DNA of 41,561 nt from Caldimicrobium sp. (GTDB lineage: Bacteria > Desulfobacterota > Thermodesulfobacteria > Thermodesulfobacteriales > Thermodesulfobacteriaceae): positions 1 through 41,561 of the forward strand of contig JANXCE010000021.1 in NCBI GenBank assembly GCA_025059715.1, read 5' to 3'. Made by a program: the position numbers and the translations under genes. The notes beneath the pieces are model-generated. The model did no database searches. It was not told where the DNA came from and saw only the letters and a program-made list of their open reading frames with translations. This document shows, one piece after another, positions 1 to 41,561 of this stretch. The first letter of the stretch is position 1, and the number at the start of each line of letters is the position of its first letter.

Positions 1-480
1 CATTGGTGTGAAGAAGAGGGTAAAATTTTAGTACAACTCTTAGAAAAATTACAAAAAAGTGGTGTAAATGGAAGTCAGATTTTCATACTAACTCCCTTTA
101 GAAGTATAGAGACTAAGTTGAGATCTAAAGATTTCATGAAGCAATTAAGAGATGCTAATATTACCATAGCCATAGAAAGGAACCGAGTTGGGACGGTTCA
201 TAAGGCACAGGGTAAAGAAGCAGAAGTTGTGATTTTTTTGTTGGGAGGAAATCCTAATAAAGAAGGTGCTTTAAGGTGGGCTTCAGCAAAACCTAATTTA
301 CTAAATGTGGCTGTAAGTAGAGCTAAGGAGTATTTGTATGTGATTGGAAATTACGATAGATGGAAAGGGTATAAATATTTTGAAACATTAGCAAAAAGTA
401 TCCACAAAGTAGGGGCGGGTAATTTGATGAATCATTTCTTAAGAGACAATTTTGCGGAGGCGCCTAAAAATAGCTTATAA
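1..480 (+). CDS. UPF1-like superfamily 1 helicase, C-terminal part (5' end outside window)
   Basis: The frame is open from base 1, so only the last 159 residues are present. It carries the end of an SF1 helicase core. The stretch GTVHKAQGKEAEVVI matches the conserved block that begins with the Q of motif V, and LLNVAVSRAKEYLYVIGN is motif VI with its arginine. This pairing is typical of the AAA_12 (UPF1/DNA2-like) C-terminal RecA fold, which uses ATP to move along nucleic acid. A short tail ends at TAA 478-480. The N-terminal Walker A part and any fused nuclease domain would lie to the left, so the exact subfamily cannot be told. No terminator is clear after it. Confidence 0.85.
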   Translation, partial: HWCEEEGKILVQLLEKLQKSGVNGSQIFILTPFRSIETKLRSKDFMKQLRDANITIAIERNRVGTVHKAQGKEAEVVIFLLGGNPNKEGALRWASAKPNLLNVAVSRAKEYLYVIGNYDRWKGYKYFETLAKSIHKVGAGNLMNHFLRDNFAEAPKNSL

Positions 481-706
481 CCCTTTCACAGATAAAAACC
501 CTTTTAATTAACATACCCGTTGACTCAGCCTAATGTTCTATTAGGAATAAGCTTTTCTTTGAGGAGTTCTTGAAGCTCAGAGGTAAAAGGGTGCTCAATT
601 TTAGACAGGGGAAAATAACTTTGGGCTGTAAGTGATTATTCCTGGTATTCACCTTTGGGGAGACGATGATGGTGATTACATGAGATATATTACTCGTAGA
701 GTTTAG
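481..706. other. Gap between the helicase and the degT operon
   Basis: No full gene is visible. On the minus strand a 36-codon open stretch (525-635) reads as ordinary protein (it includes KIEHPFTSELQELLKEKLIP) and ends at a stop, but it has a stop just upstream and no start with a ribosome binding site. It may be the tail of a decayed gene that I do not recognise. The right end of the gap merges into the degT promoter. Confidence 0.4.
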
Positions 707-736
707 TATTTACAATATAAATATTTACAATATAAT
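707..736 (+). promoter_or_regulatory. Promoter with tandem direct repeat before the degT operon
   Basis: A sigma-70-like -35 TTTACA (709-714) and -10 TATAAT (731-736) are 16 bases apart. The 14-mer TATTTACAATATAA occurs twice, at 707-720 and 722-735, so the repeat covers the promoter exactly with a 15-base period. It could bind a regulator or simply reflect a duplicated AT-rich element. Confidence 0.55.
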
Positions 737-775
737 GGGATAAGTTTTTCTCGGTGTGGGGGTTACGAGTTGATC

Positions 776-1909
776 ATGGATAATGGTGTGCCCTTTATGG
801 ATCTTAAAAGGGCTTATAGTCATTATAGAGATAAAATTGAAGAGGCGGTATTGAAGGTATTGAGAAGTGGGGTTTATCTTAATGGTCCAGAGACAGAGTC
901 CTTAGAGCGAGAGCTTGCGGAGTTTCTGGGAGTGACTCATGCTGTAGGGGTTGCCTCAGGCACTGAGGGGTTACATTTGATTCTACAAGCCCTTGACCTT
1001 CCAAGGGATACCTATGTATTGCTTCCTGCTTTCACTTTTGTGGCTACTTGTGAGGTGGTAGTGAGAGCGGGAATAAGCCCTTACTTTGTGGATATTGATC
1101 CTAAAACGGGCAACATTTCTTTGGATGCCCTGCGGGATACCTTAGTTAAGTTAAGAAATAAAGGTAAAAAAGTTAGTGCGGTAATAGTGGTTAGTATTTT
1201 TGGCAATCCTGCTGATTTGATAAATATTGAGGAGTTTTGCAAGGATGAGAGGCTCCATATGATAGAGGATATTTGTCAAGCCTTTGGAGCGGAACTTGAC
1301 GGTAAAAAAGTGGGCTCTTTTGGTATAGCCTCTGCTACCTCCTTTTATCCCACTAAGAATCTCTCTGCCTTTGGGGACGGAGGAATGATCTTCACCAATG
1401 ATTTCCCCTTAGCTAAAAAGATTAGATACTTAAAGGAACACGGGCAAACTGCACCTTACTACTATGAATATCACGGAGTTAATGGAAGGATCGATGAGAT
1501 ACAATGTGCTATCTTAAGGGTAAAACTAAGAGAATTTAGAGAGGAACTTAAAAAAAGGGAGAAGTTAGCGGAGTTCTATAGGGAAAATCTACAAGATCTC
1601 TATCCTTATGTGAGGTTTCTTGAGACTTTACCCAAGGCTAAACCTGCCTACTCTATTTACTCCTTAAGGGTTGAAAGAAGAGAGGAGTTAAAGGCTTATC
1701 TGGAAAGAGAGGGAATTTCTTGCCGAGTTTATTACCCCATTCCCTTACATCTTCAACCAATTTACAAAGATGTAGGTTTCAAACAGGGAGATCTTCCTGA
1801 GACTGAGGCTCTTTGTGAAGAAATTCTGAGTATTCCCTTTTTTCCTTATTTGACCTTAGAGGAGGCACTTAAAGTTGTTCAAAAAATCAGGGCCTTTTAT
1901 GGAAAATAA
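776..1909 (+). CDS. DegT/DnrJ/EryC1 family PLP-dependent sugar aminotransferase
   Basis: This family moves an amino group from glutamate to a keto-sugar nucleotide in the cytoplasm, usually for surface polysaccharide or LPS sugars. The start of the fold is the typical VPFMDLKRAY. SGTEGLHL binds the cofactor phosphate, and the PLP lysine is in SFYPTKNLSAFGDGGM (about residue 194 from this start). The length of about 377 residues is normal. ATG 776 is preferred; an in-frame TTG at 770 would add two residues. Its stop overlaps the next gene by 11 bases, so the two are probably co-translated. The substrate cannot be told from sequence; the epimerase at 10261-11232 is the only other sugar-nucleotide gene in view. 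Confidence 0.88.
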   Translation: MDNGVPFMDLKRAYSHYRDKIEEAVLKVLRSGVYLNGPETESLERELAEFLGVTHAVGVASGTEGLHLILQALDLPRDTYVLLPAFTFVATCEVVVRAGISPYFVDIDPKTGNISLDALRDTLVKLRNKGKKVSAVIVVSIFGNPADLINIEEFCKDERLHMIEDICQAFGAELDGKKVGSFGIASATSFYPTKNLSAFGDGGMIFTNDFPLAKKIRYLKEHGQTAPYYYEYHGVNGRIDEIQCAILRVKLREFREELKKREKLAEFYRENLQDLYPYVRFLETLPKAKPAYSIYSLRVERREELKAYLEREGISCRVYYPIPLHLQPIYKDVGFKQGDLPETEALCEEILSIPFFPYLTLEEALKVVQKIRAFYGK

Positions 1910-2687
1910 GCCATTGATTCACATTTCTATTCCCTTTGAGCTATTAAAGGAGCACTATTTAGAGGTCATTTTAAGGAAGAGACTTTCAGTAGAAATAATT
2001 TTAAAGGCGGAGATTTTAGATAGGGAAGAGCGAACATCCTTTCGGAGGATAGCTGACACATTAAAGAATGAAAGTATTACGCTTTCCATTCATTTACCCT
2101 TTATGGATCTGTCCCTTGGGGCGCTGGATTTTTGGGTCCGAAAGATAAGCCTTAAGCGGCTATTTCAAGGCATGGAAGTTGCTTCACTTTTTGAGCCTAT
2201 TTTATGTGTATTTCACAGTGGGTATCATCCAGATTATCATCGGGAACCGCAAGAGGAGTGGAGAAAAATATTTACAGAGGAAGCGTTACCCAAAATTTTA
2301 GCTTTTGCTGAGGACTTAGGAATAGTGCTTGCTTTGGAAAATACCTTTGAGCCAGAGCCTGAGTTTATGCTTCCTATCTTTCAGAGTTATCACGAAAGAT
2401 TGGGCTGGTGTTTTGATCCCGGGCATGCCCGAGTCTTTTCCGAAAGGGATGAATTGAGCTGGTTAACCAATTTATATCCCTATTTACGGGAAATCCACTG
2501 TCATGACAATAAAGGTAAGTGGGATGATCACTTACCCCTGGGAGATGGAGTTATTGATTTTAGGAGAATATTTTCCTTTTTAAAAGAAAATAACCTTTTT
2601 CCAATACTAACCATAGAAGCTAAGCGAGAAGAGGATGTCTTTAAGTCACTTAAATATCTTCAACAAATTTGTCATAGATGGGTATGA
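1899..2687 (+). CDS. TIM-barrel sugar phosphate isomerase/epimerase family protein (AP endonuclease 2 superfamily)
   Basis: The protein has the strand-end metal ligands of the xylose-isomerase-like TIM barrel: HSGYHPDYH, ALENTFE, CFDPGHARVF, EIHCHDNKGKWDDH and TIEAKRE. Glu, Asp and His at these sites usually hold a divalent metal for isomerisation, epimerisation or phosphodiester cleavage, so the exact reaction is open. ATG 1899 starts inside the end of the degT gene; the open frame reaches back to a TTG at 1875, but the ATG gives the usual N-terminus. The following gene overlaps its stop. At 262 residues it is a complete single-domain barrel. Confidence 0.78.
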   Translation: MENKPLIHISIPFELLKEHYLEVILRKRLSVEIILKAEILDREERTSFRRIADTLKNESITLSIHLPFMDLSLGALDFWVRKISLKRLFQGMEVASLFEPILCVFHSGYHPDYHREPQEEWRKIFTEEALPKILAFAEDLGIVLALENTFEPEPEFMLPIFQSYHERLGWCFDPGHARVFSERDELSWLTNLYPYLREIHCHDNKGKWDDHLPLGDGVIDFRRIFSFLKENNLFPILTIEAKREEDVFKSLKYLQQICHRWV

Positions 2688-3772
2688 AAAAGATAAATTT
2701 AGCCTACCTGGTATTAGTCTTTATTTTGATTTTTTGTCTTACAACTTTTGCCCAAGAAGAAAGAGAGCTTCTTAAAGAGCATATTGAAAATGTAGAGATT
2801 ATACCGGAAAAACTGATTAAACATCTGCCTCAGGATATAAATGCCCAAATAAGTTATTTTGTGCGATACTTTTCTACGGAGAAGAAGGAGGTTATTCAGA
2901 GGTGGTTAAAGAGATGTGAGCCCTATATGACCTATTTTAGAGTTATTTTTAGAGAGGAGGGTTTACCTGAGGATCTCGTGTATCTTGCTATAGTAGAGAG
3001 TGGGTGTAATCCCTTTGCAGTATCTCCAGCCAAGGCGGTGGGAATTTGGCAATTTATAGAGAGCACTGCCAAGAGTTATGGTTTGAAGATTGACTATTGG
3101 ATTGATGAAAGACGAGATTTTATTAAATCAACCTACGCAGCAGCGAAGTATTTGAAAAGACTTTATGAGATCTTTGGAGACTGGAGGCTTGCGGTGGCCA
3201 GTTATAATGCTGGGGAGGGGAGGGTGCTCCGGGCCCTTAAGGCCAGAAATCTTGCCGATTACTGGAAGTTGATGATGAGTGGGGCTATTCCCTTTGAGAC
3301 CTTTGCTTATGTGCCCCAGTGGCTCGCAATTAGCATAATAATTAAAAATCCCGAAAAATATGGCTTTGAACCCTTTATAGAAACACCCTGGGATTATGTG
3401 GAAGTTGAAGTTCCAGGAGGTGTCGATCTGAAGGCCCTTGCCTTGGCTGCAGAGACAGATTGGGATACCATGAGAAAACTCAACGCAGAACTTCGAAGAG
3501 AAGTTACCCCTCCAGGTAGCTCCTATCTTTTAAAAATTCCCTTTCAAGCCAAAAGCAAATTTTATTCTAACTTACAAAAGATAAATTTAAAGGAAACAAA
3601 GATTAATACTCCTGAAGGAGAAGTCACACTATACATTTTAGATCTGTCTCCAGAAAATTCACTTGTTAAAGAAGCTAATAAACATATTGGGAATAATAGT
3701 CCAAAATTAAATCACAAAAAACCTAACAAGAGAAAATCTCAAGTAAATCTCAGGAAAAGAAAATCTAAATAG
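2684..3772 (+). CDS. mltD: MltD-like membrane/periplasmic lytic transglycosylase
   Basis: The protein begins with a Sec signal or anchor (MKKINLAYLVLVFILIF) ending near TFAQ, so it acts in the periplasm. The SLT domain of family 1 lytic transglycosylases follows. The catalytic Glu is in AIVESGCNPFAVS (about residue 105), followed by AVGIWQFIEST and SYNAGEGRV. It cleaves the MurNAc-GlcNAc bond of peptidoglycan to anhydro-muropeptides. Classical MltD has C-terminal LysM repeats; none is visible here. Instead there is a MltD-type post-SLT segment and a strongly basic Lys/Asn/Arg tail. ATG 2684 overlaps the previous stop as ATGA; ATG 2678 is two codons upstream. Its 3' end overlaps convergent parB by 8 bases. 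Confidence 0.85.
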   Translation: MKKINLAYLVLVFILIFCLTTFAQEERELLKEHIENVEIIPEKLIKHLPQDINAQISYFVRYFSTEKKEVIQRWLKRCEPYMTYFRVIFREEGLPEDLVYLAIVESGCNPFAVSPAKAVGIWQFIESTAKSYGLKIDYWIDERRDFIKSTYAAAKYLKRLYEIFGDWRLAVASYNAGEGRVLRALKARNLADYWKLMMSGAIPFETFAYVPQWLAISIIIKNPEKYGFEPFIETPWDYVEVEVPGGVDLKALALAAETDWDTMRKLNAELRREVTPPGSSYLLKIPFQAKSKFYSNLQKINLKETKINTPEGEVTLYILDLSPENSLVKEANKHIGNNSPKLNHKKPNKRKSQVNLRKRKSK

Positions 3773-4646
3773 ATCTTTTTAACCTTTCAATAAAAATTTC
3801 CGCACTCTCTATGGAATCGAAATATAGTAAAAAAGTAGGTCTTTTCCCCCTCATTTTTACTTCCACAGTTATCCCTAAAAGTTTGCTAACCTCATCCGAT
3901 AAAGCCTTTAAATCTTCATCTACTGATCTTTTTGGTTGAGGAGTTGACCCCCTTTTAAGCACTTCAACCAATTTCTCAGTTTCCCTTACCGAGAGATTTT
4001 TTTGCAAAATAAGATTCTTGGCTTGCAATTGAAGTTCTGCCGAAGGTAGGCTCAAAAGAGCTTTTGCATGACCAACAGTAAGCCTTTCTTTTAGAATATC
4101 CTCTTGAATTTCTGGGGGAAGATTAAGAAGTCTTAAAAAATTGGCCACTGTAGTCCTATCTTTACCTACCTTTTCAGCAATTTCTTCTTGAGTGTAGCCA
4201 AATTTTTCCGTTAAATTTTTATATGCCAAGGCTATTTCCATAGGGTTTAAATCTTTTCTTTGTAAGTTTTCCATAATAGAGATAAGTAAAGCTTCTTCAT
4301 CGGATAATTTTTTCACAATTACAGGGACAGTTTTTAGACCAAGTTTCTTGGCAGCCCGGAGTCTTCTCTCTCCCGCTACGCACTCATAAAGACCTTCAGT
4401 GATTTTTCGAACAACAATAGGTTGTAAAATGCCCTTTTCCTGAATAGATCTCATAAGTTCTTGAAAGGATTCATCTTCTTTAAAAGTGATTCTCGGTTGA
4501 TAACTAAAGAATGTAACTTGTTCCACAGGGAGCTCTAAATAGGTTTTTGTGCCTTTTTCCTCTAAGGAAGAATCAATGGAGGTTAGCTCTGGAATAAGCT
4601 CTTCCAGGCCCTTCCCCAAAACCTTTTTTTTAATCTTTAAAGCCAT
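3765..4646 (-). CDS. parB: Chromosome partitioning protein ParB (Spo0J family)
   Basis: ParB is a CTP-dependent clamp that loads at parS sites and spreads to organise the origin region. Near the N-terminus is a basic GKGLEELIP segment like the ParA-stimulating peptide. The ParB/Srx domain holds the CTP-binding GERRLRA motif (residues 92-98) and ENLQR (126-130). A helix-turn-helix (YTQEEIAEKVGKDRTTVANF) follows, then a C-terminal dimerisation domain. The length of 293 is typical. It starts 5 bases after the gatA stop and is probably co-transcribed with gatCA. No parA lies next to it, which departs from the usual parAB pair. No parS-like palindrome was noticed in the window. Confidence 0.93.
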   Translation of the reverse strand: MALKIKKKVLGKGLEELIPELTSIDSSLEEKGTKTYLELPVEQVTFFSYQPRITFKEDESFQELMRSIQEKGILQPIVVRKITEGLYECVAGERRLRAAKKLGLKTVPVIVKKLSDEEALLISIMENLQRKDLNPMEIALAYKNLTEKFGYTQEEIAEKVGKDRTTVANFLRLLNLPPEIQEDILKERLTVGHAKALLSLPSAELQLQAKNLILQKNLSVRETEKLVEVLKRGSTPQPKRSVDEDLKALSDEVSKLLGITVEVKMRGKRPTFLLYFDSIESAEIFIERLKRSI

Positions 4647-4651
4647 AACTG

Positions 4652-6118
4652 TTAAAAATTCTCCGTCAGAATTGGGGGAATTAGCTTCAAAAATAATTCC
4701 CTTTCTAAGAAATAGGCAAGGGATAGAACTATATCATCTCTAAAGGGTGGGCCAATAATTTGAGCTCCAATAGGTAAGTTATCTCTGGTTAGCCCAACAG
4801 GAAGAGATAAGCCCGGAAGGCCAGCTAAATTCACAGGTATGGTAAAGATATCGGAGAGATACATCTGCAAGGGGTCCGCAACCTTCTCTCCTAATTTAAA
4901 GGGTGGAGTAGGAGTGGTAGGCGAGATTATTAGATCTACCTCTCTAAAGGCTTGTTCAAAATCGCGCTTTATTAGAGTTCTAACTTTAGAAGCCTTTAGA
5001 TAATAGGCATCATAATATCCCGCAGATAGGGCATAGGTGCCAAGCATGATCCTTCGCTTAACCTCTTTTCCAAAACCCTTGGCTCTACTTTTTTTATAAA
5101 GTTCTATAAGATTTTTACTTTCAAATCTAAAGCCATATTTTATACCATCGTAGCGAGCAAGATTAGAGCTTGCCTCTGCAGGAGCAATGATATAATAAGT
5201 GGCGACCGCATACTTTGTGTGAGGCAAGGTAATTTCTTTAAGGGTATGTTTCTTTCTAAGAATGGATAGACAGGTTTCTAAGGCCTTTTGAATTTCCGGA
5301 TGGAGGTCCCCTGTGAGATATTCTTTTGGGAGTCCAATTCGAAGGGGAATTTGGCTATTTTTTTCAATTAAGCTCAAAAGGTTATCGATACTTACCGGTG
5401 CGGAAGTAGAATCTTTGGGGTCATAGCCTGCAATTATTTGGAAAAGAATTGCGGTATCCTCTACATTCAAAGCAAAGGGGCCAATTTGATCTAAGGATGA
5501 GGCAAAGGCTACTAAACCAAATCTTGAAACTAAACCGTAAGTGGGTTTTAGCCCCACTACTCCGCAAAAGGCTGCAGGTTGTCTAATAGAGCCTCCAGTG
5601 TCCGATCCCAAGGAACCAAGCCCCATTCTTAAGGCCACCGCTACCGCTGAACCTCCAGAAGAGCCACCAGGGACTCGCTCTAAATCCCAGGGATTGCGAG
5701 TGGGGAAAAAAGCTGAGTTCTCAGTGGATGAACCCATGGCAAATTCATCCATGTTGGTCTTCCCTACAAATACTGCTCCTGCTTTTTTTAATTTTTCAAT
5801 TACCGTAGCATCATAGGGTGCTATATAATTTGCAAGAATCTTTGAGGCACAAGTGGTTGGATGGCCCTTTATAAGGATGTTATCTTTTATGGATAAAGGG
5901 ATGCCTTCAAGGGGGCCAGCCTGTTTGTCTCTTCTCCTCTTATCTGAAGCCTCAGCCTGGGCTAAAGCCCACTCTTCATTAACATAAAGAAAGGCCTTGA
6001 CGAGGGGATCAAGTTTCCTGATCTGTTCTAAGGTAGCCTCAGTAAGCTCTCTGCTTGTAATTTCACCTCTCTCCAAAAGTTCTAAAGAAGATTTTATAGT
6101 TAGTTCCTTTAATTCCAT
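4652..6118 (-). CDS. gatA: Asp-tRNA(Asn)/Glu-tRNA(Gln) amidotransferase subunit A
   Basis: GatA releases ammonia from glutamine (or asparagine), which GatB uses to turn Glu-tRNA(Gln) or Asp-tRNA(Asn) into the correct amidated form. The amidase signature is complete: SIKDN with Lys78, GGSSGGS with Ser153 or Ser154, and SDTGGSIRQ with Ser177. Together these form the Ser-cis-Ser-Lys triad. The 488 residues are a normal length. It lies 15 bases after gatC on the same strand. gatB is not in the window, so the operon is split. Confidence 0.96.
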   Translation of the reverse strand: MELKELTIKSSLELLERGEITSRELTEATLEQIRKLDPLVKAFLYVNEEWALAQAEASDKRRRDKQAGPLEGIPLSIKDNILIKGHPTTCASKILANYIAPYDATVIEKLKKAGAVFVGKTNMDEFAMGSSTENSAFFPTRNPWDLERVPGGSSGGSAVAVALRMGLGSLGSDTGGSIRQPAAFCGVVGLKPTYGLVSRFGLVAFASSLDQIGPFALNVEDTAILFQIIAGYDPKDSTSAPVSIDNLLSLIEKNSQIPLRIGLPKEYLTGDLHPEIQKALETCLSILRKKHTLKEITLPHTKYAVATYYIIAPAEASSNLARYDGIKYGFRFESKNLIELYKKSRAKGFGKEVKRRIMLGTYALSAGYYDAYYLKASKVRTLIKRDFEQAFREVDLIISPTTPTPPFKLGEKVADPLQMYLSDIFTIPVNLAGLPGLSLPVGLTRDNLPIGAQIIGPPFRDDIVLSLAYFLERELFLKLIPPILTENF

Positions 6119-6133
6119 CTCACAACCTCAACA

Positions 6134-6427
6134 CTACGGAGCCTTTACTACCTTAGGCACAACTATAGTTTCTTCCCTTAAAGCTGGTGCATTCTTGAGA
6201 ATCCCTTCAATATTGTCAAAGGGCTTTACCTCATCATCTCTAAAAGATGTATCCTTTTTTAGGGGATGAAAAGTAGGTTCTATATCTGAGGTATCAAGGT
6301 TTTGGAGCTCTCTAAAATAATCTAAAATTTTTGATAGTTCCTGAGTAAAGGGCATAATTTCCTCTTCAGTGAACTCAAGACGCGCTAAGTGAGCAATCTT
6401 CTTTACCTCCTCCACCGTAATGGACAT
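6134..6427 (-). CDS. gatC: Asp-tRNA(Asn)/Glu-tRNA(Gln) amidotransferase subunit C
   Basis: This 97-residue protein has the usual GatC plan: an N-terminal helix with VKKIAHLARLEF, a helix ending in LSKILDYFRELQ, and a C-terminal extended belt with DD-V-P-like spacing that wraps the GatA-GatB interface and stabilises the complex. It is first in the gatC-gatA-parB run and starts at ATG with a modest GAGGT upstream. About 300 bases separate it from the divergent small cytochrome-like gene. Confidence 0.93.
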   Translation of the reverse strand: MSITVEEVKKIAHLARLEFTEEEIMPFTQELSKILDYFRELQNLDTSDIEPTFHPLKKDTSFRDDEVKPFDNIEGILKNAPALREETIVVPKVVKAP

Positions 6428-6664
6428 AATATGATACCTCTTGCACCTTGAGCTCTAAAATCTAAATATAACGCCTTTAATTACAAATGCAACAACCTAA
6501 GCTCCTTGACGAGAATGTTGAGTCTTTCCAACAATTTCGTCTCGTAATAGAGACTTTTTTTTAACCCAATAACTCTCTAAATCATCTTTCTAGGCTACCT
6601 AGAGTATGTCCCTCTCATCATTTTTAGGCATAACTTTTGAAAAAATATTTACCGAGAAGGTATC
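6428..6664. other. Divergent intergenic region between gatC and the CxxCH gene
   Basis: No open frame of note is present. The region contains the pair of competing hairpins at 6509-6562 and runs into the + strand promoter at 6665-6693. The gatC promoter must also lie here, but I could not pick a convincing one. Confidence 0.4.
6509..6562 (+). promoter_or_regulatory. Possible attenuator-like RNA: two mutually exclusive hairpins and a T8 tract
   Basis: A terminator-shaped hairpin GTCTC (6539-6543) / GAGAC (6550-6554) is followed by eight T (6555-6562). An alternative longer hairpin pairs ACGAGA (6509-6514) with TCTCGT (6540-6545) and, inside it, TGTTG (6516-6520) with CAACA (6529-6533). The two structures share TCTC, so only one can form. 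No + strand gene ends here. This could be the end of a small RNA or a leader of the genes at 6724-7168. The stems are short, so chance is possible. Confidence 0.35.
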
Positions 6665-6693
6665 TTGACTTTATGGATGACAATTAGTATAAT
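6665..6693 (+). promoter_or_regulatory. Sigma-70-type promoter of the CxxCH gene and small peptide
   Basis: -35 TTGACT (6665-6670) and -10 TATAAT (6688-6693) are 17 bases apart, close to consensus. Transcription would start about 25 bases before the GGAGG ribosome binding site of the gene at 6724. Confidence 0.8.
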
Positions 6694-6723
6694 TTAAAAC
6701 CTAAAAAAAATGGAGGATGGCAT

Positions 6724-6978
6724 ATGAAGAAACTTGCTTTAGTTCTTGCTTTGATTTTAGGTCTGGGGGGGATCTCCTTACTTAAGGCTCAAGAACTACC
6801 TTGCTTGAAGTGCCACACTTCAGCTAATCCTTTACCTGACAAGATTAAAAAGTCAGGGGCAAAGTCTGCGGCAGAACTGGTGGAATTTATAAGAAAGAAA
6901 TCTCCAAAGCAGGCTTTGCATAAGACAGTTACAGATGAAGACATCAAAAAAGCCTTTGAACAGTTTGGCAAGAAATAA
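6724..6978 (+). CDS. Small exported CxxCH protein, probably a monohaem c-type cytochrome
   Basis: The product is 84 residues. A Sec signal peptide (MKKLALVLALILGLGG, cleavage probably near LKAQ) is followed at once by CLKCH, a CxxCH haem c attachment motif. The mature part is about 60 residues and Lys-rich. The only other His (ALHK) could be the second axial ligand; there is no Met in the mature part. A periplasmic electron carrier is the natural reading, but a single CxxCH can also occur by chance or bind metal. GGAGG at 6712-6716 marks the start. It has its own strong promoter and is followed 22 bases later by a small secreted peptide gene. Confidence 0.72.
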   Translation: MKKLALVLALILGLGGISLLKAQELPCLKCHTSANPLPDKIKKSGAKSAAELVEFIRKKSPKQALHKTVTDEDIKKAFEQFGKK

Positions 6979-7000
6979 TATCAAACAGGAGGTGTGAAAT

Positions 7001-7168
7001 ATGAAGAAGTTAGTATCTCTTTTAAGTGGAGTTACCTTTATCTTTGGTGCTGTGAGCTTAGGGTTAGCAGCTGGTGATAAGAAGGATGCCAAAAAGGACA
7101 CCCCCACTGCTAACGCCACTAATGCCACTAAACCTACTCCTAAAAAGAAAAAAGTAGAGGGTTGCTAA
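7001..7168 (+). CDS. Small exported Lys/Thr/Ala-rich peptide (55 aa), unknown function
   Basis: ATG 7001 has a strong AGGAGGTG site 7-14 bases upstream. The 55 residues comprise a signal peptide (MKKLVSLLSGVTFIFGAVSL, likely cut near GLAAG), then a short low-complexity tail with repeated AKKD, NATNAT and PKKKK and a single Cys as the last residue. The mature part of about 30 residues should be disordered and very basic. It shares one promoter with the CxxCH gene upstream and is followed by a perfect terminator palindrome. No family is recognised. Its plan matches the peptide at 27409-27570. Confidence 0.7.
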   Translation: MKKLVSLLSGVTFIFGAVSLGLAAGDKKDAKKDTPTANATNATKPTPKKKKVEGC

Positions 7169-7174
7169 TCTTTC

Positions 7175-7198
7175 AAAGGGAGCCTTAAGGCTCCCTTT
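7175..7198. terminator. Terminator palindrome after the small peptide gene
   Basis: AAAGGGAGCC and GGCTCCCTTT flank TTAA, a perfect 24-base palindrome 6 bases after the stop at 7168. It is followed by a mixed CT-rich stretch, not a long T run. Confidence 0.8.
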
Positions 7199-7340
7199 CT
7201 GTCATTTACTTTCGCAGATAAACGACTCATATAATCCATTATATAACTGCAAATCTCAAAAGAAGGTCTTAGATTCACATTGATCCTGAGTGACCATCAA
7301 AATCGATTTTTTCCCTTTCAAATTGCAATCTAAATGTTAA

Positions 7341-8369
<1,029 letters not shown>

Positions 8370-8380
8370 GAGCTTAAGGG

Positions 8381-8403
8381 CCCTCCCATGTTTTATGGGA
8401 GGG
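8381..8403. terminator. Two-way terminator between ilvC and hemL
   Basis: CCCTCCCAT (8381-8389) and ATGGGAGGG (8395-8403) form a 9-bp stem around GTTTT. It sits between the convergent stops of ilvC and hemL, with a short T run a few bases further on the + strand. Confidence 0.85.
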
Positions 8404-8411
8404 AGTCCTTT

Positions 8412-9704
8412 TTAAGGATTTCTCTCTATTTCTTCAAGGGTTTCCTTTATTGCTTTAATGGTGTATTCTATGTCTTTTTCACTATGGGCTAAACTGACAA
8501 ACCAGGCCTCAAATTGAGAGGGTGGTAGATAAATACCTCTCTTTAGCATACCCTGCCAAAAGAGAGCAAATTTCTCAGTATCACAAGAAAGGACATCTTG
8601 AAAGTTCACTAATTCCTTTGAGGTGAAGAACAGAGTTAACATGGAGGCAAACCTCGTGACCTTATAAGGTAGGCCTAAATCTCTTAAAACGTCCTTTATT
8701 CCCATTTCAAGAAGATTAGAAAGAGTCTCTAATTTTTCATAGGTTCCAGGTTTAGCAAGTTCTCTAATTGTGGCCAGTCCAGCAGATACCGCAATGGGAT
8801 TACCAGAGAGGGTTCCAGCCTGATATACAGGCCCCTGAGGTGCCACTAAATTCATAATATCCGCTCTTCCTCCGTAAGCTCCAACTGGTAAGCCACCTCC
8901 GATGATTTTGCCCAAACAAGTTAGATCAGGCTTTATACCAAAGAGTTCTTGAGCACCACCTAACCCTACTCTAAATCCCGTTATAACTTCATCAAAGATA
9001 AGAAGTGCTCCATATCTTTGAGTTATTTCTCTCAAAAACGATAGAAATCCCTCTTTGGGGGGTATCACGCCCATATTTGCTGGCACTGGCTCGAGAATAA
9101 CACAGGCTATTTCTGAACCATATTTTTGAAAGGCCTCTTCTACTGCGGACCTATCATTAAAGGGTAGACTTAAGGTATGAGCGGTGAGTTCTTCGGGAAC
9201 CCCTGGGCTTGCTGGAATACCAAAGGTTGCAAGTCCTGAACCAGATTTTACTAAAAGAGAATCTCCATGTCCATGGTAACAGCCATCAAACTTAATGATC
9301 CTTTTTCTGCCTGTAAAGGCTCGAGCAAGCCTCAGGGCACTCATGGTTGCTTCTGTGCCCGAATTTACTAACCTAACTTTTTCCATGGAAGGGATATATT
9401 TTCTTATGGTCTCCGCCATCTCTACTTCGAGCCAGGTTGGAGCACCAAAGCTCGTTCCCCTTTTAGAGGCAAAATAGACCTCTGCTATGACATTGGGGTG
9501 AGCGTGTCCCAGAATCAAGGGCCCCCAACTTGCTACATAGTCCAGATAGCGATTACCGTCTACATCTATGAGATAAGGCCCTTCGCCCCTCTCAAAGAAA
9601 ATGGGATCGCTCTTGACCGCCTTACAGGCTCTAACAGGGCTATTGACTCCCCCAGGGATGACCTCCTTTGCCCTTTGAAAAAATAAATGGGACCGCAATC
9701 TCAT
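8412..9704 (-). CDS. hemL: Glutamate-1-semialdehyde 2,1-aminomutase
   Basis: HemL converts glutamate-1-semialdehyde to 5-aminolevulinate, the second step of the C5 route to haem. It is a class III PLP aminotransferase. Early motifs are GGVNSPVRA and [29 protein letters not shown] binds the cofactor phosphate; [10 protein letters not shown] contains the PLP-pyridine Asp; and the Schiff-base Lys is in [14 protein letters not shown] (Lys266). The length of 430 is normal. Its start overlaps the stop of the aldolase gene by 4 bases (ATGA), making it the last gene of the six-gene minus-strand run. It could also be confused with other class III enzymes, but the motifs are those of HemL. Confidence 0.96.
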
Positions 9705-10264
9705 TGGGCACCTCCTTTTAATGCTAAATATTCTAATTTACAAAGCTTTTCTAAGAGCAAGGTCAAATTTACTGCCTCTTCGAGGGTGTTCCCCCAACAA
9801 ACTACCCCATGCTTCGAGAGAATTACAAGAGAATTATTAATGCAGAGATTGGAGGCAAAATCCCATAATTTTGGACTACCCGGTGGAAAAAAGGGGAGCT
9901 TAACTATTTTGTCAAGTAGAAGTTGGGCTTCAGGATGAAAAAAATCCCTAAAGGAGAATCCTAGTTTATCTAAGATTAGCACGTAAGGAGGATGGGTGTG
10001 CACTATGGCCATAGCTTGAGGATTTTTCTGATAAATCTTTGCATGTAGTCCCCACTCAGAGGAGGGTTTGCCTGAAATAAAGCCCTCTTCCCAGGAGTAA
10101 AAGGCAAGATCCCTTTTACATAAAGTTTCTTTTATCCTTCCTGAGGGAGTGATGAAAAACCCCCTTTCCACGCGCAGAGATAAGTTACCCTCTGAACCAC
10201 TTATGAGGTTTTTCTGAGCCAAATATTTAGTCCAAAAGATCAATTCTTCCCGATTATCCCTCAT
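9701..10264 (-). CDS. Class II aldolase/adducin family protein
   Basis: The 187-residue protein has the Zn-aldolase fold of L-fuculose-phosphate aldolase. GNLSLR and ITPSGR lie in the phosphate-binding part, KPSSEWGLH carries the catalytic Glu (about residue 70), HTHPPY gives two metal His (89 and 91), and LSKHGVV gives the third (152). Members cleave phosphorylated sugars or dehydrate methylthioribulose-1-phosphate; the sequence does not decide between them. It overlaps both neighbours by 4 bases, so it is translationally coupled in the epimerase-aldolase-hemL run. Confidence 0.85.
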
Positions 10265-11232
10265 ATCTGGATACTTTTCAAAAGATCAAGATTTTCTAAG
10301 GACCACTTAACTGTTCGTTTAAGCCCTTCCTCTAAGCTTATTTCCGGTTCCCATTGAAGTAGTCTTTTAGCCTTTTCTATCTCCGCCCAAGTTATTTTAA
10401 CATCCGCTCGGTGAAATTCCTTATAATGCCGAATAGCCCTTTTGCCTAAAAGCTCCTCTAAAAGCTCAATAACCCTGTTTATGGATATGGGATTTCTACC
10501 GCCTCCAAGATTGATGATTTCGTATCCTAAGGGTTTCAAGGCCAAAAGGGTTCCTTTAGCAATATCATCGATATATGTGAAATCTCGAGCCTGAGTGCCA
10601 TCTCCGTAAATCTCCAGAGGTTTATCTTCCAGAAGCCACTTTATAAAACGGAAGATACTCATATCAGGACGCCCTGCTGGACCATATACTGTGAAATATC
10701 TTACCACACTTATGTCTAATCCGTAGAGATAATGATAGGTATAGGCTAAAAGTTCTGCAGACCTCTTAGTTGCAGCGTAGGGAGAAAGGGGGGTATCTAC
10801 TTTAAGAGCTTCATGGTAAGGAGGGTTTTGTCCCGCATAAACAGAAGAGGTTGAGGCTAAGACCATTTTATTTATGTGGTATTTTTTCATGAGTTCTAAA
10901 AGATTTAAGGTGGCGGTAATGTTACTGTCTATGTATACCCAAGGATCTTCTAAACTCTGACGCACTCCAGCTCGGGCCGCAAGATGAATAACCGCTTTGA
11001 TAGAATATTTCTCAAAAAGGTCTCTAAGGCCTTCCCAATCAACGAGATTCAATCGATAAAATACAAAGTTAGAATAGGTTTTCAGTGTCTTAAGCCTCCA
11101 CTCCTTTAACTGCACATCGTAGGCGGAATTGAGTTCGTCTATCCCTAAAACAGAATGTCCTTCTTTTAAGAGAAATTCACTTACCTTCCAACCAATAAAT
11201 CCTGCCGCTCCAGTAACCAAATAGTAGGTCAT
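10261..11232 (-). CDS. NAD-dependent nucleotide-sugar epimerase, UDP-glucuronate 4-epimerase-like
   Basis: This extended short-chain dehydrogenase has the NAD motif GAAGFIG near the N-terminus, HLAARAGVRQSLEDPW, STSSVYAG and the catalytic YAATK. ELNSAYDVQLKEWRL after strand two and RYFTVYGPAGRPDMSIF resemble UDP-glucuronate 4-epimerases (CapI/LpsL type). These supply UDP-galacturonate for surface polysaccharide. A UDP-glucose 4-epimerase or a dehydratase role cannot be excluded. The length of 323 is complete. It overlaps the YkgJ-like gene and the aldolase gene by 4 bases each. Confidence 0.85.
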   Translation of the reverse strand: MTYYLVTGAAGFIGWKVSEFLLKEGHSVLGIDELNSAYDVQLKEWRLKTLKTYSNFVFYRLNLVDWEGLRDLFEKYSIKAVIHLAARAGVRQSLEDPWVYIDSNITATLNLLELMKKYHINKMVLASTSSVYAGQNPPYHEALKVDTPLSPYAATKRSAELLAYTYHYLYGLDISVVRYFTVYGPAGRPDMSIFRFIKWLLEDKPLEIYGDGTQARDFTYIDDIAKGTLLALKPLGYEIINLGGGRNPISINRVIELLEELLGKRAIRHYKEFHRADVKITWAEIEKAKRLLQWEPEISLEEGLKRTVKWSLENLDLLKSIQI

Positions 11233-11738
11233 AATAAACCCTCATCTCTTAGTCTACCTTTCAAATATTCGCAAAGTTGAAAGGTAACCTTAGCTTCATC
11301 TTCTAAGGAAGCTTGAATCTCCCTTAACTTTTTAATTCCCAAGAAGTCCGATAACTCTCGACAAAAAAAATTTCTACATAATAGGGGCACTAGTTCAAGT
11401 TTACAGCCTCCTTCCCCTAAGAAAAGACAGGTATTTTCTTGAAAGTCCTCCAATATTAGAGATCTTTTTTTCCAATAAAAGAGGCAGAGATTAAGGAAAA
11501 ATTCTTCGGGCCTTAACTTCCACTCTAAACCCTCCCCACAGCATGTGCCTCCCTTTGCTCCACAGGCCCTGCAGAAATCAAAGGCCTCACTTTCCCTTAG
11601 AGCGGATCTACTTTTCTCTAAAGCTAAGTCTAAATCCTTGAGTCTCCTAAAGAAAAGGCTATCTTTTGTAAGAAAAGTGGATACAATAGGTTCTAAAGCA
11701 AGTTTTAAGTTTTTAAAGTATATCAAACTCTCTCTCAT
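11229..11738 (-). CDS. YkgJ-like Cys-cluster protein (putative metal-chelating)
   Basis: The 169-residue protein contains a run of cysteines: FCRAC (56, 59), GTCCGEG (66, 67), then NLC, NTC, GGC, LLC and FFC between about 85 and 126. The spacing CxxC...CC...C...C...C is that of the YkgJ/UPF0153 family, which is thought to bind Zn or Fe-S, function unknown. Alpha-helical N- and C-terminal parts flank the cluster. It starts 12 bases after the DUF1015 stop and overlaps the epimerase start by 4 bases. Confidence 0.72.
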   Translation of the reverse strand: MRESLIYFKNLKLALEPIVSTFLTKDSLFFRRLKDLDLALEKSRSALRESEAFDFCRACGAKGGTCCGEGLEWKLRPEEFFLNLCLFYWKKRSLILEDFQENTCLFLGEGGCKLELVPLLCRNFFCRELSDFLGIKKLREIQASLEDEAKVTFQLCEYLKGRLRDEGLL

Positions 11739-11750
11739 GGAAACTCTCTT

Positions 11751-12995
11751 TTAGGGAAGTTCCTTTCCACTTATCTCCGAGATTACCATGCCCGTTAGAA
11801 TTTTGGGATAAAAGTAAGTGGACTTATGGGGCATAAGTTTCCCTCTATTAGCTATGAGTTTCAAAATCTTAGCAGAAACTTTGGGGAAAAGAATACCGAA
11901 GGCTTCCCCTTTAGCTTCCTTTAGGACCTCCTCTAATTGGGGAACAAAGCGCACCTCTTTTCTATCCTTTAAATCCGCCTCCAAAATTCCTAAAGCAAGC
12001 TCAAAAACCTTAAGAAAATTAAATAGAGGTAAATGGCAAAGTTCTGGCTCATGACTCGAAAGGGTGTCTAAAAAACTCCTTTTAAATTTATATAAAAAAA
12101 TTCTTTCCTCATGAACCAGCACGAAATACTCGCTTTGGTAAGCAATAGATTTCAGAAGATTTGGAGCCTCACTTAAACAACTGCTAAGAAGGAGCTCAGT
12201 ATAATTCTTTATGCCTTCTAAAAATTTATCCACTGGCGGAGAGTAGTATAGACGATGAGTAGGCAACATTAATAGATTTTCATCTTCTAATGGACTGACA
12301 TACATAGCCATATAGTTAAAATCTAAATCTTTAGATGAAATAATCTTTTTTTGCATAAAGCTTCTATACTGTAGAGCAGTGATATAACGATGGTGCCCGT
12401 CAGCAATGTAGAGTTTTTTCGCTCTTAAAAAAGAGGTAATTTTTTCTATAACCTTGGGGTCTTGGATTTTAGCTAGTCTCTGGGTTGTCTCATTTAGGGT
12501 CACTTCAAAGGGAAATTCTCTAACCGAGGGTAAAAAACGAAAGAGATAAAGGTTTTCATCTTCATATACACTGTGGATTTGACTGAACTGAAAGGAGGTA
12601 GATTTTAAGAGTTCAAATCTTTCATTAGTTACCTTCTGGAAAGTTCTTTCATGAGGAATAATAATTTCCTCTGAGAATTCGTGGAGCTTAACTAAGAGAA
12701 TCAACCCCTTTCGTAGATAATCCTTTCCTTCGTAATTGAAGGTAGTTTCGTGATAGTAAATCGATGGTTTTTGATTTTGAATTAGAATCCCTTCACGGAG
12801 AAAACTCTCAAGTAAGATTTTGGCTTTTTGGGGAGATTCGGGTAATTCTAAATGAAAAATATTATAAGGGCTTTTATTCTTATAGAAGATTACTTCCTCT
12901 TGGGTTACCACATCATAAGGCGGAGCAAGAACACTTTGTAAATCTACCTTTTCTAAGTTGTAAAAGTAACCACAAAAGGGCCTACATTCAGGCAT
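11751..12995 (-). CDS. DUF1015 family protein
   Basis: The 414-residue protein begins PFCGYFYNLEKVDLQSVLAPPYDVV and contains IPHERTFQ and YIADGHHRYITAL, hallmarks of DUF1015. This widespread family is often found near serine/phosphoglycerate metabolism genes, and its biochemical role is uncertain. A conserved His-His-Arg patch suggests an enzyme active site. There is no signal peptide, so it is cytoplasmic. It begins at the base after the cupin stop codon, so the two are tightly coupled. Confidence 0.85.
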   Translation of the reverse strand: MPECRPFCGYFYNLEKVDLQSVLAPPYDVVTQEEVIFYKNKSPYNIFHLELPESPQKAKILLESFLREGILIQNQKPSIYYHETTFNYEGKDYLRKGLILLVKLHEFSEEIIIPHERTFQKVTNERFELLKSTSFQFSQIHSVYEDENLYLFRFLPSVREFPFEVTLNETTQRLAKIQDPKVIEKITSFLRAKKLYIADGHHRYITALQYRSFMQKKIISSKDLDFNYMAMYVSPLEDENLLMLPTHRLYYSPPVDKFLEGIKNYTELLLSSCLSEAPNLLKSIAYQSEYFVLVHEERIFLYKFKRSFLDTLSSHEPELCHLPLFNFLKVFELALGILEADLKDRKEVRFVPQLEEVLKEAKGEAFGILFPKVSAKILKLIANRGKLMPHKSTYFYPKILTGMVISEISGKELP

Positions 12996-13271
12996 CTAAT
13001 CTTCCAAAAAAGTATAGTGCTTGCGAATGGGCTCTTTTATATCCCACATACAGGAGAGTCCTTTGGGAAAGGTTACTAAATCTCCTGGTGAAAGTTCGAT
13101 TTTCTCCCCATTTGGCAATTCCACAACTACTCTTCCCTCCAGTATATAACACATTTCGGTTTCACTATAATACCAATCAAAGCGTGATACTTCTTTAGAC
13201 CAGATGGGCCAGGTGTGAACCTTTAAGGCCTTTAATTTTTCTTCATCGGGTTTTTCTATGGTAACCTTCAT
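12996..13271 (-). CDS. Small cupin-domain protein (DUF861-like)
   Basis: The 91-residue protein is a single beta-barrel cupin. It carries WPIWSKEVSRFDWYYSETEMCYILEGRVVVE, then SPGDLVTFPKGLSCMWDI, matching DUF861 (ureidoglycolate-hydrolase-like cupins). In this group the usual metal His residues are partly replaced, as here, so it may bind a ligand rather than catalyse. It is the first gene of the six-gene minus-strand run, with GGAGGTG before ATG 13271. Confidence 0.82.
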   Translation of the reverse strand: MKVTIEKPDEEKLKALKVHTWPIWSKEVSRFDWYYSETEMCYILEGRVVVELPNGEKIELSPGDLVTFPKGLSCMWDIKEPIRKHYTFLED

Positions 13272-13301
13272 TCTTCCACCTCCCCATTAAGATTCGGGCT
13301 A

Positions 13302-13329
13302 ATTTTACTAAATCTTAAAGATTTGACAA
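13302..13329 (-). promoter_or_regulatory. Promoter of the cupin-to-hemL operon
   Basis: Read on the minus strand, TTGTCA (13324-13329) and TAAAAT (13302-13307) are 16 bases apart, about 30 bases before the cupin start. On the plus strand, TTGACA (13323-13328) overlaps it and could be the -35 of tig, but its -10 is poor. Confidence 0.6.
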
Positions 13330-13427
13330 CTTACTTATTCCAAATGAACATGGTGTAAAGACGAGGGATCGTTGTAAATTTTAAATTTTAAGGTATGGTT
13401 AAATAAATTTTCCTGAAGGGGTTGGAG

Positions 13428-14708
13428 ATGAGATTAGAGGTGATAGATAGAAGTTCAGTAGAGAAATTACTCAAAGTGGAGGTTCCCTTTGAGGAGGTGA
13501 ACAAAGTTTTAGAAGAAGTAACAGGAGAGGTGAGAAAAAGAGCTAAATTAAGGGGGTTTAGAGAGGGTAAGGCACCTTTATATTTAGTGAAAAAGCTTTT
13601 TAAAGAAGAGATTGAGGGAAGGAGTATTGAAAGGCTTATAGAAAGGACTCTGCCGTTAGCCTTAAAGGAGAAGGGATTAGAACCTCTTCTCCATCCTCGG
13701 ATAGAGAGTGTTGATAATTTAGTGGAGGGAGAAGGCTTTAACTATACAGTTTTAGTAGAAGTGAGACCACCCTTTGAGTTAAAGAGAGAGGACTATATTG
13801 GCCTTACAGTTGAGAGGGAAAGTGATGAGGTGAAAGAAGAGGAGATTGACCGAATGTTACAGGAGTTTAGATATTCTTTTTCTGAACTTCAGAGGGTAGA
13901 GGAACCTATTGAAGAGAGATTTGCGGTGGTTATTGCCTTTGAAGCCTTTGATGGTGAGACTCCCATACCTGGGCATTCCGCCCAAGCTTTATTTCTCGAT
14001 GTGGGAACTGGAGAATTTAATGAACAGATAGAAAAAGCCCTTGTAGGAAGAAGGGAGGGAGATTCTTTCACCATAGAAGTAGAATATCCCCAGGATGCCC
14101 TAAATCCTATTCTTGCAGGGAAAAAAGTGCGCTATCACATTGAAATTAAAGAGGTATATAAGAGAAAATTAGAGGAGCTAAATAATGAATTTGTTCAAAA
14201 GTTAAATTTAGGAGTTAATTCAGTGGAAGAGCTTAAAGAATTGGTAAGAAAACGCCTGGCAGAAGATAAAAAGCGCAAAAACGAAAATGCCTATCGGGAA
14301 AGGCTTTTGGATAAAATCTTAGAGAAAGTAAATTTTGAGGTCCCCCAACGGTATGTGGAAATTAAATTCTATCAACTTTTAGATGAGCTTAGACAATCTT
14401 TTGAGAGAGAAGGACTAAGTTTTGAAAAAATGAACCTTTCTATGGATAAGCTGAGAGAAAGGCTAATGCCTTTAGCAATAAAAATTTCTAAGCAAGAGAT
14501 ACTTATTGATAAAATCGCTGAACTTGAGAATATCGAAATTCCAGAGGAGGAAATAAACACACAGATAGACTCCATTGTAAGAGGTCTAAGGGTTTCTGAA
14601 GAAGAGGCGGAAAGAATCGTGTATCACAATATATTACCTAAGATGTTTGCGGAGAGAGTGATGAGATTTTTAGTTGAAAATAGTAAGCCTATTTATAAGG
14701 AAGGTTAA
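13428..14708 (+). CDS. tig: Trigger factor, ribosome-bound chaperone and prolyl isomerase
   Basis: Tig meets nascent chains at the ribosome exit. The N-terminal ribosome-binding motif is GFREGKAP (residues 43-50), the FKBP-like domain follows (about 150-235), and then the long helical chaperone arms. ATG 13428, with GAAGGGG upstream, gives the usual MRLEVIDRSSVEKLLKVEVP start; a TTG at 13422 would add two residues. The length of 426 is normal. It leads the tig-clpP-clpX-lon operon, with 3 bases to clpP. Confidence 0.96.
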   Translation: MRLEVIDRSSVEKLLKVEVPFEEVNKVLEEVTGEVRKRAKLRGFREGKAPLYLVKKLFKEEIEGRSIERLIERTLPLALKEKGLEPLLHPRIESVDNLVEGEGFNYTVLVEVRPPFELKREDYIGLTVERESDEVKEEEIDRMLQEFRYSFSELQRVEEPIEERFAVVIAFEAFDGETPIPGHSAQALFLDVGTGEFNEQIEKALVGRREGDSFTIEVEYPQDALNPILAGKKVRYHIEIKEVYKRKLEELNNEFVQKLNLGVNSVEELKELVRKRLAEDKKRKNENAYRERLLDKILEKVNFEVPQRYVEIKFYQLLDELRQSFEREGLSFEKMNLSMDKLRERLMPLAIKISKQEILIDKIAELENIEIPEEEINTQIDSIVRGLRVSEEEAERIVYHNILPKMFAERVMRFLVENSKPIYKEG

Positions 14709-14711
14709 GTT

Positions 14712-15305
14712 ATGAGTCTTTACATCCCAATAGTTATAGAACAAACAGGCAGAACAGAAAGGGCATATGATATTTATTCTCGCCTTCTTCGGGAGAGAAT
14801 AATTTTTATTGGCACACCCATTGATGAAAGGGTAGCCAATTTAGTTGTGGCACAACTACTTTTCTTGGAGGCAGAGGATCCTGATAAGGATGTAATGCTT
14901 TATATTAATTCACCAGGAGGGCTTGTTACCGCAGGTCTTGCTATTTATGATACCATGCAATATATTAAACCGGATGTATGTACTATTTGTGTTGGGCAAG
15001 CAGCCAGTATGGCTGCGGTTTTATTAGCTTCAGGGGCTCCTGGTAAGAGATTTGCCCTAAAGAATTCACGAATTATGCTTCATCAACCAATTGGAGCCTT
15101 TCAAGGGCAAGCAACAGATGTGGAAATTCAGGCTAAAGAGATCCTGCGTCTTAGGGAGGTGCTAAACGAAATATTAGCCTTTCATACCAAGCAAGACAAG
15201 GAAAAGATTAGGCAAGACACCGAGAGAGATTTCTACATGTCTGCTCAAGAAGCTTTAGAGTATGGAATTATTGACAAAATATTAGAAAAAAGAGAGGTTT
15301 CTTAA
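14712..15305 (+). CDS. clpP: ATP-dependent Clp protease proteolytic subunit
   Basis: ClpP forms a tetradecameric barrel that degrades proteins fed by ClpX or ClpA. The catalytic triad is visible: Ser99 in [10 protein letters not shown], His124 in IMLHQP and Asp173 in [26 protein letters not shown] is the oxyanion/handle region. A short N-terminal propeptide-like segment is present and the 197-residue length is standard. It lies one base before clpX. Confidence 0.98.
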
Positions 15306-15306
15306 G

Positions 15307-16557
15307 ATGAAGGGCGAACCAAGATGTTCCTTTTGTGGCAAGACGCAAAGTGAAGTTTTAAAATTAATAGCTGGATCTTCCGCTTATATCTGTAATGAAT
15401 GCGTAGAGCTGTGTAATGAGATTTTGGAAGAGGAATACGAAAAAGCAGAAGTCTCAGGAGAGGAAGATTCTCTTCCTAAACCATCAGAGATTAAGGCTCA
15501 TCTTGATCAATATGTAGTTGGACAAGAGAAAGCAAAGAAAATTTTAGCAGTAGCGGTTTACAATCACTATAAGAGGATTGAAAAAGAAAAAAAAGTCAAA
15601 AAGAAAAGGGATGATATCGAAATTCAAAAAACTAACATTCTGATGATAGGGCCTACTGGCTCAGGAAAAACCCTTATGGCTCAGACTTTAGCCAAGTTTT
15701 TAAGAGTTCCCTTTACCATCGCGGATGCTACCCCCCTTACTGAGGCAGGCTATGTGGGAGAAGATGTAGAAAATATACTTCTTTACTTATTACAAGCTGC
15801 CAATTTTGACATTGAACTTGCCCAAAAGGGTATTGTATATATTGATGAAATAGATAAGATTGCCCGTAAAAGTGATAGCCCTTCTATTACCAGAGATGTA
15901 TCTGGAGAAGGTGTTCAGCAAGCCCTGTTGAAAATTTTAGAGGGAACCATTGCCAATATTCCTCCTAAGGGCGGAAGAAAGCATCCTCAGCAAGAATATA
16001 TTCGCCTTGATACGACTAATATTCTGTTTATTTGTGGTGGAGCTTTTGTAGGGCTTGAGGAGATAATTAAGAGAAGATTGGGGAAGGGTTCAATTGGTTT
16101 TGGAGCCCAAATAAAAAAGACTAAAGATCTTACCCTTGGGGAGATCTTATCTTGTGTTCAGCCTGAAGATTTGATTAAATTTGGGTTTATTCCAGAGTTT
16201 GTTGGAAGGCTACCAGTGGTGGCAACCTTAGAGGAACTGACCGTAGAAGATTTAGTTAGAATACTAACTGAACCCAAAAATTCTATAATAAAACAATATC
16301 AAAAATTAATGGAGCTTGAAGGAGTTAATCTCAAATTCACCGAAGAGGCTATTAGAGCTATTGCGGAAGAGGCCTATAAGAGAAAGACAGGAGCCCGAGC
16401 CTTAAGATCCATAATTGAAGATGTAATGATAGATATTATGTATGAAGTTCCTTCCTTGACAGAGGTAAAAGAGTGCGTAATCACCAGAGATGTTGTCTTG
16501 AAAAAAGAAAGACCTATCTTAACTTTTAATACTAAGAAAAGGGTTAGGGAGGGTTAG
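15307..16557 (+). CDS. clpX: Clp protease ATP-binding unfoldase ClpX
   Basis: ClpX is the hexameric AAA+ unfoldase partner of ClpP. The N-terminal zinc-binding domain has Cys7, Cys10, Cys29 and Cys32. Walker A is GPTGSGKT (115-122), Walker B is YIDEIDKIA, the pore loop is GYVG near residue 150 and an RKH loop occurs in GGRKHPQ. The sensor-2 arginine is in KTGARALR. The 416-residue length is typical. It is followed after 7 bases by lon. Confidence 0.98.
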
Positions 16558-16564
16558 ATAGAGC

Positions 16565-19003
16565 ATGTTAAGAAAAACTAGGGACTTAGAGACAATTCAA
16601 GTTTATCCCCTACTACCATTAAGAGAATTGGTAATTTTTCCAAATACTGCTGTTCCTTTATATATAGGTAGATCTAAGAGTATTCAAGCTATTGAAGCTG
16701 CTCATAAGGGAAATAAGCTCATTTTTCTCTCGGCTCAGAAAGATCCAAGTCAGGATCAGCCAGGTGAAGAGGATATATACAAAGTTGGAACTATTTGTAA
16801 GATTGTTCAATTACTAAAACTTCCTGACGGTTCTCTTAAGATTTTAGTCGAGGGTCTTCGTCGCGGAAGAATTCTTAGGTTTATTCCTAATCCCGATTAT
16901 TATGTGGTTGAAGCTGAGATTAAAACAGAGGTTCTGGAGTCAGATGTGGAAACTCTGGCCTTATTAAATCTTTGTAAAGAGGCTCTTAAGGAATATTCTA
17001 ATTTCAATAAAAAACTTAATCCCGAGACCATATCTTCTTTACTACAATTAGAAAATCCTTCAGAGTTTGCTGATCGTTTATCTGCAGTCCTACCTTTTTC
17101 TTTGGATCAAAAACAGAGGCTTTTAGAAACAATAAGTGTTAAAAAGAGACTGGAAGCTTTACTACAGTTTTTAAGAGGAGAAATTGAGATAATCAAGACG
17201 GAAGCTCGAATAAGAGAGCGAGTTAAAAAGCAGATGGAAAAACATCAGCGGGATTACTATCTTCAGGAGCAGATGAAGGCTATTCAAAGGGAGCTGGGGG
17301 AAAGAGAGGATGGTAGAACTGAATTAACCGAATTAGAAAAACGGATTAAAAAGAAAAAGTTACCCAAACATGTCTCCGCTGTAGTATGGAAGGAGTTTAA
17401 GAAATTAACCCTTATGTCGCCAATGTCTGCGGAAGCAACAGTAGTGAGGAACTATATAGATTGGATTCTCAATCTTCCCTGGTTTGAAAAAACCAAGGAC
17501 GTGATTGATATTGCAAAAACAGAAGAGCTGTTAAATAGGGAACATTATGGTTTAGAAAAACCCAAGCAGAGAATAATTGAACACTTGGCTGTGCAGAAGC
17601 TGGTTGAAAAAATCAAAGGTCCAATTCTTTGCTTTGTGGGTCCGCCTGGGGTAGGGAAGACCTCCTTAGCTAAATCCATAGCAAAGGCCATGGGTAGAAA
17701 TTTTGTGCGCATATCCTTAGGTGGTGTAAGGGATGAAGCGGAAATTAGAGGGCATAGAAGAACCTATGTAGGGGCCTTACCTGGGAAGATCATTCAGGGT
17801 ATGAAAAAGGCTGGCACAATTAATCCAGTCTTTTGTTTAGATGAAGTAGATAAAATTGGAACTGATTTCCGAGGAGATCCAGCTGCAGCTTTACTTGAAG
17901 TCCTTGATCCCGAACAAAATCACTCCTTTCAAGATCATTATTTAGAATTAGAATACGATCTTTCTCAGGTATTTTTCATAACTACTGCTAATACCTTATA
18001 TACAATTCCTGCTCCCCTTCTTGATAGGATGGAAATAATAGAAATACCTGGCTATACGGAAGAGGAAAAGTTAGAGATTGCCAAGCATTATTTACTACCT
18101 CGTCAATTAGAGGCGCATGGTTTAAAGCCGGAACATGTGAATCTCTCGGACAAAATTATCCTTGAGATTATCAGAAAATATACCCGAGAGGCGGGAGTTA
18201 GAAATCTTGAAAGAGAACTTGCCACTATTTGTAGGAAAATTGCTAAGGAAGTAGCCAAAGATCCTACGGCCTTTAAACCCTTTAAAATAAATTTTACTAC
18301 TTTGGAAAAATTCTTAGGCATTCCCCGTTATAGATATGGAGTTGCAGAGGAAATACCTCAAGTAGGTATAGCTACAGGTTTAGCCTGGACAGAAACTGGT
18401 GGAGCCCTTCTACAAATAGAAGCGGTAATCATGCCGGGAACAGGCAATCTTAAGATTACCGGTAAGTTGGGAGAAGTGATGCAGGAATCGGTGCAAGCAG
18501 CCATGAGTTATGTTAGATCAAGGGCCTTGCAACTGGGGTTACCCCTTGATTTTTACAAGAAAGTAGATATCCATGTGCATGTGCCAGAAGGTGCCATTCC
18601 TAAGGATGGCCCCAGTGCTGGCATAACTATTGCAACTGCTATAATATCCGCTTTAATGAAAATTCCCGTTAAAAACATGGTAGCTATGACAGGGGAGATT
18701 ACCCTAAGAGGAAGAGTTTTACCCATTGGTGGATTGAAGGAGAAGCTCTTAGCTGCGGTGCGAGGAGGTATCAAAACAGTAATTATTCCAAAGGATAATG
18801 AAAAGGATTTAAAGGATATAAATCCCAAGATTTTGAGAGGCCTTGAAATCAAAATGGTTGAGAGTATGGATGAGGTTCTAAAAATAGCCCTTGATGTGGA
18901 TTCCCCTGAAAGCTTGTTTAAAGAAACGCCTTATTTGGATGTCTGGGAATTAGTTCAACTTCAGAACAAAATAGAGAAGCAGGAAATCCCCTTAGAGCAC
19001 TAA
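16565..19003 (+). CDS. lon: ATP-dependent protease Lon
   Basis: Lon degrades misfolded and some regulatory proteins. The LON N-terminal substrate domain starts with [20 protein letters not shown] coiled coil follows, then AAA+ with Walker A GPPGVGKT and Walker [10 protein letters not shown], and then the protease domain. The Ser-Lys dyad is Ser684 in PKDGPSAGI and Lys727 in [12 protein letters not shown]. The length of 812 is normal for LonA. It is last in the operon and ends just before a strong terminator shared with rho. Confidence 0.98.
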
Positions 19004-19006
19004 GAT

Positions 19007-19033
19007 AAAGGGTAGGGCTTAACCCTACCCTTT
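19007..19033. terminator. Two-way intrinsic terminator between lon and rho
   Basis: AAAGGGTAGGG (19007-19017) and CCCTACCCTTT (19023-19033) form a perfect 11-bp stem with loop CTTAA and end in T or A runs on both sides. It serves the convergent lon (+) and rho (-) genes. Confidence 0.92.
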
Positions 19034-19040
19034 TAATATC

Positions 19041-20345
19041 TTATTGATTCATAATACTTAGAAATTCTTCGTTTGACTTAGTATCTTTCATTTTTTCTAT
19101 TAAAAATTCCATGCATTCCACGGCACTAAGAGGAGCAAGCACTTTTCTTAGAAGCCAAACTTTTTGTAGGATATCGTTCGGAAGTAGTAATTCCTCTTTT
19201 CGCGTTCCACTGAGATGAATATCAATAGCAGGCCAAATTCTTCGATCCGCAAGCCTTCTATCCAGGACTATTTCCATATTGCCGGTGCCTTTAAACTCTT
19301 CAAAGATTACTTCATCCATGCGTGAGCCTGTGTCAATTAGACAAGTGGCAATAATGGTAAGACTTCCTCCTTCTTCAATGTTACGGGCGGCTCCAAAGAA
19401 TCTTTTAGGCTTATGTAAAGAGTTTGCATCAATTCCTCCCGAAAGAAGCTTTCCACTACTTGGCACCACCAAGTTATAAGCTCGCGTAAGACGGGTTAAA
19501 CTATCAAGAAGAATTACTACATCGTATTTACACTCCACTAAACGTTTAGCTTTTTCAATGACGATTTCTGCCACCTGAGTATGTTTTTGTGGCGGTTCAT
19601 CAAAGGTAGAACTAATTATTTCCGCTCTTGGAACTGTTCTTTGCATTTCTGTAACTTCCTCTGGCCTTTCATCAATAAGAAGTATGATAAGATAAATTTG
19701 AGGATAGTTTTGGACTATTCCATTAGCAATATTCTGTAAAAGAACAGTCTTACCAGTTCGAGGGGGAGCTACAATAAGGCCTCGCTGTCCTTTGCCAATG
19801 GGAACGAAAAGATCTATTATCCGCGTGGATAAGTTATCGGGAGTAGTTTCCAATCTTAACCACTTATTAGGATGAATAGGTGTAAGATGGTCAAAGGGAG
19901 TGCGTATTTTAACAATTTCAGGAGATAGATAGTTAACCCTTTCAATCTTAGCTAAGGCAAAATACTTCTCTCCCTCTTTAGGTTGCCTGATGGTGCCTAT
20001 GATAATATCCCCAGTTTTAAGGCCAAATTTTCTAATTTGAGGAGGAGATACATAGATGTCTTCGGAGCTTGGCAAATAATTGTAGTCTCTGAATCTGAGA
20101 AATCCAAACCCTTCCGGTAAAACCTCTAATAAGCCTTCAACGATAATTTCATAGTCTTTACTTAGCAAAGATTGAACGATTTGATAGATAACCTCTGTTT
20201 TTTTGTAATAAGAATAGATATTCTCTATACCTAATTCCTCTGCCCATTGATATAATTCTGAGAGCGATTTTTTTCTTATCTGTGATAGGTAGATGGAGTA
20301 GGCCTTTTCTAAAGGGATTTCTTTTTTCAGGGATAATTCTTCCAT
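19041..20345 (-). CDS. rho: Transcription termination factor Rho
   Basis: Rho is a hexameric RNA-dependent ATPase that ends transcription. The N-terminal helix bundle (about 15-60) precedes the cold-shock-like RNA-binding domain ([30 protein letters not shown]). The ATPase domain has Walker A APPRTGKT (193-200), where E. coli has APPKAGKT, and Walker [31 protein letters not shown] is the secondary RNA-binding loop. The length of 434 is normal, with none of the long insert seen in some phyla. tRNA-Asn is upstream on the same strand. Confidence 0.97.
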
Positions 20346-20427
20346 TTTTTCACCTCGATTTAACGAATTTTTGAAATTATCCTACAAGAGGACCTATTCC
20401 GAGAAAGAAGTAATAATTTAGAAGAAG

Positions 20428-20500
20428 CTCCCCGGGCAGGACTCGAACCTGCAGCCTATGGGTTAACAGCCCACCGCTCTGCCGATTGAGCTACCGGGGA
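20428..20500 (-). tRNA. tRNA-Asn (anticodon GTT), CCA not encoded
   Basis: The minus strand folds as a cloverleaf. Acceptor TCCCCGG pairs with CCGGGGA. The D arm is GCTC...GAGC, the anticodon loop is CTGTTAA with GTT (20465-20467 on +), and the T arm includes GGTTCGAGTCC. The discriminator is G (20428) and the next bases are CTTC, so CCA must be added by the enzyme encoded at 38867-40318. Confidence 0.95.
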
Positions 20501-20509
20501 ATTTCTTTT

Positions 20510-20537
20510 AAAATAACCAAAAATAAGGTTTTGTCAA
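20510..20537 (-). promoter_or_regulatory. Promoter of tRNA-Asn (and perhaps rho)
   Basis: Read on the minus strand, TTGACA (20532-20537) and TATTTT (20510-20515) are 16 bases apart, about 10 bases before the tRNA 5' end. rho lies 82 bases beyond the tRNA with no clear terminator between. Confidence 0.6.
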
Positions 20538-20590
20538 GAGGGTGTATAAGTCCATATGATTTTAGACTGAGGGGAATTCTCATAAAATTT

Positions 20591-20951
20591 TTAACAAATC
20601 CACTCTAAAGGCGATACATTCCCAAGACCACTATGCACTCTCTCCGTATTCTACCTTATCAAATACCTCATCTACTCCCCATACTCAATAAACTCCTGTA
20701 ATGTCCTATTAAATCTCTCTACATATCCATTCCCTCCCTCTCAAACTCCTTCCCAAAATCCCCTAAAGTTCACATTCATTATCGTCTTCATGTCCCTTAT
20801 CTCAAAAAAAGCTACCGCTTTAAATTTCCTCCAAAGGTCCCTTCCACTCCTGCTCGATAAATAACTACACCTATTGTAACTTAAAAGCAAGTTCTTTTCT
20901 CTGGGATACATCTTTGATAGCTTCAAGTCTTTGTAGCAATTCTAGGTCCAT
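20591..20951 (-). pseudogene. Decayed DDE transposase (rve-type integrase core), copy 1, internally deleted
   Basis: Reading the minus strand in pieces, MDLELLQRLEAIKDVSQRKE starts at 20951. After frame changes and a large deletion comes FEIRDMKTIMNVNFRGFW (a damaged DNG-x-EF segment of the catalytic core). Then comes NGYVERFNRTLQEFIEYGE, stop, and NTERVHSGLGNVSPLEWI ending at 20591. The last two blocks are the typical C-terminal part of rve-family (IS3/IS481-like) transposases. Stops and frameshifts show that it is dead. The same N-terminal block recurs at about 23035-23085, so both came from one element type. Confidence 0.75.
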
Positions 20952-21217
20952 TTTTAAACTTTGATGGAAACATTAAGGTGCCACACTTGCCTTGTTTCTA
21001 CCTATTGTTTCTACTTTTTTCACTAAGAGATCTGCTTACGATTGATTTTTTGATTTTCAATTTTCCCCTTTTTCTTACTTCACAATCAGAGGCAAAACTT
21101 ATGGCCCCCTTATGCTGAGATAGGGGAACACAAAAGTCAATATTGGATTTATAAAGTTAGATATAATTGGATGAATAGAACACTTTTTTAGATGATCAAC
21201 TGGAAGGTGGTTTTTGA
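20952..21217. other. Non-coding stretch between transposase remnant 1 and the Rpn gene
   Basis: AT-rich sequence with no credible frame, repeat or promoter that I can support. It may contain the decayed outer end of the insertion element. Confidence 0.3.
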
Positions 21218-22222
21218 TTAGGTTTCATTGATTCTATAGCCAAATTGTTGGATTACTTCCAGGGGGTTTGAGGCAAGAATAAGCTCTCTGTGAAGCCTCT
21301 TTAGTTTTCCGCGGTCAGTTTCTGCCTTGATCTGCTCTTCCAATTGCTTTGGCACTCTTCCAAGCTTTACCTCCACCACCTCAAGCACCATCTCCTGAGC
21401 CTCCTTTAAGAGGCCCTGCTGTAACCCCTGTTGTATGCCCTGTTGCAAACCCAACTCGTATTTCCTCTCTGAATAGGTCTTCAACTCAAACTCCACTCTT
21501 TCACCTCCTACCTCTCTTAATTTAATCAACACCTCTTCCTCGTCAAGCCCCTTCTCCTTTGAAATTATCAACAAAAACCACTCCAAATACCATCTTTCCC
21601 TCTCCCCTAACTTCCCCACCACCTCTACAAACCTCACTATCCCCCTCAATAACTCTTCAAGCGGTCTATCAAGATTCCTAAGCAAATAGAGATATGCATA
21701 CACCACACTATAAAGCTCAATCCCCTTCAAAAGGTCCTCTCGGTTAAGGCTTACCAAGTCAAGCAGTAACACCCTGTAGTTTAGAAAGTAAGACCTAATC
21801 TCAGCAGGTATTTCAAAGAGTTCCACAAACTCAACGGGATAGAGCCAAGGCCTTTCTCCGTGATAGAAGATGAAGGGAAGCACGGGGATAGGTTTTGAGC
21901 CTTCTTTGAGGGCTTTTTCAAAGAGAGCGGAGATGTAGTTTAAGATTTGAGCGTAAGCTGAGAGATCTTGATAGGACTTGTGTTCGAGGAGGATGTAGAG
22001 TTGAACAGGTTTTCCGAGGAGGGGGACTTGGGCGATGAGGTCAGGAAGGAGGCGTTTTTCTTTGGGAAGGGAGATTTGTTCTTCAGGCACCAGAGAGAGT
22101 TGAGAGAGGTCTAAGTGGGGAAGGAGGTCCTTTGGGAGAAATTCTTGAAGGAAGGCCTTAAGATTTTCAGGGTCTTTAAGGATTGCCTTAGCATAGAGAT
22201 CGTAGGCCTTAAGCTCTGCCAT
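21218..22222 (-). CDS. Rpn family recombination-promoting nuclease / putative transposase (PD-(D/E)XK)
   Basis: The 334-residue protein matches the Rpn/transposase_31 family, DNA endonucleases linked to RecA-independent recombination. The nuclease core is visible: Asp61 in LLPDLIAQV, then Glu80-x-Lys82 in YILLEHKSYQD, and a downstream QILNYISALFEK helix. FIFYHGERPW is typical. Near residue 250-268 is the family's Gln-Gly repeat YELGLQQGIQQGLQQGLL, and a helical tail follows. The frame is intact although everything around it is decayed, so it may be recent or under selection. Such genes vary in the repeat region, which can change length by slippage. Confidence 0.85.
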   Translation of the reverse strand: MAELKAYDLYAKAILKDPENLKAFLQEFLPKDLLPHLDLSQLSLVPEEQISLPKEKRLLPDLIAQVPLLGKPVQLYILLEHKSYQDLSAYAQILNYISALFEKALKEGSKPIPVLPFIFYHGERPWLYPVEFVELFEIPAEIRSYFLNYRVLLLDLVSLNREDLLKGIELYSVVYAYLYLLRNLDRPLEELLRGIVRFVEVVGKLGERERWYLEWFLLIISKEKGLDEEEVLIKLREVGGERVEFELKTYSERKYELGLQQGIQQGLQQGLLKEAQEMVLEVVEVKLGRVPKQLEEQIKAETDRGKLKRLHRELILASNPLEVIQQFGYRINET

Positions 22223-22375
22223 AGAGGAAGTATAAAGGGAATCTGTTAAGAAGACAAGAGGTTATGTGAGAAAGCTTTGGAATTATGTTTCTGCGTTTTG
22301 ATTTATATGAGTATCAGGGTATTGTGTTAGAGAGGATTCTCTGTTAGGTCTTCTTGACTTTGTTACTTCTTTCTT
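22223..22375. other. Non-coding stretch upstream of the Rpn gene
   Basis: No frame or repeat is recognised. It must contain the Rpn promoter on the minus strand, which I could not place. Confidence 0.3.
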
Positions 22376-22515
22376 CATGCAATCCCCTTGAAGCGGAGAG
22401 ATCCCTTTCTCTACAATCCCCATTGAAGCGGGTCGGGTTGCAACTTTTTATTTTTCTAAATTAACTAAACCCTCAAAATAGTCGCAATCCCCTTTAAAGC
22501 GGGGCAGGTTGCAAC
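22376..22515. CRISPR. Degenerate CRISPR fragment: two 35-nt repeats, one 36-nt spacer and a broken third repeat
   Basis: Repeat C (22481-22515) and repeat B (22410-22444) match at 27 of 35 positions, including all of GCAATCCCC apart from its first base, AAGCGGG and GGTTGCAAC. They are separated by exactly 36 bases (22445-22480), a usual CRISPR spacer length. A third, damaged unit (A) at 22376-22396 keeps GCAATCCCC-TT-GAAGCGG and then diverges straight into B. On the minus strand the repeat starts GTTGCAAC and ends GATTGCGAC, with an internal CCCC/GGGG stem, which is the common CRISPR repeat layout. No cas gene is in the window, so it is a relic. Confidence 0.68.
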
Positions 22516-22639
22516 CCCTAATCCCATACCAGCCTCTTCAATCAAGCCTTGTGATTGTTTAGAACAAACTATATTTTGCAAATTAACCCTCTGAAAGTCT
22601 CTATCCATAGCCTTAAAACTTACACCAAAAGTCCCTCCC

Positions 22640-23085
22640 AATACTGCTTGATAATAAACTAATCCCCATAAGCAAATACAAATCTATTAACCATGTCTCT
22701 CGCCACCTCTTCTCTCTCAAGAAACCTCCCCTCTTCTCATAATTACTAAAGCCTTTGCACCTCCTCTCTCCAAACTCACCACCTTTCTTTCAAATACTTT
22801 ATAATCCTTCCAATCGTAGATAGGAACACCAAAGCTATACCCCCCTTTCTATAAAATCTATCTCCTAAGGTCTTAAGCTTCTTTTTCCCTACATGCAAGG
22901 ATGTTCTCTCCTGTAACTCAGTATAAACTCAATAACCTCCTTTTGCCTCCTCTTTAAGCATTTCCTCTCTACTTAACAGTGACTTCTATGCCAAAGGAGT
23001 TGTGAAATTTGATGCCCTCTTGTCTAAAGGCGACTTCTTTTCTTTGGGATGCATCTTTGATTGCTTAAAGTCTTTGTAGCCTTTT
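22640..23085 (-). pseudogene. Decayed DDE transposase, copy 2 (N-terminal half)
   Basis: The minus strand reads AIKDASQRKEVAFRQEGIKF in one frame from about 23070. A second frame then reads EVIEFILSYRREHPCM, stop, GKKKLKTLGDRFYRKGGIA and LSTIGRIIKYLKER, followed by fragments such as VARDMVNRFVFAYGD near 22680. This is the helix-turn-helix N-terminal half of an rve-type transposase with several stops and frameshifts. No C-terminal catalytic end remains. AIKD-x-SQRKE is shared with copy 1. The left limit is approximate. Confidence 0.7.
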
Positions 23086-23191
23086 TAGTGTATGATAGGA
23101 GATGGGATTAGTGAGAAGTTAAACCATTGATATTTAATTTTGGCACTTTTTACCCTCTAAAAATAGCTTGAATTTATGTAGGTTGATGGGG
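23086..23191. other. Non-coding stretch before the GGDEF operon promoter
   Basis: This is AT-rich. TTTTGGCACTTTTTACC near 23138-23154 may be part of an insertion-element end. No gene is seen. Confidence 0.3.
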
Positions 23192-23220
23192 TTGGAGATT
23201 TATATTGATAAATCTAATAT
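23192..23220 (+). promoter_or_regulatory. Promoter of the GGDEF-kinase operon with embedded operator palindrome
   Basis: -35 TTGGAG (23192-23197) and -10 TAATAT (23215-23220) are 17 bases apart. The spacer is almost entirely a perfect inverted repeat, AGATTTAT (23196-23203) and ATAAATCT (23208-23215), around ATTG. A dimeric repressor bound there would block RNA polymerase. Confidence 0.6.
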
Positions 23221-23265
23221 TGAGATGTTTCATTTTAGCGTTATTATATGAAGAGGAGGTTAGCT

Positions 23266-24678
23266 ATGAGGAAAATTCAAGAATCACTTGGCAAACTTAT
23301 AGAACTGATTTTAAATAGAAGCCTTTTTTGGAAGGTGGGTTTTATAATAGGTTTATGTATTTCTGTTAATCTGGCTTCAGTTATTTATCTTTACTATTTT
23401 ATCTCTAAAAAAGCAACTAGCCTTGGTTTTTTTTCCGAAATTGTAATTTATTTTGAGAATATATTTTACCTTATTCTAATCATAAGTAGCGTTTTTCTCA
23501 TAATTGGAGCCATTGCTTTTTGGTTCTTGGTTAAAAAACCTCTTACTAATATTGTTAACGCTCTAAACACTTTAATTTATTCCCCAGAAAGTGTAAGTAT
23601 GGAGACCCTTAAAGAATATAGGGCTCGTGATGAAATAGGACAATTAGTGCAAACTGTAAATCAACTTTTAGCAAACTTTAGAGAGATTAATGTATATAGA
23701 CATATAATTGAAAACGATGAATCAGTAGAAGAAGTATATGAGCGTGTAGCTCATATTCTGAGAAAACTTTCCTTTTCAAGCTTCGTAATCTATGAAGTTT
23801 CAAACTCCCAAAATACTATGAAGGTGGTCTGCAAGAGTGATGAGGATTTAGAAGTAAATGTTGAAAAGTTATTTAATGCGGATAAGTGTAGGGCAAAGAG
23901 AACTGGTAAAATAGTATCTTCCTTAGAGGCTCCAAATATCTGTAGGTTGTATGAATACAATGGTATTACTAATCATTATTGTATTCCTATAGTTTCTGGG
24001 AATAGAGTTTCCGGGATAGTGGAAATCCATTTACCTATGACAGATCTTACAATCAGGGATAAAAAACTAAAGGAGAAATTGAACTTAATTAAGACCTATT
24101 TGGATGAAACCGCACCAGTGATAGAATCCAAGAGATATGCAGAAGCCCTCAAAGAACAAACTTTTAAAGATCCTCTAACCAACTTGTATAATAGAAGATT
24201 TTTAGAAAGTATCATTGAAAATCTAACGGCTCAGATCATAAGAAGAGGAACGGTTTTAGGAATATTAATGTGCGATTTAGATTATTTTAAGTCTATTAAT
24301 GACAAATATGGTCATGAAGTGGGAGATTTAGTTTTAAAAGAAACAGCTCAACTCTTAGCTGACAACGTGCGAAAATCTGATTTGGTAGTAAGATTTGGTG
24401 GGGAAGAATTTTTAATTTTATTACTTGATATTAAAGAAGGTGAAGGGGAAAAAATAGCGGAGAAATTGAGAAAGCTAATTGAATTATTTGAATTTAAGAC
24501 CCCTAAGGGCATAGTAAGAAGAACAATTTCTATAGGAGTTTCCGAATTTCCCCTTGATAGTTCAGCTATATGGGAAGCTATAAAGTTTGCGGACATAGCA
24601 CTCTATAAGGCAAAAGAGGCCGGTAGGAATAGAGTTGTTAGATTTAAAAGAGAATTTTGGACCCACGAGGAATATTGA
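23266..24678 (+). CDS. Membrane GAF-GGDEF diguanylate cyclase
   Basis: The protein makes cyclic di-GMP. Two membrane helices (about 22-46 and 65-90) surround a very short outer loop, so sensing is probably not periplasmic. A HAMP-like linker, a GAF-like domain (about 145-290) and GGDEF (from about 303) follow. The active site is intact, GGEEF at 378-382, and the inhibitory site RKSD lies five residues before it. The GAF part holds four Cys; DKCRAKRTGK, NICRLYE and HYCIPI follow a CxxxRxG...C...C pattern seen in GGDEF-linked GAF domains. ATG 23266 is chosen because GAGGAGG (23253-23259) lies just upstream; ATG 23248 would precede that site. It overlaps or abuts the kinase gene. Confidence 0.9.
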   Translation: MRKIQESLGKLIELILNRSLFWKVGFIIGLCISVNLASVIYLYYFISKKATSLGFFSEIVIYFENIFYLILIISSVFLIIGAIAFWFLVKKPLTNIVNALNTLIYSPESVSMETLKEYRARDEIGQLVQTVNQLLANFREINVYRHIIENDESVEEVYERVAHILRKLSFSSFVIYEVSNSQNTMKVVCKSDEDLEVNVEKLFNADKCRAKRTGKIVSSLEAPNICRLYEYNGITNHYCIPIVSGNRVSGIVEIHLPMTDLTIRDKKLKEKLNLIKTYLDETAPVIESKRYAEALKEQTFKDPLTNLYNRRFLESIIENLTAQIIRRGTVLGILMCDLDYFKSINDKYGHEVGDLVLKETAQLLADNVRKSDLVVRFGGEEFLILLLDIKEGEGEKIAEKLRKLIELFEFKTPKGIVRRTISIGVSEFPLDSSAIWEAIKFADIALYKAKEAGRNRVVRFKREFWTHEEY

Positions 24679-24680
24679 GC

Positions 24681-27257
24681 GTGATTTTAAAGTTAAAAGT
24701 TGACGAATTAATTAGGGATACGCCTCTTCCTGCCTTTATTATAACAAAAGATCACAAGATCTATCATGTGAATGAGCCTTTTTGTAGATTCTTGGGTAAA
24801 TCTAAGGAGGAGATAGAGGGAAAGTTTTGCTTTGAGTTAGTTCATCAAGAACGGGAGATTCCCTTATTATGTCCTTTAAAAAGTGGAGAAGTATGCTTTT
24901 TAAGTGGATGTTCAGGGCTTTTTAGCCAGGGTTGTTGTCTTTGTCCCCAAGTCTGTGATGAAAATCAAGAATTAAGTGAAAAAGCCTATGCAAGAGGTTA
25001 CTACTTTAGAGAATTTTATGAGCCTAAGCTACAACGCTATCTTCGGGTAACTCTTATACCCCTTTTTAGTGAAAAAGAAGAGCTTTACGGTTATCTACAT
25101 TTTATCGAAGAACAAACTGAAAGGTTTGAACTTTTCAAATTCTTGGAGTTAGTTGTAGATCACTATCCTGGTTTATTATTTGTCGTGGATGAGAATTTTC
25201 AAATAATCTTTATGAATCAAAGGGTAAGGGAGCTCAATTTCCAGGAAGGTGCAAGGTGTCATTATCTAATATTTGGAAAAGCTGAACCCTGTGAGGATTG
25301 CTTTTTCCTTGGGAGAGGTCCTGCGGAAGGTAGCATAGTTTATTCTCCGATCTCAAGAAGATTTCTCTCTAAAACTTTTTGCTATCTTAGTGGACTAACG
25401 GGAAAGAGGTATAAAGTGGGCCTTTATCAGGATGTAACAGAAGCACTGAGAGTTTTTGATGAGGCAACAGTTGCCCTTGTAGTTACTACTCCTAATGGAG
25501 AAATACTAAAGTATAACCAAAGGGCAAGAGAACTATTTAAGTTAAAGGAACCCCCTCTTCGCCTTTATAGGGCACAGGATTTCTGGGTTAATTCTGAGGA
25601 AAGAGATAGATATATTGAAACCTTAAATAGAGAAGGAGCAGTTTATAACTACGAAACAACCCTCAAGAATCTTCAAGGAGAGCCCTTTTTTGCCTTAATT
25701 TCATCCAAGCTATATAAAGAAGAAGACGAGGTGGTTATCTATAGTTCAATACTGGATATCACATCATACATAAAAATCAAAAACGAAGTTTTTAGATTTA
25801 TACAACAGGTATTGGAATTTTTACCGGTGGGAGTAGCAGTTATTGATGAACAAGACAGGGTCATTTTTGCAAACCAAAGATTCCTCTCTCTTACAGGGTA
25901 TACCTTGGAAGAATTGAAAGCCTCGAAACTTCACCAACTCCTGATTGCAGATCCCTTGTTAAGGGAAGCTGCTCAGAGAGTCTTTGAGGAGATTTCTAAG
26001 GGTAGAAGGAGTTACCTTTCTAAAAAGAGGATAGAGCTCTTAGCTAAGCGGAAAGAGGGAACTTTATTCCCGGCGGAGATCGTTTTTGATGAGATTTACC
26101 TTGATGGTAAAAGATTATTTATTGGTGCGGTTCAAGATATTACAGAAAGAAAGATTTTCGAAGAGAGGTTGCTCAGAGAAGAAAAGGAATTTGTTATAGA
26201 AAAGATTGCGGGAGGATTAGCTCACGATCTAAATAATATCTTGATGATACTAAAGGGCTACTTAGAACTCCTAAATAGTTCAATAAAAAATTATGGTGCT
26301 AAAGAAAAGCTATATATGGAAAAGGTGCTTTTAGCCTTTGATAGGATGAAGAACTTAGTAAGCGAGCTATTTATTTTATCAAAGGGTGAATGGCAAACAA
26401 CTGAGATAACCGATGTAAGCAATTTTTTAATGACCTGGGTTCCTTTCTTTTTGCAAGGAACCGCCATAAAACTTAACCTACATATTGAGCAAGGTTTGCA
26501 ATTATTCATTAAGGAAAGCCATCTTTTATCCTTAGTTCAAAATGTGGTTATCAATGCCAAAGAAGCTATGGAAAATATTGGTGAATTAACGGTGAGTGCC
26601 TATAAATTAGGAGATGTGGTTATAATAGAGTTTTTAGATACCGGTCCAGGAATTCCGCCTGAAATACAACCTAAGGTATTTGAGCCAGGCTTTTCAACTA
26701 AGGCGTATGGCTCGGGATTGGGGCTCTTTGTAGTGAAACGTCTAATGGAAATGTATGGTGGCAAAATAGAGATATATAGCGAGCTTGGTAGAGGAACAAA
26801 AGTTGTGCTGAAATTTCCCCAACCTAAGGGTTACTTCAAAGAAGCAGAAGCCGAGATCTATAGGGATCAAATAATCTCTGAACTTCCAAAGAAAAAGATA
26901 CTAATCTTAGATGATGAAGAAGATATAAGAGGTGTTTTACATGAATTTTTGTTAGAGCAGGGATTTGAGGTAGAGGTTGCCACAAATGGAGATGAAGCTT
27001 TTTACAAAATCAAGGAAGCCTTGGATATCAGTAAACCCTTTACGCATCTCCTTCTGGATTTAACTGTTCCTCAGGGTAAGGGTGGAGTATACTTATTAAA
27101 AAGGCTGACAGAGGAGAACATCAACCCTGAAAACTATAAAGTAATTTTTATGACTGGCTTTACTGAAAGGGAGATTCGAGAAGAGGCAGGAGATCTTAAA
27201 GTAGATCATATTTTATTTAAACCCTTTAGTCTTTCAAAGCTTTTGGAATTAATTTAA
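24681..27257 (+). CDS. Cytoplasmic multi-PAS hybrid histidine kinase with C-terminal receiver
   Basis: The protein senses a signal through about four PAS domains (roughly 10-150, 150-260, 262-370, 375-495) and autophosphorylates His515 in AGGLAHDLNNILMI. The ATPase has the N-box VVINAKEAMEN, DTGPGIPPEI and GSGLGLFVVK. A receiver follows with its phospho-Asp in LLLDLTVP (about 793) and Lys in LFKPF. PAS1 carries an unusual nine-Cys stretch (CPLKSGEVC, GCSG, QGCCLCPQVC) and PAS2 has ARCHYL and PCEDC, suggesting a metal, Fe-S or redox sensor. There is no transmembrane segment. The start could be GTG 24681, TTG 24675 (overlapping the previous stop) or TTG 24657. It is coupled to the cyclase gene. 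No separate response regulator is present. Confidence 0.9.
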   Translation: MILKLKVDELIRDTPLPAFIITKDHKIYHVNEPFCRFLGKSKEEIEGKFCFELVHQEREIPLLCPLKSGEVCFLSGCSGLFSQGCCLCPQVCDENQELSEKAYARGYYFREFYEPKLQRYLRVTLIPLFSEKEELYGYLHFIEEQTERFELFKFLELVVDHYPGLLFVVDENFQIIFMNQRVRELNFQEGARCHYLIFGKAEPCEDCFFLGRGPAEGSIVYSPISRRFLSKTFCYLSGLTGKRYKVGLYQDVTEALRVFDEATVALVVTTPNGEILKYNQRARELFKLKEPPLRLYRAQDFWVNSEERDRYIETLNREGAVYNYETTLKNLQGEPFFALISSKLYKEEDEVVIYSSILDITSYIKIKNEVFRFIQQVLEFLPVGVAVIDEQDRVIFANQRFLSLTGYTLEELKASKLHQLLIADPLLREAAQRVFEEISKGRRSYLSKKRIELLAKRKEGTLFPAEIVFDEIYLDGKRLFIGAVQDITERKIFEERLLREEKEFVIEKIAGGLAHDLNNILMILKGYLELLNSSIKNYGAKEKLYMEKVLLAFDRMKNLVSELFILSKGEWQTTEITDVSNFLMTWVPFFLQGTAIKLNLHIEQGLQLFIKESHLLSLVQNVVINAKEAMENIGELTVSAYKLGDVVIIEFLDTGPGIPPEIQPKVFEPGFSTKAYGSGLGLFVVKRLMEMYGGKIEIYSELGRGTKVVLKFPQPKGYFKEAEAEIYRDQIISELPKKKILILDDEEDIRGVLHEFLLEQGFEVEVATNGDEAFYKIKEALDISKPFTHLLLDLTVPQGKGGVYLLKRLTEENINPENYKVIFMTGFTEREIREEAGDLKVDHILFKPFSLSKLLELI

Positions 27258-27280
27258 AAGGATGGTGCAAAAATTTGGGG

Positions 27281-27294
27281 TGACATATTTGTCA
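27281..27294 (+). promoter_or_regulatory. Palindrome upstream of a sigma-54-type promoter (possible activator site)
   Basis: TGACATATTTGTCA is TGACA and TGTCA around TATT. It lies about 60-75 bases before the -24 element at 27357, a position used by enhancer-binding activators. Confidence 0.45.
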
Positions 27295-27356
27295 TTTGAA
27301 TATTGCAATTTTGTCTTTTTTATTTTTTAGGACCCAAGAATAGTTGAATTTAATTT

Positions 27357-27372
27357 TGGCATAAGTTTTGCA
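27357..27372 (+). promoter_or_regulatory. Sigma-54-type -24/-12 promoter before the small peptide gene
   Basis: TGGCATAAGTTTTGCA fits the TGGCAC-N5-TTGCA consensus, with GG (27358-27359) and GC (27370-27371) separated by exactly 10 bases. One base differs from consensus (T for C). The start codon of the next gene is 37 bases downstream. Confidence 0.65.
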
Positions 27373-27408
27373 AAGAATATTTTAAAAATCATTTAAGGAG
27401 GTTGAGCC

Positions 27409-27570
27409 ATGGTTAAGAAGTTGTTAAGTTTACTTGTGATTTTAGGTTTAGCAGTATCCCCTGTGTTTGCTTCTAAGGGTGAGGGAGACAAGGGCAAGGA
27501 CAAGCCTAAGGCAGAAGCTAAGAAAGACAACAAGACCGACAACAAGACTGACAAGAAGGACAAAAAGTAA
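27409..27570 (+). CDS. Small exported Lys/Asp-rich peptide (53 aa), unknown function
   Basis: ATG 27409 follows AAGGAGG (27395-27401). The product is 53 residues: a signal peptide (MVKKLLSLLVILGLAVSPVF, cut near VFAS) and then about 32 residues of Lys, Asp, Gly and Asn with short repeats (GDKGKDK, KKDNKTDNKTDKKDKK). The mature peptide should be disordered and highly charged. A sigma-54-like promoter precedes it and a hairpin follows. It has the same plan as the peptide at 7001-7168 (M-(V)KKL-SLL signal, Lys-rich tail), though its tail is more acidic and has no Cys. No known family is recognised. Confidence 0.7.
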   Translation: MVKKLLSLLVILGLAVSPVFASKGEGDKGKDKPKAEAKKDNKTDNKTDKKDKK

Positions 27571-27597
27571 TCTTAGGTTCCCATTACCTATTCTCAG

Positions 27598-27620
27598 GGG
27601 GGAGGTATTTACTCTCCCCC
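27598..27620. terminator. Terminator hairpin between the small peptide gene and argD
   Basis: GGGGGAG (27598-27604) and CTCCCCC (27614-27620) form a 7-bp stem with a 9-base loop, followed by TTCTTATTT on +. It lies between convergent genes and could serve both. Confidence 0.75.
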
Positions 27621-27685
27621 TTCTTATTTAAAGAGATCATTTTCTTGGCTTTGTCATATTTTTTATATCAGAGTTGAATTTTGAT

Positions 27686-28876
27686 TTATTCCTTAATTGT
27701 TTTTAGGGAATGTTCTAAAGCTTCTATAAAATAGTCTATTTCTCTGTAGTTTATGATAAGAGGAGGGGTTAAGCGAAGCGTCTGTGGTTTAGGAGTGGTA
27801 GTTAGGATTTTCTTTGCCAGAAGTTGATGGTAAATCTCCTTGGAGGGAATTTTAAATTCAATGCCTACTAATAAACCCAGCCCTCTGATTGAGGTTATAA
27901 TTTGGCCATATTTATCTAAATTTTGTATCCTTTCTTTTAGTATTTTTCCTTTAAGGGTGACTTCCTCAAGAAAGGATTCCTCCGATACAATCTCTAAGAC
28001 TTTTAGAGCTACCGCACAGGCTATAGGATTTCCTCCAAAAGTGGAGGCATGAGTCCCTGGTTTAAGGGCTTCCATTACTTCCTTTTTAGCTATAACTGCG
28101 GAAAGAGGAAGCCCGTTAGCTAAGGCTTTAGAAGAACACAAGATATCAGGTTCAATTGCGTAATGTTGATAAGCAAAGAGTTTTCCTGTTCTGCCGATAC
28201 CTGTTTGGACCTCGTCAAAAATAAGCAAAGCTTTGTATTTATGGGCAAGTTCTTTTGCTTTTTCAATAAATTCCTTGGAGAGGGGATGAACTCCGCCTTC
28301 ACCCTGAATGGGTTCCAAGATTAGGGCACAAATATCTTCATTCATGGCTTCTTCAATAACGCTTAGATCATTGGGTGGAATAAAGGTTACCTCGGGGAGC
28401 AGAGGTTCAAAGCCTTCCCAATATTGGGGTTGACCCGTAACAGATAGAGCCCCAAAGGTTCGGCCGTGAAAGGAATTATTGAGAGCCAGAAATTTATATT
28501 TTTGTTTACCATAGTTTTCAAAGGCATATCTTCTTGCTAATTTAAGAGCGGTCTCCACTGCCTCTGCACCTGAATTGGCAAAGAATACCTTTTCCCCGAA
28601 GGTAAGCTCCACTAATTTTTTGGCCAATTTAGCTTGGGGTTCTGTGTAGTAGAGATTGGAAGTATGCCACAGTCTTTGAGCTTGTTCCTTGAGAATCTCA
28701 ACCAATTCTGGATGGGCATGTCCCAGATTACATACGGCTATTCCTGCGGTAAAGTCAAGATATTCGTCTCCATCCTCGGTGAAAAGCCTTGTGCCTTGTC
28801 CCCTAACAAAGGCTATTCTCTCTCTTCTATAATTCCCTGCTAAAAACAATTCTCCCATCTCTACAATATAACCCAT
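27686..28876 (-). CDS. argD: Acetylornithine aminotransferase family protein (ArgD-like)
   Basis: This is a class III PLP aminotransferase of 396 residues. DYLDFTAGIAVCNLGHAHPEL, FANSGAEAVETALKLARR, SFHGRTFGALSVTGQ, LILEPIQGEGG, LIFDEVQTGIGRTGK and GTHASTFGGNPIACA are the ArgD/ornithine-aminotransferase set. The PLP Lys lies in SSKALANGLPLSA, where many ArgD have AKGLGGG. It would make N-acetylornithine in arginine synthesis. However, it is last in the livKHMGF-paaK run, 5 bases after the ligase, so a role with other amino acids is possible. ATG 28876 has GAGGT upstream; a second in-frame ATG at 28858 is an alternative. Confidence 0.85.
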   Translation of the reverse strand: MGYIVEMGELFLAGNYRRERIAFVRGQGTRLFTEDGDEYLDFTAGIAVCNLGHAHPELVEILKEQAQRLWHTSNLYYTEPQAKLAKKLVELTFGEKVFFANSGAEAVETALKLARRYAFENYGKQKYKFLALNNSFHGRTFGALSVTGQPQYWEGFEPLLPEVTFIPPNDLSVIEEAMNEDICALILEPIQGEGGVHPLSKEFIEKAKELAHKYKALLIFDEVQTGIGRTGKLFAYQHYAIEPDILCSSKALANGLPLSAVIAKKEVMEALKPGTHASTFGGNPIACAVALKVLEIVSEESFLEEVTLKGKILKERIQNLDKYGQIITSIRGLGLLVGIEFKIPSKEIYHQLLAKKILTTTPKPQTLRLTPPLIINYREIDYFIEALEHSLKTIKE

Positions 28877-28881
28877 TTAGC

Positions 28882-30144
28882 CTACCTCTTATCTACTACT
28901 CTCAAAATCTTACCCTCTCTTTTTTCAAAGGAGCTTCTTTCCACAAATTTTACTGAGATGGGTAGGTTAAATTCTAAATGCAAATGTTCTTCAAGTTTTT
29001 CTCTTATTTTTACCTGCTCCGCAAAGGAATCAGAAAAGAGTTTTTCACCTAAAGCAATTAGTAAGCTAATCTTTTCTACACCCTCGCTTCTAAAGAGCAC
29101 CAGCTGATAGTCAAGCTTTTCTCCCGTAATCCTTTCTAAAAGGGCTTCTAACTGTGAGGGATGGAACTTAATACCTCTAACTGTGATTATTTCATCTATT
29201 CTACCTAAAATTTCTGAAGTTAGGAGAGTAGATTTGCCACAGGGACAGGGTTCACCCTTTAACAAAACAAGGTCCCCTGTGCGATATCTTATTAATGGTA
29301 AGGCTTCCTTAGTTAGGGTTGTGATGACTACTTCTCCCACTTCTCCAACCTTAACCGGCAAAAGGGTCTCAGGATTTAATATTTCCACATAAAAGTGTTC
29401 TTCTTGAAAGTGTAAACCACTTTTATGGAGACACTCATAAGCTACTGCAGAGCCAAATATTTCTGTTACCGCATATAGATTATGGACCTTTACCTTAAAA
29501 GTGTTTTCAAGATAGATTCTCTGTCTCTCGTTAAAGGTTTCTCCACAAAGGATTATTCTTTTTAACAGGAGACTATTGGGATTAATATTGGTTTGGGGTA
29601 ACACCTCAGCAAGCCAGAGAGCATAAGAAGGGGTGCATACAAGGGTGGTGGTGCGATAGTCCTGTAAAATTTTAAGTTGCTTACGGGGATCTTCAAAATT
29701 TATGGGAATGACTGAAGCTCCAAGTTTTTCAGCGCCACTTTGAATTCCAAAGGCTATGGCAAAAAGGCCCGTATGAAAGGTAATCTGAACTACATCCTCT
29801 TTGGAAATCCCCATTTCTCTTAAAGCCCTGGCGTTGAGCTCTGTTAAGGTTGCAAGATCGTTCTTGGTGTAGCCTACTACAATAGGATCACCTGTGGTGC
29901 CAGAAGTGGCTTGAATTCTTAACACCTCTCGCAAAGGAACCGCAAACATATGATAAGGATAATTTTTCAATAGATCTTCTCGCGCGGTAAAGGGATACCT
30001 ATTTAAGTCTGATAGATCTCCAAAATCCTCTGGATTAAGCCCTTCCCTATCAAAGAGAGCCCTATAAAAGGGAACTTCCTTATAAACTCTATTTAAAACC
30101 GCCTGTAGTCTCTCTAACTGTAGAAATTTTATATCCTGATACAT
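28882..30144 (-). CDS. Phenylacetate-CoA ligase family protein (PaaK-like)
   Basis: This adenylate-forming enzyme, 420 residues, activates an aryl acid with ATP and CoA. The P-loop is QATSGTTGDPIVVGYT, FHTGLFAIAFGIQSGAEKLG follows, LYAVTEIFGSAVAYEC is the A5-like motif, and YRTGDLVLL holds the conserved Asp. The C-terminal subdomain has GRIDEIITVRGIKFHPSQLE, typical of PaaK. The N-terminus is short. In many anaerobes this gene sits with branched-chain amino-acid ABC genes and serves aromatic amino-acid (indolepyruvate) metabolism. The substrate is unknown; phenylacetate is the family default. Confidence 0.88.
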   Translation of the reverse strand: MYQDIKFLQLERLQAVLNRVYKEVPFYRALFDREGLNPEDFGDLSDLNRYPFTAREDLLKNYPYHMFAVPLREVLRIQATSGTTGDPIVVGYTKNDLATLTELNARALREMGISKEDVVQITFHTGLFAIAFGIQSGAEKLGASVIPINFEDPRKQLKILQDYRTTTLVCTPSYALWLAEVLPQTNINPNSLLLKRIILCGETFNERQRIYLENTFKVKVHNLYAVTEIFGSAVAYECLHKSGLHFQEEHFYVEILNPETLLPVKVGEVGEVVITTLTKEALPLIRYRTGDLVLLKGEPCPCGKSTLLTSEILGRIDEIITVRGIKFHPSQLEALLERITGEKLDYQLVLFRSEGVEKISLLIALGEKLFSDSFAEQVKIREKLEEHLHLEFNLPISVKFVERSSFEKREGKILRVVDKR

Positions 30145-30158
30145 CTTCTCCTCCTATT

Positions 30159-30899
30159 TCAAAGGGGGACATCGGCGTCAATATCTCTACCAAGATAAGC
30201 TCTCTGAACCTCAGGATGTCCAGCAATTGTGGGGGCATCGCCTTCAAAAAGGATCTTTCCTGTCTCCAGTATATAAGCTCTATCCGCAATAGAAAGGGCG
30301 GATCTGGCATTTTGTTCCACAAGTAATATGCTTAATTTTAATTCTCTTTTTAATTTTTGTATATATTGAAAGATTTCCTTTATCAAATTGGGAGCTAATC
30401 CCATACTTGGTTCGTCAAGAAGTAAAAGGGAGGGTTTACTCATTAGAGCTCTGGCAATGGCTAAAATCTGCTGTTGCCCCCCTGAAAGGGTTCCAGCAAG
30501 TTGTTTCCGCCTAATCTTTAGCATGGGAAAGAGGGTATATACTTCCTCAAGCGTTTCTTTGAGGAGTTTGGCTTTTCTAAAACTATACCAGGAATAACTC
30601 CCCAAAATTAGGTTTTCCTCTACAGTTAAAGGTTTAAAAATTCCCTTTCCCTCAGGCACTAAGGTTATTCCCAGAGCAACTCTTTTCTCTGGGGGCAAGG
30701 TATGAATATATTGGCCTTGATATAATATTTCACCTCCCTGATTTACGATAAGTCCAATTAGAGTATTTAGGAGAGTGCTTTTACCAGCCCCATTTGCTCC
30801 TAATAGAGCCACAATCTCCCCTTTATTTACATGGAGGCTAACCTTTTTGAGTATGTGGAGCTTGCCGTAATAAACATCTAAACCTCGTATTTGAAGCAT
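30159..30899 (-). CDS. livF: ABC transporter ATP-binding protein, LivF type
   Basis: This is a 246-residue ATPase of a branched-chain or hydrophobic amino-acid importer. Walker A is GANGAGKST, the signature is LSGGQQQILAIARAL, Walker B is LLLLDEPS, and the switch His is replaced by Gln in LLVEQNARS, as is usual in LivF. LVPEGKGIF is the LivF Q-loop region. It starts 3 bases after livG and is followed by the ligase gene 14 bases on. Confidence 0.93.
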   Translation of the reverse strand: MLQIRGLDVYYGKLHILKKVSLHVNKGEIVALLGANGAGKSTLLNTLIGLIVNQGGEILYQGQYIHTLPPEKRVALGITLVPEGKGIFKPLTVEENLILGSYSWYSFRKAKLLKETLEEVYTLFPMLKIRRKQLAGTLSGGQQQILAIARALMSKPSLLLLDEPSMGLAPNLIKEIFQYIQKLKRELKLSILLVEQNARSALSIADRAYILETGKILFEGDAPTIAGHPEVQRAYLGRDIDADVPL

Positions 30900-30902
30900 A
30901 AT

Positions 30903-31670
30903 CTAAGTTTCCTCCCCAAGATAGGCTCTAATAACCTCTGGATTTTTTTGAATCTCAAGGGGTGTGCCTTCCGCTAAGACCTCTCCAAAATTTAAAACTG
31001 TTACATGTTGGCTAATCTTCATAACTAATTCCATGTCGTGTTCTACTAAGAGTATGGTTATTTTCTTATTTTCGCAGAGTTTTTTAAGGATCTCACCTAA
31101 GACTCTTGTTTCCCGATTGTTTAAGCCTGCTGCTGGCTCGTCTAAAAGTAGTATTTCAGGCTCAAGAGCTATTGCTCGAGCAATCTCCAATAGTTTTTGT
31201 TCTCCTGCCGGTAGGTTTTGAACCTCTTCGTGGGCACGAGGAAGGAGATTTACCTCTTTGAGAAAAAACAGTGCTTTCTCTCTAAGGTCTCTTTCTTGGG
31301 GATTGAAGTAATCACCTAAGAAGAGACTCTTGAAAAAGCCCCAGGGATTTTTGGCATAGAGGGAAATCATCACGTTCTCTAAGACTGTTAAACCAGAAAA
31401 GACCTCTAAGAGCTGAAAAGTGCGCGCTATACCCAATTTGGCCCTTTTTTCAGGAGCAAGGGAGGTAATGTCTTTTCCTTTAAAGAAGACTCTTCCTTTA
31501 TTTGGTGTTTCTAAACCATTGATGATATTTAAGAGGGTTGTTTTTCCTGCACCGTTTGGTCCTATTAGAGCATGAATTGTGCCTTGTTTAATCCTTAAGT
31601 TTACCCCCTTCAAAACTTCGTGCCCACCAAAGGCCTTAGAGAGATGGCTAACTTCTAAAAGAAAGGACAT
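30903..31670 (-). CDS. livG: ABC transporter ATP-binding protein, LivG type
   Basis: This is a 255-residue partner ATPase. Walker A is GPNGAGKTT, IARTFQLLEVFSGLTVLENV is the LivG Q-loop block, Walker B is ILLLDEPAAGLN, and His follows in LLVEHDMELV. The signature reads LPAGEQKLLEIARAI instead of the usual LSxGQ/E, a modest change at the ABC motif. The start overlaps the end of livM by 23 bases. Confidence 0.93.
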   Translation of the reverse strand: MSFLLEVSHLSKAFGGHEVLKGVNLRIKQGTIHALIGPNGAGKTTLLNIINGLETPNKGRVFFKGKDITSLAPEKRAKLGIARTFQLLEVFSGLTVLENVMISLYAKNPWGFFKSLFLGDYFNPQERDLREKALFFLKEVNLLPRAHEEVQNLPAGEQKLLEIARAIALEPEILLLDEPAAGLNNRETRVLGEILKKLCENKKITILLVEHDMELVMKISQHVTVLNFGEVLAEGTPLEIQKNPEVIRAYLGEET

Positions 31671-32598
31671 ATTTTATCCCTTTTTCTAAGGCTTGAAAAA
31701 TACCCTTTCTGAAGAAGATTAGACTGATAGTGAGAATAAAACCATAGATCAAGACATCGTATTCCTTAAAGGGTCTAAGAACTTCAGGCAAAAGAGTAAT
31801 AAAAAGGGCACCCAGAGGAGCACCCCAGAGGGTATGAATACCTCCCAGCATAACCATCATTAGAAGTAAAACAGAGTAAAAAACTGAAAAATTAGCTGGG
31901 CTAAGAAAGGTTATGAAATGAGCATATAAAGCCCCAGAAAGGGCAGTTAAAAAGGCGCTAAATATAAAGATTTTTAACTTTAGGGAAAGGATATTTATGC
32001 CCAGGGTCCTTAGGGCTACTTCGCTACTATGCAGAGCGTGTAGAGTTTTGCCAAAGGTGGAGCGAGATAGATTTTGTAATAGTAAGAAAAAAAGACAAAA
32101 AATAGTCCAAGTGAGAACCAAATAGGAAAGAGGGTCTTCCAAAACAAGACCACCTATGGATAGTTTAGGGATATTTCCAAATCCTGAGGGGCCTCCTGGT
32201 CCCCACTCATTCAACAGAAGATAGACAATCTCCCCAAAACCTAAGGTGGCTACCGCAAGATAATGGCCTCTTAAGCGAAGAGCAGGTATAGCCAAAAATA
32301 TGGCTAAAAAGGAGCTTATTAGGGCAGAGAGCAATACCGCTAAGCTAACAGGTATCTGGTAATTAAGAGCAAAAATGGCGGATAAATAGGCCCCCAACCC
32401 ATAAAAGCCATTTTGCCCAAGAGAAATCTGGCCCGCTAAACCCATAAGTAAGCTTAGTCCAAGGGCGGAAAGGGCATTTAGACCTGCAAAAATAAGTATG
32501 GTTATAACATAAGGATCTTTAATGATAAAGCCTAATAGTAAAATCGTCAGATAAAAGAGCAGTGTAGAGAAGTAGTAATTGTGAAATAATTTTTTCAT
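31648..32598 (-). CDS. livM: ABC transporter permease, LivM type
   Basis: This is an integral membrane protein of 316 residues with about 8-10 hydrophobic segments. The family core GLSLLMGLAGQISLGQNGFYGLGAY, GHYLAVATLGFGEIV, LRTLGINILSLKLKIF and MLGGIHTLWGAPLGA places it in LivM. It pairs with LivH to form the inner-membrane channel. It starts 7 bases after livH and overlaps livG. Confidence 0.93.
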   Translation of the reverse strand: MKKLFHNYYFSTLLFYLTILLLGFIIKDPYVITILIFAGLNALSALGLSLLMGLAGQISLGQNGFYGLGAYLSAIFALNYQIPVSLAVLLSALISSFLAIFLAIPALRLRGHYLAVATLGFGEIVYLLLNEWGPGGPSGFGNIPKLSIGGLVLEDPLSYLVLTWTIFCLFFLLLQNLSRSTFGKTLHALHSSEVALRTLGINILSLKLKIFIFSAFLTALSGALYAHFITFLSPANFSVFYSVLLLMMVMLGGIHTLWGAPLGALFITLLPEVLRPFKEYDVLIYGFILTISLIFFRKGIFQALEKGIKYVLSFRS

Positions 32599-32605
32599 AA
32601 CTTTT

Positions 32606-33493
32606 TCATAGTTTTCTTAGACGAGCCTGTTCGGCTGTCTGAAATAACCCTGCTGGTTTAAAAAGAAGCATCGTAAGAAGTATTAGCAAGGCTAAAACAT
32701 CCTTTAAGCCGGAGTGGATATATCCTGCAGTCAAACTTTCCAAAATTCCCAGTAAGAAACCGCCAGCCATTACTCCCCAGTTACTCCCCAATCCTCCCAG
32801 AATAGCGGAGGTAAAGCCTTTTATGGTAAGTAAGGGACCTTTATCATATTCTACAAAGGTAATAGGAGTAATCAAAATGCCAGCCAGAGAGGCAAAAATT
32901 CCACTTAATATGAAGGAGACCATAACCATCTGGGTGGTCTTAATACCCATCAGCTTAGCGGAAACTCTGTCTATGGCACAGGCCTTCATAGCCCTTCCAA
33001 ACATGGTTTGGTTAAAAAACACATACAAAAAGATCATTATTAATATTACGAAAATAAAAATCCAGATTACCTGCCTTTGCAAAACTGCTCCCCAAAGCAC
33101 AATAGGCTCTCCTTCGGAAAGTGGTGGATAACCGTAAGGCTCTTTACCAAAGAGAAACATGAGAACGCCACGGAGTAAAATAGAAAAGGCGATAGTGATT
33201 AGAATAAGAAGTAGAGGATCTGCAGTTTTAAGAACAGGCCTAATAGTTAATCTCTCCATAGCTAAGCCAACCAATCCCCCTATAGAGAGACTTAACAAAA
33301 AGGATGTTCCATAGGGAAGTTTAAGTTTTTCTAAAAAGAACCACATAACTAAACCACCAAGCACCACAAACTCCCCTTGAGCAAGATTTAATATGGATGT
33401 GGTGTTGTAGATGATGTTAAAACTAAGGGCGATTAGGGCATAAATTGCCCCCACCGTTAGACCTGAGAAAAAATACTGCAGAAAGAGCTCCAT
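32606..33493 (-). CDS. livH: ABC transporter permease, LivH type
   Basis: This is a 295-residue permease with many membrane segments. FFSGLTVGAIYALIALSFNI, TTSILNLAQGEFVVLGG, RAMKACAIDRVSAKLMGI and FTSAILGGLGSNWGVMAGG are the usual LivH blocks, including the EAA-like loop that docks the ATPases. It starts 3 bases after the binding-protein gene. Confidence 0.93.
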   Translation of the reverse strand: MELFLQYFFSGLTVGAIYALIALSFNIIYNTTSILNLAQGEFVVLGGLVMWFFLEKLKLPYGTSFLLSLSIGGLVGLAMERLTIRPVLKTADPLLLILITIAFSILLRGVLMFLFGKEPYGYPPLSEGEPIVLWGAVLQRQVIWIFIFVILIMIFLYVFFNQTMFGRAMKACAIDRVSAKLMGIKTTQMVMVSFILSGIFASLAGILITPITFVEYDKGPLLTIKGFTSAILGGLGSNWGVMAGGFLLGILESLTAGYIHSGLKDVLALLILLTMLLFKPAGLFQTAEQARLRKL

Positions 33494-33496
33494 TTT

Positions 33497-34648
33497 TTAG
33501 GGAAGTATCTCCCAATCCCCTTTCTTTACAATTACCATCTCAAAAGAGCTTGCATCAAGGCCACAATGATCCTTGGGACTCATGTTGAAAATTCCAGATA
33601 TTCCTGGCCAATTTTTGATATTATTTTCAATATAATCTCTAATTTTGGCTGGATCAGGCCCTACCTTTTTGAGTGCCTCAACTACCATCATAAAGGCATC
33701 ATAGGCATGTCCTCCAAAGGTTCCAGGTTCAGATTTATATCTGGCCAGGTAACTCTCTTCAAACTCCTTTAGGATTTTCTTTTGAGGATGTTTGTCCGGA
33801 AGTTTGTCCCAAACTACAATTCTACCAAGGGGTGCAATAACTCCCTCCGCTGCAGGTCCTGCTAACTGAAGATTCCTTTTGCTCCCCCACCCGTGGGATT
33901 GAAATAGGGGAATTCCCATTTTCAGGGCATGCCAATTTTTAGTAACTATGATCTGCTCAGGGCCTACTGACCAATTAATTATGGCTTCAGCCCCAGCATT
34001 TTTGGCTTTTAGTAGCTGAACAGTCATATCAGAGTCCTTAGGTTTGTATCTCTCGTCGGCAACTATGGTTATCCCAAACTTTGGGGCCAGTTCTAAAAGG
34101 GCCTTTCTTCCCTGATCCCCAAAACCAGTGGTGATTGTTAAAATACCCACCTTTTTTATACCTCTTTTTTGCATATATTTATAAATAGCCTCCACTGCAC
34201 TTCTATCGTATTGGGCGGTCTTAAAAATCCAATATCTCTCACTGACAGGTTCTGTAATACTAGTTCCTGCTGCCAGAGAAATCATGGGAATCTTGGCTTG
34301 AGTGACTATGGGTATAATAGCCATGCTCTCTCCAGTGGTAGAGGGACCAATTATAGCTACTACTTTGTCTTTTTCAATAAGTTTTTTAGCGGAAATTACC
34401 GCTTGAGTTTCCTCGCTTTTAGAGTCCTCTATTATAACCTCTAAGGGTCTGCCATTTATACCTCCTCCCTTGTTAACTTGCTCCGCAAGCATAAGTATGG
34501 TGTTCTTTTCCGGCTCCCCAATAAAGGAAGCTGGACCAGTAATACTCAAAATGGCACCAATTTTAATAGGCTCTTTACTGGTGTGTCCCCAGGACCACAT
34601 AAAAAGTAAAAACAAAATAGGTAATACCAACAACCTCCAAGTGTGCAT
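33497..34648 (-). CDS. livK: Periplasmic amino-acid-binding protein, LivK type
   Basis: The 383-residue solute-binding protein starts with a signal peptide (MHTWRLLVLPILFLLFMWSW) without a lipobox Cys. PIKIGAILSITGPASFIGEP and IIEDSKSEETQAVISAKKLI lead into the Leu/Ile/Val-binding fold. IGPSTTGESMAI and SLAAGTSITEP form the ligand-contact loops. The HGWGSKRNLQLAGPAAEGV segment is like aromatic-acid or amide-binding members as well as LivK, so the ligand is open. It is first in the operon, with AGGAGGG before ATG. Confidence 0.9.
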   Translation of the reverse strand: MHTWRLLVLPILFLLFMWSWGHTSKEPIKIGAILSITGPASFIGEPEKNTILMLAEQVNKGGGINGRPLEVIIEDSKSEETQAVISAKKLIEKDKVVAIIGPSTTGESMAIIPIVTQAKIPMISLAAGTSITEPVSERYWIFKTAQYDRSAVEAIYKYMQKRGIKKVGILTITTGFGDQGRKALLELAPKFGITIVADERYKPKDSDMTVQLLKAKNAGAEAIINWSVGPEQIIVTKNWHALKMGIPLFQSHGWGSKRNLQLAGPAAEGVIAPLGRIVVWDKLPDKHPQKKILKEFEESYLARYKSEPGTFGGHAYDAFMMVVEALKKVGPDPAKIRDYIENNIKNWPGISGIFNMSPKDHCGLDASSFEMVIVKKGDWEILP

Positions 34649-34687
34649 AAACTACCCTCCTCGTATTAAAGGATTTGGTAAACTTTA

Positions 34688-34715
34688 ATTATAACCTGTC
34701 AAAGGGCGTAGTCAA
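34688..34715 (-). promoter_or_regulatory. Promoter of the liv operon
   Basis: Read on the minus strand, TTGACT (34710-34715) and TATAAT (34688-34693) are 16 bases apart, about 40 bases before the livK start. A second TTGACA follows inside the spacer. Confidence 0.75.
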
Positions 34716-34749
34716 TATAAATTGAAATGTGCCCTTTAGAAGTGATCTC

Positions 34750-36135
34750 TTAAGCTGTGCGTTCCAGTCTCACCGCAAAGAAGCCATCTAAGTTATGTCG
34801 GTGAGGATAGGTTTTAAGATAATACCTATTCTCTATTAGAGTTTCCACCTGCTCAGAGAGGAAATTAGATAAAATTGCTTTTAATTCTACTAATCGGAAA
34901 TTGGGATTTTGGGCCAAAAAGTGACTTATTACCTCCTCATTTTCCTCAGACTCAAGACTACAGGTTGCATATACAAGGGTTCCCCCTATTTTCAAATAGG
35001 GGGCAATCCCCTTAAGAAGGTCTAACTGTTTTTGAGAGAGCTCCCTCACATCCCTTACGGAGCGAACCCATTTTATATCTGGATGTCTTCTAATGATACC
35101 TGTGCCCGAGCAGGGCACATCAAGAAGAATCCGATCAAAGGCTTGAACCTTTAGCTGAGTCAGAATCTCTAAAACATTTCCTACATAAATTTGAGGTAAG
35201 GTTAAGTTTAGTCTCTGAAAATTTTCCCTTAGTAGGTTTAAACGGGAGGCATATTGATCTATGGCATAGATTATAGCCTTATTACCCGTTAGTTCCGCTA
35301 TGTGAGTGGTCTTTCCTCCTACTCCTGCACAGGCATCTAAGATGACCTCTCCCGGTTGTGGTTGAAGCAGAAAGGTAACTAATTGGCTAGCACAGTCCTG
35401 CACAGAGAAAAGGCCTTCCTTAAAAGCTTTGAGTTCAGAGATCTTTCCTTTAAAATTTTTTAAAACTATGCCTACAGGACTGTAGGGACATGTCTCTGCG
35501 ATAATCAATCCCTCCTCTCTTAGATATTCAAGGAGTCTCTCTCGGCTGATTTTAGTAATGTTTGTTCTGAGGTGAAGAGCAGGAATTTCCTGCATGATTT
35601 GAAGAAGTTTTTCCAATTCTTCAAGGGACCACCTCTTAGACCACTTATGTAGGAGCCACTCTGGAAAGGAGTACTTGACCGCAAGATACAACATGGGTGA
35701 GGATTTTGGAGGTTCGGGAAGGGAGTTCTTAATGGCTGAGACCCTGTGGAGGATTGCATTAACAAACCCTCTTACCCATTTGGCTCTTCCTCTTTGTAGA
35801 AGAACTTTAAGGGTTTCTGCTAAGGCCACGCGATCGGGAATTCTCGTAAAGAGAAGTTGAAAAATACCAAGTCTAAGGGCGTTTCTGACCTCAGAATCTA
35901 TGCGACTAATAGAAATCCTTGAAAACCTATTTATTAGATAATCAAGGTAGCCTAAATGTCTTACCACTCCGTTGACAAGATTGGTAACTAAAGCTTTGTC
36001 TCGCTCCTCTAAAAGGGGGTATTTGTTTAAAGTTTCTCCAATAATTTCATCTAAGGGGGTCTTTTTTCTCTCCCATATTAGAAGAATCCGTAGGGCTATA
36101 GCTCTGGCATTAACAGCACTTTTCTTTAGCTCCAC
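34750..36135 (-). CDS. rsmB: 16S rRNA (cytosine(967)-C(5))-methyltransferase RsmB
   Basis: RsmB methylates C967 of 16S rRNA with S-adenosylmethionine. The N-terminal NusB-like RNA-binding domain (about 1-140) precedes the Rossmann methyltransferase. [18 protein letters not shown] binds SAM (seen as [12 protein letters not shown]), [19 protein letters not shown] holds the helper Cys, and [15 protein letters not shown] holds the catalytic Cys. The length of 461 is complete. It overlaps uvrB by 10 bases and is therefore coupled to it. Confidence 0.95.
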
Positions 36136-38144
36136 TTTAAAATCCTTTGTTTCAGAGTAAGTAGTTTATCCCTCAGAATTGCCGCCCTTTCAAATTCATA
36201 TTTTTTGGCTGCCTCTCGCATCTCCTTTTCTACCCTCTCAATTTCCCTTCTTAGCTCTTCAAGGCTTGCAAACTCCTCCTCAATTTCCACTAATTTTTCC
36301 AAATCCACAAAGTCCGCTTCAAAAAGTTGCATAAGAGGGTCTTCCATAGATTTAATAATCGTCTGGGGAGTAATGTTATGGGCTTTATTATAATCTTGTT
36401 GTATCTTTCTTCTCCGTTCTGTCTCCGCAATGGCTCTCTCCATAGCAGGGGTTATTCTTTCTCCATAGAGAATAACAGTTCCCTCCACATTACGGGCAGC
36501 TCTTCCCATGGTCTGAATGAGACTTCTCTCCGAACGCAAAAATCCCTCCTTATCCGCATCTAAGATAGCAACGAGAGACACCTCTGGAAGATCAAGGCCT
36601 TCTCTCAAAAGATTGATCCCTATTAATACATCATAGACGCCCCTTCTTAGATCCCTAATTATTCGCGCTCTCTCCATAGTTTTTAGGTCCGAGTGTAGAT
36701 AGCAGGCTTTAATTCCCAGTTCTTTGTAGTAATCGGTTAACTCCTCTGCCATCCTTTTAGTAAGCGTGCAAACAAGGACCCTTTGATTTTTCTCGATTCT
36801 TTTTTTAATCTCAAAGAATAAATCTTCTACTTGATTGGCAGAGGGTCTCACCTCTACCTTGGGGTCAAGTAAGCCCGTAGGCCGAATGATTTGTTCTACA
36901 ACCCTTCCCTGAGCCTTCTCCAATTCGTAGTCTCCAGGAGTTGCAGAAACATAAATCACTTGATTGAGACGCTCTTCAAATTCTTCAAAGGTAAGCGGCC
37001 TATTGTCTAAGGCAGAGGGCAATCTAAAGCCATACTCTACTAAGGTCTCCTTGCGAGATCTATCTCCTCTATACATGCCCCTAAGTTGGGGTATGGTTAT
37101 GTGGCTTTCATCAATAAAAAGAAGAAAGTCATCGGGAAAGTAGTCTAATAGCGTATAAGGGGGCTCACCAGGTTTTCTGCCATCCAAATATCTACTATAA
37201 TTTTCAATACCTTTGCAATAGCCAGTCTCTTCTAAGAGTTCCAAATCGTAGAGGGTCCTCTTTTCTAATCTCTCCGCAAAGAGGAATAGCCCTTGACTGC
37301 GAAAATACTCCACTCTCTCCTTTAACTCCTCTTTTATGGCCTGAATTGCCCTTTGCAGATTTGCCTCTGAGGTCACATAGTGACTGGCAGGAAAAATCAG
37401 GGTGTCATTTACCTTGCCTAAAACCTTTCCTCTAAAGGGGTCAATGACTTTAATTTCTTCAATTTCAGTTCCCCAAAGGGAAATTCTCAGAGCCTTCTTT
37501 TCTTCATGAGCGGGAAATATCTCAATAAGGTCTCCCCTTACTCTAAAGGTTCCTCTGGTAAAGTCAGTTTCCACCCTTTGGTAGTGCATGGTTACCAGAG
37601 CCCTTATTAGCTCATCTCTTCTCAAGTGTTGGCCCTTCTTTAGATAGAGATGCTTTGAGAAGTATTCATGAGGTGCCCCAAGACCATAGATACAGGAGAC
37701 GCTGGCAACCACTATAACATCCCTTCTGGTTAAAACTGAGGTTGTAGCGGAATGTCTTAATCTATCAATGAAGTCGTTTATAGAGGCATCCTTTTCAATA
37801 TAAGTATCCGTTGCTGGCACATAGGCCTCTGGTTGATAGTAATCGTAATAGGATACAAAGTATTCCACGGCATTTTCAGGAAAGAGCTTTTTAAATTCGT
37901 TGTAGAGCTGACCAGCAAGGGTCTTGTTGGGAGCAATAATTAGGGTTGGCCTCTGCAGACGAGCTATCACATTTGCCATAGTGAAGGTTTTACCTGAGCC
38001 CGTTACCCCAAGTAACACCTGATGAGGCAACCCCTTTTTAACACCTTCTACCAGCTTCGCAATGGCCTTGGGCTGATCACCCTTAGGCTCAATGTTAGCA
38101 ATCAGCTTAAAGCTATTAGTTTTTTTAGGTATCATTATTTCCAT
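36126..38144 (-). CDS. uvrB: Excinuclease ABC subunit B
   Basis: UvrB verifies DNA damage in nucleotide excision repair and hands it to UvrC. Walker A is GVTGSGKT (46-53). The beta-hairpin [16 protein letters not shown] follows, then [23 protein letters not shown] and helicase motifs V-VI ([24 protein letters not shown]). A C-terminal UVR motif ([19 protein letters not shown]) binds UvrC. The length of 672 is normal. It starts 6 bases from the preceding methyltransferase gene. Confidence 0.97.
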
Positions 38145-38150
38145 GATAGC

Positions 38151-38870
38151 CTAAGGCTCCAAAAAATTTTTGACTTCAGGGCTATAGTTGCCCCCTTTTT
38201 TTTGATAAATATACAAGGGAGGTAAAATCCTTATTTCACTCTTAGCCCCTTTAATAGCTTTAATTAGGATTCTCTTAGCCTCTCCTCCCGGATAGGAATG
38301 CACCATACGCAAAACCTTAGGCTCAAGTTTTGCCTTAAGAAGTAGTTGGATTAACTCTGCTAATCTGTGCGCGGTAAATATAATATAGAATCTTCCCCCA
38401 TTTTTTAAAACATGGGAAGCCTCTTGGAGGGCACTCTCCAGGCAAAACACCTCCTCCCTCTTAGCTAACTCTTTTAACTTATAAGGGCTTTTTCTTCCAC
38501 TTGCTGTCTTGAAGTAGGGGGGATTGAGATACACCACATCAAAGTAATTTCCTTTAAAGGGTAGTTTTAAAGCCTCTCCTTGAATAGGAAAGAGCTCTTG
38601 GTAAAATTCGTTAGCCAGGATTCCTCTCTTGAGGGCCTTTGTGTACAAAGGGTCCTTTTCCAAAAGATAAATCTTAGCGTATGGAAAGCGCACCTTGGCA
38701 ATAAAACTAATAAGACCACACCCCGCTCCGATTTCTAAGGCCCTGTCTCTAAATCTTAGCTCTATAAAGTTTGCCAATAATACACTGTCAATACCAAAGC
38801 GAAAGCCCCTTTCATATTGGTAAACCCTGAGCCTACCCCTTAAAAAAAGAGTCTCTTCAGGTTCCATCAC
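38151..38870 (-). CDS. tRNA1(Val) adenine-37 N6-methyltransferase-like protein (TrmN6/YfiC family)
   Basis: The 239-residue Rossmann methyltransferase has the SAM motif ALEIGAGCGLISFI and the base-flipping NPPYF, which marks adenine or guanine amino methylation. The N-terminal YQYERGFRFGIDSVLLANFI is that of the YfiC/TrmN6 group. A tRNA target is likely but not proven. It overlaps the cca start-stop by 4 bases (38867-38870), fitting a tRNA maturation pair. Confidence 0.82.
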   Translation of the reverse strand: MMEPEETLFLRGRLRVYQYERGFRFGIDSVLLANFIELRFRDRALEIGAGCGLISFIAKVRFPYAKIYLLEKDPLYTKALKRGILANEFYQELFPIQGEALKLPFKGNYFDVVYLNPPYFKTASGRKSPYKLKELAKREEVFCLESALQEASHVLKNGGRFYIIFTAHRLAELIQLLLKAKLEPKVLRMVHSYPGGEAKRILIKAIKGAKSEIRILPPLYIYQKKGGNYSPEVKNFLEP

Positions 38871-40318
38871 AAATAGGTCCTATAGTTTTCTAAAACATAA
38901 GCTAAAGCGCTTTCCCGGTCTCTGATCTCTCCCTCCAAAACCTTTAATTCTACATCTTCCAGGATTGTTTTAAATAAGGGACCTGGTTTAAAGCCCAATT
39001 GTATAAGGTCTTTTCCAGTTAGAATTCTCTCTCTCTTTTCAACCCGCTCTAAGTCTCTCTGAAATTGGAGGAGTTCGTGGAAAAATTTGTTTAATTTTTC
39101 TTCGTAGTCCGGCTCCTTATCTGGTCCCTTGGAGGCAAGGGAATCCGCAAGGGAGACTATCCACAATTCGTAGAAATTAGGCTGATCCTTAATGAGATTT
39201 CTTTTGGCTCTAAGGGAGAGCTTTCCTTCCTCCCACTCCTTGAGAAGGAGACAGGGTCTCATGTGATTCCTAATAAGGCGAGCAACCCGTTCAATGATTT
39301 CTGTTTTAAATCTTAAGCTCAAAGCCCTGCTTTCCCAGAGTTTAGCTCCCTCTCTTTCGTGTCCGTAGAAGGTGATTCTCTCTCCACTCTCTGCAAAGGT
39401 ATAACCCTTCCCCAAGTCGTGAAAAAAACAGGCAAGTTTCACCGTGAGCACAAAGTCCTCCTCTTCAAAAAGAGAGGGGGCCTCTTGAAGACTTAGATAA
39501 TGTTTAGGATTATTAAGAATTTTTTCCCCTGCTTCCAGAGTAGTTAGGTTATGGGAGAGCACATCTAAGTGATGAAAACTTGGTTGAGGCATACCTCGGG
39601 AGGGCTTAATTTCAGGAAAGAGCTCTTCAAGAACTCCATCTTCATCCATCAGCCTAAAGGCTAAACTTGCCTGAGTAGTAAGAAGAATAAATTTAAGCTC
39701 CATGGAGAGTCTCTCAGGGGCTACATGTATTATAAATCCCTTATACCTTCTGAAATAGGCTCGGGTTTGATTAGTAATGTCTCCATATCCCTGGGCATAC
39801 AATCTATATCCTCTAAGTATGCGCAGGGGATCCTCTATTAGGTTTTCCTCCCTATAGGTCCTGATCTGTCTTAAACTTAAATCCTTTAGGCCTCCTATGG
39901 GATCATATAGAAGAAAGGGCCCTTCAAAGAGGGCTCTTAAAGGAAGCGCTATGGAGTTAATCGTAAAGTCTCTCTTAGCTAAGTCCTCTTCTAAGCTCTG
40001 TCCCCTGTATTCGGTTATATCAACGGTGTGTCTATCTTTACTTAAGCGGTAGATTCCAAATTCCTCAGAGAGCAAAACCAAACTATAGCCTGTCTTTTTC
40101 GCCAAATACTCTGCTACTTTCTCAGGATTCTCCTTGACCGCTAAATCCAAGTCAAGGATTTTTTTTTGGTAAAAAAGGTCGCGAAGGGCACCTCCCACCA
40201 CATAGATGTGTTCTTGCTCAGAAATTTCTCTAAGGGCTGTTAATAGAAGGTGCTTCCTTGGAAAATCAAGAAGCTCAAGAAAAAGCTCTCTTTTCTCTAC
40301 GCCTTGCTCTACCCACAT
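38867..40318 (-). CDS. cca: CCA tRNA nucleotidyltransferase / poly(A) polymerase family, with HD domain
   Basis: The enzyme adds the 3' CCA (or part of it) to tRNAs. The class II nucleotidyltransferase head has GGALRD (42-47), the metal Asp pair DLD (56-58), RDFTINSIALPL, and DPLRILRGYRLYAQGYG. An HD phosphohydrolase-like domain follows, with His300-Asp301 in FFHDLGKGYTF and IRNHMRP. In some thermophiles this job is split into CC-adding and A-adding enzymes, which sequence alone does not resolve here. tRNA-Asn in this window lacks CCA, so the activity is needed. Confidence 0.9.
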   Translation of the reverse strand: MWVEQGVEKRELFLELLDFPRKHLLLTALREISEQEHIYVVGGALRDLFYQKKILDLDLAVKENPEKVAEYLAKKTGYSLVLLSEEFGIYRLSKDRHTVDITEYRGQSLEEDLAKRDFTINSIALPLRALFEGPFLLYDPIGGLKDLSLRQIRTYREENLIEDPLRILRGYRLYAQGYGDITNQTRAYFRRYKGFIIHVAPERLSMELKFILLTTQASLAFRLMDEDGVLEELFPEIKPSRGMPQPSFHHLDVLSHNLTTLEAGEKILNNPKHYLSLQEAPSLFEEEDFVLTVKLACFFHDLGKGYTFAESGERITFYGHEREGAKLWESRALSLRFKTEIIERVARLIRNHMRPCLLLKEWEEGKLSLRAKRNLIKDQPNFYELWIVSLADSLASKGPDKEPDYEEKLNKFFHELLQFQRDLERVEKRERILTGKDLIQLGFKPGPLFKTILEDVELKVLEGEIRDRESALAYVLENYRTYL

Positions 40319-40387
40319 GAGTTTTTAAATTTAACCTCATTTCCCTAAAAGGAGAAGGACCCTTTAAAGAGAGGGCTTAGGTTAAGT

Positions 40388-41161
40388 TTAAAGGATGAGT
40401 CTTAACTTCTGGCCTGCCTGCAGAGGGGGTGCCTTCTTGAGATAGTAACTTAGCCTTCTCATAGCCTTAAAGATGGCCTTAGGTGGAGGATAATCCCTTA
40501 ACAAATAGGCTAAAAGAAGGGAGGAGAGGGCACATCCTGTGCCATGAAATTCGTAAGGTAGCTCCTTTGTGGAATAAAGCCTTTCTTGCTCTCCCAGATA
40601 GTAATTGTAAATCCTTCCCTCTTTTTTTAAGCCAGTGATAGCTACATGTCTTACTCCGTAGGATCTAAGGGTTGTGCATATGAGTTTTAAATCCTTTGAG
40701 GAGGTAATCTCCCTGTTAGTTAGTATGCTTGCCTCCTGTTGGTTAGGGGTAAGAAAGTCCACTAAGGGAAGGAGTTCCCTTTTTAGGACCTCCAGAAAAT
40801 CCCCTCCCCAAGAGAGCTCCGCTCCCAGGGTTGCTCTTAACACTGGGTCATAAACAACCCAGTTAATAGATGTTCTGTATTTTTTTAAATACCTGGCGCT
40901 AATAGAGACTATTTCAGGTGTTGCAAGCATGCCAATTTTTACTCCCACTGGAAGGAGATCCGAGAGGGTAAGTTTTAACATCCTTTCAAAGTCTTTACTT
41001 TCAAGGGGTTTCCAGGCTTCAAAGGTTTTTGTGCTTTGAAAGGTAAGAGCGGTAGGCACTGAAGCGCAGGCCAAACCAAAGAGTGTAAGCATCTTCACAT
41101 CCATAAGCAGTCCCGCTCCCCCTGAAGGGTCAAATCCCCCAATAACGAGCACCCTCTTCAT
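40388..41161 (-). CDS. thiD: Hydroxymethylpyrimidine/phosphomethylpyrimidine kinase
   Basis: ThiD phosphorylates HMP and HMP-P for thiamine synthesis. The ribokinase-fold marks are GGFDPSGGAGLLMDVKML at the N-terminus (the usual form is GSDPSGGAGIQAD-K), DPVLRATLGAELS, LTPNQQEASILT, and the catalytic GTGC (207-210) with the following helix. It has 257 residues and no C-terminal ThiE or other fusion. No TPP riboswitch-like leader is seen in the 100 bases upstream. No other thi gene lies next to it in the window. Confidence 0.9.
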   Translation of the reverse strand: MKRVLVIGGFDPSGGAGLLMDVKMLTLFGLACASVPTALTFQSTKTFEAWKPLESKDFERMLKLTLSDLLPVGVKIGMLATPEIVSISARYLKKYRTSINWVVYDPVLRATLGAELSWGGDFLEVLKRELLPLVDFLTPNQQEASILTNREITSSKDLKLICTTLRSYGVRHVAITGLKKEGRIYNYYLGEQERLYSTKELPYEFHGTGCALSSLLLAYLLRDYPPPKAIFKAMRRLSYYLKKAPPLQAGQKLRLIL

Positions 41162-41205
41162 AGAAAAAGGATTTTAATCTAAAAATTGAAATCTGAAAAT
41201 TTGAA

Positions 41206-41226
41206 AAGGGGGCAGAAAGCCCCCTT
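41206..41226 (-). terminator. Terminator downstream of the gene at the right edge
   Basis: Read on the minus strand, AAGGGGGC (41226-41219) and GCCCCCTT (41213-41206) pair around TTTCT and are followed by TT. It lies between that gene's stop and thiD. Confidence 0.7.
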
Positions 41227-41262
41227 GGAGGTGAGATGGTCTAAATATTAGAATATTAGGTA

Positions 41263-41561
41263 TTAAAAGAATAATTCCAGAGAGCCATATAGGTTCCACA
41301 TCTTGTGTATTGGCACAAACATGGTCATGGATTGCCTCATTAATTCCATTGCTGCCCCACGATCAGTAGACATTAATTGTTGAGCTTGCTTTACCCACTT
41401 TTCAATGTCTTTTATCTTTCTTGGGGTTTCTAACCAGTTAGCAGAGCCGTAGTAGTTAAACCAATAGTGTTGGAAGCCCACTCTCAGCATGGCTCTTCCG
41501 TTTTTAGTAAGTTTTTGTCCAACGGGAAGATCCTGTTGCCAGTAGATTTCCGCCACGTGTC
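41263..41561 (-). CDS. C-terminal part of an unrecognised protein (5' end outside window)
   Basis: The minus-strand frame is open to the window edge, with about 99 residues seen. It is rich in Trp, Tyr, Met and Phe: AEIYWQQDLPVGQKL, RVGFQHYWFNYYGSANW, then a Lys-rich helical part (RKIKDIEKWVKQAQQLM) and MRQSMTMFVPIHKMWNLYG at the end. There is no Cys or membrane segment. I do not recognise the family. A GTG at 41556 could be a start, but with no ribosome binding site visible a larger protein running off the edge is more likely. Confidence 0.6.
   Translation of the reverse strand, partial: HVAEIYWQQDLPVGQKLTKNGRAMLRVGFQHYWFNYYGSANWLETPRKIKDIEKWVKQAQQLMSTDRGAAMELMRQSMTMFVPIHKMWNLYGSLELFF

Follow-up and report, generated by a model that had tools for sequence, protein, structure and literature searches.

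SoxYZ is a periplasmic sulfur carrier in which SoxY, which has a folded domain and a GGCGG end, holds a reactive Cys on a flexible C-terminal arm and works with haem proteins. Sorting tags of the LPXTG and PEP-CTERM kind place a membrane helix and then a basic terminus after their motif, and the peptides modified by DUF692 (MNIO) enzymes carry EGKCG motifs and are encoded adjacent to such an enzyme. A title cited in PMC6335251 describes the arm of the SoxYZ sulfur carrier as a swinging one. In the excerpts available of PMC5877670 and PMC6148476, extHIJKL encodes a rhodanese (ExtH), a porin (ExtI), a small protein without assigned function (ExtJ) and cytochromes, and in the former extI is needed for selenite and tellurite reduction, loss of the porin impairing both in Geobacter. 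The term ‘C-terminal’ is absent from the main texts of both papers, and our literature search found no account of proteins that end in an EGC or Gly-Cys tail. The YTD cluster is presented in the accessible parts of PMC12998232 and PMC8780430 as a candidate for sulfur disproportionation, and as no marker on its own. Desulfovibrio PglBs, according to the excerpt of PMC4894442, glycosylate minimal N-X-T and RDNAT sites.

Here we describe a gene for a small exported peptide ending in Glu-Gly-Cys, encoded in a 1.84 Mb genome from which we analysed one stretch of 41,561 nucleotides (the window). The tail recurs on several exported proteins that are unrelated to it and have links to the chemistry of sulfur and selenium, and this points to a common working arm, so far undescribed. 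An earlier sequence-only reading of the window contained neither the partner gene, nor the N-X-T sequons of its two peptides, nor the presence of the tail on unrelated proteins.

The peptide gene and its CxxCH neighbour

The gene at 7001-7168 (+ strand, stop included) encodes 55 residues, MKKLVSLLSGVTFIFGAVSLGLAAGDKKDAKKDTPTANATNATKPTPKKKKVEGC, with a Lys start and hydrophobic stretch resembling a signal peptide, a Lys-rich remainder and a single Cys as the last residue. We infer that the N-terminus is a signal peptide and, from its composition, that the mature part is disordered. A strong ribosome binding site, AGGAGGTG (6987-6994, +), lies 6 bases before the ATG and has a counterpart of like kind in 8/8 genomes compared, and a terminator-like hairpin of 10 pairs follows the gene at 7175-7198 (+). 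Full-length homologs are present in nine of 99 genomes including its own, the other eight being 62-91% identical (E 2e-28 to 4e-12), and a tenth genome (G002) carries a homolog cut by a contig end. These ten peptide-bearing genomes comprise 7/7 of the same genus, 1/1 of genus g2 and 2/14 of genus g6. Judged by the homologs, the ORF is a real, conserved gene, in agreement with the sequence-only reading, which had also recognised the ribosome binding site, the exported Lys-rich plan and the terminator-like hairpins of this and a second gene. Against its close relative in G003 the gene shows five synonymous and five nonsynonymous differences (dS 0.146, dN 0.040), few changes that are weak evidence alone. 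An antisense 91-residue ORF (6853-7128) was taken as a by-product of the overlap. Matches of both window peptides in Pfam, NCBIfam and PHROGs are below cut-off or low-complexity, and the match of both to phrog_806 (E 0.004-0.006) looks like signal peptide plus Lys bias.

Eighteen of the 55 positions are invariant in the nine rows, and they include K48-K51, E53, G54 and C55 of the tail KKKKVEGC (residues 48-55, 7142-7165, +), whereas neither the length of the linker nor how many NAT units it holds is constant. The lone terminal Cys singled out earlier is thus kept in 9/9 homologs; the Lys richness, prominent in the earlier reading, gives way to the terminal EGC as the signal of interest.

The peptide gene does not stand alone. 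A gene for an exported 84-residue protein of the one-haem CxxCH type (6724-6978, +), the likely partner, ends 22 nt before the peptide start (21-48 nt over eight genomes compared), and is itself preceded by a sigma-70-like promoter, TTGACT-17-TATAAT (6665-6693, +), with 11/12 matches. Given this short gap, in which no promoter-like site is listed, the peptide gene is probably the second of a two-gene operon headed by the CxxCH gene, and the promoter of its own with which it had been credited falls away, the only strong promoter-like site being that of its neighbour. The two genes adjoin in nine of the ten peptide-bearing genomes; in the exception, G004, both lie at contig ends. The neighbour combines a signal peptide with a CxxCH motif (CLKCH), as c-type cytochromes do, and C27, C30 and H31 are invariant in ten rows, as is His66. 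No cytochrome c family reaches its cut-off for this protein (PF13442, 16.4 bits against 27), and there is no solved relative and no fold match with E <= 0.001. A paralog without the tail is encoded elsewhere in the same genome (G000 C44:5946-6155, L131), and relatives occur in most genomes of the family. A link of the terminal Cys to haem, one of the earlier suggestions, gains indirect support from this pairing and from three relatives in which a similar haem domain is fused to the tail.

The second Lys-rich exported peptide is present as proposed (27409-27570, +; 53 residues), with a terminator-like hairpin at 27596-27622 (+), and its promoter-like site is weak (9/12, 1.0 expected by chance). 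It has two N-K-T sequons (27529-27549) and no Cys. BLASTP aligns only 23 residues of the two peptides (E 0.015), so that the family the sequence-only reading had made of them dissolves: judged on sequence, they have a common plan and sequons, no common tail, and are not one family. Some peptides that resemble that of 27409 or have its kind of signal peptide, in G011, G013 and G022, nevertheless end in KKKVEGC, so the two plans overlap. A separate ORF of the window, at 21218-22222 (-), encodes what we take by eye to be an Rpn/YhgA-type transposase-derived nuclease.

In the 7001 peptide the linker contains NATNAT, two N-X-T sequons (residues 38-43, 7112-7129, +). Every mature-part Asn lies in an N-X-T site in the nine homologs (20/20), in the 27409 peptide (2/2) and in a peptide of G006 (C32, 6/6), as do 7/10 in a protein of G028 (C35). 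Shuffle tests give P from 0.067 to < 0.0002 per protein, values with which an origin of the NAT units by slippage would also be compatible. STT3 exceeds its cut-off in 24/41 genomes, including that of the window, whose enzyme has the WWDYG motif and matches the STT3/PglB core PF21436; its gene (G000 C33, L120:9317-11401, -) lies between housekeeping genes with no recognisable pgl cluster. As in PglB-type N-glycoproteins, the exported segments have N-X-T sites and the genome encodes an oligosaccharyltransferase, and both window peptides are likely to be N-glycosylated. The residue at -2 is not acidic in most sites, and a relaxed enzyme would be needed, such as the Desulfovibrio PglBs of the PMC4894442 excerpt.

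The Gly-Cys tail in other exported proteins

Across 30 genomes of the Thermodesulfobacteriaceae the pattern K-x-E-G-C-stop occurs 34 times, compared with 12 for the pattern read backwards. We read 24 of the 34 matches: five are chance and 19 are on exported proteins, nine of these being the peptide itself and ten others. Three of the ten are CxxCH proteins of the neighbour's kind, plain exported in G007 and lipoprotein-like in G005 and G028; one is a SoxA/TsdA-type cytochrome (G001), five are Lys-rich peptides (G006, G011 twice, G013 and G022) and one is a Pro/Ala/Lys-rich lipoprotein-like protein (G019). The tail mostly follows flexible Pro/Ala/Lys/Gly linkers on proteins otherwise unalike, three of which have a lipoprotein-like N-terminus (L134, L136 and L142), and no modifying enzyme was recognised by eye among the listed neighbours of the tail genes. 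Reading of all 19 [E/Q]GC-stop sites in the genome of the window showed a single one on an exported ORF, that of the window peptide. The lipoprotein-like CxxCH protein of G028 (L136:1644-2126, -) carries seven sites of the N-Q-T or another N-X-T type within the linker, and its end is KKKIEGC. At L139:1122-1909 two tandem, near-identical genes for Pro/Ala/Lys-rich lipoproteins lie directly 5' of a gene for a KKKVEGC peptide.

Elsewhere in the phylum nearly all KxEGC ends fetched are on short frames without a signal peptide and were therefore set aside as chance, the exception being an ExtJ-like match in G068 (L162). A scan of 84,980 species for AARAARAARDTNGARGGNTGYTRR returned 45 stretches with 46 matches, 40 of which end in a true stop. 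By a simple rule 22 of these have a signal peptide, and three more were judged by eye to be exported or cut by a contig end (L186, L215 and L217). Every one of these 25 comes from a record whose title names a Desulfobacterota group or a ‘Deltaproteobacteria’ or ‘Proteobacteria’ bin. Of the remaining 15, 14 are frames of 28 residues or less and one, L195, is a protein that lacks a signal peptide. The exported tail proteins from outside the Thermodesulfobacteriaceae are BON-domain proteins, one protein rich in Lys and Ala, and small ExtJ-like proteins. Six BON-domain proteins, from Desulfobulbaceae, were recognised by eye, and the one tested has three BON stretches (E 1.2e-44). Four of the seven small proteins tested exceed the NCBIfam cut-off for ExtJ of 52.5 bits, the rest scoring 51.7, 43.8 and 31.4.

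ExtJ matches are found in 101 of 395 phylum genomes at E <= 0.001, 26 of them over the cut-off, and all 30 loci read, in the frame of the match and with no choosing by tail, end in [E/Q]GC. The ExtJ model covers the C-terminus, so its top matches favour tailed proteins; yet L235 and L242, whose matches reach no further than model positions 62-63, both end in LEGC. When 24 rows are aligned (23 distinct genes, with 30-77% identity to the first), invariance is confined to M1, a single Gly, a single Val and the Gly-Cys at the end; the Lys of the tail is not kept. These proteins have no sequons, and their predicted structure is too weak to use (mean pLDDT 62). ExtH, the rhodanese lipoprotein of the ext cluster, exceeds its cut-off in 7/395 genomes and ends in Gly-Cys in five, behind a Gly/Ser or Pro/Ala-rich linker; the two without it are of one genus, and none of the weaker rhodanese matches read (L306-L328) has a Gly-Cys end. 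A gene for a TlpA/ResA-like thioredoxin lies directly 5' of ExtJ at L179, L209 and L254, with Hcp-like and ferredoxin-like genes (by eye) also nearby at L179 and L209. In four genomes of different genera (L134:1475-2843, L255, L265 and L266) a tail gene, for the haem lipoprotein or ExtJ, is beside an L,D-transpeptidase-like gene and panC-panD.

The tailed cytochrome of G001 (PF21342, E 7.9e-12) is encoded on the same strand as a yedE-tusA-dsrE-chp cluster and 550 nt behind it; the first two genes of the cluster are Pfam matches, and the other two are named by eye and from the published order. Its nearest homolog (G086, 58% identical) ends in ...APVPKK without EGC. We read the YTD cluster in eight of the ten peptide-bearing genomes, the exceptions being G003, with no YedE match, and G002 (72% complete), with a YedE of another size. 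Within genus g6, YedE frames of at least 390 residues are found, among the matches listed, in the two peptide-bearing genomes and in none of the 12 others, a concordance that counts for little as both may be close relatives. Long YedE frames without the peptide occur in G009, G010, G012, G016 and G020, and long YedE is likewise found in genera g4 and g5, which lack the peptide; G009 and G010 carry a tailed ExtJ instead.

Candidate functions of the tail

We propose, at a probability of roughly one in three, that the 7001 product is a small periplasmic, probably glycosylated flexible peptide whose C-terminal thiol is a sulfur/redox arm for its haem partner. Signal peptide apart, it would consist of a flexible Lys-rich linker, probably N-glycosylated at the N-A-T sites, and the terminal Glu-Gly-Cys. 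As a mobile thiol, the Cys would accept and pass on either sulfane sulfur, in the form of a persulfide or thiosulfate adduct, or plain thiol electrons, with selenium as a possible cargo by analogy, and the CxxCH protein encoded upstream would supply or take electrons. In the relatives the same arm would be built into exported redox or sulfur proteins, namely similar CxxCH proteins, the SoxA/TsdA-type cytochrome, ExtJ and, as Gly-Cys, the ExtH rhodanese. Such an arm would work as the swinging Cys arm of SoxY does, by convergence and without homology.

A mobile thiol arm is the simplest account because the terminal Cys is kept while nearly all else changes, the EGC of the nine homologs against their variable linker being the clearest case, and because the tail is fused to haem proteins or beside them, ends a rhodanese, and has sulfur or selenium neighbourhoods wherever these can be named. 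The fusions in G005, G007 and G028 join it to a haem domain of the very kind encoded beside the peptide. A plain thiol is favoured since the peptide has no other Cys and no modifying enzyme was recognised by eye beside tail genes. Against the arm, the peptide and the YTD cluster part company in G003, g4 and g5, and four tailed genomes of Thermodesulfobacterium type (G011, G013, G019 and G022) have no long YTD-type YedE among the matches listed; the genome of the window, moreover, has no counterpart of the tailed G001 cytochrome at E <= 1e-5.

The tailed BON-domain proteins and the Lys/Pro-rich lipoprotein, which have no evident sulfur role, are harder to reconcile with the arm and make a tag for sorting or anchoring conceivable; its Cys would be joined by a disulfide, a lipid or otherwise to a partner in the envelope, keeping exported proteins that are not related to one another in one place. 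Tail proteins that share nothing else and mostly have a flexible linker before the tail would be expected of such a tag, and in G005 the tailed haem lipoprotein gene is followed after 47 nt by an L,D-transpeptidase gene, while ExtJ is beside an L,D-transpeptidase-related gene in G034, G009 and G010, that of G034 having weak NCBIfam matches only. Linkage through Lys by such an enzyme is, however, argued against by the ExtJ tails, in which only Gly-Cys is invariant; the three lipoprotein-like tail proteins would already have an anchor at the N-terminus, the tail is rare in the genome of the window, with one exported ORF in 19 sites, and inspection of the neighbours by eye found no dedicated enzyme. 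We regard an anchor as doubtful.

A chiefly structural role, as an N-glycopeptide and envelope polycation whose Cys forms nothing but disulfide dimers, seems unlikely to us. The confinement of Asn to N-X-T sites, the WWDYG-bearing STT3/PglB and the minimal sites accepted by Desulfovibrio PglBs (PMC4894442, as excerpted) all suit that role, but it leaves unexplained the invariant EGC, shared with the sequon-free ExtJ, and the pairing with the CxxCH gene. A thiol scavenging soft metals or chalcogens (Se, Te, Hg, Cu) for detoxification is quite improbable: ExtJ and ExtH are indeed encoded in the ext cluster, whose ExtI serves selenite and tellurite reduction in Geobacter (PMC5877670, as excerpted), but a single Cys per peptide binds metal poorly unless dimerised, and the named neighbourhoods in Thermodesulfobacteriaceae are sulfur ones.

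Returning to the thiol arm, its widest form can be put forward only tentatively. Desulfobacterota may possess a thiol relay of the periplasm, not described so far, that serves sulfur and selenium both in sulfur disproportionation and in the ext selenite/tellurite conduit; its mark would be a portable [E/Q]-Gly-Cys arm at the C-terminus, occurring either by itself on a free glycosylated peptide or as the end of haem proteins, ExtJ, rhodanese and BON proteins.

Comparison with described systems

The tail bears on how sulfur disproportionators take up and move sulfur in the periplasm and on the role of ExtJ in selenite and tellurite reduction; one residue common to ExtJ, ExtH, the YTD-side cytochrome and the free peptide ties both questions together. 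An anchoring role would make the tail a sorting signal that lacks a membrane helix, a kind not known to have been described. Tags of the LPXTG and PEP-CTERM kind were set aside, the 7001 peptide having no hydrophobic stretch after the signal peptide, and it differs from DUF692 (MNIO) modified peptides in having EGC, not EGKCG. With the bacterial PglB/STT3 N-glycoproteins it shares N-X-T sites in a flexible exported segment and an STT3/PglB in the genome. The YTD cluster accompanies it in most peptide-bearing genomes and has one tail protein beside it, that of G001; the window peptide itself lies outside the cluster.

To SoxYZ the likeness would be in the proposed working only, a reactive periplasmic Cys on a flexible C-terminal arm with a haem-protein partner. 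No sequence relation to SoxY was recognised, none of the Pfam and NCBIfam hits listed for the peptide is SoxY, and its end is EGC, unlike the GGCGG of SoxY. Closest in form is ExtJ (NCBIfam NF040942, selenite/tellurite reduction operon protein), likewise small and exported, with a similar signal peptide, a basic C-terminal stretch and the [E/Q]GC end that the peptide shares as EGC. Membership was rejected, since the match covers residues 1-25 only at 13.8 bits against 52.5 and profile comparison aligns the signal peptide alone. The 7001 peptide differs from ExtJ in lacking a beta-rich middle part and in having N-X-T sequons and a partner of the CxxCH type.
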